A DNA stretch of 64,000 nucleotides, from assembly GCF_014337195.1 (NCBI RefSeq), contig NZ_CP060634.1, positions 1,984,001 to 2,048,000 on the forward strand. The letters are read 5' to 3'. Positions 1-64,000 of the stretch are shown here, in pieces. Positions within the stretch are counted from its first letter, which is position 1. Every line of letters starts with the position of its first letter. A program made the position numbers and the translations under genes. Under the pieces are notes generated by a model. The model was not told the origin of the DNA, ran no database searches, and saw only the letters and a list, made by a program, of their open reading frames with translations. The stretch comes from Qiania dongpingensis (lineage in GTDB: Bacteria > Bacillota > Clostridia > Lachnospirales > Lachnospiraceae).

Positions 1-900
1 GTACACCGTCAGATTGACGCTGCCCTTCGGGAGGTCTCTGAAGTTTCAGAAGGGATAGAAGGGGTGACCGGCGTGGACAGGATATGCAGGACCGTGGTAA
101 GGCTGAACGGATATACAAATAAAAAGAACACACAGAAGATGCTGGTGAAGCAGGCGGAACTGAATGCCCTCCAAAATCAGATCAATCCCCATTTTTTGTA
201 TAATACCTTGGAGTGTATACGAGGGAAAGCCATGGTACAGGGGGCGGAGCAGATCGCCAATATGACAGAAGCCCTTTCCGCGTTTTTCCGCTACAGTATC
301 AGCATCCAGGAGAATCTTGTGACTCTGGAGCAGGAGCTACAAAATACGAAGAATTACTTCTTGATTCAAAAGTACCGGTTTGGGAACCGCTTTCACCTCC
401 GGATTTTCTTGGTGGAGGAATCGGAAGCGGGTGAATATCTGATGCCGAAGATGACCCTGCAGCCCATTGTAGAAAACGCGATTTTTCATGGGCTGGAAAA
501 AAGTGTTTCAGAGGGAGCGGTCACCATACGTGTGACGGCGACGGAAAAAAGGCTGATACTGGCAGTCCAGGACGATGGGATCGGAATTCCCGGACCGGTT
601 CTTAAGGAGATTCAGGAATCTCTGAACGGTCTTAAGAAAGACCGGGGGGAGGAAGGAATGCACAGCGGAATCGCTTTATCCAATATAAACGAAAGGATCC
701 ATCTCCATTTTGGATTCCGGTACGGTATCTCGATCAACAGTGAAGAAGGATTGGGAACGGAAATTACGATTACACTGCCGGCGGTAAAGAAAGCGGCCGG
801 CGGCGCGGGAGACAAACGGCGGATGGAAGAGACGCTCGGGAGGGACGGCTATGAGGCGGGAACTTTTGCGGATGGAGCACATCACGAAGACGCAATTTGA
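1..900 (+). CDS. Sensor histidine kinase, YesM/LytS type (5' end outside window)
   Basis: The frame is open from base 1, so the gene starts upstream; only the cytoplasmic kinase part is present (299 residues). With the first codon as residue 1, the phospho-acceptor box reads QINPHFLYN with His at about 64, the ATPase N box reads QPIVENAIFHGLE at about 154-166 and a G box DDGIGIP lies near 191. This is the His_kinase plus HATPase_c arrangement of the YesM/LytS family, membrane sensors that phosphorylate a response regulator, often for carbohydrate uptake. The 3' end overlaps the next gene by 50 bases, so the two are co-translated. The partner regulator is not in the window. The family call is firm; the signal sensed is unknown. 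Confidence 0.9.
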   Translation, partial: VHRQIDAALREVSEVSEGIEGVTGVDRICRTVVRLNGYTNKKNTQKMLVKQAELNALQNQINPHFLYNTLECIRGKAMVQGAEQIANMTEALSAFFRYSISIQENLVTLEQELQNTKNYFLIQKYRFGNRFHLRIFLVEESEAGEYLMPKMTLQPIVENAIFHGLEKSVSEGAVTIRVTATEKRLILAVQDDGIGIPGPVLKEIQESLNGLKKDRGEEGMHSGIALSNINERIHLHFGFRYGISINSEEGLGTEITITLPAVKKAAGGAGDKRRMEETLGRDGYEAGTFADGAHHEDAI

Positions 901-2323
901 TATCAAAATGCTGGATGACCTGACGCTGAACGTTTACAGCGGGGAGATATTAGGGGTATTAGGCCTGTCGGGTTCGGGAAAGACGCTGGTATCCCGTATT
1001 CTGGCCGGCAAAGATATTTCGTTCTCCGGCGACGTTTACGTTCAGGAAGAACCAGTTGAGGATTTCACGTCATTTATATGGAGGAAGGGGATTTTCTGTA
1101 TCTTGTCCGTAGACGGACTGGTGCAGGAGCTCTCCATCGCGGAGAATATATTCGTGATGCAGCCGGACGGGAGACCATATGAACGCGTCCGGACGAAAAA
1201 GATATGCAGGGAATCCCGGAAAATACTGGAATTCCTGCGCCTGGGGCATTTGAACCCACGGATTCCGGCTAAGAATCTTTCCCGATATGAGCAGTGTATG
1301 ATACAGGTGGCAAGGGCTTTGGTCGCCAAAGCGGAGCTGATTGTCATGGATACCATTTTTGAGGCTATGTCCCGTGAGGAACAGATAAAGCTGGAGCAGT
1401 CCATTTTTATGCTGCGGGACACCGGGATTGGATTTCTGATTACAAGCCGTTTCGGAGAATATCTGATTCCGGTATCGGACAGGATCGCCGTACTACGGGG
1501 CGGACATAATGTGAGGACCTTTTATCGGGAAGAGTTTTCCCAGGAGCGTCTTCTGCGGGTTATGCTGGGATTTCGCCATATTGATGCAGGCAATATGAAA
1601 GCAGAATCAGGACAAAAGGAGGTCCTGCGGTTTGAGAACACAGAACTTTACGGGCTGAAGGGATTTTCTCTTGCCATAAAGGAAGGAGAGGCGGTAGGCC
1701 TGTGGGAGCTTCAAAATGAGAGGAATATGGCATTATGCACGCTTTTGCTGGGAGAACAAAAGGGATACAGAGGGAAGATTTATTTGAAAGGAGAACCGTT
1801 CGTCCCCAGAGATATTCCCAGAGCAGTCAAAAGAGGAATCGGAGTCATCCGGAACGACCCGCTTAAAACGGGGCTGGTCCCTTCCATGACGGCGGCTGAC
1901 AACCTACTTATTCCTGCGGTCAGAAAAATCACAGGCGCAGTATTAAATAAAGGCATATATAAATTCATCAGATCAGAACATTCCGGCCTGCTGGAGGCTG
2001 ACATCATCAGGAGCAGGACGGAGGAGCTGGATATTTATGACCAGTACAGGATTCTGATGGAAAAGTGGGCTTTGGACCGGCCGGCTGTTCTTCTCTGTAT
2101 CAATCCTTGTATTACCAGCGATGTGGTGAGCAATCACATTATTTTTGAATATATGAACCGGATGAGGAAGAACGGGAGCGGAATCCTCACCGCATCCTCC
2201 AATCTGAATTATATGATGACCATATGCAGCCGGATCGTCGTCTTTTACGGGGAATCCTCCTGGCTTGAGTTTTCCAGAGACGAGTTCAGCCTCATCGACA
2301 GCGTATTAGAATCCTTCCATTGA
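851..2323 (+). CDS. Degenerate tandem ABC ATPase, sugar-transporter (RbsA/MglA) type
   Basis: A 490-residue protein with two ABC domains, as in monosaccharide importer ATPases (about 500 residues). The ATG at 851 has a GGGAGG site 8 bases upstream; an internal ATG at 872 is a second option. The N-terminal half has an intact Walker A (GLSGSGKT, 38-45) but a weak signature (LSRYEQ, about 143) and a Walker B running LIVMDTIF, lacking the usual catalytic Glu. In the C-terminal half the P-loop position reads GLWELQNERN and no LSGGQ motif is visible. It is translationally coupled to the upstream sensor kinase, and no permease or binding protein is visible here. It may be a low-activity or regulatory ATPase rather than a transport motor; that is inference. 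Confidence 0.75.
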   Translation: MRRELLRMEHITKTQFDIKMLDDLTLNVYSGEILGVLGLSGSGKTLVSRILAGKDISFSGDVYVQEEPVEDFTSFIWRKGIFCILSVDGLVQELSIAENIFVMQPDGRPYERVRTKKICRESRKILEFLRLGHLNPRIPAKNLSRYEQCMIQVARALVAKAELIVMDTIFEAMSREEQIKLEQSIFMLRDTGIGFLITSRFGEYLIPVSDRIAVLRGGHNVRTFYREEFSQERLLRVMLGFRHIDAGNMKAESGQKEVLRFENTELYGLKGFSLAIKEGEAVGLWELQNERNMALCTLLLGEQKGYRGKIYLKGEPFVPRDIPRAVKRGIGVIRNDPLKTGLVPSMTAADNLLIPAVRKITGAVLNKGIYKFIRSEHSGLLEADIIRSRTEELDIYDQYRILMEKWALDRPAVLLCINPCITSDVVSNHIIFEYMNRMRKNGSGILTASSNLNYMMTICSRIVVFYGESSWLEFSRDEFSLIDSVLESFH

Positions 2324-2348
2324 ATCGGTTTTCCGGAATATAACGTTC

Positions 2349-2377
2349 TTGTAAAGCTTGGGTAATGATGTTATAAT
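2349..2377 (+). promoter_or_regulatory. Sigma-A type promoter of the gdpP-rplI-dnaB operon
   Basis: TTGTAA (2349-2354), a 17-base spacer and a perfect TATAAT (2372-2377), about 57 bases before the gdpP start codon. Confidence 0.65.
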
Positions 2378-2433
2378 ATACACCAGCATATTTCGGGCAC
2401 TGGACATGACCGGAGTAGTTGAAGGAGAGTTCT

Positions 2434-4470
2434 ATGAAAAACGATATGAAACTGAAAGGGCGGCTTCAGGGATTCTTAAACTGGCCATTATATATGGGAG
2501 CTCTGGTCATTATCATGACCGTTACGGCCTATGCTTTCAGCATAAAGGCGGGACTTATCTGCACGGTCCCGGCTGTGGTCTACTGCGGCGTCGCCCTGTG
2601 GTTCTATTTTGTGAAGCGCCCCATGATCATGCGGGAGCTTTTGCTTTTCGCCGTGGACCACGCGCAGATCCAAAAGCAGCTTCTGGCGGATCTGGACGTA
2701 CCGTATGCGCTGCTGGATGAGCAGGGTAAGGTCCTGTGGATCAACAATGCCTTTGGTGAGATCATCCGGAAGGATAAGAGCTGGCACAAAAAGATCACAG
2801 ATCTTTTCCCGGACGCGGGAATACAGCCCAATTCTCCCTTTGAAGAGGAGATGATCTATGACGTCTCCTATGAGAACCGGTATTATAGACTTCATCTGAA
2901 GAATATTTATATGACAGAGGATACTTCTCCGGAAGAAGAGGATGGGTTTAAGGTAGGACTGATCGCGGCATACCTGTTTGACGAGACGGAAAAGATCCAG
3001 TTCCAGCAGGAGATTGAAAATCAAAAGCTGGTGGCCGGCCTTATCTATCTCGACAATTACGACGAGGCGCTTGAGAGCATCGAGGAGGTCCGCCGTTCGC
3101 TGCTCATTGCCCTCATAGACCGGAAGATCAACAAATACATCAACAGTATGGGCGGCATTGTAAAGAAGATTGAAAAGGATAAATACTTTGTCATCATAAA
3201 GAACCAGTATATGGAAAATCTGAAATCCGCCAGATTCTCCCTGCTGGAGGATGTGAAGACCGTCAATATTGGCAACGATATGGCCGTAACGCTGAGCATC
3301 GGCCTCGGGATGGGCGGCGGAAGCTATATCCAGAATTATGAGTACGCGAGGACCGCCATCGACATGGCCCTTGGCCGGGGAGGCGACCAGGCGGTCGTCA
3401 AGGACGGCGAAACCATAAACTATTATGGAGGAAAATCCCAATCCCAGGAAAAGAATACCCGCGTGAAGGCCCGCGTGAAAGCCCACGCTCTCAGAGAACT
3501 GATTGAAACCAGGGAGCAGGTTTTTATCATGGGACACAAGATAGGCGATGTGGATTCCCTGGGCGCCGGCATCGGCATTTACCGGGCGTGCAATGAGCTT
3601 AATAAAAAGGCGCATATCGTGCTGGATGACATCACATCATCGGTCCGCCCCATTCTGGAAAGGTTTATCAATAATCCGGATTATCCGGAGGACATGTTCA
3701 TCAAGGGAGACAAAGCTATTGAACAGGCCGATGACAATTCTCTTTTGGTCGTCGTGGATGTGAACAGGACTAATTTTACAGAGTGCTCTCCTCTTTTGGA
3801 TATCATACCGACCATTGTGGTATTGGATCATCACAGGCAGACGAGGGAGAGCATCACCAATGCGGTCCTTTCCTATGTGGAGCCTTATGCTTCCTCCACT
3901 TGCGAGATGGTTGCGGAGGTCCTTCAGTATATCGGAGATAATGTGAGAATCCGCCAGGCGGAAGCAGACGCCATGTATGCGGGAATCGTGATCGATACCA
4001 ATAATTTTATGAACAAGACCGGGGTCAGGACCTTTGAGGCCGCCGCTTTCCTGCGCAGGAACGGCGCCGACGTGACAAGGGTCCGGAAGATGTTCCGCGA
4101 CAGTATGCAGGACTACAAGGCAAAGGCAGAGGCCGTCCGCCATGCCGAGGTATTTGAGGAGGCGTTTGCCATAAGCATCTGCCCTGGAGATAATATTGAG
4201 AGCCCTACGATCATTGGGGCTCAGGCGGCCAACGAGCTTCTGGACATCGTCGGCATCAAGGCGTCGGTGGTGCTCACAGAATTTCAGGATAAAATCTATC
4301 TCAGCGCCCGTTCCATTGACGAGGTGAACGTCCAGATCATCATGGAAAAGCTGGGAGGAGGCGGTCATATGAGCGTGGCGGGAGCGCAGCTTACTGACTG
4401 TACCATGGAGCAGGCGGTGGAAAAAGTAAAAGCGACCATTAAACAAATGCTGGATGAAGGAGAGTTATAA
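2434..4470 (+). CDS. gdpP: Cyclic-di-AMP phosphodiesterase GdpP (DHH/DHHA1 family)
   Basis: A 678-residue membrane phosphodiesterase that hydrolyses c-di-AMP and so influences potassium, osmotic and cell-wall homeostasis. Two membrane segments lie at about 12-58, followed by a PAS-like region (about 75-175), a degenerate GGDEF-like region (about 185-325) and the catalytic DHH-DHHA1 part. In the latter, MGHKIGDVDS (about 366), VVLDHHRQT (about 462) and GGGGHMSVAG (about 640) supply the metal- and phosphate-binding residues. Length and order match GdpP (about 650-680). The ATG at 2434 is chosen because GAAGGAG lies 6 bases upstream; an upstream TTG would overlap that site. rplI follows immediately, the usual Bacillota order. 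Confidence 0.95.
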   Translation: MKNDMKLKGRLQGFLNWPLYMGALVIIMTVTAYAFSIKAGLICTVPAVVYCGVALWFYFVKRPMIMRELLLFAVDHAQIQKQLLADLDVPYALLDEQGKVLWINNAFGEIIRKDKSWHKKITDLFPDAGIQPNSPFEEEMIYDVSYENRYYRLHLKNIYMTEDTSPEEEDGFKVGLIAAYLFDETEKIQFQQEIENQKLVAGLIYLDNYDEALESIEEVRRSLLIALIDRKINKYINSMGGIVKKIEKDKYFVIIKNQYMENLKSARFSLLEDVKTVNIGNDMAVTLSIGLGMGGGSYIQNYEYARTAIDMALGRGGDQAVVKDGETINYYGGKSQSQEKNTRVKARVKAHALRELIETREQVFIMGHKIGDVDSLGAGIGIYRACNELNKKAHIVLDDITSSVRPILERFINNPDYPEDMFIKGDKAIEQADDNSLLVVVDVNRTNFTECSPLLDIIPTIVVLDHHRQTRESITNAVLSYVEPYASSTCEMVAEVLQYIGDNVRIRQAEADAMYAGIVIDTNNFMNKTGVRTFEAAAFLRRNGADVTRVRKMFRDSMQDYKAKAEAVRHAEVFEEAFAISICPGDNIESPTIIGAQAANELLDIVGIKASVVLTEFQDKIYLSARSIDEVNVQIIMEKLGGGGHMSVAGAQLTDCTMEQAVEKVKATIKQMLDEGEL

Positions 4471-4917
4471 ATGGAAGTAGTATTAATGGAGGATGTAAAG
4501 GCTCTTGGAAAAAAGGGCCAGATTGTAAAGGTGAACGACGGATACGCAAGAAACTATATCCTGCCGAAAAAACTTGGCGTGGAAGCGACTGCAAAGAATC
4601 TGAATGATCTGAAGCTGAAGCAGGCCCACGATGAAAAAATGGCCCAGGAGCAGCTGGAGGCGGCCAGATCGTTCGCGGCCAGGCTGGAAAGCTGTACCGT
4701 GGAGCTGGCAGTGAAGTCCGGCGAGGGAGGGAAGGTGTTCGGTTCCGTTTCCTCAAAGGAGATCGTGGCTGCGGCAAAGGAGCAGCTTGACATGGAGCTG
4801 GATAAGAAAAAGATCCAGATTCAGGAGCCCATTAAAACTTTAGGGACCCATGAGATCTTGATCAGGCTTCACAAAGATGTGACGGCGAAGCTTAAAGTAC
4901 ATGTGACGGAAAAATAA
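4471..4917 (+). CDS. rplI: 50S ribosomal protein L9
   Basis: A 148-residue protein of typical L9 length and layout. The N-terminal 23S-rRNA-binding part starts [16 protein letters not shown] and includes [12 protein letters not shown]; it is followed by a long connecting helix (about 40-75) and a C-terminal globular domain. It begins directly after the gdpP stop codon, and its ribosome binding site (GAAGGAG) lies inside the gdpP 3' end, so expression should be coupled to gdpP. Confidence 0.97.
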
Positions 4918-4948
4918 AGGCGGATGGATTTACGGCAAGGAGGATTCT

Positions 4949-6280
4949 ATGGACGAGGCGCTGATTAAGCGGATACTGCCTCATAGCATTGAGGCAGAGC
5001 AGTCGGTAATAGGGTCTATGCTCATGGACAGAGACGCCATAATCACGGCGACGGAGACTATCCGGAGCGATGATTTCTATGACAGACGATATGGCGTCAT
5101 GTTTGAAGCCATGGTGGAATTATATACAGAGGGAAAGCCGGTCGATCTGGTCACTCTCCAGGACCGCCTGCGGGAAAAGGATGTGCCGCCGGAAATCAGC
5201 AGCCTGGAGTTCGTACGCGATCTGGTCACGGCTGTACCCACTTCGGCCAATGTCCGCCAGTACGCCCGCATTGTTTACGAAAAGTCGGTTCTCAGGCGGC
5301 TGATACGGGTGAATGAGGAGATTGCCAATGAATGTTACGGCGGAAAAGAACAGCTGGACGTCATTCTGGAGGAAACGGAGAAAAAGGTCTTTGACCTGCT
5401 GAAGGACCGGGGAGGCGGAGATTTCACACCCATCAAGCAGATTGCTCTGAACACGCTGGAGAAGATTGAAAAGGCGTCTCAGAATAAAAGCGCCATCACT
5501 GGTATCCCTACTGGTTTTACGGATCTGGATTATAAATTATCCGGCCTCCAGCCGTCGGATCTGGTCCTGGTGGCAGCCCGGCCGTCCATGGGAAAGACTG
5601 CCTTTGTGCTGAACATTGCTCAGCATGTGGCACTGAGAAAAAATTATACGACTGCGGTCTTCAGTCTGGAAATGTCGAAGGAACAGCTGATGAATCGTCT
5701 GTTCTCCATGGAATCCAGGGTGGATTCCCAGGCTCTCCGGACAGGAAATCTTTCGGATTCTGATTGGGACAAGCTGGTGGAAAGCGTCGGCGTGATCGGG
5801 AATTCCAAGCTGATCATTGACGATACGCCGGGTATCACCGTATCGGAGATGCGTTCCAAATGCAGGAAATTCAAGCTGGAGTTTGGCTTGGATCTGATTA
5901 TCATTGACTATCTGCAGCTGATGTCAGGCGGAAAACGGGCCTCGGATAACCGGCAGCAGGAAATCTCAGAGATCTCCCGTTCGCTGAAAGCCCTGGCCAG
6001 AGAGGTTGGAGCCCCCGTCATCGCCCTGTCTCAGCTGTCCCGCGCGGTGGAGAGCAGGACGGATAAACGCCCGATGCTTTCGGATCTCCGTGAATCGGGA
6101 GCGATCGAGCAGGATGCCGACGTGGTAATGTTCATATACCGGGATGACTACTATAACAAGGATACGGAAAATCCCAATATCGCGGAGATCATCATAGCCA
6201 AACAGAGAAACGGCCCCACGGGAACGGTGAACCTGGTATGGCTGCCGGATTACACGAAGTTTGTAAATATGGAAAAATAG
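4949..6280 (+). CDS. dnaB: Replicative DNA helicase DnaB
   Basis: A 443-residue hexameric 5'-3' helicase that unwinds DNA at the fork. The N-terminal DnaB domain (starting IEAEQSVIGSMLMDRDA) occupies about 10-115, and the RecA-like ATPase fills the C-terminal half with Walker A RPSMGKT (about 210-216), Walker B DLIIIDYLQLM and an arginine-rich DNA-binding/finger stretch after SQLSRAVE. AAGGAGG precedes the ATG. It is third in the gdpP-rplI-dnaB operon, an arrangement common in Bacillota. No intein is present. Confidence 0.97.
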   Translation: MDEALIKRILPHSIEAEQSVIGSMLMDRDAIITATETIRSDDFYDRRYGVMFEAMVELYTEGKPVDLVTLQDRLREKDVPPEISSLEFVRDLVTAVPTSANVRQYARIVYEKSVLRRLIRVNEEIANECYGGKEQLDVILEETEKKVFDLLKDRGGGDFTPIKQIALNTLEKIEKASQNKSAITGIPTGFTDLDYKLSGLQPSDLVLVAARPSMGKTAFVLNIAQHVALRKNYTTAVFSLEMSKEQLMNRLFSMESRVDSQALRTGNLSDSDWDKLVESVGVIGNSKLIIDDTPGITVSEMRSKCRKFKLEFGLDLIIIDYLQLMSGGKRASDNRQQEISEISRSLKALAREVGAPVIALSQLSRAVESRTDKRPMLSDLRESGAIEQDADVVMFIYRDDYYNKDTENPNIAEIIIAKQRNGPTGTVNLVWLPDYTKFVNMEK

Positions 6281-6300
6281 CGTGGAATATGGAGAGAGAT

Positions 6301-6912
6301 ATGGCAAAGGCGGTATGGAAGCCGGGGAATTTTATTTATCCGGTGCCGGCAGTTCTGGTCAGCTGCCAGGATGGGGAAGGAAGGCGGAACTTGTTCACGG
6401 CCGCGTGGACCGGGACTGTCTGCACCAATCCTCCCATGGCTTATGTTTCTGTGAGGCCGGAGCGCTATTCCTATCACATGCTGCGGGAAACGGGAGCGTT
6501 TGTGATAAATCTGACGACAGAACCCATGGCAAGAGCAGTGGATTACTGCGGAGTAAAGAGCGGACGGGATGTGGACAAATGGAAAGAGACCGGACTTACG
6601 CCGGCCGCCGCTTCCGTGGTAAAAGCGCCTCTGGTCCTGGAATGTCCCGTGAATGTGGAGTGCCGGGTGACAGAGGTTAAGGAGCTGGGGTCTCATCATA
6701 TGTTTTTGGCTGAGGTGAAAGCCATTCAGGTTGACGAAGGATATTTGGATGAGAAGGGGAAGTTCTGGCTCCGGAAAGCGAAGCCTCTGGCCTATTCTCA
6801 CGGCACATATTATGGGCTGTCGGAGGCGTTGGGTACGTTTGGTTACAGTATTCGAAAAAATACGACAAGGCCGGCTGAAAATAAGAAAAAATTCAAGGGG
6901 AAAACGGTTTAA
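6301..6912 (+). CDS. Flavin reductase family (FMN-binding split-barrel) protein
   Basis: A 203-residue flavoprotein of the flavin reductase-like/DIM6-NTAB family, which binds FMN and reduces flavins or small substrates with NAD(P)H. Family-type segments include FTAAWTGTVCTNPPM, where the flavin-binding strand lies, VSVRPERYSYHML and a C-terminal LAYSHGTYYGLSE. The ATG at 6301 is preferred because GGAG sits 6 bases upstream; an in-frame ATG at 6289 has a poorer site. It starts 20 bases after dnaB, so it is probably read through from the dnaB operon. The physiological substrate is unknown. Confidence 0.8.
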   Translation: MAKAVWKPGNFIYPVPAVLVSCQDGEGRRNLFTAAWTGTVCTNPPMAYVSVRPERYSYHMLRETGAFVINLTTEPMARAVDYCGVKSGRDVDKWKETGLTPAAASVVKAPLVLECPVNVECRVTEVKELGSHHMFLAEVKAIQVDEGYLDEKGKFWLRKAKPLAYSHGTYYGLSEALGTFGYSIRKNTTRPAENKKKFKGKTV

Positions 6913-6917
6913 AGCCG

Positions 6918-6945
6918 TTGCAAATCAGCATAGTTTTGATATAAT
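6918..6945 (+). promoter_or_regulatory. Promoter before the MerR-type gene
   Basis: TTGCAA (6918-6923), a 16-base spacer and TATAAT (6940-6945), ending 34 bases before the proposed TTG start. Confidence 0.6.
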
Positions 6946-6979
6946 GGGCTTATTCGAACCGAAAGGAGTTTCATGAGAA

Positions 6980-7828
6980 TTGGCCCATTACTTGATTTCT
7001 GAAGCCTCACGCAGATTAAATGTGGAGGCTCATGTGTTACGATATTGGGAGGAAGAGTTAAAGCTTGAGATACCGAGGAACGAGTTAGGTCATCGTTATT
7101 ATACGGAGAAGCAGCTTGCGCTGTTTCAGAGGATAAAGGAATTAAAAGAACTTGGATACCAGCTAAAGGCTATCAGAACTAGTCTGAACCAAGAGGAAGG
7201 ACTTGAACTGAAGGCGGATGAGGCTGGATTTTTATTGGAAGAAGACAGGGAGCATCCGGTAAAAGCCTCGGCAGGAGTCCTGGAAGAAAAGACGGAGCAT
7301 GCCAGCCTGGACGAAATGGACCAAGAGGGCGCCGGCACGGAGGAGGTACATAGCCGCCAGAAGGACAAGCCCGCAGAGGCCCGCTTTAAGGTGCTGGATG
7401 GGGAAGGCCATGGGAAAGCTTCCGAGAACGGCGGGACAGACGCTGAGGTCAAGACGGACAAGCAGGATGGGCAAAGCGGCACAGAGCTGTCCGTTTCTGA
7501 GAGTGACGTACAGAGAGGGCTGACCGCATCTCCGGAAAAGATGGAGCAGTTCCAGGCGATCATGACAGATGTGCTGACGGAAGCGCTCCGGCGGAACAGT
7601 TCCAGCTTTTCAGATGCAGTGAGCGGACAGGTTTCGGAAAAAGTTGTCAAAGAAATGAATTTTTTGATGCGGGACCGGGAGGAGCGGGAGGAAGAAAGAT
7701 ACCGAAAGCTGGATGAGACCATCCGGGCCTGCCAGAGAGTCCAGAAGCAGAAGAATGAAGCGGCGGCCACTAAGGTGCCCGTCCGGAAGCTGAAAAAAAG
7801 AAGATTTGGCAGAAGAAAAGAGAAATAA
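6980..7828 (+). CDS. MerR-family HTH protein with long acidic linker
   Basis: A 282-residue cytoplasmic protein. Residues 1-70 form a MerR winged-helix domain (YLISEASRRLNVEAHVLRYW, then GHRYYTEKQLALFQRIKELK). About 75-185 is Glu/Asp/Lys-rich, probably disordered, and the C-terminal third contains a probable coiled coil (about 210-255) and a very basic tail (KLKKRRFGRRKEK). The TTG at 6980 is the only plausible start: a stop at 6974-6976 closes the frame upstream, and GAAAGGAG lies about 12 bases before it. A 9-codon frame (ATG 6973 to TGA 7002) overlaps the start. RacA-like chromosome-binding proteins share this MerR-plus-coiled-coil plan, but the target is unknown. Confidence 0.75.
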   Translation: MAHYLISEASRRLNVEAHVLRYWEEELKLEIPRNELGHRYYTEKQLALFQRIKELKELGYQLKAIRTSLNQEEGLELKADEAGFLLEEDREHPVKASAGVLEEKTEHASLDEMDQEGAGTEEVHSRQKDKPAEARFKVLDGEGHGKASENGGTDAEVKTDKQDGQSGTELSVSESDVQRGLTASPEKMEQFQAIMTDVLTEALRRNSSSFSDAVSGQVSEKVVKEMNFLMRDREEREEERYRKLDETIRACQRVQKQKNEAAATKVPVRKLKKRRFGRRKEK

Positions 7829-7830
7829 AA

Positions 7831-7890
7831 GAAGGCCCTTAACGCGAAGGCAGCGAAAGACTGCCGGTGCGGGAGGGCCTCATTTTTCTT
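7831..7890. terminator. Convergent intrinsic terminator
   Basis: Outer stem AGGCCCT/AGGGCCT with an inner GGCAG/CTGCC stem, followed by a T run on the plus strand and an A-rich flank on the other side. It lies between convergent genes (the MerR-type gene and D-lactate dehydrogenase) and can serve both. Confidence 0.8.
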
Positions 7891-7902
7891 ACAAGATATT
7901 GT

Positions 7903-8892
7903 TTATTTTACTTCATTTCCTTTGCTGATATTTCCTTTTTCAAAGGAATCCGCATTGGACAGGGTAGTCGCGGCGATTGCCTCCAGGGCTTCCTCTGTGA
8001 AAAATCCCTGATGGGAGGTTATGATCACGTTGGGGAAAGAAAGGAGACGGGCAGTGGTAGAGTGTTCGAGTATCTCATCCGAACGGTCCTCGAAAACGTT
8101 TCGTGTTTCTTCTTCATAGACATCCAGCCCGACACCGAAAAATTTACGTGCGCGGATGCCGAGGATCAGATCATCTGTTTTAATAAGTCCGCCCCTGGAG
8201 GTGTTGATCAGGATCACCCCGTCTTTCATTTTGGCGATAGTGTCCTTATTGATCAGATGATAAGTATTATCCATCAAAGGGCAGTGGAGGGAAACCAGGT
8301 CGCTGGAAGCCAGCAGCTCGTCCAGGTCCACATAGGTCACGAAATCCAGGTCCGGATTCTGATAAACGTCATAGGCGATCACCTTCATACCAAAGCCCCG
8401 GCAGATTTTGGCCATGGCCGCGCCGATTTTTCCGGTGCCGATGATGCCGGCAGTTTTCTGGTGAAAGTTAGACCCCATGAGTCCGGCCAGGCTGAAGTTG
8501 TTTTCACGTACTTTGATATAAGCCTTGTGAAGATGCCGGTTTACAGCCAGGGCCAGAGCCATCGCGTGCTCGGCGACCGCTTCCGGAGAATAGCCGGGGA
8601 CTCTCAGTATCGTCATGCCATAGCTTTTAGCGGCTTCCAGGTCAACATTGTTAAAGCCGGCGCAGCGCATGAGAAGAAGTCTGACGTGGCAGGAGTTCAG
8701 TACATCCAGCGCAGGCTTGCTCAGATCAGAGTTCACAAAGGCGCAGACCGCGTCGTAATCCCTGGCGAGAGCGGCCGTCTGGGGCGACAGATCTGTTTCC
8801 AGGTAATCAATCTGAATATTGGGATAATGGACGAGCTGATGCTCAAAGGTCTCTTTGTCATAAATTTTCGTGTCGTAAAATAGAATCTTCAT
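7903..8892 (-). CDS. ldhA: D-lactate dehydrogenase (2-hydroxyacid dehydrogenase family)
   Basis: A 329-residue NAD-dependent dehydrogenase reducing pyruvate to D-lactate in fermentation. The Rossmann motif is GIIGTGKIGAAMAK (about 147-160). The catalytic Arg lies in INTSRGGLI (about 235), the Glu follows in the DVYEEE segment, and the catalytic His is in TSHQGFFT (about 296). The length is standard. The RBS is GGAGGACAAACC before the ATG. A single-gene transcription unit with its own promoter and a shared convergent terminator. A related 2-hydroxyacid substrate cannot be excluded. Confidence 0.9.
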   Translation of the reverse strand: MKILFYDTKIYDKETFEHQLVHYPNIQIDYLETDLSPQTAALARDYDAVCAFVNSDLSKPALDVLNSCHVRLLLMRCAGFNNVDLEAAKSYGMTILRVPGYSPEAVAEHAMALALAVNRHLHKAYIKVRENNFSLAGLMGSNFHQKTAGIIGTGKIGAAMAKICRGFGMKVIAYDVYQNPDLDFVTYVDLDELLASSDLVSLHCPLMDNTYHLINKDTIAKMKDGVILINTSRGGLIKTDDLILGIRARKFFGVGLDVYEEETRNVFEDRSDEILEHSTTARLLSFPNVIITSHQGFFTEEALEAIAATTLSNADSFEKGNISKGNEVK

Positions 8893-8942
8893 GGTTTGTC
8901 CTCCTATTGTTGCCGTGTCTGTAATTCTACGCTACTACTAGT

Positions 8943-8970
8943 ATTATACAAAAAGAACGCCTGTATACAA
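8943..8970 (-). promoter_or_regulatory. Promoter of D-lactate dehydrogenase
   Basis: On the minus strand TTGTAT (8970-8965), a 16-base spacer and TATAAT (8948-8943), about 50 bases upstream of the start codon. Confidence 0.55.
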
Positions 8971-9041
8971 GAGGAAAAAGAAACAGCCGGCAATAGCCGG
9001 CTGGATTCTTTTCATGTACGTATACGCTTTATGTGAATTGA

Positions 9042-9212
9042 TTATTCAGCAGAAATAGCGCCTGTAGGACATACAGCAGCGCATGAACCGCAATCTACAC
9101 ATTCGTCTGCGTTGATCTCGTATTTGCCGTCGCCTTCTGAAATTGCGGATACGGGACATTCGTCAACACAGGTGCCGCATGCTACACATTCATCTGAAAT
9201 TACGTGTGCCAT
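9042..9212 (-). CDS. 2[4Fe-4S] ferredoxin, clostridial type
   Basis: A 56-residue electron carrier with two canonical cluster motifs: CVACGTCVDECP (from residue 9) and CVDCGSCAAVCP (from residue 38). Each is CxxCxxC followed by CP, the pattern of small low-potential clostridial ferredoxins that shuttle electrons for pyruvate:ferredoxin oxidoreductase, hydrogenase and similar enzymes. AAGGAGG lies just upstream of the ATG. Monocistronic, with its own promoter. Confidence 0.96.
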   Translation of the reverse strand: MAHVISDECVACGTCVDECPVSAISEGDGKYEINADECVDCGSCAAVCPTGAISAE

Positions 9213-9263
9213 AATGAAATCCTCCTTCTATAGTATGTATTATTTAGGAATACTGCTGACAGT

Positions 9264-9292
9264 ATTGTAATACATGGGACATGGAATTTCAA
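9264..9292 (-). promoter_or_regulatory. Ferredoxin promoter
   Basis: On the minus strand TTGAAA (9292-9287), a 17-base spacer and TACAAT (9269-9264), about 52 bases upstream of the ATG. Confidence 0.6.
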
Positions 9293-9354
9293 GTGTTAAA
9301 TTCAGTGCAATCCGAAAGTTGGCGGAACCTCGCAGGACATGGAAAGTCCGGGGC

Positions 9355-9383
9355 TTGAAAAGTGCAGGAAAATAGAGTATAAT
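9355..9383 (+). promoter_or_regulatory. Promoter of the DUF1858 gene
   Basis: TTGAAA (9355-9360), a 17-base spacer and TATAAT (9378-9383), 55 bases before the ATG at 9438. Confidence 0.65.
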
Positions 9384-9437
9384 GCCCTTGAATCCGCTGC
9401 TTGTGGCGGAAGTATACAAGATTAGGAGGAACACGGA

Positions 9438-9647
9438 ATGGCTCAGGTGACAAAGGATACGTTAATCGGCGAAGCTCTTCGCATGGACCAGGGGATTGCT
9501 CCGGTTTTAATGGGCGCGGGCATGCACTGCATCGGCTGCCCTTCTGCGCAGGGAGAATCTCTGGCGGAGGCTGCAATGGTACATGGCATTGATGCGGACC
9601 AGCTGGTAAATGCAGTAAATGAATATTTAGCGGCGAAAGCCCAGTGA
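9438..9647 (+). CDS. DUF1858 redox-disulfide domain protein
   Basis: A 69-residue protein that is a single DUF1858 domain, the small helical domain also described as hybrid-cluster-protein-associated redox disulfide. The conserved pair of cysteines is in [12 protein letters not shown] (about 29-40), in the family-typical place after a helix ending VLMGAGM. It probably acts in thiol redox or metal handling, but the partner is unknown and no hybrid cluster protein gene is nearby. The RBS is TTAGGAGGAA. Monocistronic between its own promoter and terminator. Confidence 0.88.
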
Positions 9648-9654
9648 TCACGCT

Positions 9655-9693
9655 GAAAAAGCCCGGCTCCCTTGGGAGGTCCGGGCTTTTTTG
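9655..9693 (+). terminator. Intrinsic terminator after the DUF1858 gene
   Basis: GCCCGG/CCGGGC stem with an inner CTCCC/GGGAG helix, followed by TTTTTT. The A run on the other flank means it could also terminate mecA from the minus strand. Confidence 0.85.
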
Positions 9694-9728
9694 CATTTAC
9701 ATCATAGAAGGAGGCTTTCCGCCGGCTC

Positions 9729-10424
9729 TTAAAGCGCCTGCAGAATCTGCAGCGCCGTTCCCTCAATGATGATATCGTAGTGTTCCTGGAAATAGGCTTC
9801 GGTCGCATAGGTGTTTTTCTTCCTGGTCCCGAATTCCGACAGTGTATTGAGAACCCGGACGAACGCCTCTTCCGCATAACCCTGCTGGCTGATGACCAGG
9901 AGGTAATCTCTGGAAGAAGGATTCCGGTACAGAGAATTATAACCGTCAAAACTGTCCCCGAGGACCTGAGAGGCCTGGGAGACGGACTCCAGAGTGGAGA
10001 ATTGGAACACCCGCGTCTTGTCTGCCGGCTCGGGTGCGGGAGAACTGGTGGCCTCCTCTGTGCTGTCCAGCTTAACAGCGCCTTCCAGTCCGGGCTCCGA
10101 TAAATTGTCATCATAATCCGTTTCGTCCTCTGCGGAGGACGGGGCGAACTTGGCAAACCTGGTATCCAGCTCTTCCGGATCGTCTACCTTGGTGATGATC
10201 AGCATGATGCTGTCTCCGGAAAGGGGAATCGCTTCCACCATGAGCGGGTTGTCTTCCGCCTCAAAGCCAAAATCGTTGAAGGCCTGCTGCATCATTTCCC
10301 GGAACAGGCGTCTGGCTTTGTCGCTGCCATAGGCCAGCTCGCCCAGATTCAGCTGCCGGTCCGTGAGGTCGCTGCTGTCCAGCGTGCAGCGTATCTGGTT
10401 GTCACTGATTTTTTCTATTTTCAA
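9729..10424 (-). CDS. mecA: Adaptor protein MecA
   Basis: A 231-residue adaptor that delivers substrates to the ClpC-ClpP protease. The N-terminal substrate-binding part begins KIEKISDNQIRCTL, includes LNLGELAYGSDKARRLF and is followed by an acidic linker. The C-terminal ClpC-binding half (about 135-231) includes FQFSTLESVSQASQ and YLLVISQQGYAEEAF. The frame extends to a GTG at 10433, but that codon abuts the AGGAA site. The TTG at 10424 is about 9 bases from it and gives the family-typical KIEKI N-terminus, so it is preferred. Confidence 0.9.
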   Translation of the reverse strand: MKIEKISDNQIRCTLDSSDLTDRQLNLGELAYGSDKARRLFREMMQQAFNDFGFEAEDNPLMVEAIPLSGDSIMLIITKVDDPEELDTRFAKFAPSSAEDETDYDDNLSEPGLEGAVKLDSTEEATSSPAPEPADKTRVFQFSTLESVSQASQVLGDSFDGYNSLYRNPSSRDYLLVISQQGYAEEAFVRVLNTLSEFGTRKKNTYATEAYFQEHYDIIIEGTALQILQAL

Positions 10425-10478
10425 AAGAATCACTTCCTGTCTGTATCAGATTATTAGGGGTCAATATTGTTTGGCTAT

Positions 10479-10507
10479 AGTATAAACAATACGGGCCCGG
10501 ATGTAAA
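10479..10507 (-). promoter_or_regulatory. mecA promoter
   Basis: On the minus strand TTTACA (10507-10502), a 17-base spacer and TATACT (10484-10479), about 55 bases upstream of the proposed TTG start. Confidence 0.55.
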
Positions 10508-10552
10508 GTGCTTCTTTCAAGTACATATTGGGGCAAATGCAAAATCTTATAC

Positions 10553-10581
10553 TTGTATTTCCCCCTGATATATATTATGAT
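10553..10581 (+). promoter_or_regulatory. Promoter of the small unknown gene at 10674
   Basis: TTGTAT (10553-10558), a 17-base spacer and TATGAT (10576-10581). The roughly 90-base leader contains a short GCCC/GGGC hairpin near 10617-10628. Confidence 0.45.
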
Positions 10582-10673
10582 TAATGAAAGAAGCGGTCTT
10601 TCATTCTATTCATTATGCCCAGTCGGGCAATATATTTCCGTTTTAATTACAATTAAATAAAGGGAGATTTTCT

Positions 10674-10925
10674 ATGAAAAAGAAAAAGCTGACAAAAGAG
10701 GAACGCAAACGGTACGATTCCCTTTTAAAACAGATGAAGCGTTATGAAAAACGCGGTGTGGAAATCACTTTGTCCGGCGAGGAGCTTCCCCTGGAAGATA
10801 TTGCCGCAGCCTGTGCGGTGAAAGAGCATGGCTGTTACATGGGAGACTACATATGGGATGATAAAGGCGTCCTGTCGGAAATACGCTATGATAAGATCGG
10901 CGGAGACGCCGAAAGCAGGAAATAA
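10674..10925 (+). CDS. Small conserved-looking protein of unknown function
   Basis: 83 residues with a GGGAG site before the ATG. The N-terminus is very basic (MKKKKLTKEERKRYDSLLKQ) and probably helical to about residue 28. The C-terminal half is acidic and mixed, with two cysteines (ACAVKEHGC) and a YMGDYIWDDKG segment. There is no signal peptide or membrane segment. I do not recognise the family. It has its own promoter and stands alone between mecA (divergent) and the GH18 gene. Confidence 0.7.
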   Translation: MKKKKLTKEERKRYDSLLKQMKRYEKRGVEITLSGEELPLEDIAAACAVKEHGCYMGDYIWDDKGVLSEIRYDKIGGDAESRK

Positions 10926-11119
10926 ACCGTCATAAGGTATGGTAAAATGGCGGCGGAGACGCTGCGTCACTTCTCACACAAATCTTAAGATTCTCTAATT
11001 TTTTTCCCACATTCACAGTTCGTCCTTCAAAATATGTTATACTGTAAAAGCAGATGCGGCAGCGCATACTCAAAATAAGTAAAATGTAAGTGAAAAATTG
11101 ATTGACAGAGGTTATAGAT

Positions 11120-12988
11120 ATGACAGAATTGCGAAGGACATATAATAGGAAGCCGGGCAAAAGCTACGGAGGCCGGGAGTATAGAAATGGCCGGCCGGTG
11201 TGCCAGGGAACGGGCGGGGGTCCATCAGGAAAGAGGAAGAGGCCGAAAGGCTCTCCGATATTTTACGTATGCCTTTTGTTGGCCTTGGCAGTTTTGGCTG
11301 CCGGCGCGTTTGTGCTGTTTCGAAAATTCGGGCCGGGTACTGCCTGGGCAGACTATAAGACTGTTTATGGCATGGGTGCAGACGGTACCGCTGTCTTTCA
11401 CGGCGGGATACAGACACAAAGCGCGGCTTTGTCCCGGAATGGGAAGCTTTACCTTCCGGCAGATGCCGCCGCTGAGACAGACAGCAAATGGTATTTCAGT
11501 GATGAGGGACTGCTTCTTTATTCACTGGCGACTGAGACGGTGAGCATCCAGCCGGGGTCCCACACTTATGCAGTGGGAGGACAGACCACCGACATGGGTT
11601 ATGAAATCTGTTTTACAGAAAATGGAAAGGCATATGTTTCCGTTGACTTTATGGCGGCTTTTACCGGAGTTCAGATTTCCAGCTTTCCATCCGATCAAGA
11701 AAGCGGGCTGCCCGCGAGGCTTTATCTGGAGAATGACTGGGGGACTCATTTAAAAGCGGAAGCGTCGGGGAAAACAGCAGTCCGCGTTTTGGCCGGGATT
11801 AAGAGCCCAATCCTCACGGAGACGGAGAAGGGAAGTACCCTGTATATCATTGATACCGTGGATGATTGGACCAGGGTTCGGACGGAAGACGGATTTGTGG
11901 GATATCTGAAGACAAAGTATCTGAAAAATCAGCAGGAATACCAGCTGTCCTCCAGCGCAGCACTGCCGGAATATACAGCGGTCAAGAGTGATAAGAAGAT
12001 CAGTATGGCCTGGCATCAGGTGTTCAGCGCCGGAGACAACGCTGAGCTTTCAGAATATCTGGAGGGCACAGAGGGGATCACGGTGCTGTCTCCTACCTGG
12101 TTTTCTGTGGCAGATAACAGCGGGGCGCTTAATTCTCTGGCAGACGCCTCCTATGTGAGCCAGGCCCATGAACGGGGCATGCAGGTTTGGGGCCTTGTCG
12201 ACGATTTTGACAGCAATGTGGATGTGCTGACACTCCTGTCTTCTTCAGCGGCCAGGAGAACAATGGTCGATCAGCTCATGAACGCAGTTTCCCAGTACGG
12301 GCTGGACGGGATCAATGTGGATTTTGAGAGCATCAAACAGGACAGCGCCCCTCATTTTCTGCAGTTCATACGAGAGCTTTCCATCGCCTGCAGACAGGCC
12401 GGTAAAGTACTCTCCATAGATAACTATGTGCCTTCCGGAGGCCGCAGCTGGTATAACCTGAAGGAGCAGGGACAAGTGGCGGATTATGTAGTCATCATGG
12501 GCTATGATGAGCACTATAAAGGCTGCTGCTCCGGGACCAATGCTTCTCTCAGCTTTTCGGAGCAGGGGATTGTCAATACCCTTAGGTCGGTACCGGCGGA
12601 TAAGGTGATAAACGGACTTCCGTTTTTTATGCGGGTATGGCAGGAGACACCGGAAGAGAATGCGCCCGCGGATGCCAAGCTTTATGATGACGGGCTGTCC
12701 GTCTATGAGGGACGGTATGCCAGGGATTCAAAAGCTGTGGGAATGGACGAGGCACAGCGGCTGTTATCCGCCCATGGCGTGACACCGGAATGGAAGGAGA
12801 AGCTGGGCCAATATTACGGTCAATATGAGGAGGATGGCTCCACATGGCGCATCTGGCTGGAAGACGCCAGATCCATAGGGCTTAAAATGGAGAAAGTGAA
12901 GCAGTATGACATCGCCGGGGCTGCTTTTTGGAAACTGGGGCTGGAGTCCTCAGACGTGTGGCCGGTGATCGGGCAGTACCTTCAGTGA
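11120..12988 (+). CDS. Membrane-anchored GH18 glycosidase with SH3 domain
   Basis: 622 residues. A basic N-terminus and one membrane segment (about 52-73, FYVCLLLALAVLAAGAFVLF) suggest a signal anchor. A region resembling copper-amine-oxidase-N/WP domains follows (about 90-210), then a bacterial SH3 domain (about 215-275) and a GH18 barrel (about 295-620). The barrel carries the catalytic DxxDxDxE motif GLDGINVDFE, with the acid Glu at its end. Family members of this build cleave peptidoglycan or spore-cortex glycans at the cell surface. The ATG at 11120 has AGAGG 9 bases upstream; a TTG at 11102 in the same frame is less likely. Confidence 0.85.
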   Translation: MTELRRTYNRKPGKSYGGREYRNGRPVCQGTGGGPSGKRKRPKGSPIFYVCLLLALAVLAAGAFVLFRKFGPGTAWADYKTVYGMGADGTAVFHGGIQTQSAALSRNGKLYLPADAAAETDSKWYFSDEGLLLYSLATETVSIQPGSHTYAVGGQTTDMGYEICFTENGKAYVSVDFMAAFTGVQISSFPSDQESGLPARLYLENDWGTHLKAEASGKTAVRVLAGIKSPILTETEKGSTLYIIDTVDDWTRVRTEDGFVGYLKTKYLKNQQEYQLSSSAALPEYTAVKSDKKISMAWHQVFSAGDNAELSEYLEGTEGITVLSPTWFSVADNSGALNSLADASYVSQAHERGMQVWGLVDDFDSNVDVLTLLSSSAARRTMVDQLMNAVSQYGLDGINVDFESIKQDSAPHFLQFIRELSIACRQAGKVLSIDNYVPSGGRSWYNLKEQGQVADYVVIMGYDEHYKGCCSGTNASLSFSEQGIVNTLRSVPADKVINGLPFFMRVWQETPEENAPADAKLYDDGLSVYEGRYARDSKAVGMDEAQRLLSAHGVTPEWKEKLGQYYGQYEEDGSTWRIWLEDARSIGLKMEKVKQYDIAGAAFWKLGLESSDVWPVIGQYLQ

Positions 12989-13037
12989 CGCTCTGAATCC
13001 TGAAAGGAAAGAATAATCAGACTGACTAATATAATGG

Positions 13038-13082
13038 AATCCCCCGGGCATATAGTATAAGGAACTATTAGCTCGGGGGATT
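13038..13082 (+). promoter_or_regulatory. Hairpin sequestering the cwlD ribosome binding site
   Basis: The arms 13038-13049 (AATCCCCCGGGC) and 13071-13082 (GCTCGGGGGATT) pair at 11 of 12 positions, with an inner ATAGT/ACTAT helix. The right arm contains the GGGGGA that should serve as ribosome binding site for the TTG start at 13088. It may also act as a weak terminator for the GH18 gene. Confidence 0.6.
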
Positions 13083-13087
13083 TGACC

Positions 13088-13795
13088 TTGAAAAAGTGTG
13101 TGGAGTTTGTGATGGGTATCTGTCTGCTGCTGGCGGTCTTCATGCTGACAGGCCCTTTGGCGGGAATCTGGAAAAAAGCGGGAGGTACGGAGGTGTCCGG
13201 CGAGAGCGGGAAGCTGCCGGTTATTGTACTGGATGCCGGACATGGGGGCGATGACCCAGGCAAGGTGGGCATCAACAACGCTCTGGAAAAAGAAATCAAT
13301 CTGGCTGTCACTCTGAAGGTAAAAGCCCTTTTGGAGAAAGAAGGAGTGGCTGAGAAGGTCATTCTCACCAGGGAGGACGACAACGGTCTTTACAATTCCG
13401 GAGACAGCAATAAGAAGGTGGCGGATCTTAACAAGCGATGCGAGATCATTGAAAAGAATAAGGCGGATTTTGTGGTCAGCATCCATCAGAACAGTTACAG
13501 TGACGGAGCCATTCAGGGAGCGCAGGTCTTCTATTATAAAAGCTCCGAGAAAGGGAAACAGCTGGCGGAAGCCATCCAAAACAGCTTTAACCAGACGATC
13601 AGCAGCAATAAAAAACGTTCGGCTAAGGCCAACGGGGATTATTATATGCTGCTTCATGTATCCTGCCCCATCGTTATCGCGGAATGTGGATTTTTGAGCA
13701 ACTGGGACGAGGCAGAGAAGCTGACCTCGGAGGAATATCAGGAACAAGTGGCGGAAGCAGTGTGTCAGGGAATTCTGAACTATTTGAAAGAGTAG
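13088..13795 (+). CDS. cwlD: N-acetylmuramoyl-L-alanine amidase, CwlD-like
   Basis: A 235-residue zinc amidase (Amidase_3) that cuts the lactyl bond between muramic acid and the stem peptide. CwlD makes muramic-delta-lactam in spore cortex. An N-terminal signal anchor (about 5-25) is followed by the catalytic domain: VLDAGHGGDDPGK with the first zinc His, VSIHQNS with the second, and IVIAECGFLSN with the catalytic Glu. The TTG at 13088 is chosen over the TTG at 13082 because spacing from GGGGGA is 7 bases rather than 1. CwlD versus a vegetative amidase is inferred from size and simple architecture. Confidence 0.85.
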   Translation: MKKCVEFVMGICLLLAVFMLTGPLAGIWKKAGGTEVSGESGKLPVIVLDAGHGGDDPGKVGINNALEKEINLAVTLKVKALLEKEGVAEKVILTREDDNGLYNSGDSNKKVADLNKRCEIIEKNKADFVVSIHQNSYSDGAIQGAQVFYYKSSEKGKQLAEAIQNSFNQTISSNKKRSAKANGDYYMLLHVSCPIVIAECGFLSNWDEAEKLTSEEYQEQVAEAVCQGILNYLKE

Positions 13796-13797
13796 TC

Positions 13798-13826
13798 TTT
13801 CCATTTTGAAGCAACGATGCTATACT
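13798..13826 (+). promoter_or_regulatory. Promoter before ywlC
   Basis: TTTCCA (13798-13803), a 17-base spacer and TATACT (13821-13826) preceded by TGC, an extended -10 arrangement. The start codon is only about 8 bases beyond the -10, so the leader would be very short or absent. Confidence 0.4.
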
Positions 13827-13833
13827 AAAGGTT

Positions 13834-14895
13834 ATGATGATTACAAAAGTGGTGAAAATAGACGAATCCAATATAAGCCGGGAGGCTGTCCGGGAAGCGG
13901 GCCGCATCCTGGCGGGCGGAGGGCTTGTGGCCTTCCCCACGGAAACGGTGTACGGCCTGGGGGCGAATGGGCTGGATGCCAGAGCCGCGGCGAAGATATA
14001 TGAGGCGAAAGGACGTCCTTCTGACAATCCGCTGATCCTCCATATCGCCCGTATGGAGGAGCTGGAACCTTTGGCGGCCGAGATACCGGAGGAAGCCAGG
14101 GCGCTGGCTTCGGCTTTTTGGCCCGGTCCCATGACGATGATATTGAAAAAGACGGCGGCTGTGCCGTATGAAACCACCGGCGGTTTGGATACGGTGGCCG
14201 TTCGTATGCCCAGCCATCCTGTAGCAAACGGCATTATCTCGGCAGCGGGCGTGCCCATCGCGGCGCCCAGCGCCAATAAATCCGGCCGGCCGAGTCCTAC
14301 GAAAGCATCCCATGTTATAGAAGATATGGATGGGAGGATTGATATGATCGTGGACGGCGGAGAGGTGGGAATCGGACTGGAATCTACGATTATAGATATG
14401 TCTGAAGGAATTCCTACGGTGCTGCGTCCTGGGTATATCACCATGGATATGATACGCCGTATTACCGGAAGAGTAGAATTGGATAAGGCCAGTATGGGAC
14501 AGATGGCGCCGGGAGTCCACCCTAAGGCGCCGGGCATGAAATACCGGCATTATGCGCCGAAAGCGGAACTGACCATTTTTCGGGGCAGGCCGGAGATTTC
14601 CGCGGCCGCTATTTCTTCGGCGCTGAAAAAGGCGGCTTCAGAGGGAAAAAAAGCCGGGGTCATCTGTACGGAAGAATCCATAGGGCTTTATGAGTCGCCT
14701 GTGAAAAAATGTGTGGGATCCAGGCGGAATCCAGAGACGATCGCACATAATCTCTATGATGTGCTCCGCGCTTTTGACGAAGAACAGGTGGATTGTATAT
14801 TTTCTGAGAGCTTTGAGGACTATCCTTTAAGCGGAGCGATCATGAACCGTCTGATCAAGGCGGCGGGCCACAGAATAGTGGAATGTCAGGAGTGA
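13834..14895 (+). CDS. ywlC: L-threonylcarbamoyladenylate synthase (Sua5/YwlC)
   Basis: 353 residues; makes threonylcarbamoyl-AMP from threonine, bicarbonate and ATP for t6A at position 37 of ANN-decoding tRNAs. The N-terminal YrdC-like catalytic domain (about 8-205) includes GGLVAFPTETVYGLGA, KGRPSDNPLI, SANKSGRPSPT and the glycine-rich VLRPGYIT. The C-terminal Sua5 domain (about 240-350) follows APGMKYRHYAPKA. This is the long Sua5 form, standard for Bacillota. Two ATGs (13834, 13837) are possible starts. It heads a cluster with the phosphatase-fold gene and rpiB, a common neighbourhood in Bacillota. Confidence 0.94.
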   Translation: MMITKVVKIDESNISREAVREAGRILAGGGLVAFPTETVYGLGANGLDARAAAKIYEAKGRPSDNPLILHIARMEELEPLAAEIPEEARALASAFWPGPMTMILKKTAAVPYETTGGLDTVAVRMPSHPVANGIISAAGVPIAAPSANKSGRPSPTKASHVIEDMDGRIDMIVDGGEVGIGLESTIIDMSEGIPTVLRPGYITMDMIRRITGRVELDKASMGQMAPGVHPKAPGMKYRHYAPKAELTIFRGRPEISAAAISSALKKAASEGKKAGVICTEESIGLYESPVKKCVGSRRNPETIAHNLYDVLRAFDEEQVDCIFSESFEDYPLSGAIMNRLIKAAGHRIVECQE

Positions 14896-14899
14896 TGGA

Positions 14900-15376
14900 A
14901 TGGCAAGGGTGAAGAAAATTATGTTTGTCTGTACGGACAACACCTGCCTGAGTAATATGGCCGCGGCTGTATTTGAGGGCATCCGGGGAGAAAGAGAGAT
15001 CAGCGTGGCCTCCAGGGGCCTGGTGGTCTTATTTCCGGAACCCATCAACCAAAAAACCGTCGCGATCTTAAAAAGCCACCATCTGGAGCTTCTGGAGGAA
15101 GAAGCGAAGCCCCTGGAGCGGAAGGATTTTATTCCGGGCACCCTGGTGCTTACCATGACTGCGGCTGAAAAGCATCAGGTGAAAGAGCGATTCCCGGAGA
15201 TGCCCAATATTTTCACGCTGAGGGAGTTTACCGGCCAGGAAGGAGATATTGTTGAACCTTTGGGCGGTACTTTGGCCGATTATGGGGCATGCTATGAACA
15301 TATAGACCTATTGACAAAAGTTGCAGCAGAAATAATATTCAAGGAGGAGACCGAGAATGATAGCGTTGGGATGTGA
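14900..15376 (+). CDS. LMW protein-tyrosine phosphatase fold, catalytic residues lost
   Basis: 158 residues aligning over the full length with low-molecular-weight tyrosine/arginine phosphatases (YwlE type), which usually sit between ywlC and rpiB as here. The P-loop should be CX5R. It reads C11-TDNTC-L17, so the phosphate-binding Arg is Leu, and the general-acid Asp of the DP motif is Glu119 (IVEPLGG). The nucleophilic Cys remains. The fold, CAGGAG site and frame are intact, so this is a maintained gene rather than obvious debris, but normal phosphatase chemistry is doubtful. It may bind phosphoproteins without hydrolysis. It overlaps rpiB by 20 bases. Confidence 0.8.
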   Translation: MARVKKIMFVCTDNTCLSNMAAAVFEGIRGEREISVASRGLVVLFPEPINQKTVAILKSHHLELLEEEAKPLERKDFIPGTLVLTMTAAEKHQVKERFPEMPNIFTLREFTGQEGDIVEPLGGTLADYGACYEHIDLLTKVAAEIIFKEETENDSVGM

Positions 15377-15785
15377 CCATGGAGGATATGAACTGAAGCA
15401 GGAAATTATCGCCTATTTGGAGAAGAACCATCTGGAATATAAGGACTTTGGATGTTTTAGCAAAGAAGCAGTGGATTATCCGGAGTACGCGAAGCTGGTG
15501 GGCCATGCGGTGGCCGGCGGAGAATGTGAAAAAGGAATCCTGATCTGCGGGACAGGCATCGGTATCTCAATTACTGCCAATAAGATCAAGGGAGTCCGCG
15601 CGGCCCTTTGTTCGGACTGCTTCAGCGCAGAAGCGACAAGACTTCACAATGATGCGAATATATTGGCGATGGGTGGCCGCGTAGTAGGAGCCGGGCTGGC
15701 CCTTAAGATCGTGGACATTTTCTTAAACACGCCGTTTTCCGGTGATGAACGCCACGCCAGACGGATCAGCAAGATCGAAGACTGA
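15357..15785 (+). CDS. rpiB: Ribose-5-phosphate isomerase B
   Basis: A 142-residue cytoplasmic isomerase interconverting ribose-5- and ribulose-5-phosphate in the pentose phosphate pathway. The N-terminus IALGCDHGGYELK holds the substrate-binding DHGG, ILICGTGIGISITANK contains the catalytic Cys of the CGTG motif, and a C-terminal RHARRISKIE is family-typical. The length is standard. AAGGAGGAG precedes the ATG, which lies inside the upstream phosphatase-fold gene, indicating translational coupling. Confidence 0.95.
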   Translation: MIALGCDHGGYELKQEIIAYLEKNHLEYKDFGCFSKEAVDYPEYAKLVGHAVAGGECEKGILICGTGIGISITANKIKGVRAALCSDCFSAEATRLHNDANILAMGGRVVGAGLALKIVDIFLNTPFSGDERHARRISKIED

Positions 15786-15826
15786 ACCGGCAGGCGGATG
15801 ATACGAAAGAAAGCGAGGTGTCGGGC

Positions 15827-16315
15827 ATGACTGAGAAGCGGAAGGACTACATTTCGTGGGACGAGTATTTTATGGGAGTGGCGGAGCTTTCTGCTATGCG
15901 TTCCAAGGATCCCAGCACCCAGGTGGGCGCTTGTATCGTGAGCCAGGACAATAAGATTTTGTCCATGGGATATAACGGATTCCCAAAGGGCTGCTCTGAT
16001 GATGAATTTCCCTGGGGAAAAGGCTGTGAAGATCCCTATGAGACGAAGTATTTCTACAGTACGCACAGTGAGCTTAACGCCATACTGAACTACCGCGGAG
16101 GCAGTCTGGAGGGCAGCAAGCTTTATGTGACATTGTTTCCGTGCAATGAATGTGCGAAAGCGATTATACAATGTGGGATTAAAATGATTATTTATGCGGA
16201 TGATAAATATGGAGACACTCCGGCGGTGCGTGCGTCCAAGCGGATGCTGCTGTCGGCGGGCGTGGAACTGGTGCCCTATAAACGCACGGGAAGAAAACTG
16301 GAAGTTATCGTTTAG
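15827..16315 (+). CDS. dCMP deaminase family protein (ComEB-like)
   Basis: A 162-residue zinc deaminase, probably converting dCMP to dUMP for thymidylate synthesis. The zinc site is visible as STHSELNAIL (His plus catalytic Glu) and PCNECAKAI (the Cys pair), and the early segment KDPSTQVGACIV is typical of deoxycytidylate deaminases. The ATG at 15827 is chosen because GAGGTG lies 7 bases upstream; a GTG at 15818 would start inside that site. It lies 41 bases after rpiB and may share its transcript. Confidence 0.9.
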   Translation: MTEKRKDYISWDEYFMGVAELSAMRSKDPSTQVGACIVSQDNKILSMGYNGFPKGCSDDEFPWGKGCEDPYETKYFYSTHSELNAILNYRGGSLEGSKLYVTLFPCNECAKAIIQCGIKMIIYADDKYGDTPAVRASKRMLLSAGVELVPYKRTGRKLEVIV

Positions 16316-16363
16316 GAGACGGTCCAGAGGACTTTTTGTACGACAAATGGGGCTTTTTGTTCA

Positions 16364-16392
16364 TTGAATCCAGGATTTTTAGATGATATAAT
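16364..16392 (+). promoter_or_regulatory. atp operon promoter
   Basis: TTGAAT (16364-16369), a 17-base spacer and TATAAT (16387-16392), giving a leader of about 50 bases before atpZ. Confidence 0.65.
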
Positions 16393-16446
16393 GTTATGGT
16401 GTACGCGGGGGCTGCCGGCTTCCTGCGGCAATGGAAGGGTGGTCGC

Positions 16447-16692
16447 ATGAAAAAAAGGCATCGGGAACTGGTGCGCTGCCTGGCTCTGGTGAGCCAGCTC
16501 GGCATTACCATGCTTACGCCGGTCATCCTGTGCGTGCTTTTGGGCGTATGGCTGGATAAAAAGTTTTCTACGTATTTTACCCTGCCGCTTCTGCTCCTCG
16601 GAATACTGGCCGGGGCGAGAAGCGCGTATCTTCTGGCCAAGAAAGCGGTCAGGCCGGACGAAGAGGACGGCGAGGAGGAAGACGATGATTAA
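16447..16692 (+). CDS. atpZ: AtpZ/AtpI-family small membrane protein
   Basis: 81 residues with two membrane segments (about 10-35 and 40-62; the first includes SQLGITMLTPVILCVLLGVW) and an acidic tail (RPDEEDGEEEDDD). AtpZ-like proteins precede atpI in many Bacillota atp operons and have been linked to c-ring assembly or divalent-cation transport. GGAAGGGTGG upstream supports the ATG at 16447. It overlaps atpI by 8 bases. Confidence 0.82.
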   Translation: MKKRHRELVRCLALVSQLGITMLTPVILCVLLGVWLDKKFSTYFTLPLLLLGILAGARSAYLLAKKAVRPDEEDGEEEDDD

Positions 16693-17095
16693 ATACGCCG
16701 GCCAGGTGGTCAAAGAAGTGGTCCTCGGTATACTTCTCTGGGGAATACTGGGACTTGCCGTGATTTTGATATTTTGGGGAGCGCAGGTTAGAATTCTTTT
16801 AGGATTCTTATTGGGAGTCCTGATGGCGGCCGGTTATTTCCTTCATATGAGCGTCACTCTGGAGACCTCCATTGATATGATGGAGGAAAAGACCGCGAAG
16901 AACCATGCGTTCCGGTCTTATATAATACGAGTCGCTGCAGGGGCTTTCGTTCTTTTAGCCGCCTGGAGCTCAGGCTGGTTTGATATGCTGGCGATTCTGG
17001 CAGGCCTGTTCACACTTAAGCTGGGGGTATATTTGAGACCGCTCATCCATAAGGCTTTCTGCCGTTTCGGAAAAGATTTGGATTCCGAAGGCTGA
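16685..17095 (+). CDS. atpI: ATP synthase subunit I (AtpI-like)
   Basis: 136 residues with four predicted membrane helices in two pairs (about 13-50 and 75-115), the plan of ATP synthase I proteins. These assist c-ring assembly and are not part of the final enzyme. Position between atpZ and atpB supports the call, since sequence conservation in this family is low. Confidence 0.78.
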   Translation: MIKYAGQVVKEVVLGILLWGILGLAVILIFWGAQVRILLGFLLGVLMAAGYFLHMSVTLETSIDMMEEKTAKNHAFRSYIIRVAAGAFVLLAAWSSGWFDMLAILAGLFTLKLGVYLRPLIHKAFCRFGKDLDSEG

Positions 17096-17138
17096 AGGAT
17101 AGATAGAAAACCTACTTTAATAAGAAAGGGGTGAGAGC

Positions 17139-17834
17139 ATGAGAATGATTCTTTGTGAAGCGGATTTTGCCATCCATGGGCTGGTGAGCTATGAGCTGTT
17201 TGGACATACGTTTTGGCTTACGACTACCCATGTGTCCATGATAATCGTGACAGTCGTCATATTGATATTTGCCTTTGCAGCCAACCGCTGTATGAAGAAA
17301 GCGAAGGAAGTCCCGACCGGTTTCCAGAACGCGGTGGAAATGATAGTGGAAATGCTGGGAAAAATGGTCAGCACCAATATGAAAAAGCCGAAAAAGTTCC
17401 TGAACTATATCGGCACTTTGTTTTTGTTCATATTGATATGCAACCTTTCCGGGCTATTGGGACTCCGGGGGCCGACGGCTGATTACGGAGTGACGCTTTG
17501 CCTGGGTCTGATAACATTTGTACTGATCCAGTACAACGGGATCAAATGTCAGAGAGCGGGACATTTCAAGGCGCTGTTTGAGCCGATACCTTTGTTTTTT
17601 CCAATCAACCTGATAGGCGAGATCGCAACACCGATATCATTGTCATTGCGTCTGTTTGCCAATATGCTGGCCGGAACCATCATAATGGCGCTGTGGTATG
17701 GGATCATACCGATAGTAATCGCAAAGCTGGGGATACCGGCATTTCTGCACGCGTATCTGGATCTGTTTTCCGGATGTATCCAGACCTATGTGTTCTGCAT
17801 GCTGACCATGGTGTATGTGGACGATAAGATGTGA
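17139..17834 (+). CDS. atpB: ATP synthase F0 subunit a
   Basis: A 231-residue membrane subunit forming the ion half-channels facing the c ring. Five to six helices are apparent, and the essential Arg is in the family motif SLSLRLFANMLAGT (about 167-180), preceded by FPINLIGEIATPI. The start follows an AAAGGGGTGAG site. Second-row position in the operon and length are standard. Confidence 0.95.
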   Translation: MRMILCEADFAIHGLVSYELFGHTFWLTTTHVSMIIVTVVILIFAFAANRCMKKAKEVPTGFQNAVEMIVEMLGKMVSTNMKKPKKFLNYIGTLFLFILICNLSGLLGLRGPTADYGVTLCLGLITFVLIQYNGIKCQRAGHFKALFEPIPLFFPINLIGEIATPISLSLRLFANMLAGTIIMALWYGIIPIVIAKLGIPAFLHAYLDLFSGCIQTYVFCMLTMVYVDDKM

Positions 17835-17858
17835 GAGCAGAAAGAATGAAAAATCTAA

Positions 17859-18143
<285 letters not shown>

Positions 18144-18195
18144 ATAAAGAGGATAGGAGACTCCATTCAGGGAGTGGAAGAGAGGAGGCGGAACA

Positions 18196-18749
18196 TTGGG
18201 AGCGATATTGGCAGCGGGGAATTTTCTGGCGGCCAGCGGGGAAGAGTATACCAGGATTCTGGGGCTTGACCTGCAGCTGATCCATGACGCCCTGCTTTTG
18301 GGCGTCAACATTTTCATCCTGTTTTTCGCCTTGTCATATCTGCTTTTTAATCCGGTCCGCAATATGCTGGAGAAGCGTTCGGAGAAGATCCGGACGGATC
18401 TGGATACTGCCGCGGAGGACAAAAGGACGGCGGCGGGGCTGAAGACCGAATATGAAGCAAGGATAAAGGATATCGACAAGGAAGCAGAAGCGATTCTGGC
18501 GGAGGCCAGAAGGAAGGCATTAAAACGGGAAGAAGAGATTCTGGAAAACGCCAAAGCAGAATCAGCCCGCATTATTGAAAGGGCCGGCCGCGAGGCGGAG
18601 CTGGAAAAGAAAAAGGCCCTGGATGATATGAAGCAGGAAATGATAACCATTGCGTCCATGATGGCCGGAAAGGCCGTGGAGGCATCCATGGATGTGAAGA
18701 TCCAGGATGAGCTGATAGAAAGGACGTTAAAGGAAATAGGTGATGACAC

Positions 18750-18762
<13 letters not shown>
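18196..18762 (+). CDS. atpF: ATP synthase F0 subunit b
   Basis: A 188-residue peripheral-stalk subunit. One N-terminal membrane segment (about 34-52, LLLGVNIFILFFALSYLLF) is followed by a long charged coiled coil (about 55-165) that reaches up to F1. It starts at TTG 18196 with GAGGAGG 7 bases upstream; no ATG gives a complete membrane segment. It overlaps atpH by 13 bases. Confidence 0.93.
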
Positions 18763-20853
<2,091 letters not shown>

Positions 20854-20857
20854 TTTT

Positions 20858-21727
20858 ATGGCTACAATGCGCGAGATCAAGAGAAGGAAATCCAGTATCC
20901 AGAGCACTCAGCAGATCACCAATGCAATGAAGCTGGTATCTACAGTTAAGCTGCAGAAATCCAGGGCAAAGGCGGAGAACACGCGTCCTTATTTTGATCT
21001 GACTTACAGTACGGTCTGCTCGATTCTGGCCCATACTCAGAATGTGCGCCATCCTTATCTCCAGAAGGGAGTCTCAGATAAGCAGGCGGTCATAGCCATC
21101 ACCTCCAACCGGGGGCTGGCCGGCGGCTATAATTCCAACATTGTGAAGGAAGTCACTGCGAATCTGGAACCGGGACGGGTGAAGCTGTATGCCATCGGCC
21201 GCAAGGGCAGGGACGCCCTTGTGAGAAGAGGGTATGGTATTGCCAGGGATTATTCTGACGTGATCGAGGAGCCTTCTTATGCGGATGCAGCGGCCATAGG
21301 CCGGGCGGTCCTGGAAGCTTTTCAAAGCGGTGAGGTCGGCGAGATCTATCTGGCTTATACGTCATTCAAGAATACGGTCAGCCATGAACCCAGGCTCATC
21401 AAGCTGCTTCCCATCGAACTTTCGGAGGAAGAGCTGGCAGCGGGGCAGGCGGGTTCCGGGGACAGGGAGTGCCCGATGAATTATGACGGGGATGAGGAAG
21501 AGGTTTTAAATGCCCTGATTCCCGGCTATGTATATAATCTGATCTACGGCGGAATGCTGGAGTCCATCGCCAGTGAGAACGGCGCGAGGATGCAGGCCAT
21601 GGATTCGGCGACGAGCAACGCGGAGGAAATGATAGATAAGCTGTCATTGCAGTATAACCGGGCGAGACAGTCCTCTATCACGCAGGAGCTGACCGAGATC
21701 ATCGCTGGCGCAGAGGCTCTGAACTGA
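20858..21727 (+). CDS. atpG: ATP synthase F1 subunit gamma
   Basis: A 289-residue central-shaft subunit. The N-terminal coiled-coil strand begins TMREIKRRKSSIQSTQQIT and the C-terminal strand includes MIDKLSLQYNRARQSSITQE, both conserved; the globular part carries ITSNRGLAGGYN. It starts 4 bases after the atpA stop codon. Confidence 0.97.
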   Translation: MATMREIKRRKSSIQSTQQITNAMKLVSTVKLQKSRAKAENTRPYFDLTYSTVCSILAHTQNVRHPYLQKGVSDKQAVIAITSNRGLAGGYNSNIVKEVTANLEPGRVKLYAIGRKGRDALVRRGYGIARDYSDVIEEPSYADAAAIGRAVLEAFQSGEVGEIYLAYTSFKNTVSHEPRLIKLLPIELSEEELAAGQAGSGDRECPMNYDGDEEEVLNALIPGYVYNLIYGGMLESIASENGARMQAMDSATSNAEEMIDKLSLQYNRARQSSITQELTEIIAGAEALN

Positions 21728-21764
21728 GAAAACGGCGGTCAGAAAAATGCGCTGCGGGATGTAA

Positions 21765-23183
<1,419 letters not shown>

Positions 23184-23195
23184 GGGGGTGTTCCG

Positions 23196-23603
23196 GTGGC
23201 AGACGAGAAATTATTTGACCTGCGGGTGATCACGCCCGACCGGGTGTTCTATGAGGATAAGGTAGAAATGGTGGAGATGAATACCAAAGAGGGGGCCATA
23301 GGCGTCTATAAGAAGCATGTGCCCACCACCTGTATCCTGTCCCCGGGTATTCTTATTATCCACCGGCCTGGAGGAGAAAAGAAAAAGGCGGCGCTCCACG
23401 GAGGTTTTGCGGAGATCCTCAAGGATAAGGTGACGGTTCTCGCCGAGGCGGCGGAATGGCCGGAGGAAATCGATCTGGAGCGGGCTAAGAAAGCAAAAGA
23501 ACGGGCAGAAGAGCGTATCCAGTCTCAGGGAGGCGAAATGGATGTGATAAGGGCAGAAATGGCCCTTCGCCGTGCTCTGGCCAGAATAAACGCAGCAAAA
23601 TAA
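23196..23603 (+). CDS. atpC: ATP synthase F1 subunit epsilon
   Basis: A 135-residue rotor subunit. The N-terminal beta barrel (about 1-85, LRVITPDRVFYEDKVEMVE) is followed by a C-terminal helical hairpin (about 88-135) that can brake ATP hydrolysis. GTG start with a GGGGG site 7 bases upstream. Last gene of the atp operon. Confidence 0.95.
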   Translation: MADEKLFDLRVITPDRVFYEDKVEMVEMNTKEGAIGVYKKHVPTTCILSPGILIIHRPGGEKKKAALHGGFAEILKDKVTVLAEAAEWPEEIDLERAKKAKERAEERIQSQGGEMDVIRAEMALRRALARINAAK

Positions 23604-23610
23604 GTAACGA

Positions 23611-23655
23611 GGCTTTGGCCGCCGGCAGTGAGCCGGCTGGCCGGAGCTTTTTATA
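23611..23655 (+). terminator. atp operon terminator
   Basis: A GC-rich hairpin around GCCGGC..GCCGGC with outer GGCC pairs, followed by CTTTTTAT. Confidence 0.75.
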
Positions 23656-23762
23656 TTAAAAGCGGCCCCCGCAGGAGGTACACGATGCTGGGGTTTCCTC
23701 ATAGATGGAGGGAAGGCGTTGTTTATCAGCCCGGATGGATGGGCAGGAAAGGGAGGGAGATC

Positions 23763-24788
23763 ATGGAATACCGAGAGCTTGGAAAGACAGGTCTGAAGGT
23801 TTCAAGAGTAGGGTTTGGAGGGCTTCCGCTGCAGAGAGTGGATGCCGCGGAGACGAAGAAGATTGTGAAGAGCCTTTTGGACACGGGTGTGAATTTCATT
23901 GATACGGCAAGGGCTTATTCGGTCAGTGAAGGATTTCTGGGAGAGGCTCTGGAAGGAGTGCGGGAAAAATTCGTCCTGGCGACGAAGAGCATGGCCAGGA
24001 CCAAAGAAGAGATGGAGAGGGACATCGATATCAGCTTAAAAAATCTCCGGACTGGATATATCGATCTTTACCAGGTACATAATCCCAACATGGAACAGCT
24101 GGAGGCCGTCATGGCAGAAGGCGGCGCTTTAGAAGCCCTGGAGGAGGCCAGAAGGGCGGGAAAGATCGGCCATATCGGTGTTACGGCTCATTCTCCCAAG
24201 GTGTTTGAGAAAGCTCTTACCCTTCCCTGGGTGGAGACTATCATGTTTCCCTACAATGTGGTCGAGCGCCAGGGAGAGGAATATATCCGCCTTTGTCAGG
24301 AGAAGAACATTGGCTTTATTGCCATGAAGCCCATGGCAGGCGGAAATGTTGAAAACGGTTCTCTGGCTGTGAGATTCATCTTACAGAATCCGGCGGTGAC
24401 GGTGGCGATACCGGGTATGGCCGCGGTCAGCGAGGTGGAGGAAAACGCGGCGGCGGCCGATGACCATGCGCCTTTCAGCGAACGGGAGAAAGAGGAGATG
24501 GCGGCCCTTGAAAAGGAATTGGGGACTCAGTTCTGCCGGCGCTGCAATTACTGCGCGCCCTGTACGGCAGGAATCGCCATTCCCAATGTGTTTTTATTTG
24601 CCGGGTATCTGAGGCGGTATGATCTGGCGGCGTGGTCAAAATCCAGATACGACAGCCAGGCCGTAAAGGCTGATGCCTGCATGGACTGCGGAGCCTGTGA
24701 AGAACGCTGTCCTTACCATCTTCCAATCCGTGAGATGCTCAAACAGGCCCATACGGCGCTGGAGGCAGTGGGAAAAGACGAAAAGTAG
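23763..24788 (+). CDS. Aldo/keto reductase with C-terminal 4Fe-4S domain
   Basis: 341 residues. An aldo/keto reductase barrel (about 1-260) starts MEYRELGKTGLKVSRVGFGG and carries FIDTARAYSVSEG with the catalytic Asp/Tyr; YIDLYQVHNP is also family-typical. The C-terminal domain has cysteine clusters CRRCNYCAPC and CMDCGACEERCP, typical of the ferredoxin-linked branch common in anaerobes. It probably reduces small carbonyls; the substrate is unknown. The ATG at 23763 follows GGGAGGGAG. Confidence 0.9.
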   Translation: MEYRELGKTGLKVSRVGFGGLPLQRVDAAETKKIVKSLLDTGVNFIDTARAYSVSEGFLGEALEGVREKFVLATKSMARTKEEMERDIDISLKNLRTGYIDLYQVHNPNMEQLEAVMAEGGALEALEEARRAGKIGHIGVTAHSPKVFEKALTLPWVETIMFPYNVVERQGEEYIRLCQEKNIGFIAMKPMAGGNVENGSLAVRFILQNPAVTVAIPGMAAVSEVEENAAAADDHAPFSEREKEEMAALEKELGTQFCRRCNYCAPCTAGIAIPNVFLFAGYLRRYDLAAWSKSRYDSQAVKADACMDCGACEERCPYHLPIREMLKQAHTALEAVGKDEK

Positions 24789-24810
24789 ACAGAAGAATTG
24801 AGAGAACTAT

Positions 24811-25926
24811 ATGAGGACTAAACGAAGGATAACAATTTGGAGAGGCTTATTATCGGCCCTTTCCATAATCCTGCTGATTGGCACGTTAAACGCCTGCGGA
24901 AAACAGGAATCCACATACGCAGGAAGCCCCTTGGCGGATGCTCAGGCGCAGGACAGCCGGGAAGAGGCAGATCTGGCTGTCCACTACCTGGACGTGGGAC
25001 AGGGAAGCGCTGCTCTTTTGGAATCGGACGGACACTATGTGCTGATAGACGGAGGCGTCAATGAATATTCGTCGTTCGTGGTCAGCTATCTGAAAAAGCA
25101 GGGAGTAGAAACATTGGACTATGTCGTGATCACGCATTATGACGCGGATCATTTGGCCGGCGTCATCGGCGTGCTTCACCAGTTTTCTGTAAATCAGGTG
25201 TTGTCCGCGGATTACGAGGCCGATACAAAGCTCTACCGCTCTTATACGGAGATCATGGAGGAAAGATCCGTTCGGGAGCAGCACCCCCGGATCGGGGAGA
25301 CCTACACGTTTGGCTCCGCTCTCATCCGGATTACCGGCCCGGTCAAATATGACTATGAAGATGAGAATGACAATTCCGTCAGCGCCGTGGTGTCTGCCGG
25401 GAGCAATAAATTTTTCTTCGGGGGAGATATGGGAGAAGCTTCGGAAACAGACGTGCTGGAAGAAGGGGTCGATGTGGAGGCGGATGTATATCTGGTCAAT
25501 CATCATGGCTCGGATACCGCAACTACAGAAGCCTTTTTAGAAGCGGTGGCCCCTTCGGCAGCAGTTATCAGCTGCGGTTCCGGGAATTCCTATGGACATC
25601 CCAAAGAAGCGGTGCTTGAGAGGCTTTCCGAGCAGGGGGCAGAGGTTTACCGGACGGATATTCAGGGGACGCTTATTGCCCGCAGCGACGGGAGAGAAAT
25701 CATATTTGATCAGAAGCCGGATAAGGCAGAGACAGATGCGAATCAGGCGGGTGCAGCCGGTGAAGAGACAAGGGAATATATCCTGAATACTAACACGAAG
25801 AAGTTTCATTTGCCGGACTGCGGCAGCGTGAAGGACATGAAGGAGAAAAACAAGAGGTCTTTTGTGGGAAGCCGGCAGGAGGTCCTGGACGAGGGATACA
25901 GCCCATGCGGGAACTGCAGGCCATGA
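24811..25926 (+). CDS. Surface lipoprotein: ComEC-like metallo-beta-lactamase hydrolase
   Basis: 371 residues. The N-terminal signal ends in a lipobox (LNAC, Cys about 29). The metallo-beta-lactamase fold (about 50-300) is of the ComEC/Rec2 C-terminal type: VHYLDVGQGSAALLE, VVITHYDADHLAGVIGVL (metal-binding HxDxDH) and VNHHGSDTA. A short C-terminal cysteine module (about 325-371) begins YILNTNTKKFHLPDCGS and ends SPCGNCRP, like the Ada-type zinc modules seen on similar proteins. ComEC hydrolase domains are thought to degrade the non-transported DNA strand; this free-standing version may act on extracellular nucleic acid. No transport domain is present. Confidence 0.85.
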   Translation: MRTKRRITIWRGLLSALSIILLIGTLNACGKQESTYAGSPLADAQAQDSREEADLAVHYLDVGQGSAALLESDGHYVLIDGGVNEYSSFVVSYLKKQGVETLDYVVITHYDADHLAGVIGVLHQFSVNQVLSADYEADTKLYRSYTEIMEERSVREQHPRIGETYTFGSALIRITGPVKYDYEDENDNSVSAVVSAGSNKFFFGGDMGEASETDVLEEGVDVEADVYLVNHHGSDTATTEAFLEAVAPSAAVISCGSGNSYGHPKEAVLERLSEQGAEVYRTDIQGTLIARSDGREIIFDQKPDKAETDANQAGAAGEETREYILNTNTKKFHLPDCGSVKDMKEKNKRSFVGSRQEVLDEGYSPCGNCRP

Positions 25927-25945
25927 ACATTCCTCTTTAATTATG

Positions 25946-25988
25946 AAAACCTCAGTGATGACTCTATTTTAGTCGCTGAGGTTTTTTT
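25946..25988 (+). terminator. Intrinsic terminator
   Basis: AACCTCAG/CTGAGGTT stem followed by a TTTTTTT run, just after the metallo-hydrolase gene. Confidence 0.88.
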
Positions 25989-26005
25989 GTGAACTTTTTG
26001 TGAAA

Positions 26006-26032
26006 TCAGCACTCGACGGTTGACAGCGCTAA
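26006..26032 (+). promoter_or_regulatory. CIRCE-like operator (HrcA site) before hsp20
   Basis: TCAGCACTC (26006-26014), exactly 9 bases, then CAGCGCTAA (26024-26032). The CIRCE consensus is TTAGCACTC-N9-GAGTGCTAA, so 15 of 18 arm positions agree. It overlaps the -35 box of the hsp20 promoter, where a repressor would block RNA polymerase. Confidence 0.65.
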
Positions 26033-26048
26033 TAATAAGTGTTATATT
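26020..26048 (+). promoter_or_regulatory. hsp20 promoter
   Basis: A perfect TTGACA (26020-26025), a 17-base spacer and TATATT (26043-26048). The predicted leader is about 90 bases. Confidence 0.75.
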
Positions 26049-26144
26049 ACACATAGAACATAAGGAACAGAAAAAAACTTCCAGATGTTCCAATACCGTT
26101 GATGTAAGAACACCATGACATAGAAAAGAATGGAGGAATGAATT

Positions 26145-26594
26145 ATGTTGATGCCTAGTATTTTTGGAGAAAATTTATTTGATGAAATGATGGATTTTCC
26201 TTGGGGAAACGATTTCTTTGGAAGGCGCAGTCCTCTGTATGGGAAGAACGAAAAAAATCTGATGAAGACAGATGTGAAGGAAACAGACGGCAGCTACGAG
26301 GTAGCGATCGATCTGCCGGGATTTAAGAAAGAAGATGTGTCGGCTACCCTGGAAAATGGTTATCTGACGATTCAGGCGGTAAAAGGCTTGGACAAAGAGG
26401 AAAAGGATAAAGAAGGGAAATATATCCGACGCGAACGCTATGCGGGCAGCTGCTCCAGAAGCTTTTATGTGGGAGACAGGGTAAAAGAGGAAGATATTCA
26501 GGCCAGATTTGAAGACGGGATCTTGAAGCTTTCCGTGCCGAAAAAGAATGAGGCCATTGAAGAGAAAAAAGGTTATATTGCCATCGAGGGATAA
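26145..26594 (+). CDS. Hsp20/alpha-crystallin small heat-shock protein
   Basis: A 149-residue ATP-independent holdase. The alpha-crystallin domain spans about 42-140, with YEVAIDLPGFKKEDVSATLE, the RSFYVGD strand and the FEDGILKLSVPK block carrying the conserved I/LxL-type ending. GGAGGAATGAATT precedes the ATG. Monocistronic, with promoter, operator and terminator; probable HrcA control makes it a stress gene. Confidence 0.95.
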   Translation: MLMPSIFGENLFDEMMDFPWGNDFFGRRSPLYGKNEKNLMKTDVKETDGSYEVAIDLPGFKKEDVSATLENGYLTIQAVKGLDKEEKDKEGKYIRRERYAGSCSRSFYVGDRVKEEDIQARFEDGILKLSVPKKNEAIEEKKGYIAIEG

Positions 26595-26625
26595 TGCTCC
26601 ATTCCTCTTAACATAGATACAAGAA

Positions 26626-26668
26626 CAGGAGGCCCCTTCCGGAAGAAACGGATGGGGCCTCCTGTTTT
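26626..26668. terminator. Convergent terminator between hsp20 and dltD
   Basis: Long stem CAGGAGGCCCC/GGGGCCTCCTG with TTTT on the plus strand, placed between converging genes. Confidence 0.85.
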
Positions 26669-26701
26669 GCCGCGCCCTGTGTCAGAGCCGTGGAACCTTT
26701 T

Positions 26702-27658
26702 TCAGCTTTCCGGGACGGTCCGCCGGCAGGCTTCATAATCCTCCTGCCATTTTTCATATCCGGCCTGACCACGGCGGTCTGGCAGCCGGTAATTCTGAGA
26801 GAGGTACTCTCCGAGCGAAGCGGTCACCTTTCGGGCTCCGCTGTAGTTCAGGTGAGTTGCATCCCTGGTATCTGTCTGCCAGTCAATGCCCGTGTTCTCC
26901 AGAGCGGCGTTGTAATCCAGAAAGGGTATTTCATGGCTTGCGGCAAATGCAGAGACGGCCTTGTGCTTAGCCATACTCCAGCCGTTGGGAGATGGAACGC
27001 TGAGAAGCAGAAGCTTTATGTCATGCTTCCGGCAGAGCGATACGATACGGTTCAAATAAAAAAGCTGAGTGGGGTCCAGCGGAGCGGACGCTCCCGTATC
27101 GGCCATGTAATCGCCGGAATATGGAGTGATCTCTGTCCGGTAGGAGTAGCCGTGCATTTCGGGGACCCAAGAATAGTCTTTTGGAGAAAAGAAATCTTGG
27201 ACTTTCAGATCTTTAAAGCGGTTATGAAACCGAATGGAGGGAAACCATGATTCCAGCATGGTCTTCAGGGAATTCTCAGCGGCTGCAATACCGCGTCCCT
27301 GATAAAGCGTATCGGTTTCCAGAATGACAAGCTTTGGCTTTTGACAGGAGAGAATTTCTTTTAATGCCCGATAAGACTGGCTGGCGTCATGCCAGGCGCC
27401 GCCGGAGGTATAACAGGTATAGCCGTAGTTTCCCCACAGCTGCGGCACTACGATGCCTTCAGAAGCGTTGCTGTCCCCTATGACCGCTGTATCCAGTGTG
27501 TTTTTTGGGAGCCCGTAGAAGCCTCCATAGTCATAAGTGCCCAGATGAGTATTGTCCTTGGGGGCCAGGATATTACCCGCCGCGGTCAGAAGAAGAAAAA
27601 GGATGCAGAGAAAGGAGATGGCGCGGACCATATGCCGCAGCGCCGGATGTCGTTTCAT
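26702..27658 (-). CDS. dltD: DltD-like SGNH/GDSL-type protein
   Basis: 318 residues; one N-terminal membrane segment (about 13-32) anchors an extracellular SGNH domain. The nucleophile block is VIGDSNASEGI and the C-terminal Asp/His pair is in DATHLNYSGARK. DltD acts outside the membrane in the final transfer of D-alanine to teichoic acid. It is shorter than classical DltD (about 390-420), so it may belong to a related SGNH branch. Last gene of the minus-strand acylation operon. Confidence 0.78.
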   Translation of the reverse strand: MKRHPALRHMVRAISFLCILFLLLTAAGNILAPKDNTHLGTYDYGGFYGLPKNTLDTAVIGDSNASEGIVVPQLWGNYGYTCYTSGGAWHDASQSYRALKEILSCQKPKLVILETDTLYQGRGIAAAENSLKTMLESWFPSIRFHNRFKDLKVQDFFSPKDYSWVPEMHGYSYRTEITPYSGDYMADTGASAPLDPTQLFYLNRIVSLCRKHDIKLLLLSVPSPNGWSMAKHKAVSAFAASHEIPFLDYNAALENTGIDWQTDTRDATHLNYSGARKVTASLGEYLSQNYRLPDRRGQAGYEKWQEDYEACRRTVPES

Positions 27659-27703
27659 TCTAGGGTTCCTCCTCTTTCTTTATTTTTATTTCACTTTGTC
27701 TTA

Positions 27704-29236
27704 TCAAAAATGCGCATAGATGAAGTCCACCGCCGCATAACCGGCGCCGTAAGCTCCCAGGACCAGTACGGAAAAAATTCCGGAATAATAAATGGCCCAT
27801 CTCACAGGAAGCGGGAGAGCGGCTATTTCCCTACGCGGGTCTTTCCCGCGTTCCTTCAGGTGTCCCGCGGCAGCCATGATGATCAGGCCAGCGGAGAGAA
27901 CAATCAGGTCAGCTCCGTCACAGCCCATTTTAAATATCGATCCGTCGGCGAAGACGGACAGAGAAAAGCCGCGGAATATGGAGAAGATCATTTTAAGACC
28001 TGTTTTCAGGCTCGCGGCCCGGAACAGAAGCATCCCGATCACGACGATGCTGAAGGTACGTATCCGCTGAAAACCGCGGTATACCAGGCTGTTTTTATCA
28101 ATGCCGAGGCGGCCGGGAACATTCCGGAGCAGAGGCTCTAACAGAGTTCCCAGGCTCAGGAGGAAGAAGTAGTACAGTCCGTAAAAAATATATTTCCAGC
28201 TGGCGCCATGCCACAGGCCGTTTCCAAACCAGACCAGAAACAGAGCGCAGGTGACGGGGAACCATTTCGCCAGATGGGCCGGGAGGCGTTTCCTTGCCCA
28301 TTGGATCAGGTGTTTGAAAGGACGGGACAGAGATACGCCGTAAAAAACATAGTCCCGCAGCCAGGAGCCGAGGGAGATGTGCCATCTTTGCCAGAATTCA
28401 TTGATGGAGCGGGAAGAAAACGGACGGCGGAAATTTTCAGCCAGCCGGATTCCGAAAAGCTGCGCGCTGCCGGCGGCGATATCCATGCAGCCGGAAAACT
28501 CCGCATAAAGCTGAAGCGTATACAGAAGCGCCGCCGCAAGCACATAAAAGCCATGATAATTTTGCCAGTTGTCAAACACGGTATTTACGAACATGTTGGC
28601 ACGGTCCGCGATAACAAGCTTTTTAAAAAGTCCCCACAGAATGAGCTGGAGGCCGCCGGTTATATTTTCGTAAGAAAGACGATGGCCCTCATAAACCTGA
28701 GCTCCCAGCTGATCATAACGGGCGATCGGCCCTTCCATAATGTGGGGAAAGAAACACATGTACAGGAGGAAACGCCCGAAATTATGGTCGGCGGGATATT
28801 TTCCCCTGGAGACGTCAATGAGATAGGAAGCAGCCTGCAGGGTATAAAAAGAAATGCCCATGGGGAGGAGAAGGGACAAAATGGGCAGTTTTCTTCCGGA
28901 TGAAAGCCGTTCCAGCAGCAGATTCACATTCCGGCTGAAAAAATTATAATATTTAAAGAAAAATAAAAGGCCGAATAAAAGAAGAATACTTCCCCAGAGA
29001 AACCTCTTTTTCTTTTTTTTCTCTCCATCTCCCAGGCGGTCCATTAAGAGGGCGGCGAAGTAGACGATCAGAGTGGACAGCAAAAGGAAAAAAGGCAGGG
29101 AACCGTCTCCCAGCAGGTAAAATAAAAAGCTGGAGGCCAGAAGCACCAGGAAGCGGAAGCGCAGGGGGATCAGATAATAGAGGAGAGCGGTGCAGGGCAG
29201 AAAGCACAGCAGATACAGCCCAGTGGAATACGACAT
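27704..29236 (-). CDS. dltB: MBOAT O-acyltransferase, DltB-like
   Basis: A 510-residue polytopic membrane protein with about 11 hydrophobic segments. The MBOAT catalytic His is in VWFGNGLWHGASWKY, with upstream family blocks FFPHIMEGPIARYDQ and NEFWQRWHISLGSWLRDYV. DltB-type proteins pass an acyl group from the carrier protein to an extracytoplasmic acceptor. AlgI-type alginate or other polysaccharide acetylases look similar, but the neighbouring ligase and carrier favour a Dlt role. The length is long for DltB (about 400) and closer to AlgI-like members. Confidence 0.85.
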   Translation of the reverse strand: MSYSTGLYLLCFLPCTALLYYLIPLRFRFLVLLASSFLFYLLGDGSLPFFLLLSTLIVYFAALLMDRLGDGEKKKKKRFLWGSILLLFGLLFFFKYYNFFSRNVNLLLERLSSGRKLPILSLLLPMGISFYTLQAASYLIDVSRGKYPADHNFGRFLLYMCFFPHIMEGPIARYDQLGAQVYEGHRLSYENITGGLQLILWGLFKKLVIADRANMFVNTVFDNWQNYHGFYVLAAALLYTLQLYAEFSGCMDIAAGSAQLFGIRLAENFRRPFSSRSINEFWQRWHISLGSWLRDYVFYGVSLSRPFKHLIQWARKRLPAHLAKWFPVTCALFLVWFGNGLWHGASWKYIFYGLYYFFLLSLGTLLEPLLRNVPGRLGIDKNSLVYRGFQRIRTFSIVVIGMLLFRAASLKTGLKMIFSIFRGFSLSVFADGSIFKMGCDGADLIVLSAGLIIMAAAGHLKERGKDPRREIAALPLPVRWAIYYSGIFSVLVLGAYGAGYAAVDFIYAHF

Positions 29237-29273
29237 GATGTCTGTCCTCCTTTTTGATGATTTCCGCGGGTCA

Positions 29274-29606
29274 TTATCTGGCGGCGTTCAGCCGGAGTAT
29301 CATCTCATAAATCGCGTTGGCGGACTGAAAGTTCTCCGGCACGATCTCCAGGGGGGTGACCTCCACATGGAAATATTTTTCTATGTCCATGGCCAGGGAC
29401 ATGATATCCACAGAATCCAGGATATGGCTGTCAATGAGACTGATCTCATTTGCGAAGTCCACTCCCGGCTTCATGTTCTCCAAAATAGAGATCAGACAGG
29501 AAATGCCAGGGAGTTCTCCAGACTCGCTGCATGACCTGCAGTCTCTCCTGTTATCGACTTTTGTTTCGCCGTTTTTGGAAGCAGTCTCTTTTTTATGGAA
29601 TAGCAT
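29274..29606 (-). CDS. dltC: Acyl/D-alanyl carrier protein with N-terminal extension
   Basis: 110 residues. The carrier domain (about 35-110) has the phosphopantetheine Ser in HILDSVDIMSLAMDIE followed by the acidic helix and FHVEVTPLEI. DltC is normally about 78 residues; here about 30 extra N-terminal residues are charged and include two cysteines (CRSCSES). It starts 7 bases after the ligase stop codon. It probably receives the activated amino acid from the adjacent DltA-like enzyme. Confidence 0.82.
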   Translation of the reverse strand: MLFHKKETASKNGETKVDNRRDCRSCSESGELPGISCLISILENMKPGVDFANEISLIDSHILDSVDIMSLAMDIEKYFHVEVTPLEIVPENFQSANAIYEMILRLNAAR

Positions 29607-29613
29607 AATGATT

Positions 29614-31122
29614 TCATCCTTTCTGATAAGCTTTACGAAGAGCCAGACGGTCTATTTTTCCGTTGGCATTGTGGGGAAGGCATTTTAGGCGGAATAACCT
29701 GGAAGGAAGCATGTAGTGGGGGAGCCTGCGGGACAGGGCATGCCGCAGCGGCTCTTCCTCCGCCCTGCCTTCATAGAATAGGCACAGGTCCCCGTTTTTC
29801 TCATCGTAGATACAGGCGCAGCATTTGATATCCTTCAATGTATCCGCGGCGGCTTCGATTTCTCCAAGCTCAATCCGGTATCCCATCCGCTTGATCTGGG
29901 AGTCCTTCCGGCCGATATATAAAAGCTCTCCCCGCTCATTATAACGGACCAGATCTCCGGTTTTATAGATTAATTCCGGATAATGGGGATTTAAAGGGTT
30001 CTGAACAAAGACTTTTGCCGTTTTCTCCGGATCATTGTAATATCCCATGGCGAGGAAAGAACCCCGGACGCACAGTTCTCCTTCCTCATCGGGCCCGGCT
30101 TCTCTGCCTTCATCAGTCAGGACCAGAAGGCCGCAGTTATCGCAGGCCCTTCCGATGGGAATGCTTTCCCCCTCATTAAAATAACGATTCACTTCGTAGA
30201 AGGAACAGATATCGGTGACTTCAGTAGGGCCGTAGAGATTGGCAAAATACGCATCCGGCAGATGAGAACGCCACAGGTTCAGATGCTTGACGGACATGAC
30301 TTCTCCCGCGAACAGTATCTTTCTGAGCTCAGGGACTTGGACATAATCCAGCGCTTTCCAGCCGGTCACAAGACAGAGCGCAGAGGGAACCCAGTATATG
30401 GTATTGATATGGCAGTCACGGATGTATTCCAGCAGACGGACGGGAAAAGCGAAAAGCTTCCGCGGGATCAGGCAGACGGAAGAACCCGCCCGCAGTGCGC
30501 CGTAGATATCCAATACCGACATGCTGAAATAAAGCGGGGCCTGGTTCCCGAATATCGTTTCGGAATCAATATGGAAGGTGCCGGTCACCCACTGGCTGTA
30601 GGCAAGGATGCTCCTGTGGCAGACCACAGTGCCCTTGGGAAGGCCTGTGGAGCCGGAAGTGAACAGGGCGTACGCAGCGTCTGTGTCGATGGAACGGGCC
30701 CGTATAGAGGACAGTCCCTGATGGTCTACAGGAGTGTCCACAATGTCCTCATAATAATATACCGGACCGGCAAAGGCCAGATATTCCAGATGCTCTTTAC
30801 AGGATTGCTCCGCCAGGATGGCCGCGGGCGACAGAACCCGGAAAATCTTTTCCATTCTGTCAGCCGGCATATCCGGATCCATCACCACATAGAACGCGCC
30901 GCAGTACAGGATACCGAACATGGCCGATATGCAGCGGGCGCTCTTTTCCATGAGAATAGCGACAGGCTTCCGCTCGGCAGAAAGAGACAGGAGCGCGCTG
31001 CCTATGGCCTGAGCTTCCTGCATAAGTGTTTGATAAGAAACAGCACGCCCATCATCAAAAAACGCAGGATGGCAGGGAGCCTGTTCGGCAGATCGTTCCA
31101 ATAATTCCAGGACATTCTTCAT
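29614..31122 (-). CDS. dltA: D-alanine--carrier ligase, DltA-like adenylating enzyme
   Basis: A 502-residue ANL-superfamily adenylase. Core motifs: ALFTSGSTGLPKGTVV (about 145-160), NLYGPTEVTD (about 285), YKTGDLVRY (about 383) and the C-terminal lysine in NANGKIDRLALRKA. DltA activates D-alanine and loads it on DltC. The ATG at 31122 is preferred because AAGGAGACG lies upstream; a longer frame to 31311 would run through the tandem repeat and is unlikely to be coding. First gene of a dltA-dltC-dltB-dltD order; the classical order is A-B-C-D. Confidence 0.88.
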   Translation of the reverse strand: MKNVLELLERSAEQAPCHPAFFDDGRAVSYQTLMQEAQAIGSALLSLSAERKPVAILMEKSARCISAMFGILYCGAFYVVMDPDMPADRMEKIFRVLSPAAILAEQSCKEHLEYLAFAGPVYYYEDIVDTPVDHQGLSSIRARSIDTDAAYALFTSGSTGLPKGTVVCHRSILAYSQWVTGTFHIDSETIFGNQAPLYFSMSVLDIYGALRAGSSVCLIPRKLFAFPVRLLEYIRDCHINTIYWVPSALCLVTGWKALDYVQVPELRKILFAGEVMSVKHLNLWRSHLPDAYFANLYGPTEVTDICSFYEVNRYFNEGESIPIGRACDNCGLLVLTDEGREAGPDEEGELCVRGSFLAMGYYNDPEKTAKVFVQNPLNPHYPELIYKTGDLVRYNERGELLYIGRKDSQIKRMGYRIELGEIEAAADTLKDIKCCACIYDEKNGDLCLFYEGRAEEEPLRHALSRRLPHYMLPSRLFRLKCLPHNANGKIDRLALRKAYQKG

Positions 31123-31150
31123 GGTTTTCGTCTCCTTGTTTTTGTTTTCA

Positions 31151-31270
31151 TACCTTGCCGCACGGAGTGCGCCTGCCCAGAGGGCATGAATTAAGGGATG
31201 CCCTTGGGTATACCTTGACGCACGAAGTGCGCCCGCCCGTAGGGCATGAATTAAGGGGTGCCCTTGGGTA
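31151..31270. repeat. 60-bp tandem direct repeat (two copies) upstream of dltA
   Basis: Copies 31151-31210 and 31211-31270 differ at only a few positions and abut exactly. Each holds an AGGGCAT..ATGCCCT inverted repeat and a GCAC..GTGC one, so each unit can form two small hairpins. It lies between the dltA RBS and any upstream promoter, and so within the leader. Confidence 0.85.
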
Positions 31271-32120
31271 TGATATAAAATACTTTTTGGAACATTTTCA
31301 GATAATTTCAATCAAGTTCCAGTTTAGCATCGGCAAGAAGTTCCGGACCGTCACGATTTCGGTTCGCTGGCGATGCAGAGGCCGCTTTATCTCCGCTCCG
31401 GAAGTACCGCTCACATGTCGGCAGGAAATCTTTATGATTTCCCGTCTCCCGTTCGCTCAGAAACGGAATCGGTATTTCCGTTTCTGCCTCCCTCCGCCAG
31501 GGGAACACCGGCCGCTGCCCTGCGGTGCTCACCTTTAGGCCGGCCCGGAATCTTTCTGCCGGTGCCTGCCTGCCGCGCTATACTGGTCAAATTTCATTTC
31601 TTAGATTCCAGAAAAGAATCGGATATCCACACGGCCCGCGCGCCTTATGGCAGCGGGCTGCGGTGGGCCGCCCTAATGGTTTTCAAAACATGCGGAAGTT
31701 TATCTCGGTGCGGCAGGAGGAGCGGGAGGAAGGATTCGATTCCATCGTAAGGCGAGCGCCGCAAAGGCGTTAGCAGAATTTTCCCGGCCGCAGGGAGGCA
31801 AAAATCGCATATCATGCGGATTTTTGTTGGAATCTGACATGGAAAAATATCGATTTATCCATGTCAGTTGGAAAGGACCGACCGGAGGCCGTAACAATTC
31901 TGGTTACGGCTGCCAGCGAGCCGCCTGGATGGAATCGGATTTCCTCCTGTCTCATCTGTTTCATAAGACAAGTTTGTTTTAAAAATATTCAAAGGTATAT
32001 TTTGTTTTACTGCTTAAATGTGAGGGAATTGTGTCTGCAACCATAAGATTTTATTAGAAATTTTATGGAAAATTCATAAATGTCGTTTTTTACGGAAAAT
32101 GAAGGAGGCTGTAAAGAGAA
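31271..32120. other. Hairpin-rich intergenic region without a convincing gene
   Basis: About 850 bases between the divergent dltA and aminotransferase genes. It contains several perfect or near-perfect inverted repeats: 31460-31484 (GAAACGGAA/TTCCGTTTC), 31800-31825, 31835-31866 (TGACATGGA/TCCATGTCA) and 31889-31909 (CCGTAAC/GTTACGG). A 74-codon minus-strand frame at 31532-31308 is open but has no good ribosome binding site and shows coding-unlike repeats. Composition shifts from GC-rich to AT-rich near 31950. It may hold a structured RNA or an interspersed repeat. Confidence 0.5.
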
Positions 32121-32123
32121 GAG

Positions 32124-32152
32124 TTGACGGATAAAATCCAAATAACTATAAT
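32124..32152 (+). promoter_or_regulatory. Promoter of the aminotransferase at 32220
   Basis: TTGACG (32124-32129), a 17-base spacer and a perfect TATAAT (32147-32152). The 60-base leader contains a CCGTATT/AATACGG hairpin. Confidence 0.7.
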
Positions 32153-32219
32153 GGGTAACAGAAACGCCGTATTCCGGTAAATACGGAAATACGTTATTTT
32201 AAACGAAAAGGTGAGATAC

Positions 32220-33386
32220 ATGAAATTTGCTAAGAGGATGGAGCAGTTCGGCGAAGGAGTTTTTTCTGCGCTGATGGAACTAAAGGACAGGCGTCTTTCG
32301 GAAGGGAAGAATGTGATCGACATGAGCGTGGGAGCTCCGAACATTCCGCCTGCTGATCATATAATTGACGCGCTTGTGGAAGCGTCAAAGGATAAACGGA
32401 ATTATATCTATGCGATCAAGGATCTGGAGGAGCTTAAAGAAGCTGTAGCTTTATGGTACCGGAGGCGTTATCAGGTCGAGCTGGATCCGGATACGGAGAT
32501 TGTGTCCTTATTGGGTTCTCAGGATGGTCTCGCCCACATTGCACTTTCCATTCTGGACGAGGGCGACCTTATGCTGGTGCCGGATCCCTGCTATCCGGTA
32601 TTTGCCGACGGCCCCAGAATAGCAGGAGCGGAGCTGTATTTCATGCCCCAGCGGAAGGAAAAGGGCTATGTCATAGATTTGTCCGAGATCCCGGAGGAGA
32701 CAGCCAGACGGGCAAGATTCATGCTGATTTCTTATCCGAACAATCCCACGACAGTGCTGGCGCCGGATTCTTTTTATGAAGAGGCCATTGCCTTTGCAAA
32801 AAAGTATGACATTATAGTGCTTCACGACAACGCCTATAGTGAACTGGTGTTTGACGGCGCTTCCTGCGGAAGCTTTCTTCAATATCCCGGTGCGAAGGAA
32901 GTTGGGGTGGAATTCAATTCCCTGTCTAAAACCTATGGGCTGGCGGGCGCCAGGATTGGCTTCTGCTTGGGGAACCGGGAGGTGGTAAAGAACCTCGCGA
33001 TGCTGAAATCCAATATGGATTATGGAATGTTCCTTCCTATACAGAAGGCGGCGGTGGCTGCCCTCACCGGTGATCAGTCTTGTGTGGAGACGACCAGGGC
33101 TGCTTATGAGAGACGCCGTGACCTTCTCTGCGACGGGCTGAGTTCCATAGGCTGGAAAGTGGAGCGGTGTCCTGCTACGATGTTTGTCTGGGCGGATATT
33201 CCGGAAAAATATGACAGCTCAGAGGCCTTTGTAAAAGAGCTGGCGGAAAAGGCGGGAGTCATCGCCACGCCGGGCAGCGCGTTCGGCCCCTCAGGGGAAG
33301 GACATGTCCGGTTTGCCCTCGTGCAGGATGAAGATAAAATAAATGAGGCTGTGGCCGCCATTAAAGAAAGTAGAATACTTGAATGA
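32220..33386 (+). CDS. PLP-dependent aminotransferase, class I/II
   Basis: A 388-residue fold-type I aminotransferase. SYPNNPTTVLAP is the substrate/PLP-ring region, and the Schiff-base Lys is in FNSLSKTYGLAGARIGF (about 235). The N-terminal VIDMSVGAPNIPPADHI and overall pattern resemble LL-diaminopimelate or aspartate-type aminotransferases; the substrate cannot be fixed by reading. The ATG at 32220 lies 6 bases after AAAAGGTG; a GTG at 32211 would overlap that site. The stop overlaps the next gene by 4 bases. Confidence 0.88.
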   Translation: MKFAKRMEQFGEGVFSALMELKDRRLSEGKNVIDMSVGAPNIPPADHIIDALVEASKDKRNYIYAIKDLEELKEAVALWYRRRYQVELDPDTEIVSLLGSQDGLAHIALSILDEGDLMLVPDPCYPVFADGPRIAGAELYFMPQRKEKGYVIDLSEIPEETARRARFMLISYPNNPTTVLAPDSFYEEAIAFAKKYDIIVLHDNAYSELVFDGASCGSFLQYPGAKEVGVEFNSLSKTYGLAGARIGFCLGNREVVKNLAMLKSNMDYGMFLPIQKAAVAALTGDQSCVETTRAAYERRRDLLCDGLSSIGWKVERCPATMFVWADIPEKYDSSEAFVKELAEKAGVIATPGSAFGPSGEGHVRFALVQDEDKINEAVAAIKESRILE

Positions 33387-35083
33387 AATGTCTGCTGATC
33401 GCGATCAATGCAAAATACATACATTCCAATCTGGCAGTATATAGTCTGAAAGCATGTGCGGAGAAGGAAGGACTGGAGACAGAGCTTGCGGAGTATACCA
33501 TCAACCACAGGGCTTCTGAGATCCTGGATGACATTTATATAAAAAAAGCGGACATGCTCTGCTTTTCCTGCTATATTTGGAATATTCAATACGTAAAGTC
33601 CCTGATGAAGGACCTGAAAAAACTCAGGCCGGATGTTCCCATATGGCTGGGAGGGCCGGAAATATCCTTTGAATGGGAAGAACGGCTTAAGGAGATCCCT
33701 GAGGCTGATGGAATCCTCTACGGAGAAGGGGAAAGAAGCTTTCCGGGACTTTTGAAGCACTGCTTCTGGGGAAGCGCTCTGCCTTCCGGATGTGCTTTCC
33801 GGGGGCCGGGAGGAAGGATAGGCTTCACAGAACCGGCGGAACCTGTGGATATGGACGATCTTCCTTTTGTCTATAAGGATATGAAGGAATTTGAAAACCG
33901 TATCGTCTATTACGAAACGAGCAGAGGATGTCCGTTTTCCTGCAGCTACTGCCTCTCTTCTGTGGACAAGAGGCTGCGGTTCCGTTCGCTGTTCCTGGTG
34001 GAGCGGGAGCTTGCTTTTTTTCTGGATAATAAAGTGCCCCAGGTGAAATTTGTGGACAGGACGTTTAACTGCAGGAAATCCCATGCCATGGCCGTTTGGA
34101 GATATATCCGGGACCATGACAACGGAATCACGAATTTTCATTTTGAGATAGCGGCGGATCTTTTGGATGAAGAGGAATTGTCTTTGATCAGGACCATGAG
34201 GCCGGGGCTGATCCAGCTGGAAATCGGCGTGCAGTCGGTGAATCCCAGTACCATATGCGCCATCCGCCGGAAGATGGATCTGGAAAAAGTCAGAAGTGTT
34301 GTAAAAGGCATAAAAGACGGGAGAAATGTCCATCAGCATCTGGATCTGATCGCAGGGCTTCCCTGGGAGGATCATGAGAGCTTCGGACATTCCTTTGACG
34401 AGGTCTATGCCATGGAACCCAGTCAGCTTCAGCTGGGGTTTTTAAAGGTGCTGAAAGGGTCTCCCATGTACTACGACGCGGAAAAATACCATATTCTTTA
34501 TCAGAGCGAAGCTCCCTTCGAGGTGCTGTCTACGGCCTGGCTTTCCCATGGGGATATCATCCGCCTGAAGGAAGTGGAGCAGATGGTGGAGATTTATTAT
34601 AACAGCTGTCAGTTCCAGAACACCATGGAGGCGCTGTCGGCGCTCTTTGAGAGCCCGTTCCGGATGTATGAGGCACTGGGAAGGCAGTACAGGCTCCTGG
34701 GGATGGACAAGAAGAAGCATGTAAGGGCGGCTTTGTATCAGTTTCTCCTGGAATTTATATCGGAACGCTTTGAAGCAGAAACAGAACGGTTCCGTCAGAT
34801 CCTGACCTTGGATTATTATCTCAGAGAATATGCAAAGCGCCGTCCTGGCTTTGCGGTTCCGGAGGAAGGATATAAAGAATGTATCCGCAGCCGGTGTGAG
34901 GCGTATTTTCCCGGAGTCCCGGTGAAGCAGCTCTTACGGAAAAAGCATGTGGAACGGTTTGCTCCGCCTTTCACGGAAAAAGAGGAGTACTGGCTGTTTG
35001 ACTATGAGAAAAGAGATCCCCTGACAGGCAATGCAGAGGTTTTTATACTGCATGGGCCGGAGAAAGGAAGGGAAGAATTATGA
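33383..35083 (+). CDS. B12-binding-domain radical SAM protein with DUF4080
   Basis: 566 residues. The N-terminal cobalamin-binding-like domain (about 1-130, MKCLLIAINAKYIHSNLAVY) is followed by a radical SAM core with the cluster motif SRGCPFSCSYCLSS (CxxxCxxC, about 180). VDRTFNC and GVQSVNPSTICAI follow, with a C-terminal DUF4080 part after about 360. Members of this build are widespread in Clostridia and uncharacterised; methyl transfer or methylthiolation is plausible. It is coupled by ATGA overlaps to the aminotransferase before and to nth after. Confidence 0.87.
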   Translation: MKCLLIAINAKYIHSNLAVYSLKACAEKEGLETELAEYTINHRASEILDDIYIKKADMLCFSCYIWNIQYVKSLMKDLKKLRPDVPIWLGGPEISFEWEERLKEIPEADGILYGEGERSFPGLLKHCFWGSALPSGCAFRGPGGRIGFTEPAEPVDMDDLPFVYKDMKEFENRIVYYETSRGCPFSCSYCLSSVDKRLRFRSLFLVERELAFFLDNKVPQVKFVDRTFNCRKSHAMAVWRYIRDHDNGITNFHFEIAADLLDEEELSLIRTMRPGLIQLEIGVQSVNPSTICAIRRKMDLEKVRSVVKGIKDGRNVHQHLDLIAGLPWEDHESFGHSFDEVYAMEPSQLQLGFLKVLKGSPMYYDAEKYHILYQSEAPFEVLSTAWLSHGDIIRLKEVEQMVEIYYNSCQFQNTMEALSALFESPFRMYEALGRQYRLLGMDKKKHVRAALYQFLLEFISERFEAETERFRQILTLDYYLREYAKRRPGFAVPEEGYKECIRSRCEAYFPGVPVKQLLRKKHVERFAPPFTEKEEYWLFDYEKRDPLTGNAEVFILHGPEKGREEL

Positions 35084-35757
35084 CAGAAAAAGAACGGGTG
35101 AACCAAATTCTGGCGTTGCTTGATGAACATTATACCAGAGAATATAAATGCTATCTGAATCATGAAAATGCCTGGCAGCTTTTGATTGCCGTTATTCTCA
35201 GCGCCCAGTGTACCGATGCCCGCGTGAATATTGTCACGGAAAAGCTGTTCCGGAAATATGACAGCCTGGAAAAGTTCGCCGGGGCGGATCTTAAGGAGCT
35301 GGAACAGGATATCCATTCCACCGGATTTTATCATAATAAAGCGAAAAATATCATTGCCTGCGCGAAGAGGCTGATTGAAGAATACGGCGGAGAAGTGCCG
35401 AGCAGCATAGAAGACCTGACTTCTTTAGCCGGGGTGGGAAGAAAGACGGCCAATGTGATTCGCGGGAACATATATAATGAACCGAGTATTGTGGTGGATA
35501 CTCATGTAAAACGGATATCAAGGAAGCTTGGATTTGTGAAGTCGGAAGAGCCGGAAAAGATAGAATATGAGCTGATGGAGATCCTGCCGAAAGACCACTG
35601 GATTCTTTATAACATCCAGATCATCACACACGGCCGCGGCATATGCCCGGCGAGGAATCCCCAGTGCGGCAGCTGCTTTTTAAACCATTTATGTCCGGCC
35701 GCGGAAGTGAGCGCATCAGAAAAGGATAAAAACAAGTCTGTTCAGGAGGAAAAATGA
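35080..35757 (+). CDS. nth: Endonuclease III
   Basis: A 225-residue DNA glycosylase/AP lyase for oxidised pyrimidines. The helix-hairpin-helix is LAGVGRKTANVI with the catalytic Lys, the catalytic Asp is in VVDTHVKRIS, and the C-terminal 4Fe-4S cluster has CPARNPQCGSCFLNHLC (C-x6-C-x2-C-x5-C). It overlaps the upstream gene by 4 bases. Confidence 0.96.
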   Translation: MTEKERVNQILALLDEHYTREYKCYLNHENAWQLLIAVILSAQCTDARVNIVTEKLFRKYDSLEKFAGADLKELEQDIHSTGFYHNKAKNIIACAKRLIEEYGGEVPSSIEDLTSLAGVGRKTANVIRGNIYNEPSIVVDTHVKRISRKLGFVKSEEPEKIEYELMEILPKDHWILYNIQIITHGRGICPARNPQCGSCFLNHLCPAAEVSASEKDKNKSVQEEK

Positions 35758-35758
35758 T

Positions 35759-35866
35759 ATGATGAATGTGAAGAAACAGAAGGCAAAACGTATCATAGTG
35801 GGGGTAGTGGCGGTCCTGCTGGTCCTGGGAATGGTGATCCCGATGGTACTTGGCGCCATTTTATGA
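35759..35866 (+). CDS. 35-residue single-pass membrane protein
   Basis: A short frame with a strong CAGGAGGA site 8 bases before the ATG at 35759, one base after the nth stop codon. The product has a basic N-terminus (MMNVKKQKAKR) and one membrane helix (about 12-33, IIVGVVAVLLVLGMVIPMVL). Size and shape resemble small stress-linked membrane peptides such as Prli42, but the sequence does not let me assign it. The good ribosome site and tight coupling argue that it is translated. Confidence 0.6.
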   Translation: MMNVKKQKAKRIIVGVVAVLLVLGMVIPMVLGAIL

Positions 35867-35903
35867 AAATTATTGCAATACTTTTAAGATTCTATGACTA
35901 TGC

Positions 35904-35931
35904 TTGAAAATCCAAAAACTTATGTTACAAT
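35904..35931 (+). promoter_or_regulatory. Promoter of the vanW-family gene
   Basis: TTGAAA (35904-35909), a 16-base spacer and TACAAT (35926-35931), about 58 bases before the ATG at 35989. Confidence 0.5.
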
Positions 35932-35988
35932 GGATGAGTCATTATAGGACAGTTATAGTTCTGTGTTGAAAAGAAAGGGAATCAGTTT

Positions 35989-37650
35989 ATGAAAAAGAAA
36001 TGTGCATTGTTGCTGGTCCTGGTCCTTCTTGCCAGTCTGCTGGTATCTGGAATGGCTTATGCCACTGGAGAGAATGGGGAGACAGAAGAATCGGGTGCTC
36101 AGGAGGAGACAAGCGCTCCCGAAGAGACGGCCGCCGAGACAACGCCTGAAGAGACCACGGCAGACCCCAAAGAAGCATTGAAGGAAGCGATGGAAAAAAG
36201 CCCGCTGGGTGCGGATGCTGTGATTGCTGACGGCGTATATATTGACGATGTAGAGGTCAGCGGCATGACCGCCGACCAGGCCATGGAAGCCGTATTGGCC
36301 CACATGGAGGAGCTGGGGCAGAAGACCCTGACCCTCACCCTGGAGGGGGCGGACGACGTGGCCCCTATTCAGGTGCCGATCGCCCAGCTGGGACTCAAAG
36401 CGGACGGAATATCGGAAATGGTGATGGAAGCGGTGACGCTCGGAAAGAGCGGAAATCTGATCGTCCGGTATAAATCCAAAAAGGATCTGGAACAGAGTAA
36501 TCAGAAATACGACCTGTCGTTTTCAATCGATGAAAATACGGTGAAGAGCTTTGTGACGGAGCAGACGGCCGGTCTGGCTGTGGAGCCTGTGAACGCAGAG
36601 CTTGAACGCAGCGGAAGCGGGTTCAATGTGACCCAGAGCCAGTCAGGCATCGAGGTAAATGCGGAGACGACGGCGGCTTCTATCATAAGTGCTTTGAAGA
36701 ATTGGAATAAGGAAGATGTCACAGTGGCCGCTGCCGCTCAGGTGAAGCAGCCTTCCAGGACCACAGAAATGCTTTCGCAGGTCCAGGATGTCATCGGTGA
36801 ATTTGCCACCTCCTACAGCGGAGGCACCGGATCAGGCAGAGGAAAGAACTTAAAGACTGGAGTCCGGCTGACGGACGCAGTGCTTCTGATGCCCGGCGAG
36901 AGCTGGTCCATGCATGACGCGCTGGCGCCGTTTTCGGCGGAAAACGGATACGATACGGCGATTGCCTACAGCAACGGCGGATATGAGCAGAGCTATGGCG
37001 GAGGCATCTGTCAGCTGGCGACTACGCTCTATAACGCGGCCCTGAAAGCGGAAATGTATGTGTCCAAGCGGTACAATCACTCCATGATCGTCGGATATAC
37101 GGATGTCGGTCTGGACGCCACGATCAATGACAGCGGATCCAAGGACCTGGAGCTGACCAATGATTTTGATTTCCCGATCTATATCGAGGCTTATCTTGGT
37201 AGCGGAGAGGTGGGATACCGGATCTGGGGCAAGGAGACCCGTCCTGCCAACAGGACGCTTAAATTCTACGGTATCTATGTGGAAAAGGAGGATTCAGGAG
37301 AGCAAGTGACCATAGACCCTTCTCTGGCGCCTGGCCAGGAGGTCGTGGATCAGGCCTCCTCCTATCCGAAGGCGACCGCCCAGGCATTTAAGGAGATTTA
37401 CGTGGACGGTGTCCTTCAGGAGAAGATCCTTCTTCATACAGATAAATACAGGGCTTCACCGAGAAAGGTGAGAAGAGGGCCGGATGCAGCGCCCACGGAA
37501 GCTCCGACTGCGGCGCCTACAGAGGCTCCGACAACTCCTACCGAGGCGCCTTCGGAAGCTACGACTGCAGCGCCTACCGAACCGACCACAACTCCGGCGC
37601 CGCCCACCGAAGCGCCTGCGCCTTCAGAGAATCCGACTGCGGAGTCGTGA
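35989..37650 (+). CDS. Exported VanW-family protein with Pro/Thr-rich tail
   Basis: 553 residues. Signal peptide (about 1-23, cleavage near GMAYA), then an acidic Glu/Thr linker (about 25-62). A peptidoglycan-binding-4-like domain (about 75-240) precedes the VanW domain (about 290-420), with NGGYEQSYGGGICQLATTLY and RYNHSMIVGYTDVGLDA. The C-terminal 60 residues are low-complexity repeats of APTEAPT type, a wall-spanning or flexible tail with no LPxTG motif. VanW domains occur beside glycopeptide-resistance genes but their biochemical role is unresolved; a wall-associated function is likely. Confidence 0.88.
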   Translation: MKKKCALLLVLVLLASLLVSGMAYATGENGETEESGAQEETSAPEETAAETTPEETTADPKEALKEAMEKSPLGADAVIADGVYIDDVEVSGMTADQAMEAVLAHMEELGQKTLTLTLEGADDVAPIQVPIAQLGLKADGISEMVMEAVTLGKSGNLIVRYKSKKDLEQSNQKYDLSFSIDENTVKSFVTEQTAGLAVEPVNAELERSGSGFNVTQSQSGIEVNAETTAASIISALKNWNKEDVTVAAAAQVKQPSRTTEMLSQVQDVIGEFATSYSGGTGSGRGKNLKTGVRLTDAVLLMPGESWSMHDALAPFSAENGYDTAIAYSNGGYEQSYGGGICQLATTLYNAALKAEMYVSKRYNHSMIVGYTDVGLDATINDSGSKDLELTNDFDFPIYIEAYLGSGEVGYRIWGKETRPANRTLKFYGIYVEKEDSGEQVTIDPSLAPGQEVVDQASSYPKATAQAFKEIYVDGVLQEKILLHTDKYRASPRKVRRGPDAAPTEAPTAAPTEAPTTPTEAPSEATTAAPTEPTTTPAPPTEAPAPSENPTAES

Positions 37651-37697
37651 CACAGTGAGAGAATCCTGATGCAATCTGATTTTAATTGTGCTATACT

Positions 37698-37737
37698 AAA
37701 GAGGCCACGTTCCTTGAAAGAACGGAGGCCTCTTTTA
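37698..37737 (+). terminator. Intrinsic terminator after the vanW-family gene
   Basis: AAAGAGGCC/GGCCTCTTT outer stem with an inner CGTTC/GAACG helix and a TTTT end. It lies before the GTG start of the next gene. Confidence 0.75.
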
Positions 37738-37773
37738 CGCGAAAGTAAGCCTTATGGGCGGACGGGAGAAGCT

Positions 37774-38349
37774 GTGGAAAAAAAATGTACTGGAATGGAT
37801 TCTGGACCGCGCATGAAGCCGGGACAGGATATCGTCATTACCAATTACATAGCGCTGGAAGGAACCGTGAGAGCCGCGGAAATGGAGCAGGAGCTTCTTT
37901 CCCGGACGCTTCCGTGGGATTTGCTGGAAACGGCCAAGTCCTTTTTAGGATACCTGAAGGATTCCCCGGAGGCCGCAGTCGCGGGACGGCATGGTGAAAC
38001 AGCCATGCAAGAAGTGAGGGAAGGCGGTATATTGACAGCATTGTGGCAAATGGCGGAGCGCCATGAGGTGGGTCTGACGGTGCATCTGAGGAAGATCCCC
38101 CTGCGCCAGGAGACCATTGAGATCTGCGAGGCGCTGGATCTGAATCCCTATGGACTTTTATCCGGAGGATGTATGCTGATGGCCGCAGACAACGGAAATG
38201 ATCTGATCTGCGAGCTGGAAGCGGCAGGAAGGGCCCCGGCGGTCATCGGAAAGATCACAAACAGCAACGACCGTATTATCCTGAACGGAGGAAACTGCCG
38301 GTACTTGAACCGGCCTGAACCGGATGAGATAGAGAAACTTTATAAATAG
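37774..38349 (+). CDS. C-terminal half of an AIR synthase/HypE-related protein (N-terminally truncated)
   Basis: 191 residues matching only the C-terminal domain (AIRS_C) of the roughly 330-residue PurM/HypE/ThiL-like proteins common in Clostridia. It starts at the joint segment MKPGQDIVITNYIALEGT and continues through VREGGILTALWQMAERHEVG, IPLRQETIEICEALDLNPYG and ITNSNDRIIL. The N-terminal ATP-binding half is absent. The GTG at 37774 has GGGAGAA 3-9 bases upstream. A longer frame back to 37669 would translate the upstream terminator, so it is not used. Either a decayed gene or a free-standing domain; function doubtful. Confidence 0.7.
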   Translation: MEKKCTGMDSGPRMKPGQDIVITNYIALEGTVRAAEMEQELLSRTLPWDLLETAKSFLGYLKDSPEAAVAGRHGETAMQEVREGGILTALWQMAERHEVGLTVHLRKIPLRQETIEICEALDLNPYGLLSGGCMLMAADNGNDLICELEAAGRAPAVIGKITNSNDRIILNGGNCRYLNRPEPDEIEKLYK

Positions 38350-38393
38350 AGGCGGTAGTATGCCTGGACGTCAAATCGGGAAAGGAAAAGAAA

Positions 38394-38876
38394 ATGAGAG
38401 AAAAAATTTTATCCATGATAGAAAAGAACAGCAGGATTGATGTGAAGGATCTGGCGGCGATGCTCGGCAAAGAAGAGACCGATGTGATGAATGAGATCGC
38501 GGCCATGGAATCGGAAGGGATCATCTGCGGTTATCACACGCTGATAAACTGGGATAAGGTGACGGAGGAAAAGGTCACGGCATTGATTGAGGTGAAGGTT
38601 GCTCCCCAGAGAGGAATGGGTTTTGACAGTATTGCAGAGCGCATTTACCATTATGACGAAGTGCATGCGGTGTATCTGGTATCAGGAGCCTTTGATTTTA
38701 TGGTCATCCTGGAAGGGAAGACCATGAAGGACGTGGCCTTATTTGTCTCCAGCAAGCTGTCTCCGCTGGAGTCCGTGCTGAGTACGGCCACACATTTTGT
38801 ACTGAAAAAGTATAAAGATCACGGTACGGTCCTGGAGGAAAAAACTACAGATGAAAGGATGCTGGTGACGCCATGA
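38394..38876 (+). CDS. Lrp/AsnC-family transcriptional regulator
   Basis: 160 residues. The N-terminal winged HTH (about 1-52) starts REKILSMIEKNSRIDVKDLA and contains the recognition region GKEETDVMNEIAAME. The C-terminal RAM/AsnC effector domain (about 62-145) carries ALIEVKVAPQRGMGFDSIA and VYLVSGAFDFMVILEG. Such regulators sense amino acids. It overlaps the downstream aminotransferase by 4 bases, which it probably controls. Confidence 0.92.
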   Translation: MREKILSMIEKNSRIDVKDLAAMLGKEETDVMNEIAAMESEGIICGYHTLINWDKVTEEKVTALIEVKVAPQRGMGFDSIAERIYHYDEVHAVYLVSGAFDFMVILEGKTMKDVALFVSSKLSPLESVLSTATHFVLKKYKDHGTVLEEKTTDERMLVTP

Positions 38877-40045
38877 GAAATCCCTTGTCAGAGAAAGCCG
38901 TAGCTTTGGAGCCCTCGGGCATCCGTAAATTTTTTGATATTGTCAGTGAAATGCCCGATGCTATCTCTCTTGGAGTGGGAGAGCCGGACTTTGACACTCC
39001 GTGGCATGTCCGGGAAGAAGGAATATATTCCCTGGAAAAAGGCCGGACCTTTTATACCTCCAACGCGGGGCTCAAGGAGCTGAAGCAGGAAATCGGCAGT
39101 TACCTGAAGCGCCGCTGCCAGGTAGAGTACGACCCGGATCATGAGATCATGGTCACAGTGGGCGGCAGTGAGGCGATAGACCTGGCCCTGCGCGCCATGA
39201 TAAATCCCGGTGATGAGGTTCTGATCCCCACACCTTGTTATGTGTCGTATTATCCGTGTGCGGTTCTGGCAGATGCCGTTCCGGTCGTTATAGAGCTGAA
39301 GGAAGAAAATGAATTCCGGCTGACGGCAGAGGAGCTGATTGCCCATATCACACCGAAGACAAAGGTACTGATACTTCCTTTTCCCAATAATCCTACGGGG
39401 GCCATCATGGAAAGAAAGGATCTGGAGCCCATAGCTGAGGTGGTGCGGGAAAAGGATATCATGGTCATCACAGATGAAATTTATTCCGAACTGACCTACA
39501 GCGGAAATCATGTGACGATCGCTTCCCTTCCTGGAATGTGGGAGAGGACTGTCCTGATCAACGGATTTTCCAAGGCCTATGCCATGACCGGATGGCGGCT
39601 GGGATATACGGCGGCCCCCAGGATGATCCTGGAACAGATGCTCAAAATCCATCAGTATGCCATCATGTGCGCCCCCACCACGAGCCAGTATGCCGCGGTG
39701 GAAGCGATGCGGAACGGGGATGACGACGTGGCGATGATGAGAGAGTCCTATGACCAGAGACGCAGGTTCGTTCTAAAGACGTTGAAGGAGATGGGATTGT
39801 CCTGTTTTGAGCCGAAAGGAGCGTTTTATGTATTTCCCAATATCAAGCGGTTTGGCATGAGCTCAGAAGAATTCGCGGAGACTCTTCTAAAAGAAGAAAA
39901 AGTGGCGGTGGTGCCGGGCAGCGCCTTTGGTTCCTGCGGCGAGGGGTTCATCCGTATTTCCTATGCGTATTCGCTGAAAGCGCTGAAGGAAGCATTGGGC
40001 CGTGTGGGACGTTTTGTGAAACGCCTGGAGGAAAAGGGGAAATGA
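38873..40045 (+). CDS. Aspartate/aromatic-type aminotransferase (PatA-like)
   Basis: A 390-residue PLP enzyme of class I. LSLGVGEPDFDTPWH-type N-terminus, FPNNPTGAIMERKDLEP, and the Schiff-base Lys in INGFSKAYAMTGWRLGY (about 232). A C-terminal FIRISYAYS carries the Arg that binds the substrate carboxylate. It is paired with an Lrp-type regulator and overlaps trmL. The substrate is not determined by reading. Confidence 0.9.
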   Translation: MRNPLSEKAVALEPSGIRKFFDIVSEMPDAISLGVGEPDFDTPWHVREEGIYSLEKGRTFYTSNAGLKELKQEIGSYLKRRCQVEYDPDHEIMVTVGGSEAIDLALRAMINPGDEVLIPTPCYVSYYPCAVLADAVPVVIELKEENEFRLTAEELIAHITPKTKVLILPFPNNPTGAIMERKDLEPIAEVVREKDIMVITDEIYSELTYSGNHVTIASLPGMWERTVLINGFSKAYAMTGWRLGYTAAPRMILEQMLKIHQYAIMCAPTTSQYAAVEAMRNGDDDVAMMRESYDQRRRFVLKTLKEMGLSCFEPKGAFYVFPNIKRFGMSSEEFAETLLKEEKVAVVPGSAFGSCGEGFIRISYAYSLKALKEALGRVGRFVKRLEEKGK

Positions 40046-40542
40046 TGAATATTGTGCTCCTGGAACCGGAGATGCCGGCCAACACCGGAAATATCGGCAG
40101 GACTTGTGTGGCTACGGGAAGCCGTCTGCACTTGATTGAGCCTCTGGGATTCAAGATCAACGAAAAGTCGCTGAAACGGGCGGGACTGGACTATTGGGAT
40201 AGTCTGGATGTGACGGTATATGACAATTATCCGGATTTTCTGGAACGGAATCCGGAGGCCAGGAAACGGATCTATATGGCTACCACGAAAGGACTGAATG
40301 TATACACGGAGGTGTCTTATGAGCCGGATGCCTATATCATGTTCGGAAAAGAAAGTGCCGGTATCCCGGAAGAGATTTTGGTGGAGCACCGGGATACGGC
40401 CATTCGGATTCCGATGATAGGCGATATCCGCTCTCTGAATTTAGCGAACTCTGTGGCGGTTGTTTTGTATGAAGCCCTGCGCCAGAATGGGTTTTCCCAT
40501 ATGAGGACGCAGGGAAAGCTGCACAGGCTTGAATGGTTTTGA
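40042..40542 (+). CDS. trmL: tRNA (cytidine/uridine-34-2'-O)-methyltransferase TrmL
   Basis: A 166-residue SPOUT methyltransferase that 2'-O-methylates the wobble base of tRNA-Leu isoacceptors. MNIVLLEPEMPANTGNIGRTC, FGKESAGIPEEIL and IRSLNLANSVAVVLYEA form the SAM-binding knot. The length is typical. It overlaps the aminotransferase gene by 4 bases. Confidence 0.95.
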   Translation: MMNIVLLEPEMPANTGNIGRTCVATGSRLHLIEPLGFKINEKSLKRAGLDYWDSLDVTVYDNYPDFLERNPEARKRIYMATTKGLNVYTEVSYEPDAYIMFGKESAGIPEEILVEHRDTAIRIPMIGDIRSLNLANSVAVVLYEALRQNGFSHMRTQGKLHRLEWF

Positions 40543-40546
40543 CAGA

Positions 40547-40579
40547 AAAAGACCTGCACCGGGGGGATGCAGGTCTTTT
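40547..40579 (+). terminator. Intrinsic terminator after trmL
   Basis: AAAAAGACCTGCA/TGCAGGTCTTTT stem around a GGGG-rich loop. Confidence 0.85.
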
Positions 40580-40809
40580 GAGTTATGGAATCTAATTGGA
40601 CCGTTAAACGGTCGAAAGGGGCAATTAGACAGTAACCACAATCCATGTGGTCTTAACTTCGTAATCATTATATAATAGAAACCCGTTAAAAAGCCGCTAT
40701 GAAAAGCGGGATATCCGTTAAAATACCGTTAAGAAAGTAAAACCGAATGGTATTCTCCTTATGTTTTTTTCTTCATATGATAAATCAAAGAAACTTAAAG
40801 GTCGAATAT

Positions 40810-41934
40810 ATGATATATGTGGTTTCCGGGGGAGATACTTTATATGGGATTTCACAGGAGTTCGGAGTGCCGGAAGAGCGGATCGAATACGATAATCAAC
40901 TATATGGACAGAGCCATCTTGCAGAAGGCCAGGCGTTATATATCGCGGCTGGAGATGCGGTTAAAATCCGCCCGATGTATGTGACCGGTTATGCGTACCC
41001 CTATGTAGAAAGAACGGTTCTGCAGGAATCCCTGCCGATTCTCAATGAGCTTTTGGTGTTCTCCTTCGGGTTCACACTGCAGGGCGCTTTGGTCTATCCG
41101 CAGGCAGACGATCTGTGGCTTGTGGAGCTGGCATGGAATTACGGCATTTCTCCGATGCTCGTCCTGACGCCCTTTGGGCCGGACGGTAAATTCAATAATT
41201 ATTTGATACAGACCATTGTTCAGGATGCGGCAATCCGGAATACTCTGATTCAGAATCTTCTGACGGCAGTCCGTGACAGGGGGTATGCAGGGGTGGATGT
41301 GGATTTCGAATACATTTTACCCCAGGACAGAGAGGCATATGCAGGGTTTGTGGGAGAACTGAGAAGCGTGATGAATGCCAATGGATACATAGTATCTGTG
41401 GCTCTGGCTCCAAAGACCTCGGCTGATCAGCCGGGACTGATCTATGAGGGAGTGGATTACCGGCTGCTGGGACAGAATGCGGACCATGTGTTTCTGATGA
41501 CATACGAATGGGGATACACTTATGGACCTCCCATGGCGGTGGCTCCGTTAAATAAGGTGAGGGAAGTGGTGGACTATGCCGTGCAGGAGATACCTGCCCA
41601 AAAGATCATTATGGGAATTCCCAACTATGCTTATGATTGGACCCTTCCGTTTACCCGGGGAACCAGTGAGGCAAGAGTGATCGGGAATGTGGAGGCCGTA
41701 CAAATAGCGGCAGCCCAGGGCGCGGCGATACAGTTTGACGATGTGGCCCAAAGCCCCCATTTTACCTATTGGGAAAATGGGATACAGCATGAAGTGTGGT
41801 TTGAGGACGTGCGGAGCATCGAGGCGAAGCTGGAATTGGCGGACGCTTATGGGCTTATGGGAGTAGGATATTGGAATCTGATGCGTCCCTTCCGCGCCAA
41901 TTGGCTGCTGCTGCAAAGCCTGATGGGAAAATAA
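40810..41934 (+). CDS. LysM-GH18 protein, SleL/YaaH-like
   Basis: 374 residues. One N-terminal LysM (about 2-46, YVVSGGDTLYGISQEFGVPE) binds glycan, then a GH18 barrel (about 60-370) has the catalytic motif YAGVDVDFEYI and the conserved MTYEWGYTYGPP strand. SleL/YaaH enzymes are N-acetylglucosaminidases degrading spore-cortex fragments and, as here, lack a classical signal peptide. The ATG at 40810 has AAAGG about 9 bases upstream; the frame extends to 40747 but that part resembles no LysM protein start. The gene-free stretch 40580-40809 shows only a TATAAT at 40671. Confidence 0.88.
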   Translation: MIYVVSGGDTLYGISQEFGVPEERIEYDNQLYGQSHLAEGQALYIAAGDAVKIRPMYVTGYAYPYVERTVLQESLPILNELLVFSFGFTLQGALVYPQADDLWLVELAWNYGISPMLVLTPFGPDGKFNNYLIQTIVQDAAIRNTLIQNLLTAVRDRGYAGVDVDFEYILPQDREAYAGFVGELRSVMNANGYIVSVALAPKTSADQPGLIYEGVDYRLLGQNADHVFLMTYEWGYTYGPPMAVAPLNKVREVVDYAVQEIPAQKIIMGIPNYAYDWTLPFTRGTSEARVIGNVEAVQIAAAQGAAIQFDDVAQSPHFTYWENGIQHEVWFEDVRSIEAKLELADAYGLMGVGYWNLMRPFRANWLLLQSLMGK

Positions 41935-41939
41935 TTCCA

Positions 41940-42644
41940 TCACTGGTTTTCAAGCATCCGGTAGCCGACTCCAAGCTCGGTCAGTATATATTTGGGGCTG
42001 GCGGGATTCTCCTCCAGCTTCCGGCGTATATTGGCCATATTAACCCGGAGTATCTGATTGTCGTTTACGGCATAGGGCCCCCAGATTTGTTTCAGGATAT
42101 AGTCATAAGTCAGGACTTTTCCGGCATGCTGGCAGAGAAGAGCTATGATCTTGAATTCTATCTGAGTGAAGTGGATCTCTTTTCCTGCCACAGTTACGAG
42201 CCGCCTGTCCAGATCCACTATGAGATCGCCTGCGCTGAACCGGGCAGCCGGTACTCCTGCGGAGGATACTACCTGGTCTGCGTGACGCAGGGCAGTCCGG
42301 ATTCTGGCCGTCAGTTCAGATATGCCGAAGGGCTTTGTAATATAATCATCCGCGCCCAGATCCAGCGCCTGTACTTTCTCAGACTCATGAGTCCTGGCGG
42401 AAACAACGATTATGGGGGTGTGGCACCACTGGCGTATGGAAGACAGGAAATCCAGGCCGTCCATATCAGGAAGTCCCAGGTCCAGCAGGATCAGATCCGG
42501 GCAGTAAGAGGAGATCATGCTTTTCGCCTGGCTGGCGCTTCCGGCCACTACGGCGGTATAGCCGTTTGAATGGAGAATCGTAGTAATAAAGTTACATATG
42601 CTCGCTTCGTCTTCGACGACAAGAATCGTTCGTTTGCTGCTCAT
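41940..42644 (-). CDS. kdpE: KdpE-like OmpR-family response regulator
   Basis: 234 residues. A receiver domain (about 1-120) has phospho-acceptor Asp in DLILLDLGLPDMDG, followed by a winged-helix DNA-binding domain (about 130-230, GKVLTYDYILKQIWGPYA). It overlaps the upstream sensor gene by 4 bases. KdpE normally controls the KdpFABC potassium pump, which is not in this window. Confidence 0.9.
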   Translation of the reverse strand: MSSKRTILVVEDEASICNFITTILHSNGYTAVVAGSASQAKSMISSYCPDLILLDLGLPDMDGLDFLSSIRQWCHTPIIVVSARTHESEKVQALDLGADDYITKPFGISELTARIRTALRHADQVVSSAGVPAARFSAGDLIVDLDRRLVTVAGKEIHFTQIEFKIIALLCQHAGKVLTYDYILKQIWGPYAVNDNQILRVNMANIRRKLEENPASPKYILTELGVGYRMLENQ

Positions 42645-43780
42645 GGTGTTTCCTCCTTTTGTGTCGTAAGTGGCAGGCCGAACCGGAACACCGCCCCTCC
42701 GGAGCGGGAGTTCTCTGCTTTAAAATAACCGTTGTGAGCCTGAACAATGCTTTGGCATACGGACAGCCCTATACCCATGCCGCGGGTAGAATCGCCTCCC
42801 GTGTTCAGTGACTGAAGTTTTCCTTTTTCCAGCATTTTGAGGACCTCTTCTGAAAGACCGCGCCCTCTGTCAGAAACGGCGAAAACAGCGTAGTCTCCGT
42901 CCTTTTCCACATCCAGCAGGATATGGCTGGTATCGCCTGAATGGCGGATTGCGTTCTCCAGGAGATTGATCAGGACCTGCTCGATGAGTATCGGGTCCAT
43001 GGGTACAAATAGGAGCTGATCCGGTACATGGGCGGTTACTTCCAGCTTGGGATATCGTTTTTTGGTCTGAGAGACTGCCTCTGCTACGATTTCCTCGGCC
43101 GCCTCCTCTGTTTTTTTCAGGGCGGTGGGAGAAGAGCTTATTTTTGTCACGATCAGCAGGTTTTCAATCATCCGGATGAGCCATTCTGAATCATCCCGGA
43201 TATCGGCCAGGAGTTTTTTTGCGTTATCACTTAGAACCTCAGTCGTATCGGTCAGCAGTGTGGAGCTGGAGCCAAATATGGATGTCAGAGGAGTGCGGAG
43301 GTCATGGGAAATGGCGCGCAGGAGATTATTCCGGATTTTTTCCTGCTCTGCTACCATCCGGATTTCCTGCTGTTCGTCTGCCAGCTTCTGATTCATTTCA
43401 AAAAGTTCCTTGGCCTGTTTTTCCCGGTCGACAGCCAATTCTGTCTGCCGCTTGGCTTGTGCGGTGAGGGCGCATACCGTGGTGGATACGGCAAAAAGGG
43501 TCAGAAAAGAGACCGGATAGCCGCTGAGGCTGAAATTGAACTGAGAGTAAGGGTAAGTGAAAAAATAGTTGATGCAGAACATACTTACCAGAGAAGCAAA
43601 AATTCCATATAGATATCCTTTTGTTATGCGGGAAATGATGACCACGGCGAGAACAAAGATCAGCGCGGTGTTGTTCTCCGCGCCGGTCAGAGGCTGAAGA
43701 AGCCGGCAGGCGGCGTAAGCGGCCAGCAGAAGGCCCGCGGTTTTCACACAATCGGAAAGTGATAATTCAAATTTACTCAT
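42641..43780 (-). CDS. KdpD-like sensor histidine kinase lacking the N-terminal KdpD/USP part
   Basis: 379 residues. It has the four-helix DUF4118 membrane block of KdpD (about 10-105), a coiled linker, HisKA with the phospho-His in RAISHDLRTPLTSIFGS, and HATPase_c with DRGRGLSEEV and TRGMGIGLSVC. Full KdpD (about 900 residues) carries a KdpD ATP-binding domain and a universal-stress domain in front; both are missing. This short form occurs in Clostridia. Paired with the KdpE-like gene. Confidence 0.87.
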   Translation of the reverse strand: MSKFELSLSDCVKTAGLLLAAYAACRLLQPLTGAENNTALIFVLAVVIISRITKGYLYGIFASLVSMFCINYFFTYPYSQFNFSLSGYPVSFLTLFAVSTTVCALTAQAKRQTELAVDREKQAKELFEMNQKLADEQQEIRMVAEQEKIRNNLLRAISHDLRTPLTSIFGSSSTLLTDTTEVLSDNAKKLLADIRDDSEWLIRMIENLLIVTKISSSPTALKKTEEAAEEIVAEAVSQTKKRYPKLEVTAHVPDQLLFVPMDPILIEQVLINLLENAIRHSGDTSHILLDVEKDGDYAVFAVSDRGRGLSEEVLKMLEKGKLQSLNTGGDSTRGMGIGLSVCQSIVQAHNGYFKAENSRSGGAVFRFGLPLTTQKEETP

Positions 43781-43803
43781 GCCGTTTCCTCCAGGTTTTC
43801 GGT

Positions 43804-45216
43804 CTATGATTTTACTGGACTGCCCTTCGGCAGCGTGAAGATAAATTCTGTCCCGATGCCTTCTGTACTGATCACATCGATGTTTTCATTGTGTGCCGTG
43901 ATGATTTCTTTTGTGATGGAAAGACCAAGCCCCGTTCCGCTCTTATCTTTGCCGCGGGAAGCGTCTGACTTATAGAAACGGCTCCAGATTTTTTTCAGAC
44001 TGTCCTTGGATATTCCGATGCCGCTGTCTTTTACAGAAATAAATATCTTCTCATGGCGTTCATACGTTTCGATCCATATGGTTGCATTGGGACGAGAAAA
44101 TTTTATGGCGTTGTCCACCAGATTATACAGGACCTGCTGGATCTTTCCCATGTCTGCCTGGACAAAGAAGCAGCGCTCGGCAAAGATCAGGTCGAAGTTC
44201 AGATTCTTGGGCTTGCAGATTCCTTCAAAGGCCGCTACCGTATCCCGGATGACCTGATTGATGTCAAAGGCCGTGATATCCAGAAGATTTCCCATGGAAT
44301 CCAAGGACTGCAGAGCCAGCGTGCTGGAGGTCAGCTTAGTCAGTCTGTCCGCCTCAGATATGACAAGCTTCATATATTTCTCATAGAGCTCAGGCGGTAT
44401 CGTACCGTCAATCATGGCCTCCAGATATCCCTTTATGGATGTGAGAGGAGAACGGAAATCGTGGGAGACATTGGATATGAATTTCCGCTGGTCCTCTTCC
44501 TTATTATTGAGCTCATGGGCCATATAATTCAGCGTATCAGCCAGATATCCGATCTCATCCTCCGAATGGAGCTTTAGATTATACTTGAGGTTTCCAGAGG
44601 CGAATTCGTTGGCCGCGGTGGTGATTTGCTTGATGGGCTGGAAGATATAGATCCGGAATATCCATAGGATCACCAGGGAAATGGCGAAGACTATCAGGAA
44701 AGTAATGTATATGATATTGAGGATCCTGTCTCTTACATCGTATATGCCGGATACTGACTGATGAAGAACTACGTATCCATAGGTGCTGAAATTGGCCGAA
44801 ATGGGTGCCGTGACGCTGAGGACAGAATCTTCGAATAATTCATAATAGTGGCCGATGACATAGCGGCCCCTCCCCTGCTCTGAAGGATCGAACCCTTCGA
44901 TGGAAGTGCCCACGGGAAGCCCGTCGCTGCGGTAGACGATCTTCCCCTGCTTTTCCACGATCCAGATATCGGCGTCAAAATAAGAGCCTATGGAAGAGAG
45001 CTGGGGCCCAAGAGAATCAAAATTTATATTGGAGCCGGAATATTTCTGCCGGCAGTTTCCGGCTATCAGGCTGGCTTCATTGTAAAGCTGATCTGCCCGG
45101 TCCCGCTCCAGATATTGGAGTGTCATATTGGATGAGAAAAAGGCGATCGTAATGAAGCCAAGGACGCCGAAGATCAGATAGCCGAATAAAACCTTTACAT
45201 ACAGGGAGACTCTCAT
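43804..45216 (-). CDS. Membrane sensor histidine kinase with HAMP domain
   Basis: 470 residues. Two membrane helices (about 7-30 and 165-190) flank an extracytoplasmic sensing region. HAMP (about 190-242) follows, then HisKA with NVSHDFRSPLTSIKGYLEAM (His about 254) and HATPase_c with VKDSGIGISKDSL and KSGTGLGLSI. It overlaps its regulator gene by 4 bases. The layout resembles PhoR/ResE/WalK-like kinases; the signal is unknown. Confidence 0.92.
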   Translation of the reverse strand: MRVSLYVKVLFGYLIFGVLGFITIAFFSSNMTLQYLERDRADQLYNEASLIAGNCRQKYSGSNINFDSLGPQLSSIGSYFDADIWIVEKQGKIVYRSDGLPVGTSIEGFDPSEQGRGRYVIGHYYELFEDSVLSVTAPISANFSTYGYVVLHQSVSGIYDVRDRILNIIYITFLIVFAISLVILWIFRIYIFQPIKQITTAANEFASGNLKYNLKLHSEDEIGYLADTLNYMAHELNNKEEDQRKFISNVSHDFRSPLTSIKGYLEAMIDGTIPPELYEKYMKLVISEADRLTKLTSSTLALQSLDSMGNLLDITAFDINQVIRDTVAAFEGICKPKNLNFDLIFAERCFFVQADMGKIQQVLYNLVDNAIKFSRPNATIWIETYERHEKIFISVKDSGIGISKDSLKKIWSRFYKSDASRGKDKSGTGLGLSITKEIITAHNENIDVISTEGIGTEFIFTLPKGSPVKS

Positions 45217-45923
45217 CTCTTTACCTCGAATTTATATCCTATGCCCCAGACAGTGGACAGCTGCCACGCCGGGTGGTCGTTGATCTTTTCCCGGAGACGC
45301 TTGATGTGCACGTCCACGGTCCGGGTATCGCCCACGTATTCGTATCCCCAAATGTGATCGAGAAGCTGTTCTCTGGTGAAGACCTGGTTGGGGGAGGACG
45401 CAAGAAAATAGAGGAGCTCCAGCTCCTTCGGAGGCATTTCCACGGAATGTCCCATGTAGATCACAGAGTAATTTGTCAGATTCACGATCAGATCAGGAAA
45501 TTCCACGTATTGTCCCTGCTGCTCCGGTACCGGAAGAGAAGAAGGGGCAGGAGGGACGGCGCGGCGAAGGACCGCTTTTACCCTGGCCACCAGTTCCTTG
45601 GAATCAAAGGGTTTGATGATATAATCATCGGCGCCCAGTTCCAGGCCCAGGACTTTGTCAAAGACCTCTCCTTTGGCGGAAAGCATGATAATGGGAACGG
45701 ACGTGTCTTTTCTCAGCTCTCTGCAGACCTGATACCCGTCGATGCCGGGCAGCATCAGATCCAGGAGGATCAGATCCGGCTGAAAAGCGGGAAAGGCCTG
45801 GAGGGCAGACTCTCCGTCATGCACTATCCGTGTTTCGTAACATTCCTTAAGCAAATATAAAGAAATCAGCTCGGCAATGTTTTCATCATCGTCGACTATC
45901 AGGATCTTCTGTTTGGATGCCAT
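45213..45923 (-). CDS. OmpR/PhoB-family response regulator
   Basis: 236 residues. The receiver domain carries the phospho-Asp in DLILLDLMLPGIDGYQ and the switch segment IMLSAKGEVFDKVLGLELGA; the C-terminal winged helix ends SPNQVFTREQLLDHIWGYE-type (about 180-200) and DTRTVDVHIKRLREKI. It starts 9 bases after mutS2 and may be read from the mutS2 transcript. Confidence 0.93.
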   Translation of the reverse strand: MASKQKILIVDDDENIAELISLYLLKECYETRIVHDGESALQAFPAFQPDLILLDLMLPGIDGYQVCRELRKDTSVPIIMLSAKGEVFDKVLGLELGADDYIIKPFDSKELVARVKAVLRRAVPPAPSSLPVPEQQGQYVEFPDLIVNLTNYSVIYMGHSVEMPPKELELLYFLASSPNQVFTREQLLDHIWGYEYVGDTRTVDVHIKRLREKINDHPAWQLSTVWGIGYKFEVKR

Positions 45924-45932
45924 GTTTTCCTC

Positions 45933-48341
45933 CTATTTGTCATTAGAAAACTGTACGATGGTGACACCGGTCCCGCCTTCCCCAAAATCCCCCAGGCGAT
46001 AGGAGGATACATGGCGGCAGCGCCTCAAAAATTGATGCACGGCATTTTTCAGAGCGCCGGTCCCCCGGCCGTGGATCACTCTCACCTGGGGCAGATGGGC
46101 CAGATAAGCGTCATCGATATATTTATCCAATTCCGGGATGGCTTCGTCGGTCGTCTTTCCGATCAGATTGATCTCCGGGGAGACGGAGGAGGATTTGGAC
46201 ATCCGGATAGAGCCGGAATGACCGTTTTTCTGAATCTCCTTTTTTCCCATATTCCCTATGGGGGTGGATATGGTATCTTCCTGCAGAAGCTCCAGGTCCT
46301 TGATGTTCACCTGGGACCGCAGAATGCCCATTTGGACCGTCACTTCGCCTTTTGGATTGGGCAGGGTGCTGACTGTGCCGTTCAGGTTCATGGACAGTAC
46401 GCGGACGGCGTCGCCCACGCGAAAATCCTCAGGCCGGTAGGCCTTTTTAGGTTTCTGTGCTTTTACTGCCATGCTGCTGTTCACTTTATCCAGGTGGTCA
46501 CGAAGCTTTTTTCGTTCTTTTTCCAGTTCCTTGCCCACGCCGGATTTGGTGGAAAGCCGGTTGATATTCCGGATGGTCTCGTCGGCGGATGCCTTGGCGT
46601 CGGCCAGGATCTTTCTGGCTTCTTCGTTGGCCCGGGCCAGGATTTTTTCCCGATTCTCGTCCAGACGATCCTGCTTTTTCGACAGCTGTTCCCTCAGCAT
46701 GGCGATCTCCGCTTTATAGCTGTTGACCTCCAGCCGTTCCCGTTCCAGCTCCACTCTGTTTTTTTCCAGGTCAGATAGCAGGTCTTCAAAGGCGGTGTCT
46801 TCACTGCCGATGCGTTTTCTGGCATCTTCTATGATGTATTCGGGAAGGCCGAGTTTTTTCGATATGGCAAACGCGTTGCTCTTTCCAGGTATACCTATCA
46901 GCAGACGGTAAGTGGGCCGAAGGGTGTCCACGTCAAATTCACAGCAGGCATTTTCCACACCGTCTGTGGACAGTGCGTACACCTTGAGCTCGCTATAATG
47001 GGTCGTGGCCATGGTCCGTACCTTCATATTGTGCAGGAATGTGAGGATGGAGATCGCCAGCGCGGCTCCCTCCGTGGGGTCCGTTCCCGCCCCCAGCTCG
47101 TCAAACAGGACCAGAGAACGGCTGTCCGCTTTTTCCAGGATGGAAACGATGTTGGTCATGTGGGATGAAAAGGTGCTGAGACTTTGCTCAATGCTCTGTT
47201 CATCACCGATATCAGCGAATACCTCGTCAAAGACTGCCAGCTGAGAGCCTTCAAAGGCAGGGATATGGAGACCACTCTGCCCCATCAGGGTAAAGAGCCC
47301 CACAGTCTTCAGAGAAACTGTTTTGCCGCCGGTATTGGGACCGGTGATAATCAGCAGGTCAAATTCCTTTCCCAGCTCTGCGGTGATCGGAACTACGGTC
47401 CGGGGATCCAGAAGCGGATGCCTGGCATCCTTGATATAAAGATATCCCTCTGTGTTGAAGACTGGCTCCGTACATTTATAATGGGCGGAAAGAGCTGCTC
47501 TGGCAAAGATAAAGTCCAGACGTCCGAGAAGCTCGTAATCAGACTCCAGATAAACAGCCTGTTCCGCAGCGGAGCTGCTGAGAACGGCCAGGACCGCTTC
47601 TATTTCTTTCTGTTCCTGGGCTTCCAGCTCCCGGAGCTCGTTGTTCAGGCGGATGACCGCCATGGGTTCAATAAAATAGGTGGACCCGGTGGAGGACTGA
47701 TCGTGTATCATTCCCGGCACCTGGGCTTTATATTCTGCCTTGACCGGCAGGCAGTAGCGTCCGTCGCGGGTTGTGATGACGGCATCCTGCAGATAGGCGC
47801 GGTTTCCGTTCAGAAGGGTGTTTAACTGGCTGTGGATACGCTCTCCGGTGACCCGGATGGAGCGGCGCACATGGCGCAGCCCGGAGCTGGCGTCATCGCT
47901 CATCTCTTCCTCGGACAGGATACACCTTTGTATTTCCTGATTCAGTGGAGTCAGAGGCTCCAGCAGGCTGAATGCTTCTGTTAAGGAATCGGCAATGCCG
48001 TCTTCCATATTGCTTCTTCCATAGGACTTTACCCTGGCCGTAGCGGATAAAAGGCTGCTGATATGAAGAAGCTCGGACATGCCAAGGACGCCTCCAATCT
48101 GAAGACGTTTCAGGGAACCGCGGATATCATGGACGCCGGAGAAGGACAAAGGTCCGTTGTGAATGATCCGTGACACTGCGTCGGAGGTCTCCCTCTGGGC
48201 CAGACGGATGTCGTCGATATGGGTCATGGGCTCCAGTGTCCGGCACAGTTCTCTGCCGGAAGGTGTGGAAGCATGATCCGTTAAGTTTTCAATTATTTTA
48301 TCAAATTCCAAAGTATGCAGAACTTTTCGATTCATAGGCAC
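45933..48341 (-). CDS. mutS2: MutS2 (ribosome-splitting/endonuclease ATPase)
   Basis: 802 residues. MutS-like lever/clamp (about 1-300), ATPase domain with Walker A LIITGPNTGGKTVSLKT (about 325) and LVLFDELGAGTDPTEGAA (Walker B), a long coiled coil (about 510-610), a KOW-like segment, and a C-terminal Smr domain with VRVIHGRGTGALKNAV. MutS2/RqcU acts on collided ribosomes and recombination intermediates. Full-length, ATG start. First of five minus-strand genes. Confidence 0.95.
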   Translation of the reverse strand: MPMNRKVLHTLEFDKIIENLTDHASTPSGRELCRTLEPMTHIDDIRLAQRETSDAVSRIIHNGPLSFSGVHDIRGSLKRLQIGGVLGMSELLHISSLLSATARVKSYGRSNMEDGIADSLTEAFSLLEPLTPLNQEIQRCILSEEEMSDDASSGLRHVRRSIRVTGERIHSQLNTLLNGNRAYLQDAVITTRDGRYCLPVKAEYKAQVPGMIHDQSSTGSTYFIEPMAVIRLNNELRELEAQEQKEIEAVLAVLSSSAAEQAVYLESDYELLGRLDFIFARAALSAHYKCTEPVFNTEGYLYIKDARHPLLDPRTVVPITAELGKEFDLLIITGPNTGGKTVSLKTVGLFTLMGQSGLHIPAFEGSQLAVFDEVFADIGDEQSIEQSLSTFSSHMTNIVSILEKADSRSLVLFDELGAGTDPTEGAALAISILTFLHNMKVRTMATTHYSELKVYALSTDGVENACCEFDVDTLRPTYRLLIGIPGKSNAFAISKKLGLPEYIIEDARKRIGSEDTAFEDLLSDLEKNRVELERERLEVNSYKAEIAMLREQLSKKQDRLDENREKILARANEEARKILADAKASADETIRNINRLSTKSGVGKELEKERKKLRDHLDKVNSSMAVKAQKPKKAYRPEDFRVGDAVRVLSMNLNGTVSTLPNPKGEVTVQMGILRSQVNIKDLELLQEDTISTPIGNMGKKEIQKNGHSGSIRMSKSSSVSPEINLIGKTTDEAIPELDKYIDDAYLAHLPQVRVIHGRGTGALKNAVHQFLRRCRHVSSYRLGDFGEGGTGVTIVQFSNDK

Positions 48342-48401
48342 TCTCCTCGGCTATTAGTATACCAAACTTTTTGTGATTTGGGAAAAAATTTGTTAAAACA
48401 C

Positions 48402-48430
48402 TTCAAAAAACAGGGGATATCATCTATAAT
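48402..48430 (+). promoter_or_regulatory. Promoter of the HtrA-like gene
   Basis: TTCAAA (48402-48407), a 17-base spacer and a perfect TATAAT (48425-48430), 52 bases before the ATG at 48482. Confidence 0.55.
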
Positions 48431-48481
48431 AGAAACAGTGTTTCTATTTGGGCTTTGTATCTGTTGTCAAGGAGAGTTTGT

Positions 48482-49858
48482 ATGGCAGATTTAAACGATA
48501 GGAATCAAGAGGATCTTGAGGCCTCAGAGGAAGCTCCAAAGTACCCTGAGGGGAAAAAAGAGGACAGGCAGGAGACTGGGCGGGAACCAGAGTCTATGTT
48601 TGTGCGGGAGAGGATTCTGAACAAGGCGGAGAGCCGCAGAAAGTGGATCAACAGGATTGCCGTGCTGGTGGTGAGCGCGGTTATTTTTGGTGTGGTCTCC
48701 TGTCTGGTCTTTGCAGGGCTTAAGCCACATGCTGAGAAATGGTTCAGCAAGGAGCCGCCGGAGACGGCTATCCATATACCCAAGGACGAAGAGACCACGG
48801 CCGCGGCCGAAACGGCCCCCCCGGAGACGACCACAGAAGAGACGGAGACGGAAGAAGACATCAAAGACGTGGTGGAATCCGCGGTGGAGTCCTATCGCTG
48901 GAGCGTACAAGACTATGAAAACCTCTATGAGGCCATGAGTCAGACGGCTGCCGGGGTGAATACCGGGATCGTGACGGTCACGACCAGGACCCAGGAGACA
49001 GACTGGTTTAACAATACCATTGAAACAGAAGGAAAGGCTTCGGGCGTGATATGGAACGTCACGGCTTCAGAGATGCTGGTTCTGACCAGTTACCAGGTTT
49101 CGGAAAATGAAACGACTGTTGAGGTGACATTCTGCAATGGAACGAAGGTTTCTGCGTTTGTAAAGGCTGCAGATGGAAAGACCGGGATCGCCATTGTGTG
49201 CGTTCCTTTGGGAAGCGTGGATGAGGTCACAAAAAGCGCGGTCAGCCAGGTGCCTCTGGGCAATTCTTTTGGCGCGAAGATTGGTCAGCCGGTGATTCTG
49301 GCCGGAAGCCCGAAGGATTATGTGGGTTCTGTAGCATATGGAATGATCACCTATGTCAGGACCAGCGTTCAAAAGGAAGACGCGGAGGTGCGGATGCTTT
49401 ATACAGATGTGTCCACCAGCGCTCAGGCCACCGGTTTTGTGTTGAATCTGGACGGGCAGATCATCGGCATGATCACATCCAAAACAGTGGGGACTAATAC
49501 GGGAGCCATAGGGATTTCGGATCTTAAGACAGTGATCGAACGGTTATCAAACGGCGTGCCGCTTGCTTATTTGGGAGTGATCGGACAGGATGTGACTGCG
49601 GAGATCAGCGAAAAATATCAGGTCCCGAGGGGGATTTATGTGTCGGACGCGGTCCTGGAGGGCCCGGCATACAATGTAGGAATCCAGAGCGGAGATGTGA
49701 TCGTCGGGCTGGACGGTACTGAGGTCCTGACCGTCAAAGAACTCCAAAGCTATCTGGAGGGAAAAAATCCCGGAGATACGGTCCTGGTAAAAGCTCAGAG
49801 GATTGGCCGGGAAGGCTATACGGAGATTGAATTTCCTGTAGGGCTGGGCGTACGGTGA
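48482..49858 (+). CDS. HtrA/DegP-like membrane pseudoprotease with PDZ domain
   Basis: 458 residues. A cytoplasmic acidic N-terminus, one membrane helix (about 60-80), a Thr/Glu-rich linker (about 95-135), an S1C trypsin-like fold (about 155-355) and a C-terminal PDZ domain (about 362-455; VLEGPAYNVGIQSGDVIVGL). All three catalytic positions are changed: the His of TNNHVV is Gln205 (TSYQV), the Asp of TDLAV is Gly235 (TGIAI), and the Ser of GNSGGP is Thr317 (QATGF). It should not hydrolyse peptides and may be a scaffold or sensor. AAGGAGA supports the ATG at 48482. Confidence 0.85.
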   Translation: MADLNDRNQEDLEASEEAPKYPEGKKEDRQETGREPESMFVRERILNKAESRRKWINRIAVLVVSAVIFGVVSCLVFAGLKPHAEKWFSKEPPETAIHIPKDEETTAAAETAPPETTTEETETEEDIKDVVESAVESYRWSVQDYENLYEAMSQTAAGVNTGIVTVTTRTQETDWFNNTIETEGKASGVIWNVTASEMLVLTSYQVSENETTVEVTFCNGTKVSAFVKAADGKTGIAIVCVPLGSVDEVTKSAVSQVPLGNSFGAKIGQPVILAGSPKDYVGSVAYGMITYVRTSVQKEDAEVRMLYTDVSTSAQATGFVLNLDGQIIGMITSKTVGTNTGAIGISDLKTVIERLSNGVPLAYLGVIGQDVTAEISEKYQVPRGIYVSDAVLEGPAYNVGIQSGDVIVGLDGTEVLTVKELQSYLEGKNPGDTVLVKAQRIGREGYTEIEFPVGLGVR

Positions 49859-49965
49859 GGGGGATTTCCTACGATAAGCCCGGCAGAACGGCTTTGATAC
49901 GATGGAAAAACGGCATATCAAAAGCCGGAAAATAGAAAAGATAAGAAATTAGACGGGAGAATGAA

Positions 49966-50910
49966 ATGAAATATATTGAGACTTTACGCGAGGGCGAACG
50001 GCTTTCAGAAATTTATCTTTGCAAGACGAAGCAGGTTGCGAAGACTAAAATGGGAAAGACGTATTATTCCCTTGTACTGCAGGATAAAACCGGCGTTGTG
50101 GACGGAAAGATATGGGAGCTTTCCGGAGGCATCGACCATTTTGAAGCATTGGATTATATTAAGATCGACGGCGATGTCACCAGCTTTCAGGGGGCGCTGC
50201 AGGTCAATGTCCGGCGTGTGCGGATGGCTGCCGCAGGGGAATACAATCCTGCGGATTATCTCCCCGTTTCCTCCAAAAATATTGACCAGATGTATGCGGA
50301 GCTCCTCCGTTTTGTGAAAAGCATTGAAAATGAGAAGCTGAGGACCCTGGCGGAGCGCTTTTTTGTGGAGGATAAGGCGTTTATCCAGTCCTTCAAAGGA
50401 CATTCGGCGGCAAAGACCGTTCACCACGGCTTTGTGGGAGGTTTATTGGAGCACACTCTGAGCGTGGCGCAGCTATGTGATTTTTACTGCGGCCATTATC
50501 CGGTCCTGAAACGGGACCTGCTGATCGCCGCCGCGCTGTTTCATGATATTGGTAAAACGAAGGAGCTTTCGGACTTTCCGGAAAATGACTACACCGATGA
50601 CGGCCAGCTGCTTGGGCATATAGTGATGGGTACGCTGATGGTTGATGAGAAGCTTAAGACGGTACCGGGCTTTCCCCATAAGACGGCGTCGGAATTAAAG
50701 CATTGTATTCTGGCCCACCATGGGGAGTATGAGTACGGTTCTCCGAAGAAACCGGCGCTGGCGGAGGCCATAGCGCTGAATTTCGCGGACAATACCGATG
50801 CTAAGATGCAGACGATGACGGAGCTTCTGGCAGGGAATGCGGGTAATCATGACTGGCTGGGATTCAACCGGCTGATGGATTCCAATGTGCGGATGTCCAC
50901 GGAGCTTTGA
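49966..50910 (+). CDS. yhaM: 3'-5' exoribonuclease YhaM family
   Basis: 314 residues. The N-terminal OB-fold nucleic-acid-binding domain (about 15-100) includes GKTYYSLVLQDKTGVVDGKIW. The HD domain (about 145-280) has GGLLEHTLSVAQ and ALFHDIGKTKEL, with later ILAHHGEYEYGSP. The gene matches YhaM from Bacillus (314 residues), a 3'-5' exonuclease trimming RNA ends. GGGAGAATGAA precedes the ATG. Confidence 0.94.
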   Translation: MKYIETLREGERLSEIYLCKTKQVAKTKMGKTYYSLVLQDKTGVVDGKIWELSGGIDHFEALDYIKIDGDVTSFQGALQVNVRRVRMAAAGEYNPADYLPVSSKNIDQMYAELLRFVKSIENEKLRTLAERFFVEDKAFIQSFKGHSAAKTVHHGFVGGLLEHTLSVAQLCDFYCGHYPVLKRDLLIAAALFHDIGKTKELSDFPENDYTDDGQLLGHIVMGTLMVDEKLKTVPGFPHKTASELKHCILAHHGEYEYGSPKKPALAEAIALNFADNTDAKMQTMTELLAGNAGNHDWLGFNRLMDSNVRMSTEL

Positions 50911-50982
50911 ACCCGGAATCAAATCTAAAATTGCAGGCCGCCGGCGATAGATGGAAGGCGGCCGGAATAAGGAGTTTTTATA

Positions 50983-52410
50983 TTGGAAAAAAACCAGGTT
51001 TTTCAGACGGTTATTGAAGATATGAATGAACAGGGAGAGGGTATAGGCAGAGTCAATGGCTATACCCTTTTTATTAAGGATGCGGTCATCGGAGACCGTA
51101 TCGAGGGAAAAGTGGTGAAAGCCAAAAAGCACTATGGCTATGGCCGCGTGCTGTCCATTTTGGAGCCGTCCCCCTTTCGGGTGACGCCTAGATGTCCCGC
51201 CGCTGCGCCCTGCGGGGGATGCCAGCTTCAGGCGATGTCCTATGAAAGACAGCTTCAGTTTAAGGAGGATAAGGTTCGGAATCATCTGGTACGCATCGGG
51301 GGCTTTTCAGAGGACAGCCTTCCCATGGAGCCGATATTGGGAATGGAAATAGGAGAAGAACCCTTTTCAGAAAAAGAGACTCGGGGAGAAACCGGGGGAA
51401 GCGGCCCCTTTCATTACCGGAACAAGGGACAATTTCCTTTTGGTAGGGCAAAGGACGGGAGAATCGTCTATGGCTTTTATGCAGGCCGGACTCACTCCAT
51501 TGTCGAAGCAGAGGGATGCTGTCTGGGAGCGCCGGTCTGCGAAAAGATCCTGCAGACCATAAAGAGGTTCATGGAAGAGTATCATATTGAACCCTATAAT
51601 GAAGAAACGCATTCCGGTCTGATACGCCACGCCTTGATTCGGACAGGTTATCACACCGGGGAGATCATGGTCTGCCTGGTCATCAACGGAGACCGCCTTC
51701 CCCGCGCGCAGGTTTTGACGGATCGGCTGATGGAAATAAAGGGGATGGCCTCGGTATCTGTCAATATCAATCGGGAAAGGACCAATGTAATATTGGGAGA
51801 GAAGGTGGTCTGCCTGTCAGGCCTGCCTTATATCACCGACCGGATCGGCGCCCTCACTTATAAGATTTCTCCACAGTCCTTTTACCAGGTGAACCCTGTC
51901 CAAACGGAGAAGCTTTATGGGAAAGTCCTGGAGTACGCCGGCCTGACAGGTTCGGAGACCGTATGGGATCTGTACTGCGGTATCGGCACCATCTCCCTGT
52001 TTCTGGCACAGAGGGCAAAACAGGTATTCGGGGTGGAGATCGTACCGGCAGCCATAGAAAATGCCCGGGAAAATGCGAAGCTTAACGGTATTCCGAATAC
52101 GGAATTCTTTGTGGGAAAGGCTGAGGAAGTAGTGCCCCGGTGGTATGAGGAGCATGAGGAGGCCTCTGTGGACGTCATTGTTGTGGATCCGCCCAGGAAA
52201 GGCTGTGACGAGACACTTTTAAAGACCATGGTCCAGATGAGGCCAGGGAAGATCATCTATGTGTCCTGCGACTCCGCCACCTTGGCGAGGGATCTGAAAT
52301 ATTTGTGCGAAGAAGCGTACAGGGTGGAGAAAGTACAGCCGGTGGATATGTTCCCGCAGGGGGTACACTGCGAGGTCTGCGTGGAACTGGGAAGAAACAA
52401 AACTATCTGA
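50983..52410 (+). CDS. rlmD: 23S rRNA (uracil-C5)-methyltransferase, RlmD/RumA type
   Basis: 475 residues. An N-terminal TRAM domain (about 5-60) precedes cysteine ligands CPAAAPCGGC (4Fe-4S) and a SAM domain with WDLYCGIGTISLFLAQ. The catalytic Cys is in IIYVSCDSATLARDL. TrmA-family enzymes of this type methylate uracil 1939 or 747 of 23S rRNA. TTG start at 50983 with AAGGAG 8 bases upstream; a GGCCGCC/GGCGGCC hairpin sits just before the RBS (50936-50963). Confidence 0.92.
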   Translation: MEKNQVFQTVIEDMNEQGEGIGRVNGYTLFIKDAVIGDRIEGKVVKAKKHYGYGRVLSILEPSPFRVTPRCPAAAPCGGCQLQAMSYERQLQFKEDKVRNHLVRIGGFSEDSLPMEPILGMEIGEEPFSEKETRGETGGSGPFHYRNKGQFPFGRAKDGRIVYGFYAGRTHSIVEAEGCCLGAPVCEKILQTIKRFMEEYHIEPYNEETHSGLIRHALIRTGYHTGEIMVCLVINGDRLPRAQVLTDRLMEIKGMASVSVNINRERTNVILGEKVVCLSGLPYITDRIGALTYKISPQSFYQVNPVQTEKLYGKVLEYAGLTGSETVWDLYCGIGTISLFLAQRAKQVFGVEIVPAAIENARENAKLNGIPNTEFFVGKAEEVVPRWYEEHEEASVDVIVVDPPRKGCDETLLKTMVQMRPGKIIYVSCDSATLARDLKYLCEEAYRVEKVQPVDMFPQGVHCEVCVELGRNKTI

Positions 52411-52510
52411 CTTGAGTGATGCCCATCCGGTATTCATAGAGCACGAAAAAGCAGAAATCTAAAAGCAGAGCTTATATGATAACTTTATGGGGAAAAGGAG
52501 GGATGGAAAC

Positions 52511-55500
52511 TTGGTAAACAAGAAAACAGAGGTTACAATACACAGTTCTGCAGCAGAGTATTTAACATATGTCGCGTCTATTGGAGATCAGGCAGACAGC
52601 TTTGAGATGCGATATGAAGATGAAAATATATGGCTGACACAGAAAATGATGGCGGAATTATATAATGTTTCAGTATCTGCAATCAATCAGCACCTCAAGA
52701 AAATATTTGAAGATGGCGAATTACTGGAAGAAGCAGTTATTAAGAAATACTTAATAACTGCGGCAGATGGTAAATCCTATTGTACGAAACACTATAATTT
52801 ACAGGCAATTATTGCTGTTGGGTTTAAGGTGAATAATGAACGTGCGGTACGCTTTCGTAAATGGTCAGGACAAATTGTGAAAGATTATACAATTCAGGGC
52901 TGGACTATGGATAAGGAGCGTCTGAAAAAAGGTCATATGTTTACAGATGAATATTTTGAAAGGCAATTGCAGAATATTCGGGAAATACGACTTTCTGAAC
53001 GGAAATTTTATCAAAAAATTACTGACTTATACGCTACGGCTTTCGATTACGATAAAGATGCAATGACCACCAGACGTTTTTTCCAAACTGTACAAAATAA
53101 GATGCATTGGGCTGTCCACAGACATACAGCGGCAGAATTAATTGTTGAACGAGCTGATGCTGAGAAAGAATATATGGGCCTGACTACTTGGACATCGGCT
53201 CCTGATGGGAAAATTGTTAAGTCAGATGTCTCGATTGCCAAAAATTATTTGAATGATAAAGAAATGTCCTATATGGAGAGAATTGTATCGCTATATCTTG
53301 ATTATGCAGAATTGCAGGCGGAACGTAAAATTCCAATGAGCATGGAGGATTGGGCAAAACGCCTGGATGGGTTCCTGGAATTCAATGGGAATGAAATACT
53401 GACGGGTGCAGGTAAAGTCAGTGCAGAACAGGCGAAACTTTATGCGGAAACAGAGTTTGAGAAATATCGCATTGTACAGGATAGAATGTTTGTGTCTGAC
53501 TATGACAGATTTCTTCTTGAAATAGAAGAACAGAAGTGCAGTATGATCGCTCATAAAAGAGAATCCGACGGGAGGGAACAGTCATGGAGTGAACACAGCA
53601 GAAATGTGTCGAAATTATGTTTTTGGGCAGCCGAAAAATTAGGTTTAGGCATATTGGCAAAATTGACTGGTCTGCTTCACGACTTCGGGAAGGGAACCGT
53701 AGATTTTTTAAGCTTCTTGCGAGGGGCCGGCGATAAGCACCCTAATCACGCCGGCTTGGGGGCACTCTATGTTCACCGGCATTGGTGGATGCCGGCGAAA
53801 ACGGTAAAGGAAAGGCAAACGGCTCAATTGATCGCTTTGTGTATTTATGGGCATCATGCCGGTTTGCCGGACTGCTTGAATGATTCTGGAAATTCTCCAT
53901 ATTTGAATGGTTTGGAGGAGCAGTCGGATGACTATTATATGGAGGCCATGGGAAACTTCTATTCAGAGATAGCATCTGCCGAGGAATTGGATGAGCTGTT
54001 TACTGGGGCATGCGGAGAACTAGAGAAATTTGGGCTGGATAAATATTCTTTTGACTGGGGAATGCTGGCACGGCTCTTACTGAGTGTACTTATTGATTCA
54101 GACAGATGGGATTCTGCATGCTTTGATTATGATGCCAATCCCTTTGAAACGTTTCAGAATGATCAGCCGGATTGGAAAAAGCTTCTTCTTGAGCTTGAGA
54201 CTTTTTTGGGAAGTTTTCCCAAAAAAGGGAAATTGGCGGAGATTCGATGGAATATATCCGAGTGGTGCAGAGATGCGGGAGAATTAAAACCGGGAATTTA
54301 TACTCTGTCAGTTCCCACGGGAGGAGGGAAAACGTATTCCAGTCTGCGGTTTGCCCTTGCTCAGGCCAAAAAGTATGGTCAGAGGAGAATTTTTTATTTT
54401 ATACCTATGAATACGATACTGGATCAAAATTCTAAGGATATCAGAGATGCGCTTTCTGATTATCCGTCAATTCTCGAGCATCATTCCAATGTGGTCCTGG
54501 AGGATGAAGAAGAGGAGAAGAAGTATCGAAGATTGACAGAGCGATGGGACAGCGACATTATTTTGACCAGTTTAGTTCAATTTCTGGACTCGTTGTTTCA
54601 GAATGGTAATAGCAAAGCAAGAAGAATGTACCGCCTTGTGGATTCAGTTCTTATTTTTGATGAGATTCAGGCTCTGCCTAAAAGATGCCGGGAATTGTTT
54701 GAAAAAGCCATTCAATTTCTTGTGCGGTATTGTAACTGTACCGTGTTGCTCTGTACGGCAACACAGCCGGAGCTGAATTTAGAAGCGAAAGAATTAGTCC
54801 CAGATGTGGATGCGCTGTATCGAAAATTAAAGCGGGTAACTTATATTCCTCAATTGGAGGTGCGGAGATATCAAGAGGCTGCCATTGATATTGTCGAGTT
54901 TATTCGAGATAAAAAATCCGTGCTGACTATTGTAAATACAAAGGATGCGGCTTGGAATGTTTTTAAGGGGATTTTAGAGCAGCTGGAAATACTGAATTAT
55001 GGTTTAGTAGAAATCAAACAGGGGCTTTCGGATGAAGCACTTGAGGAATATGCAAGAGACTGTGGAGAAAACAAGGTTTTGTGTGTGCATCTGAGCACAC
55101 TTATGTGTCCAGAGCATCGAACAGAAATCGTTCGGTGGGTTAAAGCCTGGCTGGAAGCAGAAAAACTGGTTTGCTGTGTTTCCACAGCCTTGATCGAAGC
55201 GGGGATCAATGTGAGCTTTCCAATCGTGATACGAAGTTTGGCCGGCATTCCGAGTGTGGTTCAGGCGGCTGGGCGTTGTAATCGAAACTGTGAAGCAGAT
55301 AGGGGATACATATATTTGTGGAATCTGGCTGAGGAGAGACTGGGGCGATTGCCGGATATCCAGAAAGGAAAAGAAATCAGTATGAGCCTGTTCAGCAGCA
55401 TAGGAGATATAGATGAAATAGGAACCCCACAGATGATCAAAAAATATTTTGAAAAAGAAGAAGTCTATACTCAGAAGGTGGAGAAATATCCGTATAAAGA

Positions 55501-55924
55501 ATGGAATTCAGATTTGGTCACCATGTTTTCCACTAACAGAGAGTGCCGGAATGTAGCTGAGGATTTGCAGGATAATCCTTTACCTAATCTCAGCAAACGA
55601 CTTAGTCAGAGCTTCCGGACTGCCGGATCAGCTTTCCGAGTCATCGACCAAAAAACAAAAAGTGTAATAGTTCCTTATGGAAAGGGAAAAGAGTTGATTG
55701 AAAAGTTGGCCGGCCGGCATCCCCTCAGTGAGGAAATCAAATATTTAAAAAAAGCACAGCGATACAGCGTAGATTTATTTGAACAGATTTTTGAGCGATT
55801 GGGAAGAGAAGGCGCCCTGATTTCTTTGGGAGATACCGGTGCAGTTGTTTTAAAGGAAGAGTATTACAACGCCTGGGCCGGAGTTAGTATTACGCCGCGG
55901 GAAATGGTGGATCTCATAATGTGA
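52511..55924 (+). CDS. cas3: RhuM-Cas3 fusion: RhuM-family domain joined to type I-C Cas3 nuclease-helicase
   Basis: 1137 residues. Residues 1-344 form a complete RhuM-family (Virulence_RhuM) protein with ENIWLTQKMMAELYNVSVSA (HTH-like), FFQTVQNKMHWAVHRHTAAE and YEKYRIVQDRMFVSDYDR. From Met345 (MIAHKRESDGREQ) a full type I-C Cas3 follows. Its HD nuclease has His362 and HDFGKG (390-395); its helicase has Walker A PTGGGKT (602-608), DEIQ (717-720), CTATQPE and QAAGRCNRN. Cas3 degrades the non-target strand after Cascade binding. The TTG at 52511 has AAGGAGG 8 bases upstream; the ATG at 52487 would overlap that site. An ATG at 53543 could start separate Cas3 but lacks a good RBS. Normal I-C Cas3 is about 800 residues. 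Confidence 0.88.
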   Translation: MVNKKTEVTIHSSAAEYLTYVASIGDQADSFEMRYEDENIWLTQKMMAELYNVSVSAINQHLKKIFEDGELLEEAVIKKYLITAADGKSYCTKHYNLQAIIAVGFKVNNERAVRFRKWSGQIVKDYTIQGWTMDKERLKKGHMFTDEYFERQLQNIREIRLSERKFYQKITDLYATAFDYDKDAMTTRRFFQTVQNKMHWAVHRHTAAELIVERADAEKEYMGLTTWTSAPDGKIVKSDVSIAKNYLNDKEMSYMERIVSLYLDYAELQAERKIPMSMEDWAKRLDGFLEFNGNEILTGAGKVSAEQAKLYAETEFEKYRIVQDRMFVSDYDRFLLEIEEQKCSMIAHKRESDGREQSWSEHSRNVSKLCFWAAEKLGLGILAKLTGLLHDFGKGTVDFLSFLRGAGDKHPNHAGLGALYVHRHWWMPAKTVKERQTAQLIALCIYGHHAGLPDCLNDSGNSPYLNGLEEQSDDYYMEAMGNFYSEIASAEELDELFTGACGELEKFGLDKYSFDWGMLARLLLSVLIDSDRWDSACFDYDANPFETFQNDQPDWKKLLLELETFLGSFPKKGKLAEIRWNISEWCRDAGELKPGIYTLSVPTGGGKTYSSLRFALAQAKKYGQRRIFYFIPMNTILDQNSKDIRDALSDYPSILEHHSNVVLEDEEEEKKYRRLTERWDSDIILTSLVQFLDSLFQNGNSKARRMYRLVDSVLIFDEIQALPKRCRELFEKAIQFLVRYCNCTVLLCTATQPELNLEAKELVPDVDALYRKLKRVTYIPQLEVRRYQEAAIDIVEFIRDKKSVLTIVNTKDAAWNVFKGILEQLEILNYGLVEIKQGLSDEALEEYARDCGENKVLCVHLSTLMCPEHRTEIVRWVKAWLEAEKLVCCVSTALIEAGINVSFPIVIRSLAGIPSVVQAAGRCNRNCEADRGYIYLWNLAEERLGRLPDIQKGKEISMSLFSSIGDIDEIGTPQMIKKYFEKEEVYTQKVEKYPYKEWNSDLVTMFSTNRECRNVAEDLQDNPLPNLSKRLSQSFRTAGSAFRVIDQKTKSVIVPYGKGKELIEKLAGRHPLSEEIKYLKKAQRYSVDLFEQIFERLGREGALISLGDTGAVVLKEEYYNAWAGVSITPREMVDLIM

Positions 55925-55987
55925 CGATTATGTAAACGGGCATTTCCATATCAACAAGTACGAATAAAACAAAGGAGGAATGTCGTA

Positions 55988-56764
55988 TTGAAAATCAGAA
56001 ATCAGATTGAATATTGTGTGTCGGGAAAGTACGCATTATTCAGTGATCCGATTGCCCGGATGGGCGGAGAGAAGTTCAGCTATATGCTTCCGACTTATCA
56101 GGCGTTAAAAGGAATCACAGAAAGCATATATTGGAAGCCGTCTATTTTATGGGTGGTGGATGAAGTCCGGATTATGAAGCCTATTCGAACAGAATCGAAA
56201 AATATCCGGCCGATTAGTTACGTCGCGCCGAAGAATACACTGTCCGTCTATACTTATTTGGAGGATGTGACTTATCAGGTCCGGGCACATTTTATATTTA
56301 ATGAAAACCGGCGGGAAGATCTGGAAAATGATTTTAATGAGAATAAGCACCACAATATCGCAAAGCGTATGGTGGAGAAAGGAGGCCGCAGAGATATTTT
56401 CCTGGGAACCAGAGAATGCCAGGGATATGTGGAGCCTTGTACGTTTGGCGAAGGAGAAAGCTATTATGACGACTATGGAGAATTGGATTTTGGGTTAATG
56501 TTTCATGGATTTGATTATCCGGATGAGACCGGTGATTCCATTTTGGCTGCCAGATTCTGGAGGCCAAAGATGATAGATGGAGTGGTCAGGTTCCTTCTGC
56601 CGGAAGAAATTCCGGAAGAGATGAAGCGGAAGATTCGCCCGATGAAAGTAAAGAAATTCGGAAAAGAGCTTAATAATTTCAGCGGCCTGACGGAGGAAGC
56701 TCTTCAGTCGGAATTTACCGGGGAAGGAGGAGGAATGAATGGGCTGGATGCAGAAATTGTGTGA
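55988..56764 (+). CDS. cas5c: Type I-C Cas5 (Cas5c), pre-crRNA endoribonuclease
   Basis: A 258-residue RAMP protein that in type I-C replaces Cas6: it cuts the repeat RNA and stays at the 5' handle of the crRNA. Visible marks are RNQIEYCVSGKYALFSDPI, SYMLPTYQALKGI, the basic KHHNIAKRMVEKGGRRD with the Lys/His pair typical of the catalytic site, and DIFLGTRECQGYVEP. TTG start at 55988 with AAAGGAGGAA 7 bases upstream. It overlaps cas8c by 26 bases. Confidence 0.95.
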   Translation: MKIRNQIEYCVSGKYALFSDPIARMGGEKFSYMLPTYQALKGITESIYWKPSILWVVDEVRIMKPIRTESKNIRPISYVAPKNTLSVYTYLEDVTYQVRAHFIFNENRREDLENDFNENKHHNIAKRMVEKGGRRDIFLGTRECQGYVEPCTFGEGESYYDDYGELDFGLMFHGFDYPDETGDSILAARFWRPKMIDGVVRFLLPEEIPEEMKRKIRPMKVKKFGKELNNFSGLTEEALQSEFTGEGGGMNGLDAEIV

Positions 56765-58220
56765 AGCTTATGACGCCGGGATTGTCTGCGGCCAATCAAA
56801 AGAGTCCGTTATGCTTGTTCCATTGGGATTTGTACGTAAAAAAGTAAAATATCATGTGGTGCTTTCGCAGGATGGACAATTTATATCAGCAGATGAGTTA
56901 ATGGACGAAACGCAGTTTCAGGAAATTCCGAGCACACCACAGGCAGAAAGTCGTACTGGTGACAACGGAGCGCCCTTTCCGTTGGTGGAACAGTTGAAAT
57001 ATCTGGTCTACGAGGACAAGAATTTGATACGGTTTGGCCGATATATGGAACAGTTAAGTGCATGGTGTGAGCAGTCAGATGCACCTGTCTGCCTGCGTGC
57101 GGTATATACATATCTGGACAGACATACGCTCCTCGCTGATTTGGAGTCACAGCCGAATTTAAAGCTGAAATACTATAAGAATGCAGAAAAACGAGATGGA
57201 TTGGGTGAGGACACAAAAGCGATGGTATGTTTTTCTGTTCAAATGCAGGACGGAAGCAACGATGATCTATGGCTCAGAGAAGATGTCAGGCAGAGCTGGG
57301 GGAGTTTTCTCTCGGATAAAATGCCGGGGGCCAGAGAGTTCTGCTATGTGGAAGGGATAATGCTTCCGTTTGTGGAAAATCATCCAAAGGTGCAGGGAAA
57401 TGCAAAATTGATTTCAGCGAAGGACTCAGAATTTCCTTTTCAGTATAAAGGACGTTTTATAGATGACCGCAGCGCAGCATCGGTTAGTTTTGACGCGTCT
57501 GTTCGCGCGCATAATGCGTTGGCTTGGCTCATAGCGCGTCAGGGAATACAGAAATATGGTATGACATGGGTGGTTTGGAATACAAATGGTGCGGTCATAA
57601 AAGTACCGCTTGATGAAAAAAATGGTTTTTGGGGAGAGGAAGAAGACGAGGAAGAGGATACATCCAGACCAGTGATCAATACATTTGCAAGTTACGCGAA
57701 AGAGGTGAATTCCGCTGCCAGCGGTTATGGAGGTAAGCTTCGCGATTATAACCCGGAACGGATAAATTGTACGGTGATACTGGGATTGGAAGCGGCGACG
57801 GATGGAAGGATGTCCGTTACTTATTATCAGGAGTGCCCTGGAAATGGATATGTGGAACGTTTAGAAAACTGGTATAAGGATTGCTGCTGGTGGCAATATA
57901 ACCGGAAAAAGAAAATAAAAGAAATAGGAACCCCAACTCCGGACAGTATTGCCGTTGCCGTAATGGGGATTGACGCGGTAAATGCGGCAAAGAAGGATAA
58001 AAAATGTGAAAAATCCCATACGAAATTGATGCGTAAACTGCAGGCAAAAATTTTGAGCTGTATTGTGGACAAGCGGCCGCTGCCTTTGGATGTTATTCGA
58101 AGTGCATTTTACAGAGTATGTAATCCTCTCGCTTTCGTCAGTGGCAAAGAACGGCAATGGTCCAGATCTTCATGGGAGGACAGCCTGGATATTGCTTGTG
58201 CGATGATTTATTGCTTTTAA
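56739..58220 (+). CDS. cas8c: Type I-C Cas8c (Csd1) ending before its small-subunit domain
   Basis: 493 residues. Large Cascade subunit for PAM reading, starting MGWMQKLCEAYDAGIV as Csd1 proteins do; DRSAASVSFDASVRAHNALAW and ECPGNGYVERLENWY are also family-like. Standard Cas8c is about 580-610 residues, with the last 120 forming a Cas11-like domain also made separately from an internal start. Here the frame ends with TAA (58218-58220) just after SSWEDSLDIACAMIYCF, where that domain should begin. The same frame resumes after the stop in the next gene. GGAGGAGG precedes the ATG, inside cas5c. Target-recognition part looks intact. Confidence 0.92.
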   Translation: MGWMQKLCEAYDAGIVCGQSKESVMLVPLGFVRKKVKYHVVLSQDGQFISADELMDETQFQEIPSTPQAESRTGDNGAPFPLVEQLKYLVYEDKNLIRFGRYMEQLSAWCEQSDAPVCLRAVYTYLDRHTLLADLESQPNLKLKYYKNAEKRDGLGEDTKAMVCFSVQMQDGSNDDLWLREDVRQSWGSFLSDKMPGAREFCYVEGIMLPFVENHPKVQGNAKLISAKDSEFPFQYKGRFIDDRSAASVSFDASVRAHNALAWLIARQGIQKYGMTWVVWNTNGAVIKVPLDEKNGFWGEEEDEEEDTSRPVINTFASYAKEVNSAASGYGGKLRDYNPERINCTVILGLEAATDGRMSVTYYQECPGNGYVERLENWYKDCCWWQYNRKKKIKEIGTPTPDSIAVAVMGIDAVNAAKKDKKCEKSHTKLMRKLQAKILSCIVDKRPLPLDVIRSAFYRVCNPLAFVSGKERQWSRSSWEDSLDIACAMIYCF

Positions 58221-58262
58221 CAGCGCGGGAAACAGGGAGATAATGGAGCATTTTTCCCTGAA

Positions 58263-59345
58263 TTGCAGCTTGATACGAAAAAATCAGACTATTTATATGG
58301 CCGTCTTTTAGCTGTGGCGGATTTTATTGAAGAAAGAGCAATGGATAAGGGACGGGATTACCCGACGAATGCAATCCGTTTAATGCAGCAGTTCGTACAG
58401 CGCCCGTTCGAAACGTGGCCGAAGATTCATGAGAAGTTGATTCCAAGTTTTAAAAAGCTTGGGACTAACGGTAGGATATATCAATTGATACTGGGAGAAA
58501 TAGAAGAGTTATTTCTGGGAAAGAACAGGTATGAATGCGGGGAGCTTTCGTTGGAATTCCTGCAGGGGTTTTCCAGCCAGAGGCAGAACCTCTTTCAAAA
58601 ATGGGAACCGCAGGGTCGGAAAGAAGACGAAGAAAAATTCTTGTATGAGCTATCAAGCAGACGCTCAGAACTATATGGATGTTTGCTGGCGATTGCAGAT
58701 GCTGCGGAGCAGGAGGCCAGTGACGGAGAACGGATCGGCATGACGAATGCCATGCAGATGATGACGGTGTATGCAGCAAGGCCATATGAAAGCTGGGGAA
58801 GACTACATGACAAACTTCTTCCTTATCTGGAAAGATTAGGGGAGAAGGCTGAATATTATCAATGGTTGATTGGTATTATTGAAATGCAAATGTCACAGTC
58901 GGAACGAGAGTCAATAGCACCGTTGGATGGCAGCTATCTGCATGGTTACTATGGTATGCAGCGAGTGTTCTATCGAAAAACACGGTTTTCCTGGACGCCT
59001 CAGATATGGGACGCCGAAAAAGATATGCGGAGCGCCATATATGGGAAGCTTCTGGGTATCGCGGAACGGCTGGAAAGAAAGCGTTTTATCGGCGAGGAAA
59101 AAGTAAATGCGCGATGTACAAATGAATTGCGGTTTATGATGGCATTTGCCCAGAAGCCGGCCTCCACATGGAGGAATTTAAGGGTTAAATTAGAACCGTA
59201 TCAAAGATATGCGGGAAATTGTGCAGAGGAGGATAATACTATTTTGGAGCAGCTGGAAGCAGAGCTGCAGCAACATGGCTGGAATACAAATACCCCTCTT
59301 GGCAGCATATACCTGCATTGCTACTATGAAGAACGAAATAGATAA
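58263..59345 (+). CDS. cas11c: Triple-domain Cas11c-like small-subunit protein
   Basis: 360 residues of three tandem copies of the Cas8c C-terminal (Cas11c) domain. Copy 1 (about 8-113) starts SDYLYGRLLAVADFIEE, copy 2 (133-238) RSELYGCLLAIADAAEQ and copy 3 (255-360) RSAIYGKLLGIAERLER. Each continues with TN..(M), a (R/K)P..(S/T)W box, KLxP, and ends with (G)xxYLHGYY or similar. Linkers are short and charged. It lies in the frame of cas8c, 42 bases after that stop, and the bases between (PELQLDTKK end) still read like Cas8c. Possible start is TTG 58263, with GGAG 14 bases upstream, a weak spacing, so re-initiation or stop readthrough is possible. Confidence 0.85.
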   Translation: MQLDTKKSDYLYGRLLAVADFIEERAMDKGRDYPTNAIRLMQQFVQRPFETWPKIHEKLIPSFKKLGTNGRIYQLILGEIEELFLGKNRYECGELSLEFLQGFSSQRQNLFQKWEPQGRKEDEEKFLYELSSRRSELYGCLLAIADAAEQEASDGERIGMTNAMQMMTVYAARPYESWGRLHDKLLPYLERLGEKAEYYQWLIGIIEMQMSQSERESIAPLDGSYLHGYYGMQRVFYRKTRFSWTPQIWDAEKDMRSAIYGKLLGIAERLERKRFIGEEKVNARCTNELRFMMAFAQKPASTWRNLRVKLEPYQRYAGNCAEEDNTILEQLEAELQQHGWNTNTPLGSIYLHCYYEERNR

Positions 59346-59364
59346 AAGAAAAGGAGATACGATT

Positions 59365-60249
59365 ATGTCTGTATTGAAAAACAAAATTGATTTCGCACTG
59401 GTTTTTACTGCAAGAAATGCAAATCCCAATGGAGATCCTTTGGATGGAAATCGCCCGAGAACTACATACAAAGGGCTGGGGGAAGTCTCAGATGTTTGCC
59501 TGAAGCGTAAAATCCGTAACCGATTGCTGGATGAAGGACAGAATATTTTTGTTCAGTCTGATGACAGACGCAGGAAGGGAGATACGTTCCGCTCTTTAAA
59601 AGATAGAGCGGATAATGAACCGGCATTGGCGGAGTGTACGAAACAGATTAAAGCGGGGAAAAAGACCAGGGAGGATTATGCCAGACAGGCGTGTGAAATA
59701 TGGTATGATGTCAGGGCTTTCGGACAGGTCTTTGCTTTTAAAAAGGGAAAGAAGGAGGAAGAAGAGTCAGATGCCGTATCAATTGGTATTCGAGGCCCAG
59801 TCAGCATTCAATCTGCTTTCAGCATAGAGCCGGTTAATATCACAAGTTCCCAAATTACGAAATCTGTGAATCTAGAGACTGGAAAAGATCCGGATAAAAA
59901 GGGAAGCGACACAATGGGAATGAAGCATCGGGTGGATTTTGGCGTTTACGTTACCTATGGGGCGATTAACGTTCAGCTTGCAGATAAGACAGGTTTTAGT
60001 GAAGAAGATGCAGAAGCATTAAAAGAAGCGCTGAGAACCTTATTCTGTAATGACGAGACCTCTGCCCGTCCGGCCGGCAGTATGGAGGTTGTAAAGCTGA
60101 TCTGGTGGAAACATAATTGCGCCAGTGGTCAATATTCATCCGCTAAAGTACATCGGACGCTGCAGGTAACCTGCGATGACCAGGGTAATGTATCGGTAAG
60201 TACAGCGAATCTGGATGGCCTCGATCCGGAGGTTCTGGATGGCGAATGA
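59365..60249 (+). CDS. cas7c: Type I-C Cas7 (Csd2) crRNA backbone subunit
   Basis: 294 residues; six or seven copies form the crRNA-binding filament. KIDFALVFTARNANPNGDP is the family N-terminus; SIGIRGPVSIQSAFSIEPV and GMKHRVDFGVYVTYGAIN follow. The ATG at 59365 has AAGGAG 8 bases upstream. It lies 20 bases after the small-subunit gene and overlaps cas4 by 11 bases. Confidence 0.96.
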   Translation: MSVLKNKIDFALVFTARNANPNGDPLDGNRPRTTYKGLGEVSDVCLKRKIRNRLLDEGQNIFVQSDDRRRKGDTFRSLKDRADNEPALAECTKQIKAGKKTREDYARQACEIWYDVRAFGQVFAFKKGKKEEEESDAVSIGIRGPVSIQSAFSIEPVNITSSQITKSVNLETGKDPDKKGSDTMGMKHRVDFGVYVTYGAINVQLADKTGFSEEDAEALKEALRTLFCNDETSARPAGSMEVVKLIWWKHNCASGQYSSAKVHRTLQVTCDDQGNVSVSTANLDGLDPEVLDGE

Positions 60250-60907
60250 TGATTCGGATCTTTTGATGATCTCAGGACTGAAGCATTTTCAGTTTTGCCG
60301 AAGGCGCTGGGCATTGGTTCATATTGAACAGCTTTGGGAAGAAAACGTACTGACATTGGAAGGGCATTATATGCATGAGCGGGTACATGACGACAGCTTT
60401 ACAGAAGCGCGGGGAGCTGTATTGCTGTCCCGAGGAATGCCCGTGCGCTCTCAAAGACTGAAAATCACTGGCGTATGTGATATGGTAGAACTCTACAAGG
60501 ATGAAGACGGAGTTCCGATTCAAGGGCGGAGCGGGCGTTGGAGACTGTATCCTGTAGAATATAAGCTGGGGCAACCGGATGTACAAGGGGCAGATGCATT
60601 ACAGCTTTGTGCACAGGCGATGTGCCTAGAGGAAATGTTCGTGACAGATATTCCCGAGGCTGCCCTATATTATGGAAAGATAAAGCGTCGGCAGAGGATT
60701 ATGCTGACAGACGAACTGCGGCAAAAGGTTAAAGACTCTGTGGCAGAAATGCACCAGCTGATGATAAAAGGATACACACCGAAAGCAAAAATGGGAAAAG
60801 CCTGTAAGAACTGTTCCCTTGAGGAAATCTGTCAGCCAAGATTAACGAAGCAAGTCTCGGCTTCAGAATATAATCGAAGAGCTTTTCATGAGGAGGACGG
60901 ACAATGA
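60239..60907 (+). CDS. cas4: Cas4 RecB-like nuclease
   Basis: 222 residues; trims spacer precursors at the PAM and sets spacer orientation with Cas1-Cas2. The first cluster Cys is in FQFCRRRWALVHIE and the C-terminal three are in CKNCSLEEIC, giving a 4Fe-4S nuclease; YPVEYKLGQP contains the QhXXY-like/Lys nuclease region. The ATG at 60239 follows CGGAGG, inside the cas7c end. It overlaps cas1 by 4 bases. Confidence 0.94.
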   Translation: MANDDSDLLMISGLKHFQFCRRRWALVHIEQLWEENVLTLEGHYMHERVHDDSFTEARGAVLLSRGMPVRSQRLKITGVCDMVELYKDEDGVPIQGRSGRWRLYPVEYKLGQPDVQGADALQLCAQAMCLEEMFVTDIPEAALYYGKIKRRQRIMLTDELRQKVKDSVAEMHQLMIKGYTPKAKMGKACKNCSLEEICQPRLTKQVSASEYNRRAFHEEDGQ

Positions 60908-61935
60908 AGAAACTGTTGAATACTTTATATGTTACGACTCCGAATGTATATTTGTCGTTGGATGGAGAAAATATTGTACTTTTGCACGAAGAAAGTGAAC
61001 TGGGGCGTATACCGCTTCACAATCTGGAAGGGGTTGTCTGCTTTGGCTATAAAGGTGTAAGTCCTGCATTGATGGGAGCTTGTGCAGAAAAGGGCATTGG
61101 TCTTTGCTTTTTGACCCAGCATGGCCGGTTCCTGGCGAGGGTTGCCGGGCCGGTGAGTGGAAATGTGCTATTACGTGAAACACAATATTTCCGGGCAGCA
61201 GACGAGATGCAGTCGCTTGCTATCGCCAGATCGTTTCTATTGGGAAAAATTTATAATGGCAGGTGGTGTCTTGAGAGAGTGAAACGTGATCATCCTATGC
61301 GTATCGACCAGGAGAAAATTAATAGTGCTGTGGGCCAGATGCTCCAGTCTTTGACGGATCTGGAAAATGCAGGAAGCCGGAGTGAGTTAATGGGGATTGA
61401 AGGAATAGCGGCAAAAGTGTATTTTGGAGAGTTTTCTCAGATGATTCTTCGGAATGAGGATGTGTTTGCTTTTGATGGAAGAAATCGCCGCCCTCCGCTG
61501 GACCCAGTGAATGCAATGCTTTCCTTCGCGTATACGCTGCTGGGAAATGAGATAACAGGTGCCTTGGAAACAGTAGGATTGGATCCGGCAGTGGGATATC
61601 TTCATACGGTTCGTCCCGGACGAGCGTCTTTAGCGCTGGATTTGCTTGAAGAACTGCGAGCTCCATTGGCAGACCGATTTGTTGTAACACAGATAAACCT
61701 CGGGACATTTACTGGAAAAGATTTCCTGAGAAAAGAAAACGGAGCCATTTTTATGACTGATGAAGCAAGAAAACGCTTTTTATCTGCCTGGCAGAAGTGC
61801 AAGCAGGAAACGATTATGCATCCTTATCTAAAAGAAAAGATTCAATGGGGACTGGTTGCTTATGCGCAAGCTATGCTTTTATCCAGATATTTACGAGGCG
61901 ATTTAGACGCATATCCGCCGTTTTTATGGAAATGA
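60904..61935 (+). CDS. cas1: Cas1 integrase, type I-C
   Basis: 343 residues of typical length. Metal ligands are visible in MGIEGIAAKVYFGEF (Glu) and in GLDPAVGYLHTVRPGRASLALDL (His, followed by Asp), of which the segment VGYLHTVRPGR is the best mark. Cas1 with Cas2 inserts new spacers at the leader end. All catalytic positions look intact, so adaptation may be functional. Confidence 0.96.
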   Translation: MKKLLNTLYVTTPNVYLSLDGENIVLLHEESELGRIPLHNLEGVVCFGYKGVSPALMGACAEKGIGLCFLTQHGRFLARVAGPVSGNVLLRETQYFRAADEMQSLAIARSFLLGKIYNGRWCLERVKRDHPMRIDQEKINSAVGQMLQSLTDLENAGSRSELMGIEGIAAKVYFGEFSQMILRNEDVFAFDGRNRRPPLDPVNAMLSFAYTLLGNEITGALETVGLDPAVGYLHTVRPGRASLALDLLEELRAPLADRFVVTQINLGTFTGKDFLRKENGAIFMTDEARKRFLSAWQKCKQETIMHPYLKEKIQWGLVAYAQAMLLSRYLRGDLDAYPPFLWK

Positions 61936-61946
61936 GGTGATTATAT

Positions 61947-62237
61947 TTGCTTGTGCTGATAACATATGATATCAACATCACAGAAGCGGCAGGGGCACGT
62001 CGTTTAAGACGCGTGGCCAAGCAGTGCGTAAACTATGGTACACGGGTACAAAATTCTGTTTTCGAATGCCGGGTGGATGCTGCCCAGTATGTGAAGCTAA
62101 AGCATCTCCTATTGAAGGAAATAGATGAAGAAGCGGATAGCTTGCGTTTTTATTCTTTAGGAAATCATTATAACGGAAAGGTTGAACACTTTGGAGTGCA
62201 GCGCGGACTGAAGGTAGACGATCCTTTGATATTATAG
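61947..62237 (+). CDS. cas2: Cas2, type I-C
   Basis: 96 residues, ferredoxin-like fold, dimer bridging Cas1 dimers. LVLITYDINITEAAG holds the conserved Asp, followed by YGTRVQNSVFECRVD, all family-typical. TTG start at 61947 with GAGGTGA 6 bases upstream. Last cas gene before the array. Confidence 0.94.
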   Translation: MLVLITYDINITEAAGARRLRRVAKQCVNYGTRVQNSVFECRVDAAQYVKLKHLLLKEIDEEADSLRFYSLGNHYNGKVEHFGVQRGLKVDDPLIL

Positions 62238-62421
62238 GGGCCCGAAGGAAGAGATTTGGCCGTGCGAACCTACAGCGAACATGGATTCCCTGGGAGATTC
62301 GCACCGAGTTTTAGTGCGAATAAGAGGTAAATTTGATTAAAGGTGTAAATTTTCTATTTGATATTGGTTGTCTTGCACAAAAAATCTTTGAAATAATAAC
62401 CGACAATTGTGCGTGTTTGCC
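62238..62421 (+). promoter_or_regulatory. CRISPR leader
   Basis: A 184-base gene-free stretch between cas2 and the first repeat, AT-rich towards the array, with a TTCGCAC/GTGCGAA hairpin at 62298-62320. It should hold the array promoter and the integration signals. A clear -35/-10 pair was not found. Confidence 0.65.
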
Positions 62422-63391
62422 GTCGAGGCTCGCAAGAGCCTTGTGGATTGAAATCTTTTGATTCATGAAATCCTCTAATTTTCTCGTGTCGAGGCTCGCA
62501 AGAGCCTTGTGGATTGAAATATCGTACACATGATCTCCTCCTGTTCCAATTAGGGTCGAGGCTCGCAAGAGCCTTGTGGATTGAAATTGTCAGGTCTTCG
62601 TCGCCTTGATCATCGTTCGCAGTCGAGGCTCGCAAGAGCCTTGTGGATTGAAATATGCTTTATCCTCCTTGTTTGATAGCTGCTTAAATGTCGAGGCTCG
62701 CAAGAGCCTTGTGGATTGAAATATCAGATAACCGGACACATGAGCATTGACACCGCCGTCGAGGCTCGCAAGAGCCTTGTGGATTGAAATACTTCTTCTG
62801 TAAATTGCTCTGCGATCTTCTCGGTCGAGGCTCGCAAGAGCCTTGTGGATTGAAATCACGGTGCTGATCCCGGCGTCCACCGCCTCCAGCGTCGAGGCTC
62901 GCAAGAGCCTTGTGGATTGAAATCGCAATCAGATATTGTACTTTCCCGTCTGTCATTGTCGAGGCTCGCAAGAGCCTTGTGGATTGAAATTGAATATCCA
63001 TTATGGCATTATCCAGAGTAGAGGTCGAGGCTCGCAAGAGCCTTGTGGATTGAAATTTTTACAATTTGGTTGTTCGGTCCCGGATGATCTTGTCGAGGCT
63101 CGCAAGAGCCTTGTGGATTGAAATCACTTTACACCTCTGGCAGTCCCGTTCCTCCCGCGTCGAGGCTCGCAAGAGCCTTGTGGATTGAAATCATAGTCCA
63201 GTGAGAAATATGCTTTATGGCGATGTCGAGGCTCGTAAGAGCCTTGTGGATTGAAATTTCCTGCCCCTCCCGATATCTCCATTTTAACATAGTCGAGGCT
63301 CGCAAGAGCCTTGTGGATTGAAATGAGGGATATGGAAATGACAACCCTGGCTCAAAAAGTCGAGGTTCGCGAGAGCTTTGCAGATTTAAAT
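62422..63391 (+). CRISPR. Type I-C CRISPR array, 15 repeats and 14 spacers
   Basis: 33-base repeat starting GTCGAGGCTCGCAAGAGCC and ending TTGTGGATTGAAAT, a normal type I-C form with a GGCTC/GAGCC stem. Starts: 62422, 62488, 62555, 62622, 62690, 62758, 62824, 62891, 62958, 63024, 63092, 63159, 63225, 63292 and 63359. Spacers are 33-35 bases. Repeats 1-12 and 14 are identical, repeat 13 has one change (CGTAAG) and the last has about six changes, marking the leader-distal end. Orientation (ATTGAAA 3' end, cas genes and leader upstream) is plus. No spacer is duplicated and no target is seen in this window. Confidence 0.98.
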
Positions 63392-63832
63392 ATGCGACAG
63401 TGGTTTAACCTACATGATCCTGGTTGAACTTCATGAGAGTCTACTGTCCGTTGGTTTTATGATGCATTGAAGTAGCTATGGTTCCTCTATTAGTGTTCAT
63501 ATATTCTCGTGATATTTTATTGAAAATTCTTTTTAGGTTAATTCGAATTGTAAATCTTACTTACGTAATATTTATAGGGAGAAGACATATATCTAGAACT
63601 ATTTTTTGTCAAGAAATCTTACGCGTGTAAGATCTTTGAAATTAGATATTGTACATAACAAATGTAATGTTTTTAAACATAAGGATCAAATATTTTTCTA
63701 GATAAGAAGATATTTTACTTGTACATAAGAATTCCTTCATCATATCCAAGATGAAAATTTACGGATAGAGCTTCCGTGCGAAACAGGATAAATTTGAGCT
63801 GCAGCTGACATTAAGTACAATAGGGAAACGAT
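63392..63832. other. AT-rich gene-free region after the array
   Basis: About 440 bases without a supported gene and much richer in A and T than the core. The only distinct element is the palindrome at 63616-63633. The last 50 bases lead into the lipoprotein start at 63833. Confidence 0.6.
63606..63633 (+). promoter_or_regulatory. Promoter-like site with 18-base palindrome
   Basis: TTGTCA (63606-63611), a 16-base spacer and TAAGAT (63628-63633). The spacer and -10 are covered by ATCTTAC-GCGT-GTAAGAT (63616-63633), a perfect palindrome of the size of a dimeric repressor operator. Confidence 0.4.
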
Positions 63833-64000
63833 ATGGCGGGAGTAAAAGTCTACAGATGGATTATGGTCTTCCTAAGTGCTGGAGTTCTGTGTGCCTGTGG
63901 TAATAATGATTCATTGAGCGGCCTGAATTCGGATATGAACGACACAATTATTTCTGAAAACATTGATAAAAGCGAGGAAGAAGCGGCAATGCAATTGCTG
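63833..64000 (+). CDS. N-terminal part of a lipoprotein (cut by window end)
   Basis: 56 codons are visible, running to the last base. The signal peptide (about 1-20) ends in a lipobox LCAC with the lipidated Cys at about 22, followed by an Asn/Ser-rich spacer (GNNDSLSGLNSDMN). The rest lies outside, so function cannot be said. AGGGAAACG precedes the ATG. A sequence start with no recognised relative. Confidence 0.75.
   Translation, partial: MAGVKVYRWIMVFLSAGVLCACGNNDSLSGLNSDMNDTIISENIDKSEEEAAMQLL

What the first reader, a model, noticed from the sequence alone, without database searches (positions are those of the whole stretch)
58263..59345. Three tandem Cas11c domains in one protein within a type I-C cas operon
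Seen in the sequence: three roughly 105-residue repeats, each with the Cas8c C-terminal pattern (YG.LL..A at the start, TN, RP/KP..W, KL.P, Y.HGYY at the end), at residues 8-113, 133-238 and 255-360. Known: type I-C Cascade normally has a Cas8c whose C-terminal domain resembles Cas11c, plus two Cas11c copies made from an internal start in cas8c. Inference: here Cas8c lacks that domain, and a single three-domain chain would provide the same number (1+2) of small-subunit positions. A genetically encoded fixed small-subunit strip is unfamiliar to me in type I-C.
Basis: partly seen in the sequence, partly recalled or inferred. Interest (0 to 1): 0.92.

Follow-up and report, generated by a model that had tools for sequence, protein, structure and literature searches.

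The report
Cas8c fused to two small subunits
A CRISPR immune protein that normally needs two separately made helper subunits carries both fused to its own tail in some gut bacteria, and in this genome that long gene is split by a stop codon.

Summary
The three repeats are real, and by profile comparison all three belong to the Cas8c C-terminal/Cas11c family; the fold was confirmed for repeat 2 only. They are not a separate gene by descent: the 360-aa frame is in phase with cas8c and cut off by one stop codon, 58218-58220. Relatives (Lactonifactor, Clostridium symbiosum, an Enterocloster MAG) hold one unbroken ~867-aa Cas8c: core + CTD + two more Cas11c-like domains. All 66 full-length relatives from one search have exactly three copies; of 255 Cas8c proteins of at least 540 aa, 165 have one, 5 two, 85 three, none more. 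Three equals the 1+2 belly of type I-C Cascade. One-copy genes usually keep the internal ribosome site that makes separate Cas11c (41 of 50 loci, strict test); 0 of 6 three-copy loci do; 2 of 2 two-copy loci do. Triplication probably arose several times. Best reading: a type I-C variant that hard-wires its small subunits into Cas8c, seen here as an interrupted allele. Eight open-access literature searches showed no report of it. Function is inferred, not shown.

The parts
56739..58220 (+). Cas8c core (493 aa), ends at in-frame TAA 58218-58220
   Evidence: TIGR01863 positions 1-451 of 588, E 9.7e-49, Pfam Cas_Csd1 E 3.9e-65; same frame as 58263-59345; no break at this place in L001-L003
58221..58262 (+). 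14 open codons between the stop and the TTG; aligns to the core-CTD linker of unbroken relatives; no in-frame ATG/GTG
58263..59345 (+). three-CTD ORF (360 aa), possible TTG start with weak Shine-Dalgarno (-5.6 kcal/mol)
58287..58586 (+). repeat 1 = Cas8c's own C-terminal domain
   Evidence: CTD profile residues 9-108; groups with D1 of relatives
58662..58961 (+). repeat 2 = Cas11c-like domain
59028..59339 (+). repeat 3 = Cas11c-like domain
   Evidence: CTD profile residues 256-359; D3 family profile vs one-copy CTD hhalign E 8e-34; not folded alone
52487..55924 (+). cas3 with an N-terminal RhuM domain in the same frame
   Evidence: PF13310 E 4.9e-103 at residues 83-333; cas3_HD and cas3_core after it
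55988..56764 (+). cas5c
   Evidence: TIGR01876 E 3.5e-69
59365..60249 (+). cas7c; starts 20 bases after the three-CTD ORF's stop, so no room for a separate cas11 gene between them
   Evidence: TIGR02589 E 1.3e-96; ATG read
60215..60907 (+). cas4
   Evidence: TIGR00372 E 3.9e-32
60904..61935 (+). cas1 (type I-C Cas1c)
   Evidence: TIGR03640 E 6.7e-143
61947..62237 (+). cas2
   Evidence: TIGR01573 E 2.3e-16
62422..63391 (+). CRISPR array, 15 repeats of 33 nt, start-to-start spacing 66-68 (spacers 33-35 nt), last repeat degenerate

Best explanation
The window carries an interrupted copy of a fused, three-tailed Cas8c. In unbroken relatives one ~850-930-aa chain holds the Cas8c core, Cas8c's own C-terminal domain and two further Cas11c-like domains joined by linkers of about 20-30 residues. 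Ordinary type I-C cas8c genes make two proteins from one gene: Cas8c, and Cas11c from an internal ribosome site, assembled 1:2. In the fused lineages that internal site is gone and the two small subunits come in cis, so every complex gets exactly three small-subunit positions from one chain. Shown here: domain content, count, gene continuity in relatives, loss of the internal start in the loci examined. Inferred: that the chain forms the Cascade belly and supports the displaced DNA strand as Cas11c does, and that the window's copy is impaired because the stop lies before all three domains.
Confidence: 0.8

Rival explanations
1. The stop in the window is a sequencing or assembly error and the strain has an unbroken three-tailed Cas8c.
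For: One isolated stop in otherwise constrained sequence (dN/dS about 0.05-0.17 over the three repeats against L001-L003); none of the 80 full-length three-copy proteins of at least 850 aa is broken there.
Against: The window's protein lies in a contig of 3,084,832 bases (P0001), so a finished assembly is likely; I had no reads. dS is near saturation, so constraint says nothing about a recent stop.
Confidence: 0.17
2. The split is functional: a Cas8c core plus a separately translated three-unit small-subunit strip, made by re-initiation at TTG 58263.
For: In phase, the TTG 42 bases after the stop, an SD-like GGAG upstream (-5.6 kcal/mol); ordinary type I-C already makes large and small subunits as separate chains.
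Against: SD weak compared with about -8 to -12.6 at most one-copy internal starts; a better spaced AGGGAG precedes an out-of-frame ATG at 58243 (read); no other examined protein is split there; the Cas8c core would lack the CTD that seeds the small-subunit row.
Confidence: 0.12
3. The extra domains are not structural Cas11c stand-ins but were recruited for something else (protein docking, anti-CRISPR decoy), with small subunits supplied otherwise.
For: Repeat 2 is less basic and repeat 3 the most diverged.
Against: No room for a cas11 gene between cas8c and cas7 in the window or L001-L003; internal start lost; count fixed at three; repeated origin.
Confidence: 0.1

Closest known systems
Type I-C Cascade of Desulfovibrio vulgaris (PDB 7KHA, 8DEJ; PMC7684278)
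   Same: Cas5c-Cas8c-Cas7c operon order; Cas8c CTD and Cas11c are the same helical bundle; three such units per complex
   Different: There Cas11c is a separate chain from an internal ribosome site; here all three units are encoded in one reading frame and the internal site is missing
Type I-C of Neisseria lactamica (8g9s, 8g9t and related entries)
   Same: Matched by sequence profile and fold
   Different: Cas8 chain of 582 residues with a separate Cas11 chain
Fused effectors of type III (Cas7-11 of III-E, III-Dv, III-I)
   Same: General trend of multi-subunit complexes turning into one chain with a Cas11 domain (abstract listings, passages of PMC12669027)
   Different: There Cas7 units are fused with one Cas11; here the large subunit is fused with two small subunits in a DNA-targeting type I system; no relationship claimed

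Membership tests
Type I-C CRISPR-Cas | cas3-cas5c-cas8c-cas7c-cas4-cas1-cas2 with I-C specific Cas5c, Csd1, Csd2 and Cas1c | tested here: met
   TIGR01876, TIGR01863, TIGR02589, TIGR03640 matches in order 55988-62237; RhuM on Cas3 is extra
Cas8c/Csd1 (TIGR01863) | curated cut-off 218.65 bits for the whole protein | tested here: not met
   Window pieces score 166.4 and 142.1 separately; unbroken relatives G001-G003 pass with 239.8-253.3. So the window's single ORFs fail, the family of the unbroken gene passes
Cas11c small subunit | sequence relation of each repeat to the Cas8c CTD/Cas11c | tested here: met
   hhalign E 6.1e-52, 2.4e-40, 8e-34 for D1, D2, D3
Cas11c small subunit | Cas11c fold, repeat 2 | tested here: met
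Cas11c small subunit | Cas11c fold, repeat 3 | tested here: inconclusive
Cas11c small subunit | separate chain from an internal start in cas8c | tested here: not met
   0 of 6 three-copy loci have the canonical start with SD, against 41 of 50 one-copy loci; lax test: 2 of 6 against 44 of 50
Cas11c small subunit | position in the Cascade belly, contact with the non-target strand | not testable with these tools
   no complex modelling available

The most novel reading that the evidence does not exclude
Type I-C systems have several times left the one-gene-two-proteins scheme and written the small-subunit count into Cas8c itself: the C-terminal domain is amplified to exactly three, the internal ribosome site is dropped, and the chain becomes a fixed-length belly. 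Two-copy genes that still keep the internal site look like a half-way state. The repeated stop at three would make the copy number a read-out of Cascade geometry.
Probability: 0.65. Interest if true: 0.82.

Novelty: new variant of a known kind. Interest (0 to 1): 0.7.

Why it matters
Type I-C Cascade is reported not to form without Cas11c (passage citing Tan et al. 2022 in PMC11899642), and the internal start that makes Cas11c is a bacterial signal. A natural chain that carries all small-subunit units would show how stoichiometry set by translation can be replaced by gene architecture, gives a direct test of how many small subunits the complex needs, and offers a simpler part list (Cas5c, Cas7c, one Cas8c, Cas3) for use in other hosts. 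The two-copy forms make the order of events testable.

Tried and rejected
Rejected: three unrelated or chance repeats. Rejected: a conserved two-gene split; none of the 80 full-length three-copy proteins of at least 850 aa is split there. P0003 (517 aa, 45.8-kb contig) and P0007 (287 aa, 27-kb contig) begin elsewhere and may be other broken copies; I did not check their contigs. Rejected: separate cas11 gene; no room before cas7 in the window or L001-L003.

Led nowhere: viral-contig scans with the ORF and with alignment A1 gave no relative. Plasmid tblastn gave six records whose three pieces cover a stretch of 330-378 bases, too short for more than one CTD. phmmer against PDB sequences gave nothing. 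G1706 and G1393 showed long frames, but one search found one weak CTD in L098 and none in L099. dN/dS cannot date the stop. The CTD tree (102 columns, 84 rows) is weakly resolved: D2 of the main clade forms one clade at 98, D3 at 87, D1 only at 37; the copies of P0197, P0199 and P0219 do not group by protein, so their independent origin rests on the core tree (quick search, SH-aLRT only) and not on this one. Rows dropped before counts: one search used 33 of 80 three-copy, 5 of 5 two-copy and 42 of 162 one-copy proteins plus the window's core; one search left seven proteins out of the 80 as not of the main clade. In one search the copy-number bins held 55 one-copy rows; one search removed duplicates and weak profile hits and is the count used. 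One-copy proteins were counted by length, so a few may be multi-copy ones cut by a contig end.

Full report
Observation. The 360-aa ORF at 58263-59345 is real. It lies in a complete type I-C operon: cas3 (with a RhuM domain), cas5c, cas8c, this ORF, cas7c, cas4, cas1, cas2, then 15 CRISPR repeats. Two curated families hit the ORF in three stretches, and my CTD profile finds copies at residues 9-108, 134-233 and 256-359.

What it is. Translating from the cas8c start to the end of the ORF shows one frame with a single stop at 58218-58220. In the first genome scan three loci encode a relative: Lactonifactor longoviformis (L001), an Enterocloster bolteae MAG (L002) and Clostridium symbiosum (L003). 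In all three, the core and the three repeats are one unbroken frame of about 867 residues. So repeat 1 is Cas8c's own CTD, repeats 2 and 3 are additional, and the window's gene is an interrupted copy. Intact copies exist.

How general. A search with the C-terminal part of the C. symbiosum protein gave 79 proteins; 66 are full-length chains of 853-927 aa, and all 66 have exactly three CTDs. After a further search with a two-copy protein (best 120 of 2805 listed), 255 of the proteins held are at least 540 aa long: 165 with one CTD, 5 with two, 85 with three, none with more. These are counts of what three searches returned, two of them started from three-copy queries, not of nature. In genomes the form is rare. 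Among the samples, each including its centre genome: Csd1 matches in 57 of 299 genomes of the centre's family, one of them three-copy; a three-repeat query matched 22 of 392 of the order, one three-copy; alignment A1 matched 48 of 391 of the class, with one three-copy and one two-copy, 49 of 394 of a second order, with one three-copy and two two-copy, and 71 of 398 of the phylum, with two three-copy. The centre genome G001 is the three-copy case; copy number was counted by profile only in loci that were fetched, otherwise judged by frame length.

The internal start. In the D. vulgaris complex one Cas8c and two Cas11c made from an internal ribosome site form the belly (PMC7684278; parts 1 and 2 of 3 of the text read). 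I looked for that site. At the protein level, 75 of 75 one-copy proteins have M, V, L or I at the start position before the CTD; in 66 three-copy proteins the place is mostly E, P or N, and a Met within 16 residues upstream occurs in 8 of 66 against 36 of 75. At the DNA level, with duplicates removed, a start codon at the canonical place with SD energy of -8 or better occurs in 41 of 50 one-copy loci, 2 of 2 two-copy loci (before D1 only) and 0 of 6 three-copy loci (L001, L002, L003, L078, L097, window). With a laxer test the figures are 44 of 50, 2 of 2 and 2 of 6 (L003, L097). No three-copy locus has a good start before D2 or D3.

Origins. On a tree of the Cas8c core (81 rows) the three-copy label needs 6 changes, at least 4 if only starred branches count; the two-copy label needs 2. 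The window sits in a main clade of three-copy proteins whose nearest one-copy neighbour is P0016. L097, not in that tree, has three CTDs 67-73% identical to each other while its core is at most 43% identical to any of the 15 proteins I compared: a recent, separate triplication. The CTD tree is weak and does not by itself show separate origins for P0197, P0199 and P0219.

Mechanism. Most likely the chain supplies the CTD and both small subunits in cis, replacing translation control of stoichiometry. Linkers average 24.6 (19-32) and 21.8 (20-24) residues in 73 proteins. Against a simple equivalence, repeat 2 is on average net negative (-1.6) while one-copy CTDs are net positive (+1.7). [quoted passage not shown] so I infer that this copy is impaired unless the stop is an error.

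Literature. Eight searches showed no paper on tandem or fused Cas11c in Cas8c. PMC12669027, the 2025 classification, was seen as 12 of 16 passages; those do not mention it. McBride 2020 and Tan 2022 were not read (known from citations). Subscription papers and preprints are outside the library, so absence from print is not established.

Noticed in passing
window 52487-55924: cas3 is in one frame with an N-terminal RhuM domain (residues 83-333); cas3 of L001-L003 starts without it.
   Followed up: partly
L067 and L079 (two-copy Cas8c, 784 and 779 aa frames); proteins P0195, P0196, P0202, P0204, P0216: Cas8c with two CTDs; the two with DNA keep a strong SD and GTG before the first CTD and none before the second, so they may make a two-domain Cas11c.
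   Followed up: partly
L097 (919-aa frame): Recent separate triplication: three CTDs 67-73% identical to each other.
   Followed up: yes
L002 genome (G002): The MAG holds three cas8c genes: two one-copy and the three-copy one; it may be a mixed bin.
   Followed up: no
L003 19-2972: ORFs upstream of the type I-C locus look like type III RAMP-family proteins (from reading the sequence; no family search).
   Followed up: no
window 49966-52410 and L001 18-2401: The same two genes (an HD-domain protein and an RNA methyltransferase-like protein, names recalled) stand upstream of the CRISPR region in both, suggesting a shared site.
   Followed up: no
L048, L073, L075: One-copy cas8c genes without any start codon at the usual internal place.
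   Followed up: no
window 63352-63391: Last CRISPR repeat is degenerate, as usual at the far end of an array.
   Followed up: no
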